Of a stretch of 43,547 nt of DNA, positions 1-43,547 are shown piece by piece. Within the stretch, counting starts at the first letter, position 1. Every line of letters starts with the position of its first letter. The stretch lies in NCBI GenBank assembly GCA_021781555.1, contig JAJXWQ010000024.1:1-43547 (forward strand), in the 5' to 3' direction. The notes under the pieces were generated by a model. It saw only the letters and a program-made list of their open reading frames with translations, was not told the DNA's origin and made no database searches. The DNA comes from a bacterium. GTDB lineage: Bacteria > Cyanobacteriota > Sericytochromatia > S15B-MN24 > VGJW01. The position numbers and the translations under genes are program-made.

Positions 1-1
1 T

Positions 2-40
2 CGCTACGATCGCGACGGGCTGCCCCGCGACGACCGCTAA
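2..40 (+). CDS. C-terminal end of an unidentified gene (partial)
   Basis: Frame 2 from the window edge reads 12 sense codons (ending ...GLPRDDR) and stops at TAA, 38-40. Codon use (Arg/Asp with G/C third positions) looks like the coding sequence elsewhere in the window, and the repeats start about 20 bp after the stop, as they do behind other genes here. Too little is present to name it. Confidence 0.35.
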   Translation, partial: RYDRDGLPRDDR

Positions 41-60
41 AGCGGATCACCCCGAGGTGC

Positions 61-242
61 GATCGGGCCAAAAGGGTCAAACGGGCCCCGGCTCGAAAGG
101 ATCGGGCCAAAGGAGTCAAACGGGCCCCGGTTGCGCAGCGTAGCGACCGCGCAGAGGGACCCGTTCACACCCAACAAGAAACGGGCCCCGGTTGCGCAGC
201 GTAGCGACCGCGCAGAGGGACCCGTTCACACTGCAAAAGCTA
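61..242. repeat. Cluster of dispersed palindromic repeat (copies A)
   Basis: A truncated head unit (about 61-91) is followed by a fuller unit (about 95-170) and then a second copy of the 50-bp core. The cores at 120-169 and 181-230 look identical, period 61 bp. The core is a GC-rich palindrome with GGGCCCCGG on one side, GGGACCCGTT on the other, and a hairpin-forming centre. It is the same family as the elements at 332-434, 5403-5462, 15964-16071, 17822-17929, 32050-32157 and 38483-38561. The right end (tgcaaaag then CTA, 232-242) matches the right end of the full copies. It lies between a + strand gene end and the convergent small gene at 439-738. The rest of the gap (243-331) shows nothing recognisable. 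Confidence 0.75.
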
Positions 243-331
243 CCGGAGCCTTCGGCTGACAACCGGGAGATCCGCGGGAGATACCGTCCCATCTCCTTGC
301 CAGAGGCAGAGGTCCAATGGTCGGCGGGGTT

Positions 332-434
332 CTAAAGGTTTCGCCTGGGAAGGATCGGGTGTGGGGTGTCAAACGGGGCCTGGTTGCGCAGCGTAGCGAC
401 CGCGTAGAGGGACCCGTTCAAATTGAAAAAGGAA
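332..434. repeat. Dispersed palindromic repeat, degenerate copy B
   Basis: The core (about 370-420) has the family's GGTTGCGCAGCGTAGCGAC centre and GACCCGTTCAA right arm. A possible left boundary CTAA lies at 332-335. The right end (ttgaaaaagg) is diverged. It lies just downstream of the stop codon of the leftward gene at 439-738. Confidence 0.6.
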
Positions 435-438
435 TCGT

Positions 439-738
439 TCAGCTCAAGAGCGACGAAACCGTCGCCGGCGTGAGCTGGTGCGCCGCGAGTGCGACCGACG
501 GCCGGGTGGCGATCTGATTCCGGATCAAACCGGCAGCCCGGATCGCCGCTCCAGGATCGCCCAGCGGCGAACTGGCAGCCGCGGCCCGGTTCTGGTTCAA
601 GACCGCCGCGGAGGCCGTCTCGGCGGCGGAGCCGCCGGCGTCGGGGACGCCGGCTGGTTCCGCGCCCAGCCGGCTGGCGGGCGGGCGCTCGGAAGAATCC
701 TGGAAGGAAACGATCCGAGAATCGATGCGAAAGTTCAT
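439..738 (-). CDS. Small protein with flagellin-like C-terminal helix (99 aa)
   Basis: The ATG at 738 is preceded by a perfect AGGAGG (745-750) at a 6-nt spacing, which makes this short frame credible although a longer open frame runs through it. The N-terminus is MNFRIDSRIV. The middle (about residues 15-65) is Ala/Pro/Gly/Ser-rich and probably disordered. Residues about 65-98 form a predicted amphipathic helix whose pattern (RNQIATRPSVALAA, then ATVSSLL) follows the C-terminal D0 helix of flagellins (K-x-Q-I-L-x-Q-A-x-x-A-M-L-A-Q-A-N-Q ... V-L-S-L-L). That flagellin end packs in the filament core and binds the chaperone FliS; whether this protein does either is inference. There is no flagellar gene beside it. 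A TTGACA-like -35 (835-840, read leftward) lies upstream with no clear -10. Confidence 0.6.
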   Translation of the reverse strand: MNFRIDSRIVSFQDSSERPPASRLGAEPAGVPDAGGSAAETASAAVLNQNRAAAASSPLGDPGAAIRAAGLIRNQIATRPSVALAAHQLTPATVSSLLS

Positions 739-840
739 GGGGGGCCTCCTTGCTCGAGGAGCTTGCCGGATGGTGTCCGGGCAGGCTCCGCACGTGTCCT
801 TGTGAAAAGCAGGGGACCCGCGGAATCTCTCGATTGTCAA

Positions 841-876
841 AGGGCTCGTGCTCCTTGAATCGGCAGCACGAGCCCT
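841..876 (-). terminator. Hairpin downstream of PEP carboxykinase
   Basis: A perfect 12-bp stem (841-852 with 865-876, AGGGCTCGTGCT and its complement) with a 12-nt loop lies 29 bp beyond the stop of the leftward gene at 906-2756. Read leftward it is followed by TTGACA rather than a long T run, so as an intrinsic terminator it is only moderate. It also separates the PEPCK transcript from the small gene at 439-738. Confidence 0.6.
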
Positions 877-905
877 GGACTTTACCCTCGAACCCGGAGT
901 TTCCC

Positions 906-2756
906 TTACTCGGGAATGGCGGGGGCCTGGTGCCATACCTCGGGCGACCGCCAAAGCCGGGAGACCAGAAGCTGCCGCTCGCAGACCAGTTCCCGGGGCA
1001 GGCGATCGTCTAGCTGGAAGAAGAGCTCGTCCTGCAAGGCCGCCTCCTGGCGCCAGAGTTCCCGATCCACGGCCATCAGCTCGTCGAAGCGGACGAAAGG
1101 CATGTCGAGCCCCTCCCACTCGAGATCCTGATGGCGCGGCATCCAGCCCAGCGGGCTTTCGACGGCATAGCCGCGGCCGTGCACGCGCTCGACGATCCAC
1201 GCGAGCACCCGCATGTTGTCGCCGAAGCCCGGCCACAGGAAGTCGCCGTGGCCATCCTTGCGGAACCAGTTCACGTGGAAGATCCGGGGCGGGCTGAGCA
1301 CATCCCGACCGATCGACAGCCAGTGGTGGAAATAGTCGGCCATGTGATAGCCGCAGAAGGGCAGCATGGCCATGGGATCGCGGCGAATCGTCCCGATCGT
1401 CCCCGCGGCGGCCGCCGTGGTCTCCGAGCCCATGGTAGACGCCAGGTAGACGCCATGCGTCCAGCTGAAGGACTGGAACACCAGCGGAACCGCGGTCGAG
1501 CGCCGGCCGCCGAAGATGAACGCGCTGATGGGAACCCCTTGCGGATCCTCCCAGCGGGGATCGAGCACCGGGCACTGGCGGGTCGGCGCGGTGAAGCGGG
1601 CATTGGGATGCGCCGCCTTGCGGCCGCACCCCGGCGTCCACTCACGGCCCGTCCAGTCGATCAGGCGAGCGGGTTCGGTGTCCGTCATGCCTTCCCACCA
1701 GACGTCGCCGTCCGGCGTGAGCGCGACGTTGGTGAAGATCGTGTTGGCCCGGATCGAGGCCATGGCGTTGGGATTGGATTGCTCGGACGTCCCCGGGGCC
1801 ACGCCGAAGAACCCGTTCTCCGGGTTGATCGCATACAGGCGCCCGTCCATGCCGGGCTTGATCCACGCGATGTCGTCGCCGACGGTCGTGACCTTCCACC
1901 CGGCCATCGCAGGCGGGGGAATGAGCATGGCGAGGTTGGTCTTGCCGCAGGCACTGGGGAAGGCAGCTGCGACGTAGGTCTTTTGCCCCGCGGGCGACTC
2001 GACGCCGAGGATCAGCATGTGCTCGGCCATCCAGCCTTCATCGCGCCCCATCACCGATGCGATGCGCAAGGCGAAGCATTTCTTGCCCAGCAGGGCGTTG
2101 CCGCCGTAGCCGCTGCCGTACGACCAGATGGAGCGCTCCTCGGGAAAGTGGACGATGTACTTGTTCTGAGGATCGCACGGCCACGGAACATCCGCCTGCC
2201 CCGGGGCGAGCGGCATGCCGACCGAGTGCAGCGCCTCGACGAACTCGCCATCACCCAGAGCCTCGAGAACCGCGGTCCCGATGCGAGTCATGATCCGCAT
2301 GCTGACGACGACATAGGGTGAATCCGTGATCTCGATTCCGATCTGGCTGATGGGCGAGCCGATCGGGCCCATGCTGAACGGGATGACGTACATCGTGCGC
2401 CCGCTCATGGCCCCTTCGAAGAGGGAGGTCAGCGTCGCCTTCATCGCATCGGGCGCAACCCAGTTGTTGGACGGGCCGGCGTCCTCCCGGCGACGGCTGC
2501 AGATGAAGGTACGATCCTCGACGCGAGCCACGTCGCTGGCATCCGACCGGCACAGATAGCTGTTGGGGCGCTTTTTCGGATCGAGCCGGGTGAAGGTTCC
2601 CGAGTCGACCATCTGCTGGCAAAGCGCGTCGTACTCTTCCTGGGAGCCGTCGCACCAGTGAATCCGTTCCGGCGTGCAAAGGGCCGCAACCGACTCGACC
2701 CAGTCGACCAGCCGGTGGTTGGTGGTGGGGGGAGAAGCGGAAAGACCGACGGTCAC
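906..2756 (-). CDS. pckG: Phosphoenolpyruvate carboxykinase, GTP-dependent
   Basis: Converts oxaloacetate + GTP to phosphoenolpyruvate + GDP + CO2, the entry step of gluconeogenesis, in the cytoplasm. The 616-residue length is normal for the GTP (monomeric) family and too long for the ATP family. The family's P-loop [12 protein letters not shown] is at 266-277 with the reactive Cys at 270. The metal/nucleotide segment GDDIAWIK and the [13 protein letters not shown] block follow, and the conserved SMGPIGSP segment is at 128-135. The start is GTG at 2756 behind GAGGTGA; no upstream ATG fits better. The gene stands alone, with a 277-bp gap to the next leftward gene upstream (2757-3033, no other feature seen) and a hairpin downstream. 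Confidence 0.97.
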
Positions 2757-3033
2757 TAGTCACCTCGAAAACACAAAAAGGCCCGGACCAGGGCGCCAGG
2801 CGGGACAAACTCTCAGTTTAGCATGATCCAGCAGACACCCCGGTCGCTCGTGGTTCTGCGGGTCGCTTCCGACGGCTTGCGAGCTCACCGAGCTCGAACT
2901 TCCAGCCTCCAGATTCGCCAAGAAGAGCGCTCGAGGCTGGCGGTGTCCGGTCGGCTGCGGGTCCGCTCTCGCACCCGCAGGCGGCAGATCGTATTTTGAG
3001 CCCGCCGGCTGTTCCCCCCTGCATGATCGTGGC

Positions 3034-4353
3034 TCAGGAGGGGCGGTCTGCCGCTGCGAGGATGGCGTCAGGGGCGCTGGCAGAAACGGCTGGCGGCTCG
3101 AGGACGTCGGGAGGCGATAGCAAGGCCTTCAGCAGGAGACCGAAGATCACGAGGTTGGCCAGGCCAAGGATCCGGCCGATTCCGACCGCCGCCAGGACGG
3201 CTCCGAAGCGCAGATCCTGCGCGCCGTACATGTCGACGCAGCTGATCGCCGACAGCACCCAGTACCAGCGGCGAAGCCGCGGCCGGTAGGGGACGGCCAG
3301 GGCCAGCAGGGCGATCCCCGAGATGAAGTAGCGCTCGTGCATGCGGGTGGCCAGGAGAAAGAAGGCGCCGGCGCTTGCAGCCCACCCGAGGAACACCGTG
3401 CCGTCGTCTCGCCGCCGGTACAGCGCCCATGCCACCACCGCCTGCGCCATGGCAAGGAAAGCCAGGCCCCAACCCGCGAGCGTGACGCCGAGGACCCGCG
3501 TGGAATCCGCCGCGCTCGGGGCGAGGAGCCCCCAGAGGTTGAACGCCTTCATCGCGGCGAAGCGATAATCGTCGGCAGTGCCCCGCAGCAGGGCGAACAG
3601 GGCCACGAAGGGATGCCACGGCGGGCCGCCCGGCCAGAAGGGTCTGATGGCGACCCAGGCCACCAGCAAGCTGGTGGCGATCGCCAGCCACCACCGGGCG
3701 CCGTGCTTGCGGTACCAGTGCGAGGCCAGGCCCGCGGGCAGGACGAAGATTCCCTGCGGCTTGACGAGCACCCCCACGGTACCGGCCACCATTGCCAGCA
3801 CGAGCCGGCCCTCGATCGAGGCCCAGAGCACCAGGAGCGAGAAGGTCACGATGACGGTGTCGAGCTGGCCCCACCACGCCGAGTCGTAGAAGAAGAGGGG
3901 GTTGAAGAGATAGAGCGCGGCGGCCCGGTGCGCCTTGTGCCGGCCGAGGCGCGGCACGAGGATCCGCCAGATCAGCCAGCCGTTGAGAACATCTGCGAGC
4001 GAAGCCGGAATCTTCATCCAGAAGTTCAGCGGGGAGACCGCCATGACCTGGTCCAGGCCCCATCTCACGATGCCCGGGTCGACCAGGTGGTACAGCCAGG
4101 CCCAGAATCCCAGCACGTACAGGTAGAGCGGCGGGTAGTCGCAGTGAACGAGCTGCGGGCTGGAATAGAAGCGCCCCGCACCGTACCGCACCAGCTGGAT
4201 TCCCCAGGCCTTGAAGCACCCCTGGTCCCACAGGTGCCCGCCCGGGATCGCGGCGATCAAGAGGCGCAGCACGAGCGCCAGGACCAGGGTCCGGGCGAGG
4301 GCGCGAGGGCGATCGGATGGCAATGGCGCTGCCGAAACCGCTCTACGCGGCAC
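3034..4353 (-). CDS. GT-C fold glycosyltransferase-like integral membrane protein
   Basis: 439 residues with about ten hydrophobic segments. Early motifs are typical of polyprenyl-phosphate-sugar-dependent mannosyl/glucosyltransferases (GT39/GT87/DUF2029-like): WDQGCFKAWG with an acidic residue in the first loop, then DYPPLYLY (about 93-100), then SAWWGQLDT and KPQG. Later MHERYF resembles the conserved loop of the same families. By family it would move a sugar from a lipid carrier to a glycan, protein or lipid on the outer side of the cytoplasmic membrane; the acceptor cannot be told. Its start codon overlaps the end of the universal stress protein gene by 11 bp, so the two are co-transcribed. 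Confidence 0.75.
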   Translation of the reverse strand: MPRRAVSAAPLPSDRPRALARTLVLALVLRLLIAAIPGGHLWDQGCFKAWGIQLVRYGAGRFYSSPQLVHCDYPPLYLYVLGFWAWLYHLVDPGIVRWGLDQVMAVSPLNFWMKIPASLADVLNGWLIWRILVPRLGRHKAHRAAALYLFNPLFFYDSAWWGQLDTVIVTFSLLVLWASIEGRLVLAMVAGTVGVLVKPQGIFVLPAGLASHWYRKHGARWWLAIATSLLVAWVAIRPFWPGGPPWHPFVALFALLRGTADDYRFAAMKAFNLWGLLAPSAADSTRVLGVTLAGWGLAFLAMAQAVVAWALYRRRDDGTVFLGWAASAGAFFLLATRMHERYFISGIALLALAVPYRPRLRRWYWVLSAISCVDMYGAQDLRFGAVLAAVGIGRILGLANLVIFGLLLKALLSPPDVLEPPAVSASAPDAILAAADRPS

Positions 4354-5245
4354 CGGGCTTCTTTCTCGCGACCAGAACCGATCCCTCGCAGTGCTGGACC
4401 ACGCGTGCGGACACGCTGCCCAGCACGAACCTTCCGATGCCCGATCGCCCGTGCGATCCGACCACCACCAGGTCCGGCCGCTGCTCGCCGGCAGTCTTCA
4501 CGATGAGGTCCGCGGGATCGCCTGAAACCGCCAAGGTTTTCACCGCGAATCCCTGCCCGGACAGGATCCTGGATCCACGCGACAGAAATTCCTCGTGGGT
4601 CGCCGCGATGGCCTCGGCCAGCCGCTCCTCCTGCAGCTGGTGGCCGCCGGGGAAGAGCGGCGTCGGGATCCACGGGACCGGGGGCTGCACGGTCAAGAGC
4701 AGGACCTCGCATCGCCGTGCCGGCAGCAGGGTGCCGAGGAGCTCCAGGGCATTCTCGGCGGACGGCGATCCGTCGGTGGCGGCGAGGATGCGGACAACCT
4801 CCGTTGCCCCGGCTGACGCGGGCGGCCGCACGATCACGACCGATCGGTCCGCGCTCTCGAGAACCTTGGCGGACACGCTCCCCAGGAAAAAGCGCGTGAA
4901 ACCGGTGTACCCGTGCGCCCCTACCTCGATGAGGTCCACGTCCCGCGAGCGCGCCGCCTGGAGAATGCCCTCGGCGGGGAAACCGCTACCGGTCAGCTCC
5001 TTGACCGAAAATCCCTCGGCCTCCAGGATCACGCGGCCGTCGACCACGTGCTGCCGGCTGGTGGCCGTGAACTCGTCGAGCTGCAGCTGGTCAGGATACA
5101 GATAGTCGTAGCTATGGAAGAGGAACGACGTGTCAGTGACCGACACCAGGTATACCTGGCTGGAGCCCGGGTCCAGGATCCGTTTCAGGTGCCGCAGGGC
5201 AGCGACAGACGGCTCCGACCCATCGGTCGTGGCCAGCACCTTCAT
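4343..5245 (-). CDS. Tandem universal stress protein (two UspA domains)
   Basis: 300 residues forming two UspA domains (about 1-148 and 152-298). Each ends in the ATP-binding signature G-x2-G-x9-GS: GAHGYTGFTRFFLGS in the first and GSHGRSGIGRFVLGS in the second. Each domain starts with the usual beta strand (KVLATTDGS, VRILAATDGS). ATP-binding Usp proteins act in the cytoplasm under starvation, redox or energy stress. The ATG at 5245 is chosen because GGAGG sits 8 nt upstream; an in-frame ATG at 5269 has a poorer site and would add eight residues. It heads a two-gene leftward unit with the glycosyltransferase and is divergent from hypA. Confidence 0.9.
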   Translation of the reverse strand: MKVLATTDGSEPSVAALRHLKRILDPGSSQVYLVSVTDTSFLFHSYDYLYPDQLQLDEFTATSRQHVVDGRVILEAEGFSVKELTGSGFPAEGILQAARSRDVDLIEVGAHGYTGFTRFFLGSVSAKVLESADRSVVIVRPPASAGATEVVRILAATDGSPSAENALELLGTLLPARRCEVLLLTVQPPVPWIPTPLFPGGHQLQEERLAEAIAATHEEFLSRGSRILSGQGFAVKTLAVSGDPADLIVKTAGEQRPDLVVVGSHGRSGIGRFVLGSVSARVVQHCEGSVLVARKKPGAA

Positions 5246-5402
5246 ACTCGCGTCCTCCACTTCGATCATGGCCCCGACGGCTACCCGGGCCCACCGAAGA
5301 TCCTACGACTCCTCGGTGGCTGCCGACCATAGGCAAGCTGATCCGGCGCCCTGGACCCGCGAGGCAACCTGGCGCTCGATTCCCCGCACGATCTGACGGA
5401 AG

Positions 5403-5462
5403 TCAGGGTGCTCCGGGTTTGAATGGATCGAGCCGAGGGACCCGTTCAAGCTACAAAAGCTA
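5403..5462. repeat. Dispersed palindromic repeat, core-deleted copy C
   Basis: Both ends of the family are present: left ...GGTGCTCCGGGTTTGAATGGATCGAGCC and right CCCGTTCAAG-ctacaaaag-CTA. The 50-bp palindromic core between them is missing, apparently deleted between short GAGG-type repeats. It lies in the divergent gap between the Usp gene and hypA. Its right edge runs into TATAAT. Confidence 0.7.
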
Positions 5463-5466
5463 TAAT
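5461..5466 (+). promoter_or_regulatory. Candidate -10 box upstream of hypA
   Basis: A perfect TATAAT lies 38 bp upstream of the hypA ATG, partly formed by the CTA that ends repeat copy C. No good -35 is seen at 16-18 bp (the hexamer there resembles GACCCG), so it may be activator-dependent or fortuitous. Confidence 0.35.
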
Positions 5467-5504
5467 TCCCTGGCCTCCCGACACGCCTGGAAGTCCGGGG
5501 TCCG

Positions 5505-5837
5505 ATGCACGAGCTTTCGATCGCACAGGAGATCATGCGCATGGTCTTCGAGAACGCCGGCGCGGCCAGGGTCGTGCGGATCGGGATCGACATCGGCGAC
5601 CTTACCGGATTCGAGCCGGACGCGCTGGCATTTTGCCTCGAGGCACTGATCGACCCTACGACGGCGGCAGGGGCGACCATCGACCTCGTCCGGATTCCCG
5701 GGAGCGGCTTCTGCCACACCTGCACCCGCGAGGTCGCTCTGGCCAGGCGCTACGACGCCTGTCCGGAGTGCGGCGGGCTCGACATCGATCTGCGCGGGGG
5801 ACGCGAACTGCGGTTGCGAGAACTGGAGGTTGAGTGA
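5505..5837 (+). CDS. hypA: Hydrogenase nickel-insertion accessory protein HypA
   Basis: 110 residues, normal for HypA. It starts with the invariant MHELSI, whose N-terminal amine and His2 bind Ni. Two zinc CxxC pairs follow: CHTC (about 71-74) and CPEC (about 86-89). HypA and HypB together deliver nickel to the hydrogenase large-subunit precursor. The stop lies 1 bp before the hypB ATG. The other Hyp proteins (HypC, D, E, F) that make and insert the Fe(CN)2CO group are not encoded in this window. Confidence 0.97.
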   Translation: MHELSIAQEIMRMVFENAGAARVVRIGIDIGDLTGFEPDALAFCLEALIDPTTAAGATIDLVRIPGSGFCHTCTREVALARRYDACPECGGLDIDLRGGRELRLRELEVE

Positions 5838-5838
5838 G

Positions 5839-6678
5839 ATGTGCACGACATGCGGTTGCGGGGGCTCGTCGGACGATGACCGGGCGGATCCCGGTCATGA
5901 CGCTCACCACGCCCACGGCGAGGAGCACGACGCTAGCCATCCGCATGACCACGGACACACCCACGACCATGCGACAGACCCCGACCCCGAGAGTGCCGCG
6001 GCTCGACGTCGCCTGATCCAGGTCGAGCAAGACGTCCTGGGCCGCAACAACGGAATCGCGGCCCTGAACCGCCAGGACTTCTCGCGCCGGGGCATCGTCG
6101 CCCTGAACTTCGTGTCGAGCCCTGGATCCGGCAAGACCACCCTGCTTTGCAAGACGATCGAGGCCCTCAAGGCCGACGCCCCGATCACGGTCATAGAGGG
6201 CGACCAGCGGACCTCGTACGACGCCGAGCGCATCCGCTCGACGGGCATCCCGGCCTTCCAGGTCAACACGGGCAAGGCCTGCCATCTCGATGCCGCGATG
6301 GTCCGGCACGCGATCGACCACCTCGGCCCGACCCAAGGATCGTTCCTCTTCATCGAAAACGTCGGCAACCTGGTCTGCCCCGCGGAGTTCGACCTGGGGG
6401 AGCAGGCGAGGATCGTCATCCTTTCGGTCACCGAGGGAGACGACAAGCCTCTGAAGTACGCCCCGATCTTCGCAGCATCCGACGTGCTGATCCTGAACAA
6501 GATCGACCTCGCTCCGTACGTCGACTTCGATATTCCACGCTGCATCGCATACGCTCGGGAACTTCGTCCCGATATCGAGGTCTTCAAGCTGTCTTCCCGC
6601 ACGGGCGCGGGCCTCGAGAACTGGATCGCCTGGCTGCGGGCGAGAGTGGTTCGACAGGAGGCCCCTGCGACCCGCTGA
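5839..6678 (+). CDS. hypB: Hydrogenase nickel-insertion GTPase HypB
   Basis: 279 residues. The N-terminus MCTTCGCG is the high-affinity Ni site (CxxCGC). A His/Asp-rich stretch follows (about residues 20-50: repeated HDH, HAH), a nickel store found in some HypB proteins. The SIMIBI-class GTPase domain has P-loop SSPGSGKTT, the switch region EGDQRTSYDAERI, IENVGNLVCPAEFD with the metal-binding Cys, and the guanine-specificity motif LNKIDL. The ATG at 5839 lies 9 nt after GGAGG and 1 bp after the hypA stop; a TTG at 5830 is possible but less well placed. Confidence 0.96.
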   Translation: MCTTCGCGGSSDDDRADPGHDAHHAHGEEHDASHPHDHGHTHDHATDPDPESAAARRRLIQVEQDVLGRNNGIAALNRQDFSRRGIVALNFVSSPGSGKTTLLCKTIEALKADAPITVIEGDQRTSYDAERIRSTGIPAFQVNTGKACHLDAAMVRHAIDHLGPTQGSFLFIENVGNLVCPAEFDLGEQARIVILSVTEGDDKPLKYAPIFAASDVLILNKIDLAPYVDFDIPRCIAYARELRPDIEVFKLSSRTGAGLENWIAWLRARVVRQEAPATR

Positions 6679-6721
6679 AAGCGATCTGAAACCCCAGAAA
6701 TGAACCAGAAACCCGGCAGTC

Positions 6722-6804
6722 CTGAAAAAAATCAGCCGAACTTTGCAGCCTGATGCAAAATTTCCAGCGTTTCTGCGCAGTGAACGCCGATTCGGATGTA
6801 TGAT
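6722..6804 (+). promoter_or_regulatory. Candidate promoter/operator of the hydrogenase structural operon
   Basis: The 186-bp gap between hypB and the first V4R gene is A/T-richer than its surroundings. It holds a perfect 6-6-6 inverted repeat TTTGCA-N6-TGCAAA (6742-6759), a smaller one CTGA-N6-TCAG (6722-6735), and a TATGAT-like -10 (6799-6804) without a good -35. An inverted repeat 40 bp upstream of a -10 lacking a -35 is the layout expected of an activator site; the regulator is unknown. Confidence 0.35.
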
Positions 6805-6864
6805 GGCTCCCGGCAGCTCCTTGCCTGACTTGACGCTGCCGCAGTGGCACGAAAGGGCTGGGTT

Positions 6865-7380
6865 ATGCCGGAGCTAGCCGCAGAGCGTGCGGCCCTGCAA
6901 GAGTCCATGACGTTTCTCGGCGCCATCGCAGGCGGGCTCGAGCAAGCCCTCGGCGAGTCGGCAAACGATATCTCCTACCTCGCCGGCAAACGTCTGGGCA
7001 TCAAGCTTTCCGCCGACGCGCCCCGCGCCGCCGACCTCGAATCTGCCCTGGAGACCGTCCGCCAGTTGCTCGTCGACAACGGTTGCCTGTGGCACTTCGA
7101 GACCTTCAAGCCCCACGATCGGGTCGATCTCGTCGAGGTCACGGACGCCGGTGAGAATATCTTGCTCGTCTTCCGCGATTGCATGATCCGGCAGTCGCTG
7201 TTCCGGTTCGGCCACCCGCAAAAGGGCTCGCTTTGCCGCCTGATGTACGGCTTCTTCGCCGGAGCCCTGTACAACATCCTGGGCGAGGATTCGACCCTGG
7301 ACATCATCCACGCCGGAGAGAACGCCTGCCTCAAGCAGCTCACCATCCACCGGACCTGCCGCCAGGAACTCGCCTCTTGA
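6865..7380 (+). CDS. V4R-like small-molecule-binding domain protein (first copy)
   Basis: 171 residues. The C-terminal half (about 95-162) has the V4R (4-vinyl reductase) pattern. A strand is followed by FRDCMIR (103-109), then GSLCRLMYGFFAGALYNILG (121-140, a helix like the 'G..aG.l..ilG' helix of the family), then the final strand with GENACLKQL. V4R domains are known as ligand-binding or regulatory modules; the ligand here is unknown. It shares three Cys positions (106, 124, 155) with the second copy at 9995-10453, so the two are paralogues. The ATG at 6865 has AAAGGG 7 nt upstream; a GTG at 6844 is an alternative. It heads the hydrogenase structural operon and its stop overlaps the TTG start of the small subunit (TTGA). 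Confidence 0.65.
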   Translation: MPELAAERAALQESMTFLGAIAGGLEQALGESANDISYLAGKRLGIKLSADAPRAADLESALETVRQLLVDNGCLWHFETFKPHDRVDLVEVTDAGENILLVFRDCMIRQSLFRFGHPQKGSLCRLMYGFFAGALYNILGEDSTLDIIHAGENACLKQLTIHRTCRQELAS

Positions 7381-8333
7381 GCCCGCAGACCACGGAAACC
7401 GACCGGACCATCACGCTCAATGCCGAATGGCTCAGCGACTGCTCGGGCTGCCACGTAGCCATCGTGGATCTTCACGAGAAGATCCTGGCAGTGCTACAGT
7501 CCGTCCGCATCCAGCACTTTCCGGTGCTGACGGATATCAAGGACTATCCCAAGGCAACCATCGGCATCGTCTCGGGCGCCATCCGCACCGAACATGATCG
7601 CCAGGCGGCCGAGGCCATGCGAGCGAGCTGCGATCTCATCATCGCCTGGGGGTCCTGCGCGGTCTACGGAGGCATTTCGGGAGCGGGCAACCTGCACGCG
7701 CCCGAGGATCTCCTTAAGGCGGTCTACACCGAAAACAAGACCACCTCACCCCACCCGGGACCCAGCCGGGAGGTCTCGCCCCTGCGCCCGGTGGTGACGC
7801 CGCTCGACCAGGTCATCGACGTCGACCTCTACATGCCGGGGTGCGCGCCGCATCCCACCTTGATCTTCGAGGCCCTGACGGCTCTGGTCGAGGGCCGTAC
7901 TCCGATCGCGACCCAGGAGTCCGTCTGCGGTCGCTGCACGCGGACGATGCAAAAGACCGAGGTCGACTGCATCCGCCGTCCCTCGGAAGGCCTACCCGAC
8001 CGCGAGCTGTGCTTCTTGAGCCAGGGCTACCTGTGCATGGGCTCGGCGACCCTCGATCGCTGCATGTCGCCGTGCCCGCAGAACGGCATCCCCTGCTCGG
8101 GCTGCGCGGGGGCCACGATGCGCGTCCTGACCGAGCCCAACCGCGATATCCGCACCGAGATCGCCGAGCGCATGGCGCGTCTCACGAGCATTCCCCGGGA
8201 AGCGATCGTCAAGGAAATCGAGCGCAACGCCAAGACCCACTATTCCTACACCATGGCCACGGCGATGATCGGCGAGAAGCCAACCTTCCTGATCCGGCAG
8301 TGGCTGGCCGACGCAGAGGCGGACCATGACTAG
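7377..8333 (+). CDS. [NiFe]-hydrogenase small subunit, group 3 type
   Basis: Carries electrons between the NiFe site and the ferredoxin through Fe-S clusters. The start is TTG at 7377, overlapping the upstream stop, with AGGA 9 nt before it; this gives 318 residues. Fe-S ligands are the proximal-cluster pair DCSGC (Cys 22 and 25), WGSCAVYGG, and MPGCAPHP. Then comes the Cys-rich region of cytoplasmic group 3 enzymes (FrhG/MvhG/HyhS): ESVCGRC, FLSQGYLCMG, DRCMSPCPQNGIPCSGCAG. There is no Tat signal, so it is cytoplasmic. It ends 8 bp inside the large-subunit gene. The closest group by motif is 3 (3b/3c-like); subgroup assignment needs phylogeny. Confidence 0.93.
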   Translation: MSPQTTETDRTITLNAEWLSDCSGCHVAIVDLHEKILAVLQSVRIQHFPVLTDIKDYPKATIGIVSGAIRTEHDRQAAEAMRASCDLIIAWGSCAVYGGISGAGNLHAPEDLLKAVYTENKTTSPHPGPSREVSPLRPVVTPLDQVIDVDLYMPGCAPHPTLIFEALTALVEGRTPIATQESVCGRCTRTMQKTEVDCIRRPSEGLPDRELCFLSQGYLCMGSATLDRCMSPCPQNGIPCSGCAGATMRVLTEPNRDIRTEIAERMARLTSIPREAIVKEIERNAKTHYSYTMATAMIGEKPTFLIRQWLADAEADHD

Positions 8334-9747
8334 GACGATCCGCATCGACCCCGTGACCCGCATCGAAGGCCACGCGAAGGTCTTTCTCGAACTCGACGAG
8401 GATGGCGAGATCGCGTCGGCCGGCCTGGTGGTCAACGAGCTGCGCGGATTCGAGCGCATCCTGGTGGGGATGGCCGCCGAGCAAATGCCGCTCGTCACGG
8501 CTCGCATCTGCGGCGTCTGCCCTACGGCACACCACCTGGCCGCGACCGATGCCCTCGAACATGCCGCCGGGGTGACGCCGCCGCCCGCCGCGAAGCTCTT
8601 GCGCGAGCTCATGTACATGGGCCACCTGATCCATTCCCACACCCTATCTTTGTTCGTCTTGCAGGGCCCGGACCTGATCATGGGGCTCGACGCCGACCCG
8701 GCGGTACGCAACATCGTAGGGGTCGTCCAGGCCAACCCGGATGCGGCCAAGAAGGCCCTGCGCTGCCGCTCGCTCGGCCAGAAGATCAACGAACTCGTCG
8801 GTGGACGCGGGACCCACCCGGTGACCTCCGTGGCTGGCGGCATCACCTTCGAGCTGGACGATTCCCGCCACAAGATGCTGAGCGGCTGGGCCGACGAGAC
8901 ACTGGCCCTGCTCTCCGAACTGGTGCCGCTGGCCAAGGGATTGTTGCTCCAGCAGATCGAGCTCCACCCGGCCTTGATGGCCGACTGGATCGTGCCGGCC
9001 TGGAGCCTCGGCACGGTCAAGGACGGCCGGATTTCCATGCTCGACGGCCCGCTGCGCGCGGTCGACGAAGCCGGCAACACCCGGCTCGAGTTCCCGGCCG
9101 AGGCCTACGATGGGCACCTGGAGGAGTCCGTGATCGAGTGGTCCTACATGAAGCAGGTCCACATCAAAGACGGCGATCGGCACCACGAGTATCGTGTCGG
9201 CCCCATGGCCCGCATCAATGTCGGAGGCACGTATGGCACTCCGCTGGCCGACGCCGAGCTCGCCACGCTCCGAGAATTGGGCGGCCAGCCCTGCCACGCA
9301 GTCGTGCTGCAGACCTATTCGAGGCTCATCGAGCTGCTTTACGCCGCAGAGCGGGCCCAGGAAATCCTGCGCGATCCGGCTCTCGGCGGGCCGACGCGCG
9401 TGCCGGTGCAATTCACCGGCGGACGGGGAGTCGGCCACGTCGAAGCCCCGCGCGGTACGCTCATCCACGACTACGAGATCGACGATCAGGGCCTCGTCCG
9501 CTCTGCCAACCTCATCGTCGCCACGCAGCAGAACTACGCGTCGATCAACCGCGTGATCGCCCAGGCCGCAGCCTCGCACGTTCTTGGCAAGGCGGACGAC
9601 GCAGCGCTGCTCAACGCCGTGGAGTTCGGCATTCGCTGCTTCGACCCCTGCCTCTCGTGCGCAACCCATGCCCTCGGGGAGATGCCCATGGAGATCGCCA
9701 TCACCCGCGACACCCAGGTGGTGCGTCGCATCACGAGGGCCGATTGA
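8326..9747 (+). CDS. [NiFe]-hydrogenase large (catalytic) subunit, group 3 type
   Basis: 473 residues; holds the NiFe(CN)2CO site that splits or forms H2. The N-terminal signature is RICGVCPTAHH (60-70, Cys 62 and 65) and the C-terminal signature DPCLSCATH (440-448, Cys 442 and 445), so all four metal-binding Cys are present. After His448 a 25-residue tail (ALGEMPMEI...) should be removed by the peptidase encoded three genes downstream. VTRIEGH at 10-16 is typical. The DPCLSCATH ending and short small subunit fit cytoplasmic group 3 hydrogenases. No diaphorase (HoxFU), flavin subunit (HyhG), MvhD or Hdr gene is nearby, so the usual electron acceptor for this group is not encoded here. Confidence 0.95.
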   Translation: MTRTIRIDPVTRIEGHAKVFLELDEDGEIASAGLVVNELRGFERILVGMAAEQMPLVTARICGVCPTAHHLAATDALEHAAGVTPPPAAKLLRELMYMGHLIHSHTLSLFVLQGPDLIMGLDADPAVRNIVGVVQANPDAAKKALRCRSLGQKINELVGGRGTHPVTSVAGGITFELDDSRHKMLSGWADETLALLSELVPLAKGLLLQQIELHPALMADWIVPAWSLGTVKDGRISMLDGPLRAVDEAGNTRLEFPAEAYDGHLEESVIEWSYMKQVHIKDGDRHHEYRVGPMARINVGGTYGTPLADAELATLRELGGQPCHAVVLQTYSRLIELLYAAERAQEILRDPALGGPTRVPVQFTGGRGVGHVEAPRGTLIHDYEIDDQGLVRSANLIVATQQNYASINRVIAQAAASHVLGKADDAALLNAVEFGIRCFDPCLSCATHALGEMPMEIAITRDTQVVRRITRAD

Positions 9748-9998
9748 TGGTCCGGATGACCCTCCACGAGCGGGCCTGCCGGGGCTGCGAGATGTGCGTC
9801 GACATCTGTCCGACCCAGGTCTTCTCGTACGACCGCGAGCGCCGAATCGCGGTCATCGATCACGAGGAAGACTGCATCGCCTGCCTGAGCTGCAGCTATC
9901 TCTGCCCTTCGGGAGCCCTGCAGCACGACGACTATCCGGTGGTCAAGAACTTCTACCGGGACCTCGAGTTCACCCGCAAGATCGAGAAGTTCCTATGA
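9747..9998 (+). CDS. Small 2x[4Fe-4S] ferredoxin-like protein
   Basis: 83 residues with two complete cluster motifs, CRGCEMCVDICP (about 11-22) and CIACLSCSYLCP (about 43-54). The C-terminal tail (about 60-83) is basic. The start overlaps the large-subunit stop (TGATG) and the stop overlaps the next start (ATGA), so it is made together with the hydrogenase and is its most likely electron partner. Whether it passes electrons to a metabolic acceptor or only to the neighbouring signalling proteins cannot be read from the sequence. Confidence 0.92.
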   Translation: MVRMTLHERACRGCEMCVDICPTQVFSYDRERRIAVIDHEEDCIACLSCSYLCPSGALQHDDYPVVKNFYRDLEFTRKIEKFL

Positions 9999-10453
9999 AC
10001 TCCGCAAAGGACCGAGAACTCACGCGGGAAGACCACCGTAAGGCGTTTGCCGAGGTGTCCTTCCTGATGGAGATGTTCACCACCACGATCGACCAGATCA
10101 TGGGGGGCGCCACCGCGCCCGTCGGGCGTATCGCCGGCCGCGAGATGGCCCGCAAACTGCCCGTCTACCTTTGCAAGCCCACGCTGGCCGAAGTCGTCGA
10201 CGAGCTCGCGGAGCGCATGCGGGGCGGGTTTGATTTCCACCTGATGAAGTCCGACGCGGGCCAGGACCTGGTCTTCGATCGCTGCCTCATCCGCGAGGTC
10301 TGCCGTGCGCGAGGCCTGACCCAGGGCGGTCCGACGTGCAGCCTGTTCCATTCATACCTGGACGGGCAGATCGACGAGCTCCTGGCCCGCCCGGTCAAGT
10401 CCGAGCTGATGGCCAGGGGCGAATCCTGCCGGGCCAGGCTCAGTACCCAGTGA
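9995..10453 (+). CDS. V4R-like small-molecule-binding domain protein (second copy)
   Basis: 152 residues. A helical N-terminus (about 14-55) leads into a V4R-type C-terminal half with FDRCLIR (94-100), GGPTCSLFHSYLDGQIDELL (111-130) and a final strand with RGESCRARL. It aligns with the protein at 6865-7380, including Cys 97, 115 and 145 against Cys 106, 124 and 155. Overall identity is low, so the duplication is old or the copies have specialised. The start overlaps the ferredoxin stop (ATGA) and the stop overlaps the peptidase start (GTGA). A ligand or Fe-S/zinc-binding regulatory role is inferred. Confidence 0.6.
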   Translation: MNSAKDRELTREDHRKAFAEVSFLMEMFTTTIDQIMGGATAPVGRIAGREMARKLPVYLCKPTLAEVVDELAERMRGGFDFHLMKSDAGQDLVFDRCLIREVCRARGLTQGGPTCSLFHSYLDGQIDELLARPVKSELMARGESCRARLSTQ

Positions 10454-10956
10454 CCCTCGCGACGGCCGCGTCCACGCTGGTTTGCTGCATCGGCAACGAC
10501 CTGGTGGCGGACGATGGCGTGGCATGCCGGGTTTTCGAGAGACTGCAGGCGCTCGAGCTTCCCGGGTCGCCCCGGGTGGAGCAGGTCGGCGTCGGAGGCC
10601 TCGACCTGCTGGAGCTGCTGACCGGAGCGGAAGGCTCGCTGGTCGTGGTGGATGCGGTTCAGTTCGGCGCGCCGCCTGGCACGGTGCACTGCCTCGACTG
10701 GCAGGATCTCCCGGCGGCCCGGGGCATGGCGGTGTCGGCCCATGCCATCGGGCTGCGCGAGACCGTCGAGGTGGGGAAGGTGGTCTGCCCCGACAAGCTC
10801 CCGTCCAGGATCGTGCTCGTCGGCATCGAGGGGCGCCGGTTCGACGAACTCGGGGGCGCCATGACTCCCGAGACCGCAGCCGCCGTCGACACCGCGGCCC
10901 GGCGGGTGCGGGATCTGCTGTTCACTTTCGAGCAGGAGGCTGAAGTTGACGAGTGA
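10450..10956 (+). CDS. Hydrogenase maturation endopeptidase (HyaD/HybD/HycI family)
   Basis: 168 residues from a GTG start at 10450 that overlaps the previous stop. The family removes the C-terminal tail of the large subunit after nickel insertion. Seen here: CIGNDLVADDG near the N-terminus (the GxGNxLxxDDG motif; the first Ni ligand, usually Glu, would be Asp), VVVDAVQFG (Asp ligand) and SAHAIGL (His ligand), at the usual spacing. Its presence agrees with the 25-residue tail on the large subunit in the same operon. Its last codons overlap the start of the chemoreceptor-like gene. Confidence 0.92.
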   Translation: MTLATAASTLVCCIGNDLVADDGVACRVFERLQALELPGSPRVEQVGVGGLDLLELLTGAEGSLVVVDAVQFGAPPGTVHCLDWQDLPAARGMAVSAHAIGLRETVEVGKVVCPDKLPSRIVLVGIEGRRFDELGGAMTPETAAAVDTAARRVRDLLFTFEQEAEVDE

Positions 10957-12535
10957 CGATGCGGTCGCCACGGCACCGAACTGCCATGCGGAGATCCAGC
11001 GCCTGGCCGCGGCCGTGCGCCAGGGCCAGCTGGACGCTCGTGCCGACGCGACCGGGTTCCAGGGCCAGGACGCGACCACGGTCACGGCCGTCAACGAAAT
11101 GCTCGACGCCCTGGTCGTCCCGCTGCGCGTGGCTGCCGGGGCCATCGACGAGCTGGCACGCGGGCGGATCCCGCGTTTCCTGCTGGACGAGCAGGTGGGC
11201 CAGGACAACGAGCTCAAGCGCAACCTCAACACCCTGCTGGCGACACTTTACGGCATGCACCACGAGACCCGTCACCTCGTGGCCAACATCCGCCTGGGCA
11301 AGCTGCACTACCGTGGCAATGACTGGGACTACGAAGGCATCTGGCGCGAGCTCATCGCCGGGGTCAACAGCGCCCTCGACGCGGTGATCGCCCCGGTCAG
11401 CGAAGCCAGCTCGATCCTCGGCCGCCTGGCCGGCTACGACCTCGCGGCGCGCATGCGGGGGCGCTATCGGGGCGATCATGCCGAGATCAAGAAGGCCATG
11501 AACCTGACGGCCGAGTCGCTTCACAGCGCCATCGCCCACGTCGCCGAGACGGTCACGGTGGTCTCCGTGGTGGGCGCCGACATCTCGCAGAGCAGCCAGG
11601 CCATGTCGGAAGGTGCCGCCGAACAGGAGCGCCAGATCGCCCAGGCGACCGAGCAGCTCGAACTCATTTCGGAGACGTCCAGCCAGGCCACCGTGAGCGT
11701 GCACGAGGCGCAGCGCAATGCCCGGGAAGCCGCCGAGGTCATCGCCCGCAGCAAGGACGCCATGGCGCAGATGCTGACCACCATGGGGGAGATCGTTTCC
11801 TCGGCGGACAACACCGCCACCATCATCCAGACCATCGATGCCATCGCCAAGGAGACCGACACCCTGTCCTCGAGCGCATCGGAGAAGGCCAGGACGGTGC
11901 GTTCATCGGCCAGCGGCTTCAGCGTGGTGGCCGGCACGATCGGGGATCTCTCGGAGCGCTGCGAGGCTGCCGTCCACGCCCTTGGCCGGCTTCGCCGCGG
12001 TCAGCAGGCGCTGGATGAGGACGACGCAGACGACGCCGCGGACGACGAACTCAAGGGCATCTTGAAGAACCTGCGGGAGGTCACCAACATCACCGAACTG
12101 CTGGGCTTGAACGCGGCGATCGAGGCGGCGCACGTCGAGGGCGCGGGCTTCGACTTCGCGGCGCTGACCGAGGAGATCCGCACACTCGCACAGCGATCCG
12201 CCGATGCCACGCGGCGGACCGAGCAGCTCATCCAGACCTCCATTTCCCTGGCGCACAAGGGGAAATCCCTGGCCGAGGTCATCGACAAGCTGCTCGTCGA
12301 TGCGGTGAACAGTGCGGCGGCGATCGGGCGGATAACCGACCGGATCTCCAAGGCGAGCGACGAACAAGCCGCGGCGGTCGGGCAGATCAGCCAGGCGACG
12401 TCCCGGATCAACGACGTCACGCACCGGAACGCGGCCAGCGCCCGGGCGTCCTCGGCCGACGCAGTCGACCTCGAGGGCCACGTGCAGAAGCTTGCCGCGA
12501 TGGTCGAGAAGTTCCGGCTCGAGGCGGCCAGCTGA
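10946..12535 (+). CDS. Soluble poly-HAMP methyl-accepting chemotaxis-like protein
   Basis: 529 residues with no signal peptide or membrane segment. The first ~195 residues read as four consecutive HAMP-like units (about 14-60, 60-105, 107-150, 152-195; e.g. AVRQGQLDARA, ELARGRIPRFL, NIRLGKLHYRG). The rest is a long coiled coil of the MCP signalling type. The receptor tip is recognisable at 371-430 (LLGLNAAIEAAH...GAGFDFAALTEEIRTLAQRS) but diverged. Residues 285-345 look like a second, more degenerate tip (IIQTIDAIAKETDTL...SGFSVVAGTIGDLSERC), the two joined by an acidic linker (DEDDADDAADDE, 357-368). The TTG start has a perfect AGGAGG 6 nt upstream inside the peptidase gene, so it is coupled to the hydrogenase operon. 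By family it would signal to CheA/CheW; no che genes are in the window. Confidence 0.85.
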   Translation: MTSDDAVATAPNCHAEIQRLAAAVRQGQLDARADATGFQGQDATTVTAVNEMLDALVVPLRVAAGAIDELARGRIPRFLLDEQVGQDNELKRNLNTLLATLYGMHHETRHLVANIRLGKLHYRGNDWDYEGIWRELIAGVNSALDAVIAPVSEASSILGRLAGYDLAARMRGRYRGDHAEIKKAMNLTAESLHSAIAHVAETVTVVSVVGADISQSSQAMSEGAAEQERQIAQATEQLELISETSSQATVSVHEAQRNAREAAEVIARSKDAMAQMLTTMGEIVSSADNTATIIQTIDAIAKETDTLSSSASEKARTVRSSASGFSVVAGTIGDLSERCEAAVHALGRLRRGQQALDEDDADDAADDELKGILKNLREVTNITELLGLNAAIEAAHVEGAGFDFAALTEEIRTLAQRSADATRRTEQLIQTSISLAHKGKSLAEVIDKLLVDAVNSAAAIGRITDRISKASDEQAAAVGQISQATSRINDVTHRNAASARASSADAVDLEGHVQKLAAMVEKFRLEAAS

Positions 12536-12611
12536 ACCGGGAGGCCCGAAAGACTCGTCACCCTCGCCCTTGAGCTGCCGGGGTTTCGGGAGCTGCATGA
12601 AGGATCGCTTC

Positions 12612-13319
12612 ATGGCAGACGATCTTCATGACCCCGCACCCACGGCGGCGCAACCTCCTCGTATCGAGCAGACGCTGGAGGTGGCCGCCTTTCTCTTTCT
12701 CATCGTGCCTGGCCTGGCACTGTCCTACTTCGTCAAGGGGCCAGCCAGCCTGCGCTTCGAGTTGCTGGCCGTGTCCACGGTCCTGCGAGACCTCTCGCTC
12801 GTGGCACTCCTCTTGTTCTTCCTCTGGCGCAACCGGGAGCCCTTTTCCTGGATCGGCCTGACCCACCGGAACCTGCTCGGAGAGGCGCTGCTCGGGGTCC
12901 TGCTCTACGTGCCATTCGCCTTCATTACCGGCTGGCTGGAGCGGGTCTTCGAGCGGAGCGGGTTGTCGGCGCCCGGGCCCTCTTCCCCCTTCGCCTTCCG
13001 GGGGACCGGCGATCTTGCCCTGGCCATCTTCATGGTCGTCGTCGTGGCGATCGCCGAGGAGGCGATCTTCCGGGGCTACCTCCTGCGGCGATTCATCGCC
13101 ATCACGGGGAGCGCGACATTTTCCGTGGTGCTGTCCACGGTGATCTTCGCCCTGGGCCACGGATACGAGGGCACGGCCAGCGTGCTGACGGTCGGAGTGA
13201 TGGGGCTCTTCCTGGCCGTCCTGTATCTCTGGCGCCGCAGCCTGGTGGCCCCCATCGTCCTGCACTTCCTGCAGGATTTCATCGCCATCGTCCTGGTACC
13301 GCTGGCCCATACCCGGTGA
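12612..13319 (+). CDS. CPBP-family intramembrane metalloprotease
   Basis: 235 residues, six to eight hydrophobic segments. The CAAX protease and bacteriocin-processing (CPBP/Abi) motifs are EEAIFRGYL (motif 1, EExxxR), FALGHGYEG (motif 2) and HFLQDF (motif 3, HxxxD). The family cleaves proteins within the cytoplasmic membrane; bacterial substrates are mostly unknown. The ATG at 12612 has AAGGA 7 nt upstream; an ATG at 12597 is also possible. It follows the chemoreceptor-like gene by 76 bp on the same strand and may be the last gene of the operon, though nothing functional links it to the hydrogenase. Confidence 0.85.
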   Translation: MADDLHDPAPTAAQPPRIEQTLEVAAFLFLIVPGLALSYFVKGPASLRFELLAVSTVLRDLSLVALLLFFLWRNREPFSWIGLTHRNLLGEALLGVLLYVPFAFITGWLERVFERSGLSAPGPSSPFAFRGTGDLALAIFMVVVVAIAEEAIFRGYLLRRFIAITGSATFSVVLSTVIFALGHGYEGTASVLTVGVMGLFLAVLYLWRRSLVAPIVLHFLQDFIAIVLVPLAHTR

Positions 13320-13328
13320 GGCGCTGGC

Positions 13329-13361
13329 CCGGGATGCGGGAACCCGTGCCCCGCATCCCGG
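13329..13361. terminator. Hairpin between convergent genes
   Basis: A 12-bp perfect GC-rich stem (13329-13340 with 13350-13361, CCGGGATGCGGG and its complement) with a 9-nt loop lies 10 bp after the CPBP gene and 40 bp from the end of the leftward lipoprotein gene. No T run on either side, so it may act as a transcript end in both directions without being a classical intrinsic terminator. Confidence 0.55.
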
Positions 13362-13400
13362 AATCCAGACCTCGGTGCTTACTTCAGACGGCCGCGGCCC

Positions 13401-14027
13401 TTACCAAAGGCCCGCTCCGCACCCGAGCGCTCCGTAGCGGAGTCCCAGGCCGTAAGCCCCCATGCCGTAAGCTCCCATGCCGTAAGATCCCCGGCCGTAT
13501 GCTCCCAGGCCATAAGATCCCATGCCATAGGGCGCCAGCGAGCCGCAGCCTGCCGCCGCGAAGGGATAGCCCAGATAGCCGTAGCTCCCCAGGAACGGCG
13601 ACGAGGCCAGTGGCGACCAGAGACCCGCCCCGCCGAGGTAGTACGGAGCATAGTAATTCGCTCCGTAGTAGCTGAAGGGGTAGAAGCCGCCATAGCCGCG
13701 CCACCCCATGGCGCCCCACGGCGCCCCACCCCAGCCGAGGCCCCAGCCGCGGCCCAAACCAAAGGAGCCGAAACGCCCGAAGCGCCCCAGCCACGAGGTA
13801 TGCAGCTTGGAATTGTCGGCCGGCAGGAGGATCTTGCTCGCCGGGAACTTCACGAGCATCCTCTCGGCCTGCGCCCCGGTCAGGGTTGCAGGCAGGATCC
13901 TTACCAGCTCCGCTGGGGTTGGAATCTTCGGAGTCTTTTGCGACTGCACGTTCGCCGCTGGCGACGTGCCACATCCGACCAGCGCAATCATGGCCCCGAT
14001 GGCCACCGCGTGTTGCGCGTGAAACAT
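13401..14027 (-). CDS. Lipoprotein with Gly/Tyr/Met-rich repetitive C-terminus
   Basis: 208 residues. The signal peptide has lipobox LVGC (Cys19), so a lipid-anchored envelope protein is predicted. Residues 30-80 look folded or helical (LVRILPATLTGAQAERML). From about 85 on it is low complexity: first WG/FG/RG-rich, then YYGANYYAPYYLGG, and finally five or so copies of a five-residue unit of the form YGMGA (about 165-195), encoded by a 15-bp tandem repeat. Function unknown; such glycine-tyrosine tails occur in surface-exposed or adhesive proteins. The ATG at 14027 sits behind a purine-rich GAGAGGGGGTGA. Confidence 0.65.
   Translation of the reverse strand: MFHAQHAVAIGAMIALVGCGTSPAANVQSQKTPKIPTPAELVRILPATLTGAQAERMLVKFPASKILLPADNSKLHTSWLGRFGRFGSFGLGRGWGLGWGGAPWGAMGWRGYGGFYPFSYYGANYYAPYYLGGAGLWSPLASSPFLGSYGYLGYPFAAAGCGSLAPYGMGSYGLGAYGRGSYGMGAYGMGAYGLGLRYGALGCGAGLW
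13451..13531 (-). repeat. 15-bp tandem repeat within the lipoprotein gene
   Basis: Five imperfect 15-bp units (about 13451-13525) plus a partial one, each encoding one copy of the five-residue Tyr-Gly-Met/Leu-Gly-Ala/Ser unit. Unit number could vary between strains by slippage without shifting the frame. Confidence 0.75.
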
Positions 14028-14401
14028 CGTTCACCCCCTCTCGAGCCTTCACGGGCTCGCCGCCGGCGATCGGGCGAGGCAGGAGCCCGGTGGCCCTCCG
14101 CAATCTCCCTCCCGGGGCTCCCGATGGCAAGGGTTACTGACTCCTCGGGAGGCAAGAGGCTGGTTTTCCCGGGCCTACTGCCAGCGGGATGCCACCCGGA
14201 GCCACGATCCCGGCCGATCGGCGGGAGCAGGGGCCGGGCGCAGCGAGCGCGTTAGCAGACGTGCAAGCGCCACCCGATACCACGAAGGTGTACCGTGGGA
14301 CCGAACCAAATGGCTCTCGGGGTCGTCTTGGTCTAGGCTTATCGGCGTTACGGGCCCCTTGTGGGGCCCCGACTGCTTTTCGAGGAGGATATTTCGCAAC
14401 G
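14028..14401. other. Divergent intergenic region with leader hairpin
   Basis: 374 bp between two divergent lipoprotein genes; no credible gene seen. Just upstream of the rightward gene is a compact hairpin, GGGCCCC-TTGT-GGGGCCC (14352-14369), followed by gactgctttt and then AGGAGG. As the hairpin lies between the presumed start of transcription and the ribosome site, it may stabilise or attenuate the leader. Confidence 0.45.
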
Positions 14402-15715
14402 ATGCTCAGGACTTACGCCCGCGTTGCCATTGCAACCTCGCTGGCCCTCTCGGTCACTGGCTGCCCGGCCCTGACCAGCGCCCTTGGCAACTCGAACACG
14501 AGCGGCACGGGCTCGACGGGCAGCAATCTCACGACCGCCGTAACAACGGCGATTGACAGCGTGCTAGCCGCCTTCGGCGATTCCGCCGACCTGTCGGGTG
14601 ACGTGGCCGGGGCCGCCAGCTTCCTGGCCAGCGCCCAGGACAACGGTTCGGGTGCCGGTCTGTCGGTGCAATCCCTGCGTTCGGTCCAGGACGTCAGTGG
14701 CAACCTCGGGGCCGGCTTCACGTTCCCGAGCCCGCAATCGTCGGCCTCTTTTACGCCAGCGGCCCCGGTCAACAGCGCGCCGTACTGGCTCAGCCTCATC
14801 TTCGACGCCCAGACCGGCCTGGCCCGGACGATCTACGTGAGTCGGAACCACCGCTGGACCACCACGGCGACCTACTACGTCAACCAGGGCGCCGCGACCA
14901 ACAAGCCGCCCTTCGGGTCCGAGGTCGTGGTTGCCGATGGAATGGACGGCACGGTTCACTCCGATGAGATCATCGCTCCCGAGGCGACCGCCTCGACACT
15001 GACCTTGGCCACCCCGACCGCGGCCCCCCCGATCTTCACCAACGCCAGCCCTGGCCTCGAGCCGACCTCCGACATGGTGCGGTCGACCACGATCACCTTC
15101 CCCCGGTACGGCTACACGGATGGGGACCTGAACACCGCGGTCGGATCGCGGTGGGTGGTTTACAACACGGCCAGCGCCCCGATGCCCGGCAAGTACTATC
15201 CGATCTACTCCTGGATCCGCGCGCTCGAGATCTCGCGGACCGATGCCTCGGGAAGCCTCACGGTCGATCACTACGACATCGCAACCAACTACCAGCCCGA
15301 GCTCAATGCGGCCGGAAAGTCGATCAAGGCCCCGTTCGAGTTCATCACGGACGACTACAATCCGGCCAAGAAGACCGAGTGGCACAACGATCGTACCTAC
15401 AGCCCCAGCACGTATACGTGGACGGGCAACGGTTACTTCGTGACCGCACAGGGCTCGACACATTCGGTCCAGACCACCTGGAACACCGCGGCCACCACGG
15501 GAGCCAGCGACGTCTGGACCCGGACGGCCTCCTGGTCCAACAAGGCTGGCCAGAAGATCGCCTTCGCGCTCGACTACAACTACGACGAGTCGGGCACCGG
15601 CAGCATCGCGGTGAACGGCACCCCGTTCGCCGCGCTCAAGTGGGGGACGAACTTCCTGGCAACGGTGACGCTATCGAGCGGCCAGACCCTGAAGTACCGG
15701 GTACCGCGCCCGTAG
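14402..15715 (+). CDS. Predicted lipoprotein, unknown function
   Basis: 437 residues. The signal peptide MLRTYARVAIATSLALSV ends in lipobox VTGC (Cys21), so it is probably exported and lipidated. It is followed by a Ser/Thr/Gly-rich linker. The rest is rich in Thr, Ser, Tyr and Trp with alternating hydrophobics, suggesting a beta-rich extracytoplasmic domain (e.g. WTTTATYYVNQG, YNYDESGTGSIAVNGTPF). No family recognised. The ATG has AGGAGG upstream but at a long spacing (13 nt), and no other in-frame start lies between. A terminator follows 24 bp after the stop. Confidence 0.7.
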   Translation: MLRTYARVAIATSLALSVTGCPALTSALGNSNTSGTGSTGSNLTTAVTTAIDSVLAAFGDSADLSGDVAGAASFLASAQDNGSGAGLSVQSLRSVQDVSGNLGAGFTFPSPQSSASFTPAAPVNSAPYWLSLIFDAQTGLARTIYVSRNHRWTTTATYYVNQGAATNKPPFGSEVVVADGMDGTVHSDEIIAPEATASTLTLATPTAAPPIFTNASPGLEPTSDMVRSTTITFPRYGYTDGDLNTAVGSRWVVYNTASAPMPGKYYPIYSWIRALEISRTDASGSLTVDHYDIATNYQPELNAAGKSIKAPFEFITDDYNPAKKTEWHNDRTYSPSTYTWTGNGYFVTAQGSTHSVQTTWNTAATTGASDVWTRTASWSNKAGQKIAFALDYNYDESGTGSIAVNGTPFAALKWGTNFLATVTLSSGQTLKYRVPRP

Positions 15716-15739
15716 GGCGACAGTCCGCACTGCGGTAAA

Positions 15740-15778
15740 AAGGGGCGCCGGATCGCATGGCCAGGATCCGCGCCCCTT
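15740..15778. terminator. Bidirectional intrinsic terminator
   Basis: A 14-bp stem with one bulged base: AAGGGGCG with CGCCCCTT and CGGATC with GATCCG. Read leftward it ends in a run of five T, so it is a good terminator for the tRNA gene; read rightward it ends in TTCTACTT and serves the lipoprotein gene. Confidence 0.8.
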
Positions 15779-15786
15779 CTACTTCA

Positions 15787-15867
15787 TGCCTGAGAGGAGA
15801 CTCGAACTCCTACGCCTTGCGGCGCCAGATCCTAAGTCTGGTGCGTCTGCCATTCCGCCACTCAGGC
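15787..15867 (-). tRNA. tRNA-Leu(UAG)
   Basis: The complementary strand folds as a class II tRNA: acceptor GCCTGAG with CTCAGGC, a D-arm, anticodon stem CCAGA/TCTGG with loop CTTAGGA (anticodon TAG, decoding CUA/CUN Leu), a long variable arm CGCCGCAAGGCG, and T-arm AGGAG-TTCGAGT-CTCCT. The discriminator base is A, as in tRNA-Leu. The CCA end is not encoded. A TATACT-like -10 (15876-15881 read leftward) lies 8 bp upstream. Confidence 0.95.
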
Positions 15868-15963
15868 CCGGCTACAGTATACGGCCTGCGGTGCGGATCG
15901 AGCGGCACGGCCGAGCGGGCCTCCCGCGACAGCCGCGCTCGGTCCGCGGGCCGGTGAGGCAGG

Positions 15964-16071
15964 CTAGGCCTTTTGCAGCTTGAACGGGGCCCTCTGCGCG
16001 GTCGCTTCGCTGCGCAACCGGGCCCCGTTTGACTCATCGGGCTCGATCCATTCAAACCGGGAGCACTCTAG
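15964..16071. mobile_element. 108-bp CTAG-bounded palindromic element, copy D (MITE-like)
   Basis: Begins and ends with CTAG. Ten bases inside each end lies an inverted repeat, GTTTGAAYGG, and inside that a long GC-rich palindrome (AACGGGGCCC ... GGGCCCCGTT) with a further hairpin-forming centre. It is the inverse complement of copy E (17822-17929) with only two differences in 108 positions. The CTAG at 16068-16071 contains the TAG stop codon of the AAA ATPase gene. No coding capacity of its own. The symmetrical ends and short target-like CTAG fit a miniature inverted-repeat transposable element; some DDE transposases (IS630-type) are known to insert at CTAG with TA duplication. Confidence 0.7.
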
Positions 16072-17762
16072 ACTCCGAGCCGTTCGCGAAGTTCGACCAG
16101 GCGGGCGGCGAGGACGTCGTCCGAGATGTCGCGATAGCGCAAGGGGAGCAGGCGGCGGTTGGAGCACTCGAAGACGGCCAGGAGCTCCATGAACTCGGTC
16201 ATGGCCCGGTTGCGGTTGGGCACGAAATCCAAGATCGCCTCGAAGACGTCGTCCTCCGTGACGGCACGCCCGTTGCTCGCGGCAATCTCGTCGGCCAGCA
16301 ACACCAGAGCCTCGATCTCGGCCGCCGAATATCCCTCGGTCCGACGGCAGGCCTCGTCCCAGGCGAAGGACTCGCAGGCCAGGGCGTGCTTCTGGATCTG
16401 CGCTGCGAAGATGGCAGCGCGCTCGGCCTCCGATTGGGGATAGAAGAAGGGGATCTTGCGGTCGAAGCGGCCGGGACGCTTGAGGTCGATATCGAGCTTG
16501 TCCGGGCGGTTGCTCATCACCAGCCAGAGAATCTTGCCGCGGTGGGTCGTGTCGCTCATGAAGGCCTTGATCCGGGCGAAGACACGGCTAGAGACGCCCG
16601 AGTCGCCATCCTCGCCCGAGAGGGCTCGGTCGACCTCGTCGATCAGGATCATGACCGAGCCGAGGGCCTTGACGATGTTCAGGATCTTCTCGAGGTTGCC
16701 CTCGGTCGACCCCACCCACTTGTCGCGGAAGTTCTTGAGGGCCAGGCAGGTGAGGCCGGAATCCCTGGCGAAGGCCTCGGCCATGTAGGTCTTGCCGGTG
16801 CCCATCGGGCCGACGAAGAAGATCCCCATCGGGACGCGGCGCGTCACGCCCTCGCGAATGGCTCCGGCGATGCGCTGGAGGTCGCCCTTGACGGTTTCGA
16901 GCCCACCCACGGCATCGAGACCATGGGCCGGTTCGAGCAGCTCGACCAGGCCGAAGCACTCGGCCTCGAGGATCTCCTTGCGCTTGGCCGAGAGCATCCC
17001 CTCGTCGACGGGCCGGTCGGATCTGGCAGCCTGGCGCAAGATGGCCTCGATCTGGATCAGGCGGAGGCCCGAGGACAAACGGGCGATCGCCGCATCGGAC
17101 AGTTCGCGCCGGACGCCGAGCTGGTCGCCCACCGTGCGCACGAAGTCGAGGCGCGTGGACTGGTCGGGGAGGGGCACCTCGATGAGCTCGACCTGGGGAC
17201 TGCGGACGATGTGCTTGTTGACCTCGGTCACGTTCTCGGCAATCAGGAGAACGATGTTGTTGCTCTTGAGTAGAAGCGGGTCGTTGGCCCACCTCTCGAG
17301 CGTGATGAGGTGGGTCCGGTCGTCACTCCCGAGCATGGCGCCCTCGCCATCGGGGATCAGGGCCTCGACGTAGTCCACGACGATCCCGGCGCGCTGTCCG
17401 GGGATGGAGAGGAACCCCTCGATCACGGGCAGGGCCCGACGCGGCTCGCGCGGGAGCTCGGTGGGTGGCGCAAGGCCCAGGATCGAAGCCCGGACGGAAA
17501 GAGAGGTCATGAAGCGCTCGCGCATGGCGGGTGCCGGGAACCCGAATCCCTCGGAAAGGTCGTAGAAGGCCACGACGTCCTTGCTGGGTCCGAGCAGAGC
17601 CTCGTAGAGGAAGGTACGCAACGGCACGTACTCGCCCTTGAAGGGCACCAGATCGCGCACGTTGTTGTGAAGCAAAAACTGGATGGCGGCGCCGGAAAGA
17701 TAGTGGGAGCGCAGCTTTTCGGCCCAAGCCGGCAGCAAGCTCGTGGTGACGTTCTGGCTCAT
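16068..17762 (-). CDS. Classic AAA ATPase, Ycf46/Vps4-like
   Basis: 564 residues. The C-terminal AAA module is complete: Walker A GPMGTGKT (318-325), aromatic pore loop KWVG (348-351) as in Vps4/katanin-type ATPases, Walker B MILIDEVD (371-378), sensor 1 SN (417-418), arginine finger block RPGRFDRK (429-436), then a helical lid. The N-terminal half (about 1-260) looks like a degenerate AAA module without a P-loop (GIVVDYVEAL at 126-135 resembles a dead Walker B), a layout like Ycf46 of cyanobacteria and chloroplasts. Classic AAA proteins remodel or pull apart protein assemblies using ATP. It is the last gene of a leftward set with a membrane coiled-coil protein and a PspA-family protein. The ATG at 17762 is chosen; an open frame extends upstream through the repeat but has no support. 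Confidence 0.85.
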   Translation of the reverse strand: MSQNVTTSLLPAWAEKLRSHYLSGAAIQFLLHNNVRDLVPFKGEYVPLRTFLYEALLGPSKDVVAFYDLSEGFGFPAPAMRERFMTSLSVRASILGLAPPTELPREPRRALPVIEGFLSIPGQRAGIVVDYVEALIPDGEGAMLGSDDRTHLITLERWANDPLLLKSNNIVLLIAENVTEVNKHIVRSPQVELIEVPLPDQSTRLDFVRTVGDQLGVRRELSDAAIARLSSGLRLIQIEAILRQAARSDRPVDEGMLSAKRKEILEAECFGLVELLEPAHGLDAVGGLETVKGDLQRIAGAIREGVTRRVPMGIFFVGPMGTGKTYMAEAFARDSGLTCLALKNFRDKWVGSTEGNLEKILNIVKALGSVMILIDEVDRALSGEDGDSGVSSRVFARIKAFMSDTTHRGKILWLVMSNRPDKLDIDLKRPGRFDRKIPFFYPQSEAERAAIFAAQIQKHALACESFAWDEACRRTEGYSAAEIEALVLLADEIAASNGRAVTEDDVFEAILDFVPNRNRAMTEFMELLAVFECSNRRLLPLRYRDISDDVLAARLVELRERLGV

Positions 17763-17821
17763 GGGACCTCGATTGTACCCTTGCCATGCCACCCGCGCTG
17801 CGACCCGCTCTCGCGCAAGGC

Positions 17822-17929
17822 CTAGAGTGCTCCCGGTTTGAATGGATCGAGCCCGAGGAGTCAAACGGGGCCCGGTTGCGCAGCGAAGCGACCGCGCAGA
17901 GGGCCCCGTTCAAACTGCAAAAGGCCTAG
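17822..17929. mobile_element. 108-bp CTAG-bounded palindromic element, copy E (MITE-like)
   Basis: Opposite orientation to copy D and differing from it at two of 108 positions. Bounded by CTAG at 17822-17825 and 17926-17929; the latter contains the TAG stop codon of the upstream gene at 17926-18723. It lies inside a same-strand gene set, between that stop and the AAA ATPase start, so it could act as a partial terminator or processing site there. Confidence 0.7.
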
Positions 17930-18723
17930 CTGATCTGCTCGGCGATCAGGGCGCTGGTCTCGAGCAGGACTTCCTCGGTGATCTCCACGCCGCTGATGAT
18001 CTGGTCCAGATCCGTGCGGACGTTGTCCGGGGCGCGAAGGGAGACCATCTGATCGTCGATCAGGTGGAACGTGTCCTCGATGACGTCCAGCTGCGCCTGC
18101 ACGTTGAGATACCCCCGCTGGATCGCCACGAAGCGCTCCCGGCGCTTGTCGAGGATATCGAGGTTCTGCTGGAGGATCCGGCGGGTATCGGGGTCGGCCA
18201 TGCGATGGAGCGTGCCGCGCAGGTGCTCGATATCCTTGAGGATCGAACCCTCGTCCGTACGGTCGAGATACTGGCGGTAGCGCTGCGAGGCCGACAGCAG
18301 GCGGAGGAAGGCCGCCAGCAGAGCCTCGAGCTTGTCGAGCTCCTCGGCGAGCAGGTCGGCGGCAACGGCTCCGGCCTGCCGGGCTTCAGCCTGGATGCTG
18401 CTGCCGAGGCGGCGGACGGTCTCGTACCGGAGGGCGAGCTCGGGCGTGAGCAAGGAGAGCTGGCGCCGGATCTCGGCCTCCCGGGCCCGGACGAACCGGT
18501 CCCCCTCCCGGCGCCTTTGCAGGGCCTGGTAGCGAGGCAGGACGGGTGCGACCAGGAGCCAGATCGCCTCGAGCGCAGCGACGCCCGCACCACTCGCCCG
18601 AACGTGCCAGTGGAGCGTCATGACGTCCCAGGCCCAGGCCGCTCCGAGCAGGGCCCAAAGCCCCAGCTGGGCCGGCTCCCGGAGGGCGTCCCAGAGGCGC
18701 AAGCGGTAGTTTTGGCGCGGCAT
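17926..18723 (-). CDS. Membrane-anchored coiled-coil protein
   Basis: 265 residues. Two hydrophobic helices near the N-terminus (about 19-37 and 45-66) are followed by about 200 residues of charged heptad-like helix (e.g. LLAEELDKLEALLAAFLRLL), so it would sit in the cytoplasmic membrane with a long helical cytoplasmic part. No family recognised. It lies between a PspA-family gene (87 bp upstream) and an AAA ATPase gene (163 bp downstream), all leftward. A role as membrane adaptor between the two is inferred from order alone. Its TAG stop is part of the CTAG boundary of repeat copy E. Confidence 0.65.
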   Translation of the reverse strand: MPRQNYRLRLWDALREPAQLGLWALLGAAWAWDVMTLHWHVRASGAGVAALEAIWLLVAPVLPRYQALQRRREGDRFVRAREAEIRRQLSLLTPELALRYETVRRLGSSIQAEARQAGAVAADLLAEELDKLEALLAAFLRLLSASQRYRQYLDRTDEGSILKDIEHLRGTLHRMADPDTRRILQQNLDILDKRRERFVAIQRGYLNVQAQLDVIEDTFHLIDDQMVSLRAPDNVRTDLDQIISGVEITEEVLLETSALIAEQIS

Positions 18724-18810
18724 GCGCGGGGAGTTCGAGGACCTCCTTCGGCCTCCTCGGGCATCCTTGCCGGGAAAGATCGTCCTTGATGAAAGCGAGG
18801 GCGCGGGCCT

Positions 18811-19548
18811 CTAGATGGTCTTCTCGGCCTGCGGCTGGGTCGCGCCCAGATCCTTGGATCCGCCTTCGGCCGAGGTCAATCCGAGCTGCATCTTGTAGTG
18901 CTCGAGCTCGGCAGCGGCGGCGGTGGACTTGGCCGCATCGCGGATTTTCTGGATCTTGGACTCGCCGCTGGCGCCGCCCACCTCGCGTGCGACGTCGGCC
19001 TGGGCCTCCATCTTGTGGATGCTCTCGCGGACGTGATCCAGCGCCTTGAGGTCGGCCTCGACGGAAAGCCCGGAGAGCTGCTCCTGGATCGCCAGGCGCA
19101 CCTTGGCGCTCTCGTTGCGGGCCAGCATGCGATCGCGCTCGTCCCGCAGCTTCTGGATCTCGCCCTGAAATGTCATCAGATCCTGCTTGTGGCGCTCGGC
19201 ATCCTGGGCCGTCTGGGCGAGGTCGGCCTGGAGGTGATCGATCTCGGCGGTCAGGCCGTTCTTCTGCTCGATGAGCTGGAGGGCAATCTGCTCCTCGCCT
19301 TGCTTGACGGCCTCGGGGATCTGAGCCTGGATCTCCTGCAGGCTGGCAGTCTTCTCGTCGAGATCCTTCTGGATCTTGTTGCGGAGGTAGACGATGCCGC
19401 TCACGGCCTTCATGAGCTTCTGGTATTCCTCCTGCCGGCCCTGTATCGCCGCATCGTACACGGCCTCGGGGTGTTTGCTCTCGAGCCCCCCTACGAAGAC
19501 GCCGAGAAAGCCCCGGAAGAGGTTACCCAGCCGTTCGAAAAACCCCAT
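18811..19548 (-). CDS. PspA/Vipp1 (IM30) family membrane-remodelling protein
   Basis: 245 residues, almost wholly helical and charged. The amphipathic N-terminus MGFFERLGNLFRGFLG resembles PspA/Vipp1 helix 0, which inserts into membranes. It is followed by long coiled-coil helices (about 45-200) with the family spacing and the block QGEEQIALQLIEQKNGL, like the 'DLARxALxxK' region. It is divergent, and the tail (about 200-245) is Ser/Ala/Gly-rich. PspA/Vipp1 proteins polymerise on the inner membrane and belong to the ESCRT-III superfamily. The ATG at 19548 has GGAGGA upstream. First gene of a leftward set with a membrane coiled-coil protein and a classic AAA ATPase. Confidence 0.8.
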   Translation of the reverse strand: MGFFERLGNLFRGFLGVFVGGLESKHPEAVYDAAIQGRQEEYQKLMKAVSGIVYLRNKIQKDLDEKTASLQEIQAQIPEAVKQGEEQIALQLIEQKNGLTAEIDHLQADLAQTAQDAERHKQDLMTFQGEIQKLRDERDRMLARNESAKVRLAIQEQLSGLSVEADLKALDHVRESIHKMEAQADVAREVGGASGESKIQKIRDAAKSTAAAAELEHYKMQLGLTSAEGGSKDLGATQPQAEKTI

Positions 19549-19903
19549 GTGCGACGACTCCTCCCTGCTCGTGGTCGCATTCAGCATGCGCCCCTGCGAT
19601 GGCATTATCCCACAGGCGCCCCTCGGCAAACTCGCATTGCCACGATCCAGTGGCCGGGGGCGGTACCTTGCGGGCCAACGATTGCCGGCAAAGGTCCGGA
19701 TCGGGCGCGTTGCGCCGATCGGTTCGGCTTTTGCGAGGATGCTATGCTTAGGGTCCGCGCCTCCCTGCTGGCCGTGGCAGGCCACATCGGTCCGAGCGTT
19801 CCCAAGGGCCTGTCGAGCCGCACACCTGGCTGCATATACGGACTTTTCTGGCGTCCGGAGCGCGCTTTAGCTTCCTCGTCTCGCGATTTTCAGGAGGATC
19901 TCG
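19549..19903. other. Divergent promoter region between the PspA gene and hisS
   Basis: 355 bp with no credible gene. Leftward, a GATAAT-like -10 (19603-19608) lies about 55 bp before the PspA-family ATG with only a weak -35 at a short spacing. Rightward, a small hairpin CGGAC-N9-GTCCG (about 19838-19860) and AGGAGG precede hisS. No T-box leader or sigma-54 promoter was found. Confidence 0.4.
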
Positions 19904-21229
19904 ATGGCCGAGCCGATCGGCGCCCAGCGTGGCACGCGCGACATCCTGCCGCCCGAGATCCAGGCGTGGCAGCTGATGGAGGCGATCGCTCGCGACGCCT
20001 TCTCGCGGTACGACTTCGCGGAGATCCGGATCCCGGCCTTCGAGGCCACCGAACTCTTCGCTCGCGGCATCGGCGGCGAGACCGACATCGTCGGCAAGGA
20101 GATGTATACCTTCACCGATCGCGGCGGCCGCCAGATCAGCCTCCGGCCGGAGGGCACGGCCGGCGTGGTGAGGGCCTACCTGGAGCACAAGCTCTACGCC
20201 GGCCCGCTGCCGCTCAAGGTCTGGTACCAGGGCCCGATGTTCCGTTACGAGCGGCCACAAAAAGGCCGCCAGCGCCAGTTCCACCAGATCGGCGTGGAGG
20301 TGTTCGGCTCGGCCGAGCCGACTGCGGATGCCGAGGCGATCGCCCTCGCCCGGGACTTCTACCAGGGGCTTTTCGAGGAGATCTCGCGCCGACGCCCGGG
20401 CGCGGACCTGCCCGAGCTCGTGGTGCAGATCAACACCCTCGGCGACGATCGCTGTCGTCCGGCTTACCGCGTGTCCCTCCAGGAGTACTTCCGATCCCAT
20501 GCCTCGGGCTACTGCGAGGATTGCCAGCGGCGGATGGAGACCAACCCGCTGCGGGTCCTCGACTGCAAGGTACCGTCGTGCGAGATGCTCAACGGCGCGG
20601 CCCCCACGCTGGAGCCCTGCCCCGACTGCCAGGTCCACTTCGATGCCGTTCGCGAGCTCCTGAGTGCGGCCGAGGTCCCCTTCGAATGGAATGCCCGCCT
20701 CGTGCGCGGGCTCGACTACTACACGCGGACCGTCTTCGAGATCGTGCCGAGGGGCGCGTCGAAATTCGGCCAGAGTACGGTCTGCGCGGGCGGGCGCTAC
20801 GACCGCCTGGTCTCGGATCTCGGCGGGCCGCCCACGCCGGCATTCGGCTGGGCACTCGGCCAGGAGCGCGTGGCGGATCTCGTCCTGGCGGCGCTCGACG
20901 ACACCAGCGCGACAGAGGCCGGCCTGCCCCTCGCGGTCGGACCCCTGGCGCCCGAGGCCACGGTGCAGGCTTTCCAGCTCGCCTTGCAGCTACGCAGGCG
21001 CGGCCTGGCCGTCGCGCTCCTGCCGCAGGCGAGCAAGCCCGACAAGCATCTCAAGGCCGCGGTCAGGCTCGGCGCGCACTACCTCGCGCTCCTCGGCGCG
21101 GACGAACTCGCCCGTGGCGAGGTGACGCTGAGAGACCTGCACGCTCGCCAGCAGCAGTCCGTGGCGGCCAGTGCCGCTGCTCTCTCTGCCGCGATGGCAG
21201 GGCCGCAGCCCGCTCCGGCTGCGCCCTGA
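19904..21229 (+). CDS. hisS: Histidyl-tRNA synthetase
   Basis: 441 residues, normal for bacterial HisRS. Attaches histidine to tRNA-His using ATP. Class II features are GTRDILP at the N-terminus (10-16), motif 2 around YQGPMFRYERPQKGRQRQFHQ, the histidine-specific RGLDYYTRTVFE and the GGRYD loop. The C-terminal anticodon-binding domain (about 345-425) contains LPQASKPDKHLKAA. ATG with AGGAGG just upstream. Single gene facing the aldehyde dehydrogenase. Confidence 0.98.
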   Translation: MAEPIGAQRGTRDILPPEIQAWQLMEAIARDAFSRYDFAEIRIPAFEATELFARGIGGETDIVGKEMYTFTDRGGRQISLRPEGTAGVVRAYLEHKLYAGPLPLKVWYQGPMFRYERPQKGRQRQFHQIGVEVFGSAEPTADAEAIALARDFYQGLFEEISRRRPGADLPELVVQINTLGDDRCRPAYRVSLQEYFRSHASGYCEDCQRRMETNPLRVLDCKVPSCEMLNGAAPTLEPCPDCQVHFDAVRELLSAAEVPFEWNARLVRGLDYYTRTVFEIVPRGASKFGQSTVCAGGRYDRLVSDLGGPPTPAFGWALGQERVADLVLAALDDTSATEAGLPLAVGPLAPEATVQAFQLALQLRRRGLAVALLPQASKPDKHLKAAVRLGAHYLALLGADELARGEVTLRDLHARQQQSVAASAAALSAAMAGPQPAPAAP

Positions 21230-21294
21230 TCCCTTGTCGCGAAGCGAGGGTCCGGATGCGTCCGCCGCCGTGCGCGCGAACGATTCCGACCGCC

Positions 21295-22797
21295 CTACCC
21301 GCCGTAGCCGAGGTACGTGGCCTGCCACTCGGTGTAGAAGTCCATGGCCGTCGACCCCATCTCGCGGCCCCCGAACCCCGAGTCCTTGATGCCCCCGAAC
21401 GGCAGGTGCACCTCGCTGTAGATCGTCGGGCAGTTGACGTGCAGCAACCCGACCTCGCTCTGCCGGGCGTAGGCGAACGCGGCGGCCACGTCCCGCGTGT
21501 AGATCGCGCTCGAAAGACCGTAGTCGACCGAGTTGGCGATCTCGATGGCCTCCGCCAGACCGTCTGCCGCCAGGAAAGCCAGCACCGGCCCGAAGACTTC
21601 CTCCTTGTTGAGGGTGTCCTGCGGCCGGACGCCATCGAGGATCGTGGGCTCGAAGAAGAAGCCCTGGTCCAACCCCGCTCCGCTCGCCCGCGTGCCGCCC
21701 ATGACCACGGTGTTGCCCTCTGCGAGCGCGGTGGCGACGTAGCCCTCGGTCCTGGATAGCGCCCGTTCGTCGATCAGCGGGCCCATGACCATGCCCTCGA
21801 CGAAGCCGTTGCCGGTCTTGACCGTCTGGCGCGCCAGCTCGACGACCCTGGCGACGAAGGCAGCCTTGATCCGGCGATCGACGATCACGCGGCTGGTTGC
21901 CGTGCACCGCTGCCCCGTGCTGCCGAAGGCTCCCGACACCACATCCCGGGCGGCCCGCTCCAGATCGGCATCCGCCAGCACGATGCAGGCGTTCTTGCCT
22001 CCCATCTCGAGCTGGACCTTGACCATGTGCTCGGCGGCCGTGCGGTTGATGAGCTTGCCGACCTCGGTCGAGCCAGTGAAGGAGACGGCCCGGATCCGGG
22101 TGTCGGCGACGAGGGCCTTGCCAGCCTCGGGCCCGCCGTGAACGACATTGAGAACCCCCGGGGGGAGGCCCGCGTCGTGCAGGGCCTCCACGATCAGCTG
22201 GGCCGACAGCGGCGCCTGTTCGGCCGGCTTGATCACCACGGTGTTGCCCGCGACCAGCGCAGGGCCGAGCTTCCAAGCCGGCACGGCGAACGGAAAGTTC
22301 CACGGCGTGATGAGGCCGACGACGCCGAGGGGCCGGCGCTGGGTGTAGGCGAACACTCCTGGAACCTCGGACGGTGCGGTCTGCCCGGTCAGGCGACGAC
22401 CCTCGCCAGCCTGGAACTCCATGGCGTTGAGGCCCCGGTTGACCTCGACGCGAGCCTCGGCCAGGACCTTGCCTTCCTCCCAGGTCATCGCCTGGGCAAG
22501 CTCCTCGAGACGCTCGCGCATCCCCGCAACCGCCCGGGCGATGATCGCACCCCGCTCCGGCGCCGGCTTGGCCATCCAGGCCGGAAAGGCCTTCCGGGCG
22601 GCGAGGATGGCGCTCGCGACGTCCCTGGCGTCGGAATCGGGGAAAGTGGCAATGACCTCGCTCGGGCTGGCGGGGTTGCGGTCCTCGAAGGTGCGGCCCG
22701 ACGAGCTGTCCACCCACCTGCCGTCGACGAGGTTGTGGTACTCGCGGGAAACCTTGGCCCGGAGCGCGGCGGGAACCAGATCAACGGCGGTCGTCAC
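21295..22797 (-). CDS. NAD(P)-dependent aldehyde dehydrogenase
   Basis: 500 residues, full-length ALDH superfamily. Oxidises an aldehyde to the acid with NAD(P)+. Seen: PWNFPF with catalytic Asn167, the nucleotide-binding FTGSTEVG (240-247), general base in LEMGGKN (Glu264), nucleophile in GQRCTA (Cys298), EEVFGPVL and PFGGIKDSGFG. The N-terminal NPASPSEVIATFP is like the semialdehyde dehydrogenases of the alpha-ketoglutaric semialdehyde group, but the substrate is not certain. GTG start at 22797 behind GGGGAG. Single leftward gene, divergent from the receiver protein gene. Confidence 0.93.
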   Translation of the reverse strand: MTTAVDLVPAALRAKVSREYHNLVDGRWVDSSSGRTFEDRNPASPSEVIATFPDSDARDVASAILAARKAFPAWMAKPAPERGAIIARAVAGMRERLEELAQAMTWEEGKVLAEARVEVNRGLNAMEFQAGEGRRLTGQTAPSEVPGVFAYTQRRPLGVVGLITPWNFPFAVPAWKLGPALVAGNTVVIKPAEQAPLSAQLIVEALHDAGLPPGVLNVVHGGPEAGKALVADTRIRAVSFTGSTEVGKLINRTAAEHMVKVQLEMGGKNACIVLADADLERAARDVVSGAFGSTGQRCTATSRVIVDRRIKAAFVARVVELARQTVKTGNGFVEGMVMGPLIDERALSRTEGYVATALAEGNTVVMGGTRASGAGLDQGFFFEPTILDGVRPQDTLNKEEVFGPVLAFLAADGLAEAIEIANSVDYGLSSAIYTRDVAAAFAYARQSEVGLLHVNCPTIYSEVHLPFGGIKDSGFGGREMGSTAMDFYTEWQATYLGYGG

Positions 22798-23000
22798 GGC
22801 ACGGTCTCCCCTCTCGAGCGGACCCGGTCAGAGCCTCCGCCGGGACGCCCCATCATAGCTCCCGGGTCGCTCCCTCGAGCTTCCCAGGAAACTCCTGCAG
22901 ACGAGCTGGCCAAGGCCGGGCGCGGCGAAATAGAGCAGAGCTTTCGCTCGTATCGCCAGAAGCCTCACGATCCTGGTTCCATGCGGGAATAAGAGCCACG

Positions 23001-23441
23001 ATGCCCAACATTTTGGTGGTCGAGGACGACCTCGCGAATGCCGAACTCCTTCGCGTCACGCTCGAGACCGAAGGTCACCGGGTCGCGGTCGCCTCGACCG
23101 GTCCCTCCGCCCTCGAGATCGCCCGCACCGAACGGCTCGATCTCGTGCTCCTCGACAACAAGCTCGGCGATCCCTTCGACGGCGTCGAGGTCGCCTCTCG
23201 GCTCCGGGCGGATGGCTTTTCCGGTCCGATCGTCTGCCAGACCGGCTGCACGTCCCGAGCCGACCGCCAGCGCTTTTTCGGCGCCGGGATGAACGACGTC
23301 CTGATCAAGCCTTTCCGGCGCCAGGACATCCTCGCGATCGTCGGGCGGCTACTGTCCCAGGGCCGCCAGGCTCTCCGCCGGCCCGACGATGCTCGTGACG
23401 AGGCGATCGGGCCCCAGATAGCGGATCGCGACCTCCCGTAG
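23001..23441 (+). CDS. Stand-alone response regulator (receiver domain only)
   Basis: 146 residues; a CheY-type receiver fills residues 1-118. Acidic pocket EDD (8-10), phospho-acceptor Asp52 in LLDNKLGD, Thr81 in QTG and Lys103 in IKPF. No output domain, so it would act by protein-protein contact. The ~28-residue tail (RQALRRPDDARDE...) is translated from DNA that also encodes, on the other strand, the end of the M16 peptidase (93-bp convergent overlap). No partner kinase is adjacent. Confidence 0.88.
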   Translation: MPNILVVEDDLANAELLRVTLETEGHRVAVASTGPSALEIARTERLDLVLLDNKLGDPFDGVEVASRLRADGFSGPIVCQTGCTSRADRQRFFGAGMNDVLIKPFRRQDILAIVGRLLSQGRQALRRPDDARDEAIGPQIADRDLP

Positions 23442-26105
23442 ATCGCGTGCGGACAGGGCCCGGATGGCGTCGTCCTGGCGATCGTGGAACGAATACCCGA
23501 GCCCGATCGATTCGTAGTAGCCGTAGCTGGCTGCCAGGGCCACGGCCCGCTGATCCGAGAGAGCCTGGCCGCCCACGATCCGGTCCTTGATGTGGCCGAG
23601 CTCCTCGTCGCCCACGAGCTCGTCTTGGACTTCGCGCCACTTGGCCGCGAGCTCGTCGACCACCCGCTGGGCGTTGTGGGCCGCCGAACCGATGAAGAGA
23701 GCCAGGGCCCCGGCGTGCACCTGCACGGACGCCGTTCCTCCGGTGCTGTAGGCGAGCGCCTTGTTGTAGACGAGGTCCACGAAGCACCTGAATCCGACGA
23801 GGCTGGCAAGGGTCCGGACCGCCAGGTAATCGGGGTGAAGGATCGGGACCGCGGGCGCTCCGAGGATGACCTGCACCTGCTGCTTGGCCATGGGGACCGC
23901 GATCCGACCGGCGAGCGGGGCCAGGCGAGCGATCCGGGGGTCGCTGTCGAGTTCCGGTTCGGTGCCGTTGCGCCCCGCGCGCGCAAGATCCTCTCGGTCG
24001 GTCCGGCTCGGTGAGGACCAGGCGACGAGTCCCGACCGCTCCAGGACAGCCTCGAACTCGGTCTGCGAGAGGTCGCCCACGATCGTCAGGACCGCTCGCT
24101 CGGGAGCCACGTGCAAACGCCAGAACTCCGCGGCATCCAGGGCCGTGCAAGCGGCGACTCCTTCCGGCGTGCCGAGGACCCGGTGCGCGTAGGGGCTGCC
24201 GTGAAACACCGCCTGGTTGTAGCGGTCCCAGGCCACGTCGGCGATCGCGTCCAGCTGCCGCTCGATGCGGGCCTGCTGCTTGGCCTTCTCGTTGGCCACG
24301 TCGGCGGGGTCGAAGCGCGGATGCATCACGACCTCGCCAAAGAGCTCCGCTCCGGCTGCAGCGTCCTCGCGAGCCAGCACGACCCGCCCGTAAAGGTGCT
24401 CCCGGTCCACGCCGAAGCCGTAGTAGCCGCCCCAGTCGTCGAAGCGCTGCGCCAGCTCGACCTGAGAGTGCTCCAGGGTCCCCAGCAGGGGCAAGCAGGC
24501 GGCCAGCTGCGACAGCCCTTCTTGCCCCGGGGGATCGAAGCGCGATCCTGCGCGGGCGTGCAGGGCCACGGCGACGATGCCCTTGCCGGGCTTGGGTCGA
24601 AAGAGCACGGTCAGGCCGTTCGGGAGCACCCTCCGGCTCGGTGCGTTCCCGGAGCTGCGGGCCGATCGAACAGCCGCCGCGCCCGTCCCCTGGTTGGCCT
24701 CAGCGGGGGCAAAGGTGGTCCGGCTGAAATCGAGCCACACGGGCCGCAGCTGGCCCGTGGCCAGGCCGCTGCACAGCCGCGCCACGGCCTCCCGGTCGGC
24801 GTCCGGCGGCTCGGGCGTGGCCTCGGGCAAAGTCCGCACGACCGTGAGGTTCTCGAGAACCAGATACCGCCGGGCGACGTCCCGGACCTCTGCGGCCGTC
24901 ACGGCATCGAGGCGATCCAGCGCCTCGGTGTGATAGCGGATTCCTCCGTAAAGCATGCTCTCGCCGAGACCCTGCGCCTGGTTGAGCACATCCTCGTCGG
25001 CAAAGCGCTCGTGCAGCCGAGCCTGCCGCTTGATCCGGTCGAGCTCGTCGGCGCTCACGCCATCCTCCCGGATGCGCAGGATCTCCCTCAGCAGGGCCGC
25101 CTCGACCTGCCACGCGGCGGTGGCATCCACGGGACTGGCACTTGCGTGGAAGAAGCCGAGATCCTCGAGGATCAGCAGGCCAGCCTGGGCATCCAGGGCC
25201 AGGCGGCGCTCCTCGACGATCCGCTGCCACAGGTGGCTCGACGCCCCCTGGCCGAGGATCCGTCCCAGCAGCTCGAGGGCCCAGCGATCCGGATGCCGCC
25301 AGCCGGGGACGACGAAGCCCAGGCTGACCGACGATCGCCTGAGATCGAGGCGCAGGGTAGCCTGCTGGTAACCCTTGAAGGCATCCGGAAGCGGCGGATG
25401 CTCGCGCCGAGGGTCGCCCGACTGGAACCCCTCGAACGCTGCTGCGACCTTTTCCAGCACCTCGTGGGTCCGGACGTCCCCGCAGATCGAAAGGACCATG
25501 TTGTCCGGCACGTACATCCGCTTGTAATAGGCAAAGAAGTCCTCGCGCCTCAGACCGTCGAGGGTCTCGAACGTTCCGATCACCGGCCGGCCGTACGGGT
25601 GCGGCGCGAAGGCGAGCCGGAAAAGCTCGCGGTAGCCCGCCGAATCGGGGTTGTCGTAGTAACGGCGCAGTTCCTCGGTCACGACCTTGCGCTCCGCCTC
25701 GATGCCCTCGGCAAGGAGCGTGGCGTGCTGCATGACGTCGGCCATCGCATCGAGCGCGACGTCGAAGTACTCCGACTTGACCACGTTGAAGTAAGTCGTC
25801 CGGTCGTAGTAGGTGTTGGCCGAGTTGTGGCCGCCGACGTAGAAGACGTCCAGGCGATCTTGCAGCGGCTTGCGGCGGGTCGTCCCCCGACTGGTCAGGT
25901 GCTCGAGATAATGCGAGTAGCCCGCCACCCGATCGGTCTCGTCCTTTCCCCCGGCGTGCACCCACATGTTGACCGCGACCACCGGCCAGGAGGGATCCTC
26001 CTTGATGACGACGCGGAGCCCGTTCGGCAGCGTGTGCACACTAGGGCCGACCCGGGGGGATCCGGCGTCGGGGACCGTCTCTTGCTGCAAATCGCGATCT
26101 TTCAT
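23349..26105 (-). CDS. M16-family zinc peptidase, fused active and inactive halves
   Basis: 918 residues made of two M16 halves. The first (about 20-450) has the inverted zinc motif HYLEH (65-69) and the downstream glutamates in ERKVVTEEL (138-146). The second (about 500-915) has the same fold pattern (LPNGLTVLFRPKPG at its start) but no HxxEH, as in the inactive partner subunit of two-gene M16B systems and of mitochondrial processing peptidase. No signal peptide, so cytoplasmic unless exported otherwise. The ATG overlaps the dcd stop (ATGA), hence co-translated with dcd. An open frame extends upstream but runs antisense-like through dcd and is not credible. Confidence 0.9.
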   Translation of the reverse strand: MKDRDLQQETVPDAGSPRVGPSVHTLPNGLRVVIKEDPSWPVVAVNMWVHAGGKDETDRVAGYSHYLEHLTSRGTTRRKPLQDRLDVFYVGGHNSANTYYDRTTYFNVVKSEYFDVALDAMADVMQHATLLAEGIEAERKVVTEELRRYYDNPDSAGYRELFRLAFAPHPYGRPVIGTFETLDGLRREDFFAYYKRMYVPDNMVLSICGDVRTHEVLEKVAAAFEGFQSGDPRREHPPLPDAFKGYQQATLRLDLRRSSVSLGFVVPGWRHPDRWALELLGRILGQGASSHLWQRIVEERRLALDAQAGLLILEDLGFFHASASPVDATAAWQVEAALLREILRIREDGVSADELDRIKRQARLHERFADEDVLNQAQGLGESMLYGGIRYHTEALDRLDAVTAAEVRDVARRYLVLENLTVVRTLPEATPEPPDADREAVARLCSGLATGQLRPVWLDFSRTTFAPAEANQGTGAAAVRSARSSGNAPSRRVLPNGLTVLFRPKPGKGIVAVALHARAGSRFDPPGQEGLSQLAACLPLLGTLEHSQVELAQRFDDWGGYYGFGVDREHLYGRVVLAREDAAAGAELFGEVVMHPRFDPADVANEKAKQQARIERQLDAIADVAWDRYNQAVFHGSPYAHRVLGTPEGVAACTALDAAEFWRLHVAPERAVLTIVGDLSQTEFEAVLERSGLVAWSSPSRTDREDLARAGRNGTEPELDSDPRIARLAPLAGRIAVPMAKQQVQVILGAPAVPILHPDYLAVRTLASLVGFRCFVDLVYNKALAYSTGGTASVQVHAGALALFIGSAAHNAQRVVDELAAKWREVQDELVGDEELGHIKDRIVGGQALSDQRAVALAASYGYYESIGLGYSFHDRQDDAIRALSARDLREVAIRYLGPDRLVTSIVGPAESLAALGQ

Positions 26106-26737
26106 CGGCCCGCGGGACCGGGCGCCCGCCGATGGCGGCGGATCGTCTCGTACTCGGGATCGAGGTGGTAGTTGGACTCGTAGGCCCCGGTCTTGCCGGA
26201 GTACTTGGTGTAGGTCTTCTGGTCGTAGGGCAAGCGCGTGGGATTCCCGGCGAAGAAGCACAGCTGGGCGATCCGGACGCCCGGATACAGCGCGATGGGC
26301 ACGCGGCTCACGTTGTGAAGCTCGAAGGTGATCGAGCCGGCGAAGCCCGGATCGACGAATCCAGCCGTGGCATGGATCAAGAGCCCGAGCCGCCCCCACG
26401 ACGATCGCCCCTCGACCCGCACCGAGATGTCTGCCGGCACGCGCACGAACTCCATGCTGGCCGCCAGCGCGAACTCACCCGGGTGCAGGATGAAGGCGCG
26501 CTCGGGAGGAACGCGATACGAGCGCATCAGCGGAGCCTGATCCGAGGCCGGGCCCGCCGTGGGATCGAGGAAGGCGACGTTGGCGACGTCGACGACCTTG
26601 AAGTCCGTCCCCAGGCGGATATCGACCGACGTGGGGCCGAACTGTTCGCGGGGGTTGACGATCGGCGTGATGATCACCCGCCGACCGGGGTCGGGGTCGG
26701 TGAGCCGGTCCAGAAGCTCGAGTTCGTTCAGGATCAC
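26102..26737 (-). CDS. dcd: dCTP deaminase
   Basis: 211 residues. Deaminates dCTP to dUTP, supplying dUMP for thymidylate synthesis. The trimeric dUTPase-like fold is shown by GRSSWGRLGLLIHATAGF (about 133-150), DPGFAGSITFEL with the catalytic Glu, and a C-terminal lid with YDQKTYTKYSGKTGAY. The start is GTG at 26737 with GGAGG about 7 nt upstream, overlapping the stop of the preceding gene (GTGA). Mono- and bifunctional (DCD/DUT) forms cannot be separated by eye. Confidence 0.95.
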   Translation of the reverse strand: MILNELELLDRLTDPDPGRRVIITPIVNPREQFGPTSVDIRLGTDFKVVDVANVAFLDPTAGPASDQAPLMRSYRVPPERAFILHPGEFALAASMEFVRVPADISVRVEGRSSWGRLGLLIHATAGFVDPGFAGSITFELHNVSRVPIALYPGVRIAQLCFFAGNPTRLPYDQKTYTKYSGKTGAYESNYHLDPEYETIRRHRRAPGPAGR

Positions 26738-28008
26738 AGCCCCGCCTCCATCAGCCGGTGGACCCCCGCGGTCTCGAGAGACTTCAGCACCAGGGCATCG
26801 AGCGCCAGAACCCTCCGACCGAAGGCCCGTGCGGGGTCCGGGCTGGCCAGTGCCTCGGATAGCCAGGCCGCGCGGTTGCGCTCCAGTGCCAGCCAGCCGC
26901 CATTCAGGATCTGAGCGGCCGACAGCGGCACCTCGCGCAGCCCGTCGAGCACCTGGTAGACGTCCTCGGGCTTGCAATCCTCCAGCGCGAGCAGGCGTTC
27001 GCGCCCGGCCCGCAAGGCCCCCAGGTCCTCGGAAGGACGGGCGCTGGCCAGGATGCCGGCCGAGAGCCTCTGTGCGGCGAACTCGGCGGCTTCGGCATCG
27101 GCGCGGCGGTAAGCTCCCGCGAAGCGGACACCGGCCGTCAGCCCCGGGGGATCCGACCCCTGCGTGGCGGACGGCGGGGAACCTCCCGGAATCTGGCCGA
27201 CAGCGAGATCCTGAACGGTCCTCCGGAACTCGCCAGCGAGAAGACCGCTTCGCTCGAGCTCGACAGCCACGGTGGCGATGCGCTCGTCGAGTGCCAGCGG
27301 CTCTTGCGCCGACACGGCGCCACCGGTTGCCGCCTGCGACTCGACGCTCCCTGCGGGTCGGGCCAGCCACCGCTCGGCCAGCGCGAACCCGTAGGCAGGG
27401 CCGAGCAGGCTTGCTGCCAGGCGATCCAGTTGCCGGATGTCCTCCGGCCGCCCGCTGCCAGGTCCGACCGGGTGCGCCCCGGCCAGATCCAGGGCGGCGA
27501 TGGCCCGACGCGGCCACTCGAGCGGAGCCAGCGCCAGCCAGACCGGCAGGGGGATGAACCCGTCCGCGTCGAACTCGAGGTCCTCGCCCACCAGGACGAG
27601 GGGCGCCAGGCTCGCATCCCCGACGATCGCCTGCAGGACCTCGAAGGCCTCGGGAGGCGGCGGGATCTGCCCGGGAAGCTTGACCAAGGCCCGCTCGACG
27701 GCCGCCAGTCGATCCGAGATCGAAGCCAGGCGCGCATCCATCGCGTCCAGTTCCGGAGAGCCGGCCGGATCCAGGCCAGAACGGCCGGCCGGTTGGCCCC
27801 CCGGGGCCATCTGCGGAAAGACCTCGGCGAGGCCGTCAGAAACCCGTTCCAGGCGCTCTGCGATCCGGCCAGCGACGGCCGCCTCCGGGGTGCGCGCCTC
27901 GGGCGCCGGGTCGGCGACGAACCGCCGGGCCCGGGCAAGCCGGCTCATCAAGGTGGCCAGCGTGCGGAGGGATCTCGGCCACAGTGCAGGGGCGAATTCG
28001 GCGATCAT
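26734..28008 (-). CDS. Conserved-looking protein of unknown function
   Basis: 424 residues, Ala/Leu/Arg-rich, predicted mainly helical; no signal peptide or membrane segment. Residues about 45-125 include a coiled-coil-like stretch (ELDAMDARLASISDRLAAVERAL). Then comes a domain with LVLVGEDLEFDADGFIPLPVWLALAP (about 136-161), and a helical C-terminal half. No family recognised. Its stop overlaps the dcd start, so it is the first gene of a coupled unit with dcd and the M16 peptidase. The ATG at 28008 lacks a strong ribosome site, so the exact start is uncertain. Confidence 0.6.
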   Translation of the reverse strand: MIAEFAPALWPRSLRTLATLMSRLARARRFVADPAPEARTPEAAVAGRIAERLERVSDGLAEVFPQMAPGGQPAGRSGLDPAGSPELDAMDARLASISDRLAAVERALVKLPGQIPPPPEAFEVLQAIVGDASLAPLVLVGEDLEFDADGFIPLPVWLALAPLEWPRRAIAALDLAGAHPVGPGSGRPEDIRQLDRLAASLLGPAYGFALAERWLARPAGSVESQAATGGAVSAQEPLALDERIATVAVELERSGLLAGEFRRTVQDLAVGQIPGGSPPSATQGSDPPGLTAGVRFAGAYRRADAEAAEFAAQRLSAGILASARPSEDLGALRAGRERLLALEDCKPEDVYQVLDGLREVPLSAAQILNGGWLALERNRAAWLSEALASPDPARAFGRRVLALDALVLKSLETAGVHRLMEAGL

Positions 28009-28029
28009 GAGTCCGTGATTCTAACCGGG

Positions 28030-28112
28030 AGCGCCATCCCGTCGCCACTGCCAGAGCCAGGATCGCGATCTTGTCGCCACGGTCAGGTCCGGAATCGCCA
28101 TCTTGTCGCCCT
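28030..28112. promoter_or_regulatory. Three operator-like repeats spaced exactly 32 bp
   Basis: Three copies of a ~15-bp site, consensus CGCSATCYYGTCGCC, begin near 28032, 28064 and 28096, so at a strict 32-bp period (three helical turns). They lie in the 259-bp divergent gap between the gene at 26734-28008 and the lipoprotein at 28268. Regular helical spacing suggests a protein binding on one face of the DNA. Confidence 0.5.
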
Positions 28113-28126
28113 CTCGTCCCGGGTAT

Positions 28127-28161
28127 CCAGGCAAGGCCTCCATTATGTGGAGGCTGCCTGG
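28127..28161. other. Long hairpin in the leader of the lipoprotein operon
   Basis: CCAGGCA + GCCTCCA pair with TGGAGGC + TGCCTGG (14 bp, two-base bulge) around a TTATG loop. It is about 110 bp upstream of the lipoprotein start. No T run follows, so it is more likely a leader structure or operator than a terminator. Confidence 0.5.
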
Positions 28162-28267
28162 CCGCCGAGCAAGAGGGCAGCGATCATTTCGGGTATCTTT
28201 CCAACACTTGGCCCTGTGCTATCCAACTGCCGGCCCCCGGGCCTGGCTTTAACGGGTTTTCTTGCCG

Positions 28268-30604
28268 ATGCAATCGTTGCTGGCGTCTCGGGGTTTCCGA
28301 TCGTCCCTGGTCCCGCTCGTTCTCGGGGCGTTCGTCGCGACCCTGGCGAGTGGCTGCGCCATCGGGGCGATCGCGACGATCGTCGGGCGCATCACCTCGG
28401 CCCAGAGCCCCGGTCAGCTCGCCCCGAGCTGGCCCACGGACGATACCCTGGAACTCGTCGATCAGTCGATCGCGTTCGGCGATCCCAAGATCCAGGGCAG
28501 CCTGGCCAACGCCTTCAGCGGCAAGGGCATCCTGGCCACCTCCTCGACCGGAGTCGCCACGATCAGCCCGGCGCCCATCGCCTTGCCCGTGACCGCGCTG
28601 GGATCGCACCTGCAGGTGGCGACGCCCTACAACCTCGCGATGCCATCCGAGTCCATCGGCATCCCGGAGTCCAGCTGCAGCATCCCGGCCACGTCGATCT
28701 CCTTCGCCCAGACCCCGGCGGGCAGCGCCACCTACAACTTCCCCGGGGTGGGGACCGTCCCGCTGACCCAGGCCTGCACCCTGGCTTCTCAGCCGCAGTA
28801 CGCGAGCCTGACGCTGGGCAGCGCCGTCGATATGAGCTCGTCGACGAGCACCAGCGCTGCGATCCCGAATGTCGAGGACGTCACGGTCGCCTCGGGGAGC
28901 CTCGTCGTTCCCGTGAACAACAACACGGCCGGCGCCATCTCCTCGCTCACGATCACCGTGACGGATGCCCAGAACCGGATCGTGGCATCCCTGCCGGCGG
29001 GATCGGCGAACGGGTCGATTGCGTCCCGCACCGCCAAGACCTACAGCTTCGACCTCTCCGGAAAGACGATCGCGAGCCCGGTCAATATCTCCGTCAGCAT
29101 CGTCGCCAGCATGCCGGGCACCACGGCCCTCTCGCAGATCCACCCCAGCACCGATGGCTTCACCGTCGGCCCGACCACGCTCGACATCGAGCCACAGAGC
29201 GGTCACGTCCACATGCCCGCCCAGCAGGGGACCGATCCGCAGCTCAGCAGTTACAACCCGGCGCTTGCGCCGATCGTGCAGACCTTCCCGGTCACCAGCC
29301 GCATCGCGACGGACTCGGGGATCACCGCCGTGGACTCGGTCACGGTCGGGTCGGGGTCGCTGACGATCACCCTGAACAACCAGCTGGCGGTCGCCGGCAA
29401 CGTCGACCTCGCATTCAACGGGATCGCCAACGTCAATTCGGCCATCCTCCAATCCTCCCCCGGGGCGCCCACGGTCACGGCCAGCGCCGGCGTCCTGTCC
29501 CTGCCGGTTGCCCCGAGCACGACCTCCGTCATCACCGTCCCGCTGGGCGGCGCCGTCATCACGCCCGACGCCAACGGAGACGTGACGGCGACGCTCACGC
29601 CCACCACGCAGGACTCCTCGCCCTCGGCGACCACGAACGGGTACGCCTACGTGACGACCTCGGACACCCTCGGCGGTAGCGTGACCTTGAGCCCGATGAC
29701 CTTCGCGAGCGTCGTGGGTTCGTTCAACGTCACCGAGCCGATCGCCTCCCAGACGCTTCCACTCGATCTTCCGACCGAGATCACCCAGACCGGTATCGCC
29801 CCCGGAGCGGTCGCCATCTCGCTCGACCTTGCCAACCAGAGCGAGCTGTCCGGCGTGCTCGATCCCCAGATCGTGGGCATCGCCTCGAGTGGCGTGCAGG
29901 TTCCGCTGATCCTCAACGCCACCGCCAGTCCGCCCCAGACCGTGTTCTCGGGGGCCTTCTCCGGAGCGACGATGGCCGGGGCCACGCAGTCGACCACGAT
30001 CCGCATCGACCAGACGGACTCCAACATCCTGCAGCTCCTGGCGGCGGGAGTGTCGCAGCTCCAGGTCGGCGGCACGGCCACGATCACGGCGAGCCATGCC
30101 AGCATCAACGCGACCGATCAGATCGGGGGACAGGTCTCGATCGCGATCCCGCTGAGCCTCGTGGTGCCCGCCTTCGGTCCCAACGAGCCCGAGCCCGCCT
30201 ATGACGTCAATCCCCCGACCCCCGTGAACCTGAGCGCACAGACCGCCACGCAACTCCAGAACCTGCAATCGGCCGAACTCGACTTCCGGATCGACAACGG
30301 CTGGCACTTTCCGCTGACCGTGAACGTGCTGCTGTCGACGACCTCGGACCCCTATACGGACCCCAGCGCCATCGTGCGCACGCTCTCGCTCGGCGCGGGC
30401 CCGACGACGCTCTCGTCGCTCGTGCTCGACTCGCAGCAGATTGCGCTTTTGCCCAAGCTCAAGACCATCGGATTCGAGATCACTTCCCCGGGTACCGGTG
30501 GCCAGGCGATATCGCTCCTGCCGACCGATGCCGTGCAGCTCCAGATCACCGCCCACGTCAAAGCCCAGCTCAGCACCGGGTTGCTCAGCACCCTCGGAAA
30601 GTAG
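28268..30604 (+). CDS. Large predicted lipoprotein, unknown function
   Basis: 778 residues. The signal peptide (about 1-24) ends in lipobox LASGC. The remainder is rich in Ser, Thr, Ile, Val and Gly with repeated short beta-like segments (e.g. SGSLTITLNNQLAVAGNV, TVASGSLVVPVNNNTAG, SVTVGSGSLTI), suggesting a string of beta-sandwich-type repeats outside the cell membrane. No family recognised. The ATG at 28268 is used; the in-frame TTG six bases upstream is equally open and neither has a clear ribosome site. The next gene, an outer-membrane barrel, starts 3 bp after its stop, so the two probably work together at the outer membrane. Confidence 0.7.
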   Translation: MQSLLASRGFRSSLVPLVLGAFVATLASGCAIGAIATIVGRITSAQSPGQLAPSWPTDDTLELVDQSIAFGDPKIQGSLANAFSGKGILATSSTGVATISPAPIALPVTALGSHLQVATPYNLAMPSESIGIPESSCSIPATSISFAQTPAGSATYNFPGVGTVPLTQACTLASQPQYASLTLGSAVDMSSSTSTSAAIPNVEDVTVASGSLVVPVNNNTAGAISSLTITVTDAQNRIVASLPAGSANGSIASRTAKTYSFDLSGKTIASPVNISVSIVASMPGTTALSQIHPSTDGFTVGPTTLDIEPQSGHVHMPAQQGTDPQLSSYNPALAPIVQTFPVTSRIATDSGITAVDSVTVGSGSLTITLNNQLAVAGNVDLAFNGIANVNSAILQSSPGAPTVTASAGVLSLPVAPSTTSVITVPLGGAVITPDANGDVTATLTPTTQDSSPSATTNGYAYVTTSDTLGGSVTLSPMTFASVVGSFNVTEPIASQTLPLDLPTEITQTGIAPGAVAISLDLANQSELSGVLDPQIVGIASSGVQVPLILNATASPPQTVFSGAFSGATMAGATQSTTIRIDQTDSNILQLLAAGVSQLQVGGTATITASHASINATDQIGGQVSIAIPLSLVVPAFGPNEPEPAYDVNPPTPVNLSAQTATQLQNLQSAELDFRIDNGWHFPLTVNVLLSTTSDPYTDPSAIVRTLSLGAGPTTLSSLVLDSQQIALLPKLKTIGFEITSPGTGGQAISLLPTDAVQLQITAHVKAQLSTGLLSTLGK

Positions 30605-30607
30605 CAG

Positions 30608-32053
30608 ATGTCGATCAGCCCCACGGGCCAGCACGCCCAGGACAGACCCCATTCGCCCCTGGCCCGCGCTCCCCTCGGCGCCACGGCGCTCGCAGTGGCC
30701 GCAGGCTTGTCGCTCTTGCTGACCGCACCGCCGGCGTGGGCCCTGGCCACCGATGCCCGGGCCCTGGCGATGGGGAACGCCTACTCGATGGTCGCCGACG
30801 AGGCCGACATGGCGGCCTGGAACCCCGCTCTGCTGGCCATAAGCCAGCCGAACCAGCACTGGTTCGAGCTCACCGCACCCTCGGTCAATCTGGGGCTGGG
30901 CAACAATTTCCTCTCGTTGAACTCGCTCGTGAACCTCCTGCCCAATGCCAAGGGCCAGGCGGCTTCGCTGTCCCAGAACGCCGTCTCCAGCCTCCTGGCG
31001 GGCCTGCCCACCTCGGGCTGGCAGATCGCCCTCGACTCGGGGGCCCGCGCAGCCATCGCCTCCCCGCCCCTGGCCACCTCGGTGATGCTCGAGACCGATG
31101 CCGATATGCAAGGTGTAGGGATCCCGCACGACCTCGTCCAGCTACTGCTCGAGGGCAACACCGGCACGCCGCAGGTCGACATCTCGGCCCTCGACGGCGC
31201 GACCGTCGCGGCGATCGCGTCTGCCGGGATCTCCCACGCGATCGCCCTGCCGCACTTTCTGGGCAAGGAATCGGCCCTCGGAGTGACGGTCAAGTACCTC
31301 CAGGGCCTGGCCTACGGGACGGTGACCAACGCGACGGGCTCGCTGGCCACCACGGACCCCCTCGGCGAGGTCTCGGCCAGCGCCTCCCTCGAGTATCAGG
31401 CCGCCTATCCGTCCAGCCTTTCCAACCTGCTGTCGACCGGCTCGGGGGTGGCGGTCGACCTGGGGTTCGTCAACCAGCTCGACGATCAGCTGCGCTGGGG
31501 CCTGATGATGGGCAACCTCGGCTACATCAAGTGGAACCACATCCAGGACCGCATCGAGAGCGTGAATCAGGCCCCGACGGGCGCCGGCCTTTCGGCCACG
31601 GGGGCGGCGAGTACCCCCAACTTCTCGAACGCCCTCAAGCAGACCAGCGGAGTCAATAACGGCAAGAGCAACATCGATGGCCATCTTCCGCCCTACGCTC
31701 GCATCGGAATCGCGTGGGAGGGCAACCTGGGCCTGCCGCGGACCTCGCGCAGCCACGACCCGTGGTCGATGCCCGTGATCGCCAGTCTCGACGCCCAGCA
31801 GGGGTTCGGCGAGGGGTACGGGATCAGCACGACCCCGGAGCTCCGGATCGGCCTCGAGGTGCGCCCGCTCGGCCGCTGGCTCCCGCTGCGGGTGGGCACC
31901 ACCGTCGGCGGCGACCTCCCGATGATGGGCGCCGGTTTTGGCATCGACCTCGACCGCTTCCGGATCGACGTGGCCGCCGGCACGATGTTCGGCTACTTCG
32001 ACAACAGCGCCAAGGGCCTCTACGGCACGGTCACGACCAACTTCGCGATCTAG
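30608..32053 (+). CDS. Outer-membrane beta-barrel protein, PorV/TraF/FadL-like
   Basis: 481 residues. Signal peptide with a long N-region and hydrophobic core about 27-41, cleavage near AWA (44-46). The mature start ATDARALAMGNAYSMVADEADMAAWNPALL (in pieces: DARALAMGNAY, then WNPALL) is the hallmark of the FadL/PorV/TraF-like superfamily. Alternating strands follow to the C-terminus, ending in TVTTNFAI. Co-transcribed with the lipoprotein upstream (3-bp gap). Its TAG stop is the CTAG boundary of the 108-bp element that separates it from the convergent gene. Confidence 0.8.
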   Translation: MSISPTGQHAQDRPHSPLARAPLGATALAVAAGLSLLLTAPPAWALATDARALAMGNAYSMVADEADMAAWNPALLAISQPNQHWFELTAPSVNLGLGNNFLSLNSLVNLLPNAKGQAASLSQNAVSSLLAGLPTSGWQIALDSGARAAIASPPLATSVMLETDADMQGVGIPHDLVQLLLEGNTGTPQVDISALDGATVAAIASAGISHAIALPHFLGKESALGVTVKYLQGLAYGTVTNATGSLATTDPLGEVSASASLEYQAAYPSSLSNLLSTGSGVAVDLGFVNQLDDQLRWGLMMGNLGYIKWNHIQDRIESVNQAPTGAGLSATGAASTPNFSNALKQTSGVNNGKSNIDGHLPPYARIGIAWEGNLGLPRTSRSHDPWSMPVIASLDAQQGFGEGYGISTTPELRIGLEVRPLGRWLPLRVGTTVGGDLPMMGAGFGIDLDRFRIDVAAGTMFGYFDNSAKGLYGTVTTNFAI

Positions 32054-32157
32054 ACCTTTTGCAGTTTGAACGGGGCCCTCTGCGCGGTCGCTTCGCTGCG
32101 CAACCGGGTCCCGTTCGACTCCTCGGACCCGATTCGTCCCGCCCGGGAGCAGCCTAA
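32050..32157. mobile_element. 108-bp palindromic element, copy F (MITE-like)
   Basis: Same length and orientation as copy D, more diverged at the right end. Left boundary CTAG (32050-32053) contains the stop codon of the barrel gene; right boundary CTAA (32154-32157) contains, on the other strand, the TAG stop of the gene at 32154-35024. The element thus exactly fills the space between two convergent genes and is well placed as a two-way terminator through its GC-rich palindrome. Confidence 0.7.
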
Positions 32158-35024
32158 AACGAGATGTAGGGGAACCAGTCCAAGGCCGATCCGCCGATCG
32201 GGTGCGCAACTCCCAGGTGCAACACGACCACCTGGCTCCCGCCAAGGGCCAGGCGGAGCCTCAGCTCGGCCCCCACCGAGGAGTGGAAGGTCGGCGCGGC
32301 ACCGCTCTGCCAGGCGTCGCCCGTCTCCGCGAAGGCCGAGGCGTAGAGCTTGTCGAAATAGAGCGGCCCCAGCGAGTAATCCAGGTGGGCATCGATCGGC
32401 AGCGTGTAGTCGGCCCCGAGGTAGACCATCCGGTTGCCCGTGAACTGGCCGGCATCGTAGCCGCGAAGAGCCGTCAGGGATCCGCCGCCCGTCGCGCCGC
32501 CGAGGAACAGCGGGGGGGCGTCTCCCTGGTTGAGGCCCACCTGGGCGGACAGGGTCAGGTTCTGCCGCCAGTCCGGGATCACCGGGATGAAGCGGTCGAA
32601 GGCCAGAGACAGATTGGAAAAGTCGAAATCACTGCCGATGACCCGATCCGACAGCGTGTAGTTGGCCGCGATGGCGTAGCCGGCAGAGGGGTTGATGTCG
32701 GCGTCGAACGTGGGGGCCAGATGCTGCGCGCCCCACCCCAGCGAAACCGTGTCGAGACGCCCCTCGCGAAGCGTGAGCCCGGGCTCGAGCGGCTGGGTCA
32801 GGGCATTGAGGTAGCTGAAGGTCGTCGACAGCGTGAAGGGACCGAGCTGAAGCGCCCCGGCCAGGCCGCGCTGGCGCTCCCAGTACAGGCTGCCATCCAG
32901 ATCGGTGGGTACGATGCGGTCCGGAATGCCGATGGTTGGCTGATCGAACACCGAGAGCTGCCAGGTGTGCGGCATCAAGTGGTTGGTGTAGCTGGCCTGA
33001 TAGGCAAAACGCTCGCTCATCAGGCCGAAACGCACGTCAAGGCCGAGTTGCTGCTTTTCCAGGATGTCGCTGTACATGGCTGCGACCCCCACCTGCTCGC
33101 CACGCTCGTCGCTGGTGACCTCGGGCATGACCAGGTCGGTGGTCATCCGGGGCACGTAGGGGTGCTGGGTCCAGCCAGATTCCGGAGCGGTCAGAGCGTC
33201 AGCAAGGGCCGAGCCGCTGGCCACCGAAGACACGGGCCGCACCGAGGCGCTGGCCGCGGCATACGCCAGCCGGGCTCCACCGAGGTACATGGCGAGCGGC
33301 CCCGGCGGCTTGTAAGCCACGGCGGTGCCGCCGGCCAGCGGAGCCTGGCGGATCTCGGTGCCGGTGTCGCGGTAGTTGGCCCAGAGCACGGCCTTGCCGC
33401 CCGCAGCGATCGCCGGCGCGCTGGCGCCGGTGTAGATATCGGTCAGCCGCACCAGGCGGCGATGGCCGAGCGACAGCTCGAAGAGATTTTGCATGCCCTT
33501 GGGCCGGGTGGAGGAGAACACGATCGCCTTGCCGTCGGGCGTCCACACCGGTCCGGTGTCGGCGAACCGTGGCGAGCCGCCGGTCAGCGGCACGAGGGTC
33601 TTGTCTTCCGGGTCGATGAGCACGATCTTGCCACCGTTGCCCGGCATGAAGCTCGAGGCCACCAGGCGCGAACCATCGGGGCTCCAGGCCAGATCGGCGA
33701 GCTGGCGATCGCCCAGCACCAGGCCCGTGTCGCGGACCAAGCCGGTCTTGACGTTGACCAGCTCCAGGTGGGCACGGCTATCCTCGGTCCGGACGAAGGC
33801 GACGTCGTTCGTACCCGGGCGCCACGCCGGGTCGGTCGCCCCGCCGATCGTCGTCAACCGCCGTGCGTGCGTGCCGTCGGCATCGGTGATGAAGAGGTCG
33901 AAGGTGGGATCCTGGTGCTTGTCCGTGCAGGCCGCCGACACCACGAGCTGCTTGCCGTCCGGACTCCAGGTGAAGGTAGAGATGCGCCCGTGGGCCACCG
34001 GCAGGATGCGGGCACCGCGGCCAGCGGGATCGGCGATCGCCAGCGAGAGGAAGCCCATCACGTGGCCGCGAAGGTAGAGGTACGAGTCCTCGTAGCGACT
34101 GGTCAGGTACGCCAGGTGCTTGCCGTCGGGCGACAGACACGGCCGGACGTTGACGTCTTGCTGGGTGCTGGGCACGACGATCCGGCTGCCCGGAACCTCC
34201 GCGTGAAGGTCGACGGTCTCGAACCGATAGCGCTCGCGGATCGACTCCTTCCACGCGGCCCGCACCGCCGCCATGCTCTGGCCCGTGATGCGCTGGATCC
34301 CCTGGTCGAGACTGGAGACCTGGCCATCGCGGAACAGCTTCATCAAGGCGGCGATCTTGTCCCGGCCGTAGGTGTTGAAGATGTAAGCGGTGAGCGAGTA
34401 GCCTTCGTCGTAGCCGGCGGCTCCGGCCTCGTTGCCGAGCAAGGGAAAATTGTCGCGCTCGCCACGGCTCAAGAGCGAATCGTCGACCGTATGGAGGCGT
34501 AGCATCCGGTCGTCGGACGCATACCAGTACTCGCCCTCGTACTGGGCCAGACCCTCGAGGAACCACCTCGGAAAGGCTTCCACGTTGGTGAGCTTCGACA
34601 GCTCGCCATCCCGATCCACGGCCCGGAAGTTGATGACGTGCGTCAGCTCGTGGGCGATGAAGCGCTTGGTCCCGATGACGGACGACGAGGCCAGGGAGGG
34701 ATCGAGGTAGATGCGGTCCTTGATGGGCTCGGCTTCGCCGTTGAAGAAGGTGTCGCGGTCGACGACGACCGGTATGCGCGTGAACGGGTGCTTGCCCGTG
34801 GGCGAGAGGCTGACTCCGAAGTCCTTCGCGATCCGGGGCAGCACCGCTTCGGCCGCGGCCGCCAGCCGGCGAGCCGTCCGCTGCTCGCCGGGGTAGTAAT
34901 GGACGGCAAAATGCGGAGTGTCGAGCACCATCCAGTGGCGGTTCGAATGATTGGAATCCGCCAGCGCCGGCAGCGGGGCCAAGCAGATGGCGAGCGTGAG
35001 CCAGAGGGCGTGTAGGCGCTTCAC
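32154..35024 (-). CDS. Secreted gluzincin-type metallopeptidase / TolB-like propeller / barrel-like C-terminus
   Basis: 956 residues from a GTG at 35024 with AAGGA upstream. Signal peptide 1-22 (ALWLTLAICLAPLPALA). Peptidase_MA-like zinc domain with HELTH (125-129) and probable third ligand Glu157 in FLEGLAQYEGE. Then TolB/WD40-type propeller repeats (about 330-640) with units such as SPDGKHLAYLTS, SPDGKQLVVSA, TPDGKAIVFSST. The C-terminal ~300 residues alternate like an outer-membrane barrel (surface-antigen-like) and end in an aromatic, WFPYISF. It would be a cell-surface or periplasmic protein; substrate unknown. Single leftward gene. Confidence 0.8.
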   Translation of the reverse strand: MKRLHALWLTLAICLAPLPALADSNHSNRHWMVLDTPHFAVHYYPGEQRTARRLAAAAEAVLPRIAKDFGVSLSPTGKHPFTRIPVVVDRDTFFNGEAEPIKDRIYLDPSLASSSVIGTKRFIAHELTHVINFRAVDRDGELSKLTNVEAFPRWFLEGLAQYEGEYWYASDDRMLRLHTVDDSLLSRGERDNFPLLGNEAGAAGYDEGYSLTAYIFNTYGRDKIAALMKLFRDGQVSSLDQGIQRITGQSMAAVRAAWKESIRERYRFETVDLHAEVPGSRIVVPSTQQDVNVRPCLSPDGKHLAYLTSRYEDSYLYLRGHVMGFLSLAIADPAGRGARILPVAHGRISTFTWSPDGKQLVVSAACTDKHQDPTFDLFITDADGTHARRLTTIGGATDPAWRPGTNDVAFVRTEDSRAHLELVNVKTGLVRDTGLVLGDRQLADLAWSPDGSRLVASSFMPGNGGKIVLIDPEDKTLVPLTGGSPRFADTGPVWTPDGKAIVFSSTRPKGMQNLFELSLGHRRLVRLTDIYTGASAPAIAAGGKAVLWANYRDTGTEIRQAPLAGGTAVAYKPPGPLAMYLGGARLAYAAASASVRPVSSVASGSALADALTAPESGWTQHPYVPRMTTDLVMPEVTSDERGEQVGVAAMYSDILEKQQLGLDVRFGLMSERFAYQASYTNHLMPHTWQLSVFDQPTIGIPDRIVPTDLDGSLYWERQRGLAGALQLGPFTLSTTFSYLNALTQPLEPGLTLREGRLDTVSLGWGAQHLAPTFDADINPSAGYAIAANYTLSDRVIGSDFDFSNLSLAFDRFIPVIPDWRQNLTLSAQVGLNQGDAPPLFLGGATGGGSLTALRGYDAGQFTGNRMVYLGADYTLPIDAHLDYSLGPLYFDKLYASAFAETGDAWQSGAAPTFHSSVGAELRLRLALGGSQVVVLHLGVAHPIGGSALDWFPYISF

Positions 35025-35359
35025 CCGAGATCCTTGATCAAGAGGCTTTTCAGATCGTCCGATGGGCGATGCCGGAGCACGAGGATGCGATCGGCAAAAG
35101 GGACAAGAGCCGGGTGTCGTATCTAATCGTGAAGTAGCTAAAAATGGCACAGCGAGGCAATTAAGAGAGTTCTTCCCTTCTCGTCGACGACATAACGCCG
35201 GCATCTGCTAACATTTGTGACGACCCCATTAAGGGCATTAACGGCGAGGGCCCGGCAACATGGAGTTTTGGCCGGGCGTTAAATCGGGTGTCGAGGTGGT
35301 ATAACTGCCACGGTTAGGTTGGCCGGTAACCCGGCAAGAGGGGGCGCTGCGTCCAGTAC
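35025..35359. other. Divergent intergenic region upstream of a two-component operon
   Basis: 335 bp, no credible gene. Contains a 9-bp tandem, ATTAAGGGC-ATTAACGGC (35228-35245), a related GTTAAATCGG (35278-35287) and a 7-bp hairpin GCCCGGC-N14-GCCGGGC (35250-35277). Tandem half-sites are the usual target of OmpR-type regulators, so autoregulation by the downstream regulator is possible. Confidence 0.4.
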
Positions 35360-36079
35360 ATGTCCGCCAAGATCTTGGTTGTTGACGACGAGCCTTCCAT
35401 CGTCAAGTCCATCCAGTATTCGCTGGAAAAAGAGGGCTACTCCGTGGCCACGGCCCAGGATGGCCAGCAGGCCCTCGAGGTCGCACGCCGCGAGAAGCCC
35501 AATCTGGTGATCCTCGACGTCATGTTGCCCAACCTGGACGGTTACGAGGTCTGCCGCCAGATCCGCCAGGAGATGCCGGTCCCGATCATCATGCTGACGG
35601 CCAAGGGCGAAGAGATCGACAAGGTCGTCGGCCTCGAGATCGGCGCCGACGAGTACGTCACCAAGCCCTTCAGTCTCAGGGAGCTGCTCGCCCGCATCAA
35701 GGCGTTGCTGCGCCTGGTATCCCGCTACCAGGAGGCCAAGGCTGCCCAGCCCGACAAGATCGAGATCGGCGATCTGGTCATCGACCTCACCCGCCACGAA
35801 GTGACCCTGGCCGGCAAGGTGCTCAACTTGACGCTCAAGGAGTACGAGCTCCTCAAGCTCATGGCGCTCAACGCCAACAAGGTTCTGAGCCGCGAATTCC
35901 TCATCGAGCAGGTCTGGGGTTACGACTTCACCGGCGAGGGCCGCACGGTCGACGTCCATATCCACTGGTTGCGCGAGAAGATCGAGAAGGACCCCAACAA
36001 CCCGATGCGCATCCAGACGGTACGCGGGGTCGGCTACCGGTTCGAACGGCGCATGCGAGCCGGCGCTCACCTCGAGTAG
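35360..36079 (+). CDS. OmpR/PhoB-family response regulator
   Basis: 239 residues. Receiver (1-120): acidic DDE (9-11), phospho-acceptor Asp53 in ILDVMLP, Thr80, Lys102 in TKPF. C-terminal winged helix (about 133-230) with LTLKEYELLKLMALNANKVL, the recognition-helix region RTVDVHIHWLREKIE and the wing VRGVGYRF. Similar in style to PhoB/PhoP/RpaB-type regulators. First gene of a + strand pair with the kinase 7 bp downstream. The ribosome site is weak (GAGGGGG, long spacing). Confidence 0.95.
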   Translation: MSAKILVVDDEPSIVKSIQYSLEKEGYSVATAQDGQQALEVARREKPNLVILDVMLPNLDGYEVCRQIRQEMPVPIIMLTAKGEEIDKVVGLEIGADEYVTKPFSLRELLARIKALLRLVSRYQEAKAAQPDKIEIGDLVIDLTRHEVTLAGKVLNLTLKEYELLKLMALNANKVLSREFLIEQVWGYDFTGEGRTVDVHIHWLREKIEKDPNNPMRIQTVRGVGYRFERRMRAGAHLE

Positions 36080-36086
36080 CGGCGGC

Positions 36087-37721
36087 TTGCCACCAAGCCA
36101 GCCTTTGAGCCCCCAGCGGACCAGCGAACCCTTACGTCGCGCGCCGACGGATCGTCTCGTGCTGCCCGTCGGGACCTCCACGTCGCTGGCACTCTGGTTC
36201 GCGGCCCTCTTCGCGGCGCTCACGGCCGGAGCCACGCTCCTGGGATGGCTCTACGGCATCATCAAGCTCGAGTATCTGCCGGCCATCTCGGCGGGCTGGC
36301 TCTTTGCGACCCTCGCGTTCCTCCTGGTCGGCATGCAGGTCACCCGCCTGCACTGGAGCCCCTTCGAGCCGCTTCACCGCCAGATCGAGAAGGTCGCGAC
36401 GGGAGACTTCGACGTCCACCTGCCCTCTCCGAGCGCCATGCTGCACCCGCAAGCCCGCACGCTGGCGGAGGGCATTCGCAAGCTCACCGAGCAGCTCCGC
36501 GGGTTTCACGAGCTCAAGGTCGAGCAGCTCATCCTCGAGAAGGCCGAGCTCGAGGCGGTCATCTTCTCGATGACCGACGGCCTGCTCATCTACGATCTCG
36601 ACTTCAACCCCGTGATGACCAATCCGGCGCTCAATCAGATCGCCCAGCCGGCGGTGCACAAGACCGCCTTCCTCGAGCCGGGCAACCTCTTCCTCGACCG
36701 CTGGGCCGACCCGGACCAGGTCTCCGAGATCGAACGCCTGATGCGCTCGGCACCCGATCTTCCGCGTGTCGACATCGTCGAGCTCCGGAACCCGCGCCAG
36801 TTCCTCAAGCGCTTCTCTTCGCCCCTGTACAACCAGGAGCGCCGCCAGATCGGCCACCTCGTCATCTTCCACGACGTCACCGCCGAGCTCGAGGCCGATC
36901 AGATGAAGTCCGAGTTCATCAGCAACGCCTCGCACGAGCTGCGCACGCCGGTCACCAGCATGAAGGTGCTGACGGAGAACGTGGTCGACATGCTCGAGGA
37001 CGTGCACAACCAGGCGGAGGTGGCACGGCAGAACCGCTTCGACGAGGACTTCGCCGACCTCGACAAGGGCATCGAGGCGGTCAAGGCCTTCGTGCAAGAC
37101 GTCTATGCCGAGGCCAACCGGATGCACCAGCTGGTCAACGATCTCCTCGACGTCGCCAAGCTCAACAGCGCGTCGTCCGAGCTCAACGTGCAGCGACTCG
37201 ACGCCGCTCGCGTCATCGAGGAAGCCGTCGCGACGGTGGCCCCCCAGGCCAAGAAGAAAGAGATCGAGCTCAGCTTGCAGTTGCCCGGCGAGATCCACCT
37301 CGCTGCCGACCGCGTCCGCCTGCGCCAGATCCTGGTCAACCTGCTCGGGAATGCCGTCAAGTACACGCAGAACCGCGGGGCGGTCACGTTGATCGTCACG
37401 TCCCTGGGCGACGCCTGGGAGTTCGCCGTGACGGACAATGGCATCGGCATCTCGCCCGAGGATCTTCCCCACATCTTCGACCGGTTCTTCCGGGTCGGGC
37501 GCGATCGGGCGCGGGTCCAGGGTGCCGGCGGCTCGGGGCTCGGGCTCTCGATCGCCAGGTCAGCCGTCGAGGCTCACGGCGGTCAGATGGTCGCCGAATC
37601 CACCGTCGGCCGCGGCACGACCTTTCGCTTCACGATCCCCACGGAGCTCGAGGCCAAGATCCCAGCTGGCAAGCCCGCCGAAACCGGCCGGGCCGGCACG
37701 CGCCAGGGCTGGCTGAGCTGA
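36087..37721 (+). CDS. Membrane sensor histidine kinase (HAMP-PAS-HisKA-HATPase)
   Basis: 544 residues from a TTG at 36087, 7 bp after the regulator gene; a later start is possible as the site is weak. Two membrane helices (about 33-55, 64-86) with almost no external loop, HAMP (87-140), PAS (150-262), H-box SHELRTP with His283, N-box NLLGNAVKYT, G1 DNGIGI, F-box FDRFFRV, G2 GSGLGLSIA. The short loop suggests sensing within the membrane or through the PAS domain. The stretch between the two HisKA helices (about 300-345) is longer than usual, with an acidic insert (NRFDEDFADLDKGIE). Partner of the upstream OmpR-type regulator. Converges on the next two-component operon with a 21-bp gap. Confidence 0.93.
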   Translation: MPPSQPLSPQRTSEPLRRAPTDRLVLPVGTSTSLALWFAALFAALTAGATLLGWLYGIIKLEYLPAISAGWLFATLAFLLVGMQVTRLHWSPFEPLHRQIEKVATGDFDVHLPSPSAMLHPQARTLAEGIRKLTEQLRGFHELKVEQLILEKAELEAVIFSMTDGLLIYDLDFNPVMTNPALNQIAQPAVHKTAFLEPGNLFLDRWADPDQVSEIERLMRSAPDLPRVDIVELRNPRQFLKRFSSPLYNQERRQIGHLVIFHDVTAELEADQMKSEFISNASHELRTPVTSMKVLTENVVDMLEDVHNQAEVARQNRFDEDFADLDKGIEAVKAFVQDVYAEANRMHQLVNDLLDVAKLNSASSELNVQRLDAARVIEEAVATVAPQAKKKEIELSLQLPGEIHLAADRVRLRQILVNLLGNAVKYTQNRGAVTLIVTSLGDAWEFAVTDNGIGISPEDLPHIFDRFFRVGRDRARVQGAGGSGLGLSIARSAVEAHGGQMVAESTVGRGTTFRFTIPTELEAKIPAGKPAETGRAGTRQGWLS

Positions 37722-37742
37722 CCGCCCGCGCCGGCCAGGAGC

Positions 37743-38432
37743 TCAGAGTTCCAGCCGGTAGCCCGCCCCGTGGACGGTGTGAAGGTGGCAGGGGTTGTTG
37801 GGATCCGGCTCGATCAGCTGACGTAGCTTGACGATGTAGTTGTCGATCGTGCGCGTGTTGAGCATGGAATCCTGTCCCCAGACCTCGTCCATGATCGCAT
37901 CGCGACTCACGACCTTGCCCTTGTGGCGCAGCAGGCACCGGAGCAGATCGAAGCCCTTGGTAGCCAGCTCCCGTGCCACCCCATCGCGGGACAGGATCAG
38001 GCGGTCGAAGTCTACGATCGCCATCCCGATGGTCAGGACTCCGCTCGGATCGTCGCCAGGCAGGCCGCTCGCCCTCCGGAGCACGGCCCCGACCCGGCCC
38101 AGGAGCTCCAGGACGCTGAAGGGCTTGGTCACGTAGTCATCGACGCCGAGCTCGAAGCCCATGACCTTGTCGACCTCCTGGCCCTTGGCGGTGACGATGA
38201 TGACGGGCAAGGCCGGTGCCTTGGCACGGATCGCCCGCAACACGTCGAAGCCGCTCATCTCGGGCAGCATGACATCCAGCAGGACGAGGTCCGGCCGGCT
38301 CGGAGCGAGGGCCAGGTGCAGGCCCTCGGGTCCGGTGACCGCCGCCTGCACGCGGTGGCCCTTGGCCTCGAGTACCTCGACCAGCCCGCGGCGGATCGCC
38401 GCCTCGTCTTCGACAACCAGGATCTGTGCCAT
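37743..38432 (-). CDS. OmpR/PhoB-family response regulator
   Basis: 229 residues. Receiver: acidic EDE (8-10), phospho-acceptor Asp53 in LLDVMLPEM, TAKG, Lys103 in TKPF. Winged-helix DNA-binding domain (about 130-229) with RELATKGFDLLRCLL, NTRTIDNYIVKLRQ and VHGAGYRLEL at the C-terminus. The ATG at 38432 begins MAQILVVEDE; an open frame extends further upstream through repeat copy G and is not used. It is the last gene of a leftward operon with a TPR protein and a sensor kinase, separated from the kinase by 125 bp that hold repeat copy G. Confidence 0.93.
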   Translation of the reverse strand: MAQILVVEDEAAIRRGLVEVLEAKGHRVQAAVTGPEGLHLALAPSRPDLVLLDVMLPEMSGFDVLRAIRAKAPALPVIIVTAKGQEVDKVMGFELGVDDYVTKPFSVLELLGRVGAVLRRASGLPGDDPSGVLTIGMAIVDFDRLILSRDGVARELATKGFDLLRCLLRHKGKVVSRDAIMDEVWGQDSMLNTRTIDNYIVKLRQLIEPDPNNPCHLHTVHGAGYRLEL

Positions 38433-38482
38433 GTCCGCTGTCTCGATTGTATGCCACCAGCTGCCAGAGCATGGTGTCGAAG

Positions 38483-38561
38483 CCAGAGTGCTCCCGGTCT
38501 GACTGGTTCGGGTCCGGGGAGCCAAACGGGGCCCGATCCTGGCTGGGCGAAACCGCTCTAA
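38483..38561. repeat. Dispersed palindromic repeat, truncated copy G
   Basis: The left part (CCAG-agtgctcccgg, then the spacer and AAACGGGGCCCG) matches the family; the right part of the core is lost, leaving 79 bp. The right boundary CTAA (38558-38561) again contains, on the other strand, the TAG stop codon of the sensor kinase gene. Confidence 0.6.
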
Positions 38562-40585
38562 TCCCGGGAGAATACCGGCCAGAGGACCGTGAAAGTGCTC
38601 CCCTGGCCCGCCTCGGAGTTCACGTGGATCTCGCCCTCGTGGGCGGCGACGTACTCCTTGACCAGCGCGAGGCCCAGTCCGCTTCCGGCCGGCCCGTCGG
38701 CGGGCCCGATGCGATAGAAGGGCCGGAAGATGCGAGCATGCTCGCGCTTGGGTATGCCGCTGCCGTGATCCTCGATCTCGATCCGGACCGCGGTCGGCGG
38801 TCCGTTCTCGTCTTCGGCGGGCGCCCTTTCGGTCGCCAGCCGGATCGACAGGGTGCGAGAAGCGCCCGAATACTTGAGCGCATTTCCGACGAGGTTGAGC
38901 AACACCTGGAGGAAAGCGTCGCGATCCGCCCGGACCGCCGGAAGGTCGGGTTCGATCTCGACGTCGACCGTAAATCCCCCCTCCTGGATCGAGGGATCGA
39001 GGATGGCGAGAGCCTCCTGCAGGAGGCTCTCCGGGTCGACCGGCACCACGTTATACGTCATGGCTCCGCGCTGGATCCGGGCGAAGTCCAGCACGCGATC
39101 GATCAGGCGCGCCAGCCGATCGCCCTCGGCGACCAGCGTCCGGGCCGCGGCCGATGGATCCCGCGCCAGGCCGAGCGCCAGCAGATCGGCGTACATCTTG
39201 ATGGCCGTGAGCGGGGTCTTGAGCTCGTGCGAGACGCCCGCCACGAAGGCCGCCTGCATGCGCGCGAAGCCGAGTTCCCTCGTGATGCCGCGATAGAGCG
39301 CCCAGCTACCCGCTCCGATGACGAGAAGAACGAGCGCCAGCCCGGCCACGGATCGCTGGAACTGGGCATGGAGCCGCTGCTCGACCAGATTCTCGCGCAG
39401 CTGGATGGACGCCCGGGCGAAATCGAAGGGCGGCTCGAGGCGCACCTCGACCGAGTTGGGCGCCCGGCCGGCGAGTACCCGGAACGTGGCTTCGGAGGTC
39501 GGATCCAGGCTGACCCGCCGGGCCCAGCGCGGAACGTAGTCCGTCGCGATCGCCTTGAGGTCGACCTCGAAGCCCACGTACCCGTCGCTCGGGGTCCCGG
39601 CCACGCCGTACAGCCTGGGCCCGTCCGGACCGTCGACCCGGATCCACCGCGGCTCCGAGAGGTACTGCCCCCGCACGCGCGGCCACAGGGTCTGGCGCAG
39701 CACTTCCGCAGACGTGGGCGCGCTGGCGGAAGCGGCAGAACTCCCCGATGCGTTCTGCCGCGCGAGCATGAGGAGGCTCGAGGCGACGGCGCGATCGAGA
39801 TAGGCCCCGTAGGCCGCGGCCTCGTCCGCCGAAAGCGCCTGGTCGAGACGCGCGTGAACCTCCGACACGAAGGCGGGATCGGGCGCCATCGCAGCCAGGC
39901 GGATATCCGCCAGCAGTCCGTAGGGCACACCGTCCGCGTCCCGGCCGTTTCTCAGGATCTGGTCGGCGGCGCGGTAGTAGGCGGCGGCACGGGTGGGATG
40001 CCCGGAATGCTCCTCGAGTCGCCCCAGCGAGAACGCGGCGCGCGCCCTTAGACCGAGCCTTGCCGTATCGAGGAGCGCCTGCCGGTAGTCCGCCTTGGCC
40101 GCAGCGAGGTCGTGCAGGGTCAGCTCGGCCCGGGTGCCGTCGCTCAGCGCCTCCTCGGCTGCGGTCGCATTGCCGGCACCGACCGGTCGGGGCAGCTCGG
40201 CCACCGTGCTGGGGGCGGGAAGGATTTCCTGGCCGTTGAGGCGGGCGTTGCGGTCGATCCAGAAAGCCTGCTTGATGAAAGGCCGATCCTCGTTGAGCTC
40301 TCCGGCCAGGTGGGCGGCCTCCTGCGGGGTTTCCGGGACGTGCAGGCGCGCCAGGCGCCGCCGGAGCTGGGCGGCGATGTCGGCCGCCAGAGCAGCGGCC
40401 TGCGTCCGGTGGGCCTCGGCCAGCGAGGCGCGGACCGTGGCGCGATCGCGCGCCAGCTCGCGGAGGTTGGCGGCGACCAGCAACACGGTGGGCAGCCCGA
40501 TGAGGATGACCAGCATGAGCGCCACGCGCATGGGCGATGCGGCCGCAAGGTCGTCCTTCGGACGGAGGAAGGGCCAGAGCCTCAC
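38558..40585 (-). CDS. Sensor histidine kinase with large periplasmic TPR-like domain
   Basis: 675 residues. TM1 about 19-39, a periplasmic region of ~370 residues, TM2 about 413-431. The periplasmic part includes helical repeats of TPR type (AKADYRQALLDTARLG, AAFSLGRLEEHSGHPTRAAAYYRAADQI). Kinase core: H-box VSHELKTPLTAIK with His453, N-box NLVGNALKYS, G1 DHGSGIP, F-box IFRPFYRI, G2 GSGLGLAL. No HAMP or PAS between TM2 and the H-box. The start overlaps the stop of the TPR protein gene (ATGA). The shared TPR character suggests the upstream periplasmic TPR protein is its ligand or partner; this is inference. Confidence 0.92.
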   Translation of the reverse strand: MRLWPFLRPKDDLAAASPMRVALMLVILIGLPTVLLVAANLRELARDRATVRASLAEAHRTQAAALAADIAAQLRRRLARLHVPETPQEAAHLAGELNEDRPFIKQAFWIDRNARLNGQEILPAPSTVAELPRPVGAGNATAAEEALSDGTRAELTLHDLAAAKADYRQALLDTARLGLRARAAFSLGRLEEHSGHPTRAAAYYRAADQILRNGRDADGVPYGLLADIRLAAMAPDPAFVSEVHARLDQALSADEAAAYGAYLDRAVASSLLMLARQNASGSSAASASAPTSAEVLRQTLWPRVRGQYLSEPRWIRVDGPDGPRLYGVAGTPSDGYVGFEVDLKAIATDYVPRWARRVSLDPTSEATFRVLAGRAPNSVEVRLEPPFDFARASIQLRENLVEQRLHAQFQRSVAGLALVLLVIGAGSWALYRGITRELGFARMQAAFVAGVSHELKTPLTAIKMYADLLALGLARDPSAAARTLVAEGDRLARLIDRVLDFARIQRGAMTYNVVPVDPESLLQEALAILDPSIQEGGFTVDVEIEPDLPAVRADRDAFLQVLLNLVGNALKYSGASRTLSIRLATERAPAEDENGPPTAVRIEIEDHGSGIPKREHARIFRPFYRIGPADGPAGSGLGLALVKEYVAAHEGEIHVNSEAGQGSTFTVLWPVFSRD

Positions 40586-41901
40586 GGGCGGCCCTCGAGC
40601 ATCGCCAGCCGCTGCTCGGCCTTGGCGGCAAAGGGCTTGCCATCATGATCGCTGGCATCGGGAAACTCGGCGAGCAGGCTGCGGTAAGCCGCGCGTGCAC
40701 CCGGGCGATCCCCGGACGCCTCCTTGATCCGGCCCTCGTAGTAAAGGGCCCACGCGCCGGCGCGCATGCCGTCAGGCCAGATGTCGTTGCGGCGATCGTC
40801 GGAGAGGACGGCCTGGATATCCTGCAGGGCCTGCTGGCTCTGGCGCCGCTCGAAGTAAGCGATGGTCGCAAGCTGCACCAGCGCCCGGCCATCGTAGTTG
40901 CTGGCCGGGAACTCGTCGACGATGCGGCGGTAGAGCGTCTCCGCCAGCACGAAATCGTGGTGCACGTACTGGGCTTGCTCGGCCTGCGAGAACAAGCTGC
41001 GAACCTGGAGGTAAGCGGACCACGACGCCAGGCCCAGGCACTCGCGAAGATGCTCCTCCGCCAGGACATCCAGCGGCTTGCCACCAGGATCCCGCGCCAG
41101 CGCTCCCGCCCTGAGCACGCGCCCGAACGCGACCCGCGCAGCGCTCATGTTGCCGGCCTGCATCAACGCGAGGCCTTGCTGGTACGAGGCCCAGGGTGCG
41201 TGCCTCGGGTCCTCGCGGCTGGCCGCGGCCCCATAAGCCAGTGCCGCGAGATCGGGGCGGTCCATCGCTTGCGCTCGCCCGCCAATGTCGAGGAGGTCCG
41301 CGGGCTTGAGCTGGGCCGGGAACTGGGTGACGAGCTCGTCGAGAAGCGCGAGGCCGCGATCGAATTCGCGTGCCTGCCACAAGCGCCGGGCCTCGGCGAG
41401 GAGATCCTGGGCGGCGCGATTGCGGGCAAACGCTTCGACCTGAGCCCCGAAAGCTGCCCGCTCTGCCTCCGGCAACAGAGCCTCCCAGCTGCTTCCCAGA
41501 CCCGGGCGGGAGACGATCGCCGGCTGCGGTGAACCGGTTGCCTCTGGCAGGGCCGCTAGCCCCCCCAGCACCACCAGGTGGCGCGCGGCCCGGGCGTTCC
41601 GCGGATCGGCTGCCAGAGCCTCCAGATAAGCCTGACGGGCTTCGACCACGCGCCCGAGCGCGTCGAGCGCATCCCCGAGGTCATCGGCCGCCTCGGCCCG
41701 GACCGAACCGGTGGCCTGGGCGACGATCGGGCGCAGCGCCGCCACGGCGCCGCTCGGGTTGCCGTCGGCGATCGCCGCCAGCCGCGCCTCGGCCAGTTGC
41801 CGGGCCAAGCTCTCCTTGGCGGCAGCTGCGGATGTCCAGGTGCCCAGCAGGATGACGCCGGCCAGGAGCAAAGGCCAGCTCCGCCTCCAACGCGTCGCCA
41901 T
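40582..41901 (-). CDS. Periplasmic TPR-repeat protein
   Basis: 439 residues. Signal peptide MATRWRRSWPLLLAGVILL.. with cleavage near SAAAA (about 28). The rest is helical with tetratricopeptide-type pairs (e.g. DDLGDALDALGRVVEARQAY, EARRLWQAREFDRGLALLDE, LAETLYRRIVDEFPAS, YEGRIKEASGDRPGARAAYR). TPR proteins hold protein complexes together. It is the first gene of a leftward operon and is translationally coupled to the sensor kinase. No lipobox, so a free periplasmic protein. Confidence 0.85.
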   Translation of the reverse strand: MATRWRRSWPLLLAGVILLGTWTSAAAAKESLARQLAEARLAAIADGNPSGAVAALRPIVAQATGSVRAEAADDLGDALDALGRVVEARQAYLEALAADPRNARAARHLVVLGGLAALPEATGSPQPAIVSRPGLGSSWEALLPEAERAAFGAQVEAFARNRAAQDLLAEARRLWQAREFDRGLALLDELVTQFPAQLKPADLLDIGGRAQAMDRPDLAALAYGAAASREDPRHAPWASYQQGLALMQAGNMSAARVAFGRVLRAGALARDPGGKPLDVLAEEHLRECLGLASWSAYLQVRSLFSQAEQAQYVHHDFVLAETLYRRIVDEFPASNYDGRALVQLATIAYFERRQSQQALQDIQAVLSDDRRNDIWPDGMRAGAWALYYEGRIKEASGDRPGARAAYRSLLAEFPDASDHDGKPFAAKAEQRLAMLEGRP

Positions 41902-41952
41902 GGCCCCTATTCTAATGGTCCGCTATCTCAAGAGGGGATCCAGAGCCTGCGA

Positions 41953-43527
41953 TCAGGTTCTGGCGAAGAGGATCGCCAGGATGCTGCTGGCCGCCTGACC
42001 CAGCGCTGCGGCCGGCTGGACGCCCGCCACCTGGCTCACCCGGCTGGCGCTCGCTCCGGCCTTGCCGCTCTTACCAAATGCGGCCCAAACCTGTTCGGCC
42101 GTCTTGCTCTCGGCCAGCGCGGCCTGGGTGCCCCCGGCCTGATAGGCCTCCTGGAAGGCGTCCAGGGCCCGGGCCTTTTGCCCCGCGGCATACATCTGGC
42201 CCGACTTGTCGAGCTTGGTAGCAAAGGACTCGAGCTGGCTGGCATCCGCGGGGTGCCCCATGCTCGCGAGCCGGGCGGCCCTTGCCCGCATCTTCTCGGC
42301 GGCGCTCGCGAAGGGCCTAGCGACATCTCCGGCCTCGCCGGCAGCGGCGCTCGGGGCGGCGATCGGCTCGAAATGGACCTCGCGAACCGAGTGGTAGTGG
42401 AGCTTGAACTCCTGCAGCGTTCCCTGGCCCGGAATCCGCGTCGTCTTGAGCTCCTGCGAGATCTCCTCGGTCCGGCTCTCGCGCATCACGTAGTTCGATC
42501 CACCGTCCGCCATCTTGCCGACCTGTGCGACGTGGGTCTCGCCAGCCACCTTCGCGGCCGTTGCGGCCTTGGCAGCCTCGGCCGCCTTGGCGGCTCGAGT
42601 CGCATCGCCGGCATCCCCGGCTCCGATCTCGATGGTGATCTCGGTGTCGGCCTGCCCGGCGCGGAAGGTGCCCGCAGCGGCCTTGGCGGCCTTGGCGGCA
42701 TCGGCAGCCTTGGCGGCTTGGGCAGCCTTGGCGGCTTCGGCGGCCTTGGCGGCTTCGGCAGCCTTGGCGGCTTCGGCAGCCTTGGCGGCTTCGGCGGCCT
42801 TGGCGGCCTGCGCGGCCTTGGCGGCTTCGGCGGCCTTGGCGGCCTGCGCGGCACGCTCGGCTTCGTTCCCGGCGTCGCCGATCTCGATCGTGATGTCGCC
42901 ACCGGCGCTCCCCGCACGGGCGGCCTTGGCCACGGCAGCTCCCACCTTGGCGGCATCGGCGGCCTTGGCGGCATCGGCAGCCCCGGTCGCGACAGCTCCT
43001 GCCCTCGCGGCTTCGGCAGCCTTGGCGGCATCGGCAGCCTTGGCGGCGGCCCCGGCGACCTCGCCGGCCCTCGCCGCACCGGACACGGCCTCGGCAGCCT
43101 TGGCAAACAGTTGTGGGCCGAAGAAGAGCGTCCCGATATCGACCAGGCCCATTCCGATCGCCTTCCCTGGCCGGCCCTCTGCAACAGCCTCGGTGTAAGG
43201 CTCGGTGAAAGCCCCGATGACCTCCCCGGGCTTCGTCACCAGGGTGATGGGTAGCATGACCAGCCCCTTGATCGTCTGGATGGGGTGCAGGACCATGCTG
43301 GCCAGTCCGCCCACCATGTTGCCCACGCCATCGGCAGCCCCGACGAAGACATCCCCCACGAATCCAAGCGCGGATTCGGAGTGCGTGGCCGGCGCTGGCG
43401 GCGCATTGGAGCCAGCCGGCTCGCTCGAGGACAACGGCGCGGCATTCGCCGTGACTGCCGGGGCGGTTAAAGCCCCGGGCACGACCTGCCGACCGGTCTG
43501 GCTCGCCCGCACGGAATCCACGGCCAT
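41953..43527 (-). CDS. Alanine-repeat protein with pre-toxin-like N-terminus
   Basis: 524 residues. Residues 1-50 are low complexity. Residues 54-140 contain glycine-rich hydrophobic helices and the string HPIQTIKGLV, TKPGEVIGAFTEPYTEAV, GKAIGMGLVDIGTLFFGP, like the helical segments preceding the toxin in polymorphic toxins (pre-toxin-type). Residues 142-330 are dominated by AAKAAE/Q/D units predicted to form one long helix. Within this are two nearly identical short segments, DITIEIGDAG (211-220) and EITIEIGAGDAG (296-307), flanking the purest repeat block. Residues 345-385 are a small mixed domain (YVMRESRTEEISQELKTTR). The C-terminus is helical. No recognisable catalytic toxin domain and no signal peptide. 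ATG at 43527 with AGGAGG 9 nt upstream. Function unknown. Confidence 0.65.
   Translation of the reverse strand: MAVDSVRASQTGRQVVPGALTAPAVTANAAPLSSSEPAGSNAPPAPATHSESALGFVGDVFVGAADGVGNMVGGLASMVLHPIQTIKGLVMLPITLVTKPGEVIGAFTEPYTEAVAEGRPGKAIGMGLVDIGTLFFGPQLFAKAAEAVSGAARAGEVAGAAAKAADAAKAAEAARAGAVATGAADAAKAADAAKVGAAVAKAARAGSAGGDITIEIGDAGNEAERAAQAAKAAEAAKAAQAAKAAEAAKAAEAAKAAEAAKAAEAAKAAQAAKAADAAKAAKAAAGTFRAGQADTEITIEIGAGDAGDATRAAKAAEAAKAATAAKVAGETHVAQVGKMADGGSNYVMRESRTEEISQELKTTRIPGQGTLQEFKLHYHSVREVHFEPIAAPSAAAGEAGDVARPFASAAEKMRARAARLASMGHPADASQLESFATKLDKSGQMYAAGQKARALDAFQEAYQAGGTQAALAESKTAEQVWAAFGKSGKAGASASRVSQVAGVQPAAALGQAASSILAILFART
42660..43070 (-). repeat. Degenerate short-period repeat encoding AAKAA units
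   Basis: Tandem, imperfect units of gcggccttg / gcggcttcg type (9 to 15 bp) encode the Ala-Ala-Lys-Ala-Ala-Glu helix. Densest between about 42690 and 42860. Prone to in-frame expansion or contraction. Confidence 0.8.
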
Positions 43528-43547
43528 GGGAAAGACCCTCCTCGTCC

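Follow-up and report, generated by a model that had tools for sequence, protein, structure and literature searches.

The window, a stretch of 43,547 nucleotides from what is probably a non-photosynthetic relative of the cyanobacteria, encodes a [NiFe]-hydrogenase within a run of seven overlapping genes (Table 1), all of which were recovered with the overlaps that a preliminary description of this DNA had given. The V4Ra and small subunit genes share 4 bp (TTGA) and the two subunit genes share 8 bp, while the large subunit/ferredoxin, ferredoxin/V4Rb and V4Rb/protease junctions read TGATG, ATGA and GTGA, respectively. The gene for the chemoreceptor (MCP) begins 11 bp inside the protease gene, at a TTG start codon with CAGGAGG just 5′ of it. 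Pfam and NCBIfam matches agree with the gene identities first assigned, covering the hydrogenase subunits, the HycI protease, the ferredoxin and the HAMP_2 and MCPsignal domains of the MCP, and none of the seven operon proteins contains a hydropathy peak of transmembrane strength. The hypAB pair was seen in one of 16 relatives checked (L060), on the opposite strand there, and these maturation genes probably lie outside the conserved module. The host genome (3.8 Mb, 98.65% complete) contains eight flagellin matches and several CheA/CheW-type proteins. Binning contamination of the window was considered and rejected, as its flanks match genomes of the same class. In a genome of the same genus (G001), the hypAB region and the MCP sequence are present on contigs at 84–89% identity and nothing was found of the stretch between them, so that the operon there is probably present but unassembled.

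Table 1. Genes of the hydrogenase operon and the adjoining hyp genes, by position in the window.
Gene or product	Position	Strand	Features
hypA	5505-5837	+	Nickel insertion; just upstream of the operon
hypB	5830-6678	+	Nickel insertion; just upstream of the operon
V4Ra	6865-7380	+	171 aa, V4R fold (predicted); invariant C106, C124, C155; near-invariant H117, H149
[NiFe]-hydrogenase small subunit	7377-8333	+	Resembles MvhG/VhuG; three [4Fe-4S] clusters, with 12 invariant Cys
[NiFe]-hydrogenase large subunit	8326-9747	+	Both CxxC motifs; C-terminal extension for maturation protease
2[4Fe-4S] ferredoxin	9747-9998	+	In clade II, part of a fusion with V4Rb
V4Rb	9995-10453	+	152 aa, V4R-fold paralogue of V4Ra (predicted); conserved C97, C103, C115, C145
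HycI/HyaD-type hydrogenase maturation protease	10450-10956	+	PF01750 E 1.9e-16; TIGR00072 above cut-off
MCP, soluble poly-HAMP chemoreceptor	10946-12535	+	Two hairpin tips ~67 aa apart; no transmembrane segment

When genomes were scanned with the C-terminal region of the small subunit, 16 close relatives came up at 46–72% identity, with the next-best matches at ~40% or less and mostly belonging to methanogen Mvh/Vhu. Profile searches with V4Ra gave matches in 22 of 76 genomes of the Trichlorobacter family, in 5 of 395 from the phylum of that family and in 4 of 396 from Acidobacteriota. Wherever a newly found locus was fetched, it proved to encode the same type of hydrogenase. The 44 loci in total, some of them from near-identical species, comprise 35 of clade I, seven of a sister clade (clade II) and two archaeal loci, and they span Desulfobacterota, Acidobacteriota, Eisenbacteria, two archaea and the host of the window. 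The gene order V4Ra, small subunit, large subunit, ferredoxin, V4Rb and protease is conserved in all sufficiently complete loci of clades I and II, with the protease not picked up by similarity at some loci of clade II, and this conservation across phyla far exceeds chance. V4R genes accompany the hydrogenase in all 44 loci, V4Ra adjoins it in every one, and in the genomes searched V4Ra is confined to the neighbourhood of the hydrogenase. In 27 of the 33 clade I loci that are informative, among them members from Eisenbacteria and Acidobacteriota, the MCP gene comes seventh; the case in which relatives would usually lack the V4R and MCP genes, which the preliminary description had named as telling against its proposal, is therefore not the one found. 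Hdr, MvhD and HoxEFU partners are missing in and near all 44 loci, which extends what had been remarked for the operon; control group 3c and 3d loci are flanked by their partner genes, with MvhD/HdrA-type ORFs common to seven of the nine controls. Searches of viral contigs with the large and small subunits gave no relative, and single-sequence searches of plasmids with V4Ra and V4Rb gave nothing.

The large subunit has the full set of catalytic Cys first reported, in the motifs RICGVC and DPCLSCATH, and both motifs recur in all complete relatives with a readable large subunit (42 loci). A C-terminal extension of 23–28 aa is likewise conserved, together with the dedicated protease, while the 12 Cys of the small subunit occur in 45 of 45 rows (the 44 loci plus the query). 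MvhG (5odc_E, 228 bits) is the best PDB match of the small subunit, and MvhA is the second for the large subunit; the small subunit finds VhuG/MvhG as its best matches, yet scores under the curated cut-off for VhuG. With ~300 aa and three [4Fe-4S] clusters, it resembles that of group 3c enzymes (MvhAG/VhuAG with MvhD and HdrABC). In a maximum-likelihood tree of 63 large-subunit rows, however, clades I and II (supports 99/98 and 100/100) form one group (100/99) that lies outside the 3c rows and beside HoxH (93/90), the catalytic subunit of group 3d HoxEFUYH, with which it shares ~40% identity. Unlike group 3c, the operon has no MvhD/HdrA homolog nearby and adds V4R proteins and an MCP; unlike group 3d, it lacks HoxEFU, has V4R proteins and an MCP in place of the diaphorase, and has a small subunit with two more clusters than HoxY. 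Ordinary HoxH kinship, first suggested by a large-subunit search of 98 relatives, was ruled out as membership by the tree and the small subunit, the 3d clade (100/100) excluding the V4R-hydrogenase large subunits. Three loci found after the tree was built (L208–L210) were assigned to clades from identity and gene content only. L069 and L088, the V4R hydrogenases of archaea, fall on long branches outside the joint group of clades I and II, so the association with V4R is either older or arose more than once.

The V4R label first given to the two flanking proteins holds at the level of fold only, by Foldseek, and is weak by sequence: V4Ra (P0001) matches Pfam V4R at E=0.12 (13.0 bits against a cut-off of 31), while V4Rb (P0005) has no match to it and matches ATC_hydrolase (PF14196) at E=3e-4, below the curated cut-off. 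For the AlphaFold (AF2) model of V4Ra (pLDDT 81), the top Foldseek match is the PoxR/MopR/DmpR sensor domain (prob 1.00, E 2.8e-6), and for that of V4Rb (pLDDT 84) the matches are CesD/PoxR/MopR/TRAPP (prob 1.00). From these models, V4Ra and V4Rb are predicted to be paralogues with a fold like that of the PoxR/MopR/DmpR sensor domains. In V4Ra, C106, C124 and C155 occur in 45 of 45 rows and H117 and H149 in 43 of 45 each, and C97, C103, C115 and C145 of V4Rb are kept in 40, 39, 40 and 40 of 40 loci, respectively. The zinc ligands of DmpR are Cys151, Glu172, Cys177 and Cys185 (PMC7264223), and the spacing of Cys124 and Cys155 of V4Ra, with Asp/Glu146 and His149, is comparable to theirs, Cys106 and His117 being extra; our own positional comparison places Cys positions of the operon proteins beside DmpR Cys151 and Cys185 (PMC7264223). 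Unlike PoxR/MopR/DmpR, V4Ra and V4Rb are a stand-alone paralogous pair, fall below the Pfam V4R cut-off, have an altered and extended Cys/His set and are tied to a hydrogenase. The Cys/His site may hold zinc or an Fe-S cluster, or may form a disulfide.

The MCP of the window scores 86 bits against PF00015 (cut-off 34.6) and 102 bits against PF18947 (cut-off 24.3), and its best NCBIfam match is Aer2. It resembles the Aer2-like soluble poly-HAMP receptors in joining HAMP_2 repeats to an MCP signalling domain with no transmembrane segment. Both hairpin-tip motifs are kept in all 26 sequences aligned; the second retains LGLNAAIEAA and has a His at what we take to be the position of Tsr Arg388, so coupling to CheA is only putative, and no conserved cofactor site was found in the protein. 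Two signalling tips are also a likeness to DosM of Vibrio cholerae, a receptor with a double signalling domain known here through its citation in another paper (PMC6978683). Compared with Aer2 and with DosM as that citation presents it, the operon MCP differs in the short distance between its tips within one short domain, in having no PAS or haem domain and in lying always in a hydrogenase operon. Among 16 genomes examined, the ortholog was found only at this operon: eight have one full copy each, at the locus, and the eight with MCP-less loci have none. The gaps between protease and MCP are mostly −21 to +2 nt. Six Desulfobulbaceae-type loci possess the hydrogenase and V4R genes without an MCP or Roadblock gene, which makes the MCP an output module, not an obligate part, and implies a core able to work without these outputs.

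In clade II, the MCP is absent from all seven loci and the ferredoxin is fused to V4Rb in all seven (e.g. P0008), which supports the ferredoxin-to-V4R link proposed in the preliminary description. Roadblock/LC7 genes lie near each of these loci, often with a response regulator containing DUF4388 and a histidine kinase. At the archaeal loci, a Roadblock protein is encoded directly 3′ of the hydrogenase large subunit in L069, and Cache-domain and histidine kinase genes lie nearby in L088. No MCP or Roadblock match was found in 20 random windows from three host genomes. With Roadblock/LC7 in place of the MCP, clade II is a second lineage that supports a sensory reading. Histidine kinases beside Geobacter loci were dropped as sensory support, because random windows of Geobacter relatives contain them about as often as the loci do.

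The hydrogenase, the ferredoxin and the two V4R-fold proteins are conserved together as a widespread unit that has no metabolic acceptor genes beside it, and chemoreceptor or Roadblock genes are attached to this unit in different lineages; in that of the window, the unit has gained its own poly-HAMP chemoreceptor. We consider it probable that the operon specifies a [NiFe]-hydrogenase module with a sensory function in the cytoplasm, in which H2 or the redox state of the ferredoxin is read via the V4R pair and conveyed to chemotaxis-type outputs. This sensory reading draws on the conserved gene order, the MCP found solely in the operon, its tight spacing from the protease and the lack of HdrA, MvhD and HoxEFU; on V4R folds nearest to ligand-sensor domains, the ferredoxin–V4Rb fusion and a large-subunit clade of its own; and on Roadblock/LC7 genes at clade II loci and L069 against none in random windows, together with the flagellins and CheA/CheW-type proteins of the host. 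The H2-sensing role first proposed is supported in part, by the constant V4R genes, the frequent MCP and the missing metabolic partners. Mechanistically, the small-subunit clusters and the ferredoxin would take their redox state from the oxidation of H2 at the NiFe site, or from electrons flowing back out of the ferredoxin pool. This state would be read, probably through the invariant Cys/His site, by the V4Ra/V4Rb pair, which would then change shape. The soluble receptor would pick up the change through contact of its HAMP stack with the pair, and would modulate CheA and hence swimming. In clade II, the same hydrogenase–V4R unit would act with the response regulator and Roadblock/LC7 proteins instead. 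We infer H2-taxis and motility control via a V4R redox relay. The fullest form of this proposal is more tentative, namely a dedicated H2-taxis system in which a hitherto unrecognised group-3-type [NiFe]-hydrogenase subgroup would be the sensory head of a double-tip cytoplasmic receptor, the two V4R proteins, as a heterodimer with a site for metal or Fe-S, would be the redox relay, and the same head would lead to Roadblock/LC7 control of motility or polarity in the sister lineage.

The proposed role is analogous to that of the group 2b regulatory hydrogenases. The large subunit of group 2b enzymes has no processed C-terminal extension, whereas the operon enzyme keeps both the extension and a protease. 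HoxBC/HupUV with the HoxJ kinase is an H2 sensor coupled to a signalling protein (PMC5665086, PMC6978683); the operon enzyme belongs to another hydrogenase group, adds a ferredoxin and V4R proteins, and has an MCP, not a histidine kinase, as its output. The predicted processing of the large-subunit C-terminus by its own protease, as in turnover enzymes, counts against the sensory reading, and together with the Desulfobulbaceae-type loci it leaves some weight on a metabolic role. A ferredoxin-linked hydrogenase for H2 uptake or fermentative release, with the V4R proteins as structural or electron-transfer subunits and the MCP as an add-on energy-taxis receptor monitoring enzyme activity, is the main rival because of the six loci without a receptor, and would also fit the full set of catalytic Cys, the dedicated ferredoxin and the hypAB genes beside the operon in the window. 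We regard it as rather unlikely, given that no known electron-acceptor enzyme adjoins any locus, that the V4R folds are nearest to sensor domains and that Roadblock and response-regulator genes accompany clade II. It is improbable that V4Ra and V4Rb serve only to assemble or mature this hydrogenase subtype, with an MCP loosely linked and kept by translational coupling: V4Ra does occur solely beside this hydrogenase in the genomes searched, and the conserved Cys/His might handle metal, but the fusion of V4Rb to the ferredoxin throughout clade II suggests a permanent subunit, and the MCP is retained over phylum-wide distances. A last alternative gains something from the many hosts among the Geobacteraceae, which are known to degrade aromatics. 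Here, like DmpR and MopR, the V4R proteins would bind a small molecule, hydrophobic or aromatic, and would gate the hydrogenase or the MCP, the signal being this ligand and not H2. We regard this as very improbable even with phenol sensors as the nearest solved folds, since the set of zinc ligands in DmpR (Cys, Glu, Cys, Cys; PMC7264223) has changed, the extra invariant Cys/His point to metal or redox chemistry, and no aromatic-degradation genes were seen in the flanks scanned.

No published description of V4R, MCP or Roadblock proteins together with a hydrogenase was found in the literature searched. The loci add a V4R-bearing branch beside HoxH in the hydrogenase tree and raise the question of whether V4R proteins can act as redox relays, and the occurrence of the module in cultured Geobacteraceae, e.g. 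Trichlorobacter thiogenes, makes the proposal testable. Known H2-sensing hydrogenases of the HoxBC type act on transcription via a kinase. If the sensory reading is true, a hydrogenase subgroup with its own chemoreceptor would link H2 or the ferredoxin redox state directly to movement, which suggests that a sensor of a kind not yet described lets these cells steer by H2 or by their internal redox state.

The CAAX-protease-type ORF that follows the gene for the soluble poly-HAMP chemoreceptor is absent from the syntenic contig of G001, a genome of the same genus, and it therefore lies outside the seven-gene hydrogenase module and is not one of its members. Further downstream, on the minus strand, a repeat with a 15-bp period lies inside an ORF, and the stretch of protein that it encodes is repetitive and rich in Gly and Tyr.

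The window carries an interspersed repeat roughly 110 bp long: two copies form an inverted pair (98%), one on each side of an ORF, and related copies lie elsewhere in the window; many additional copies occur in the rest of the host's own genome and in G001. Two short stretches match more widely within the host's class. One matches genomes across the class because it holds a tRNA gene. The other is matched at the DNA level, at 77-85%, by several sites in genomes from other families of that class.

Coordinates of the features discussed
Feature	Location	Remark
Short stretch, other families	window 3281-3367	
tRNA gene	window 15787-15867	minus; Rfam RF00005, 56.9 bits
Repeat, inverted pair	window 15963-16071 and 17822-17930	
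ORF between the pair	window 16068-17864	
Related repeat copies	window 87-246 and 342-434	
CAAX-protease-type ORF	window 12606-13319	after MCP
15-bp-period repeat	window 13428-13544	
Enclosing ORF	window 13401-14027	minus
Archaeal V4R-containing hydrogenase operon	L069:283-4879	
Archaeal V4R-containing hydrogenase operon	L088:8673-12375	
Large-subunit ORF	G000:C29:17449-18822	own genome
Large-subunit ORF	G000:C119:8952-10091	own genome

The host's own genome (G000) holds two more large-subunit ORFs, of [NiFe]-hydrogenase or related type. Among the collected V4R-hydrogenase loci, the operons of the archaeal L069 and L088 have one V4R gene each, with that of L069 followed by a Roadblock protein, and the hydrogenases of both fall outside the main clade of the large-subunit tree (clades I and II).
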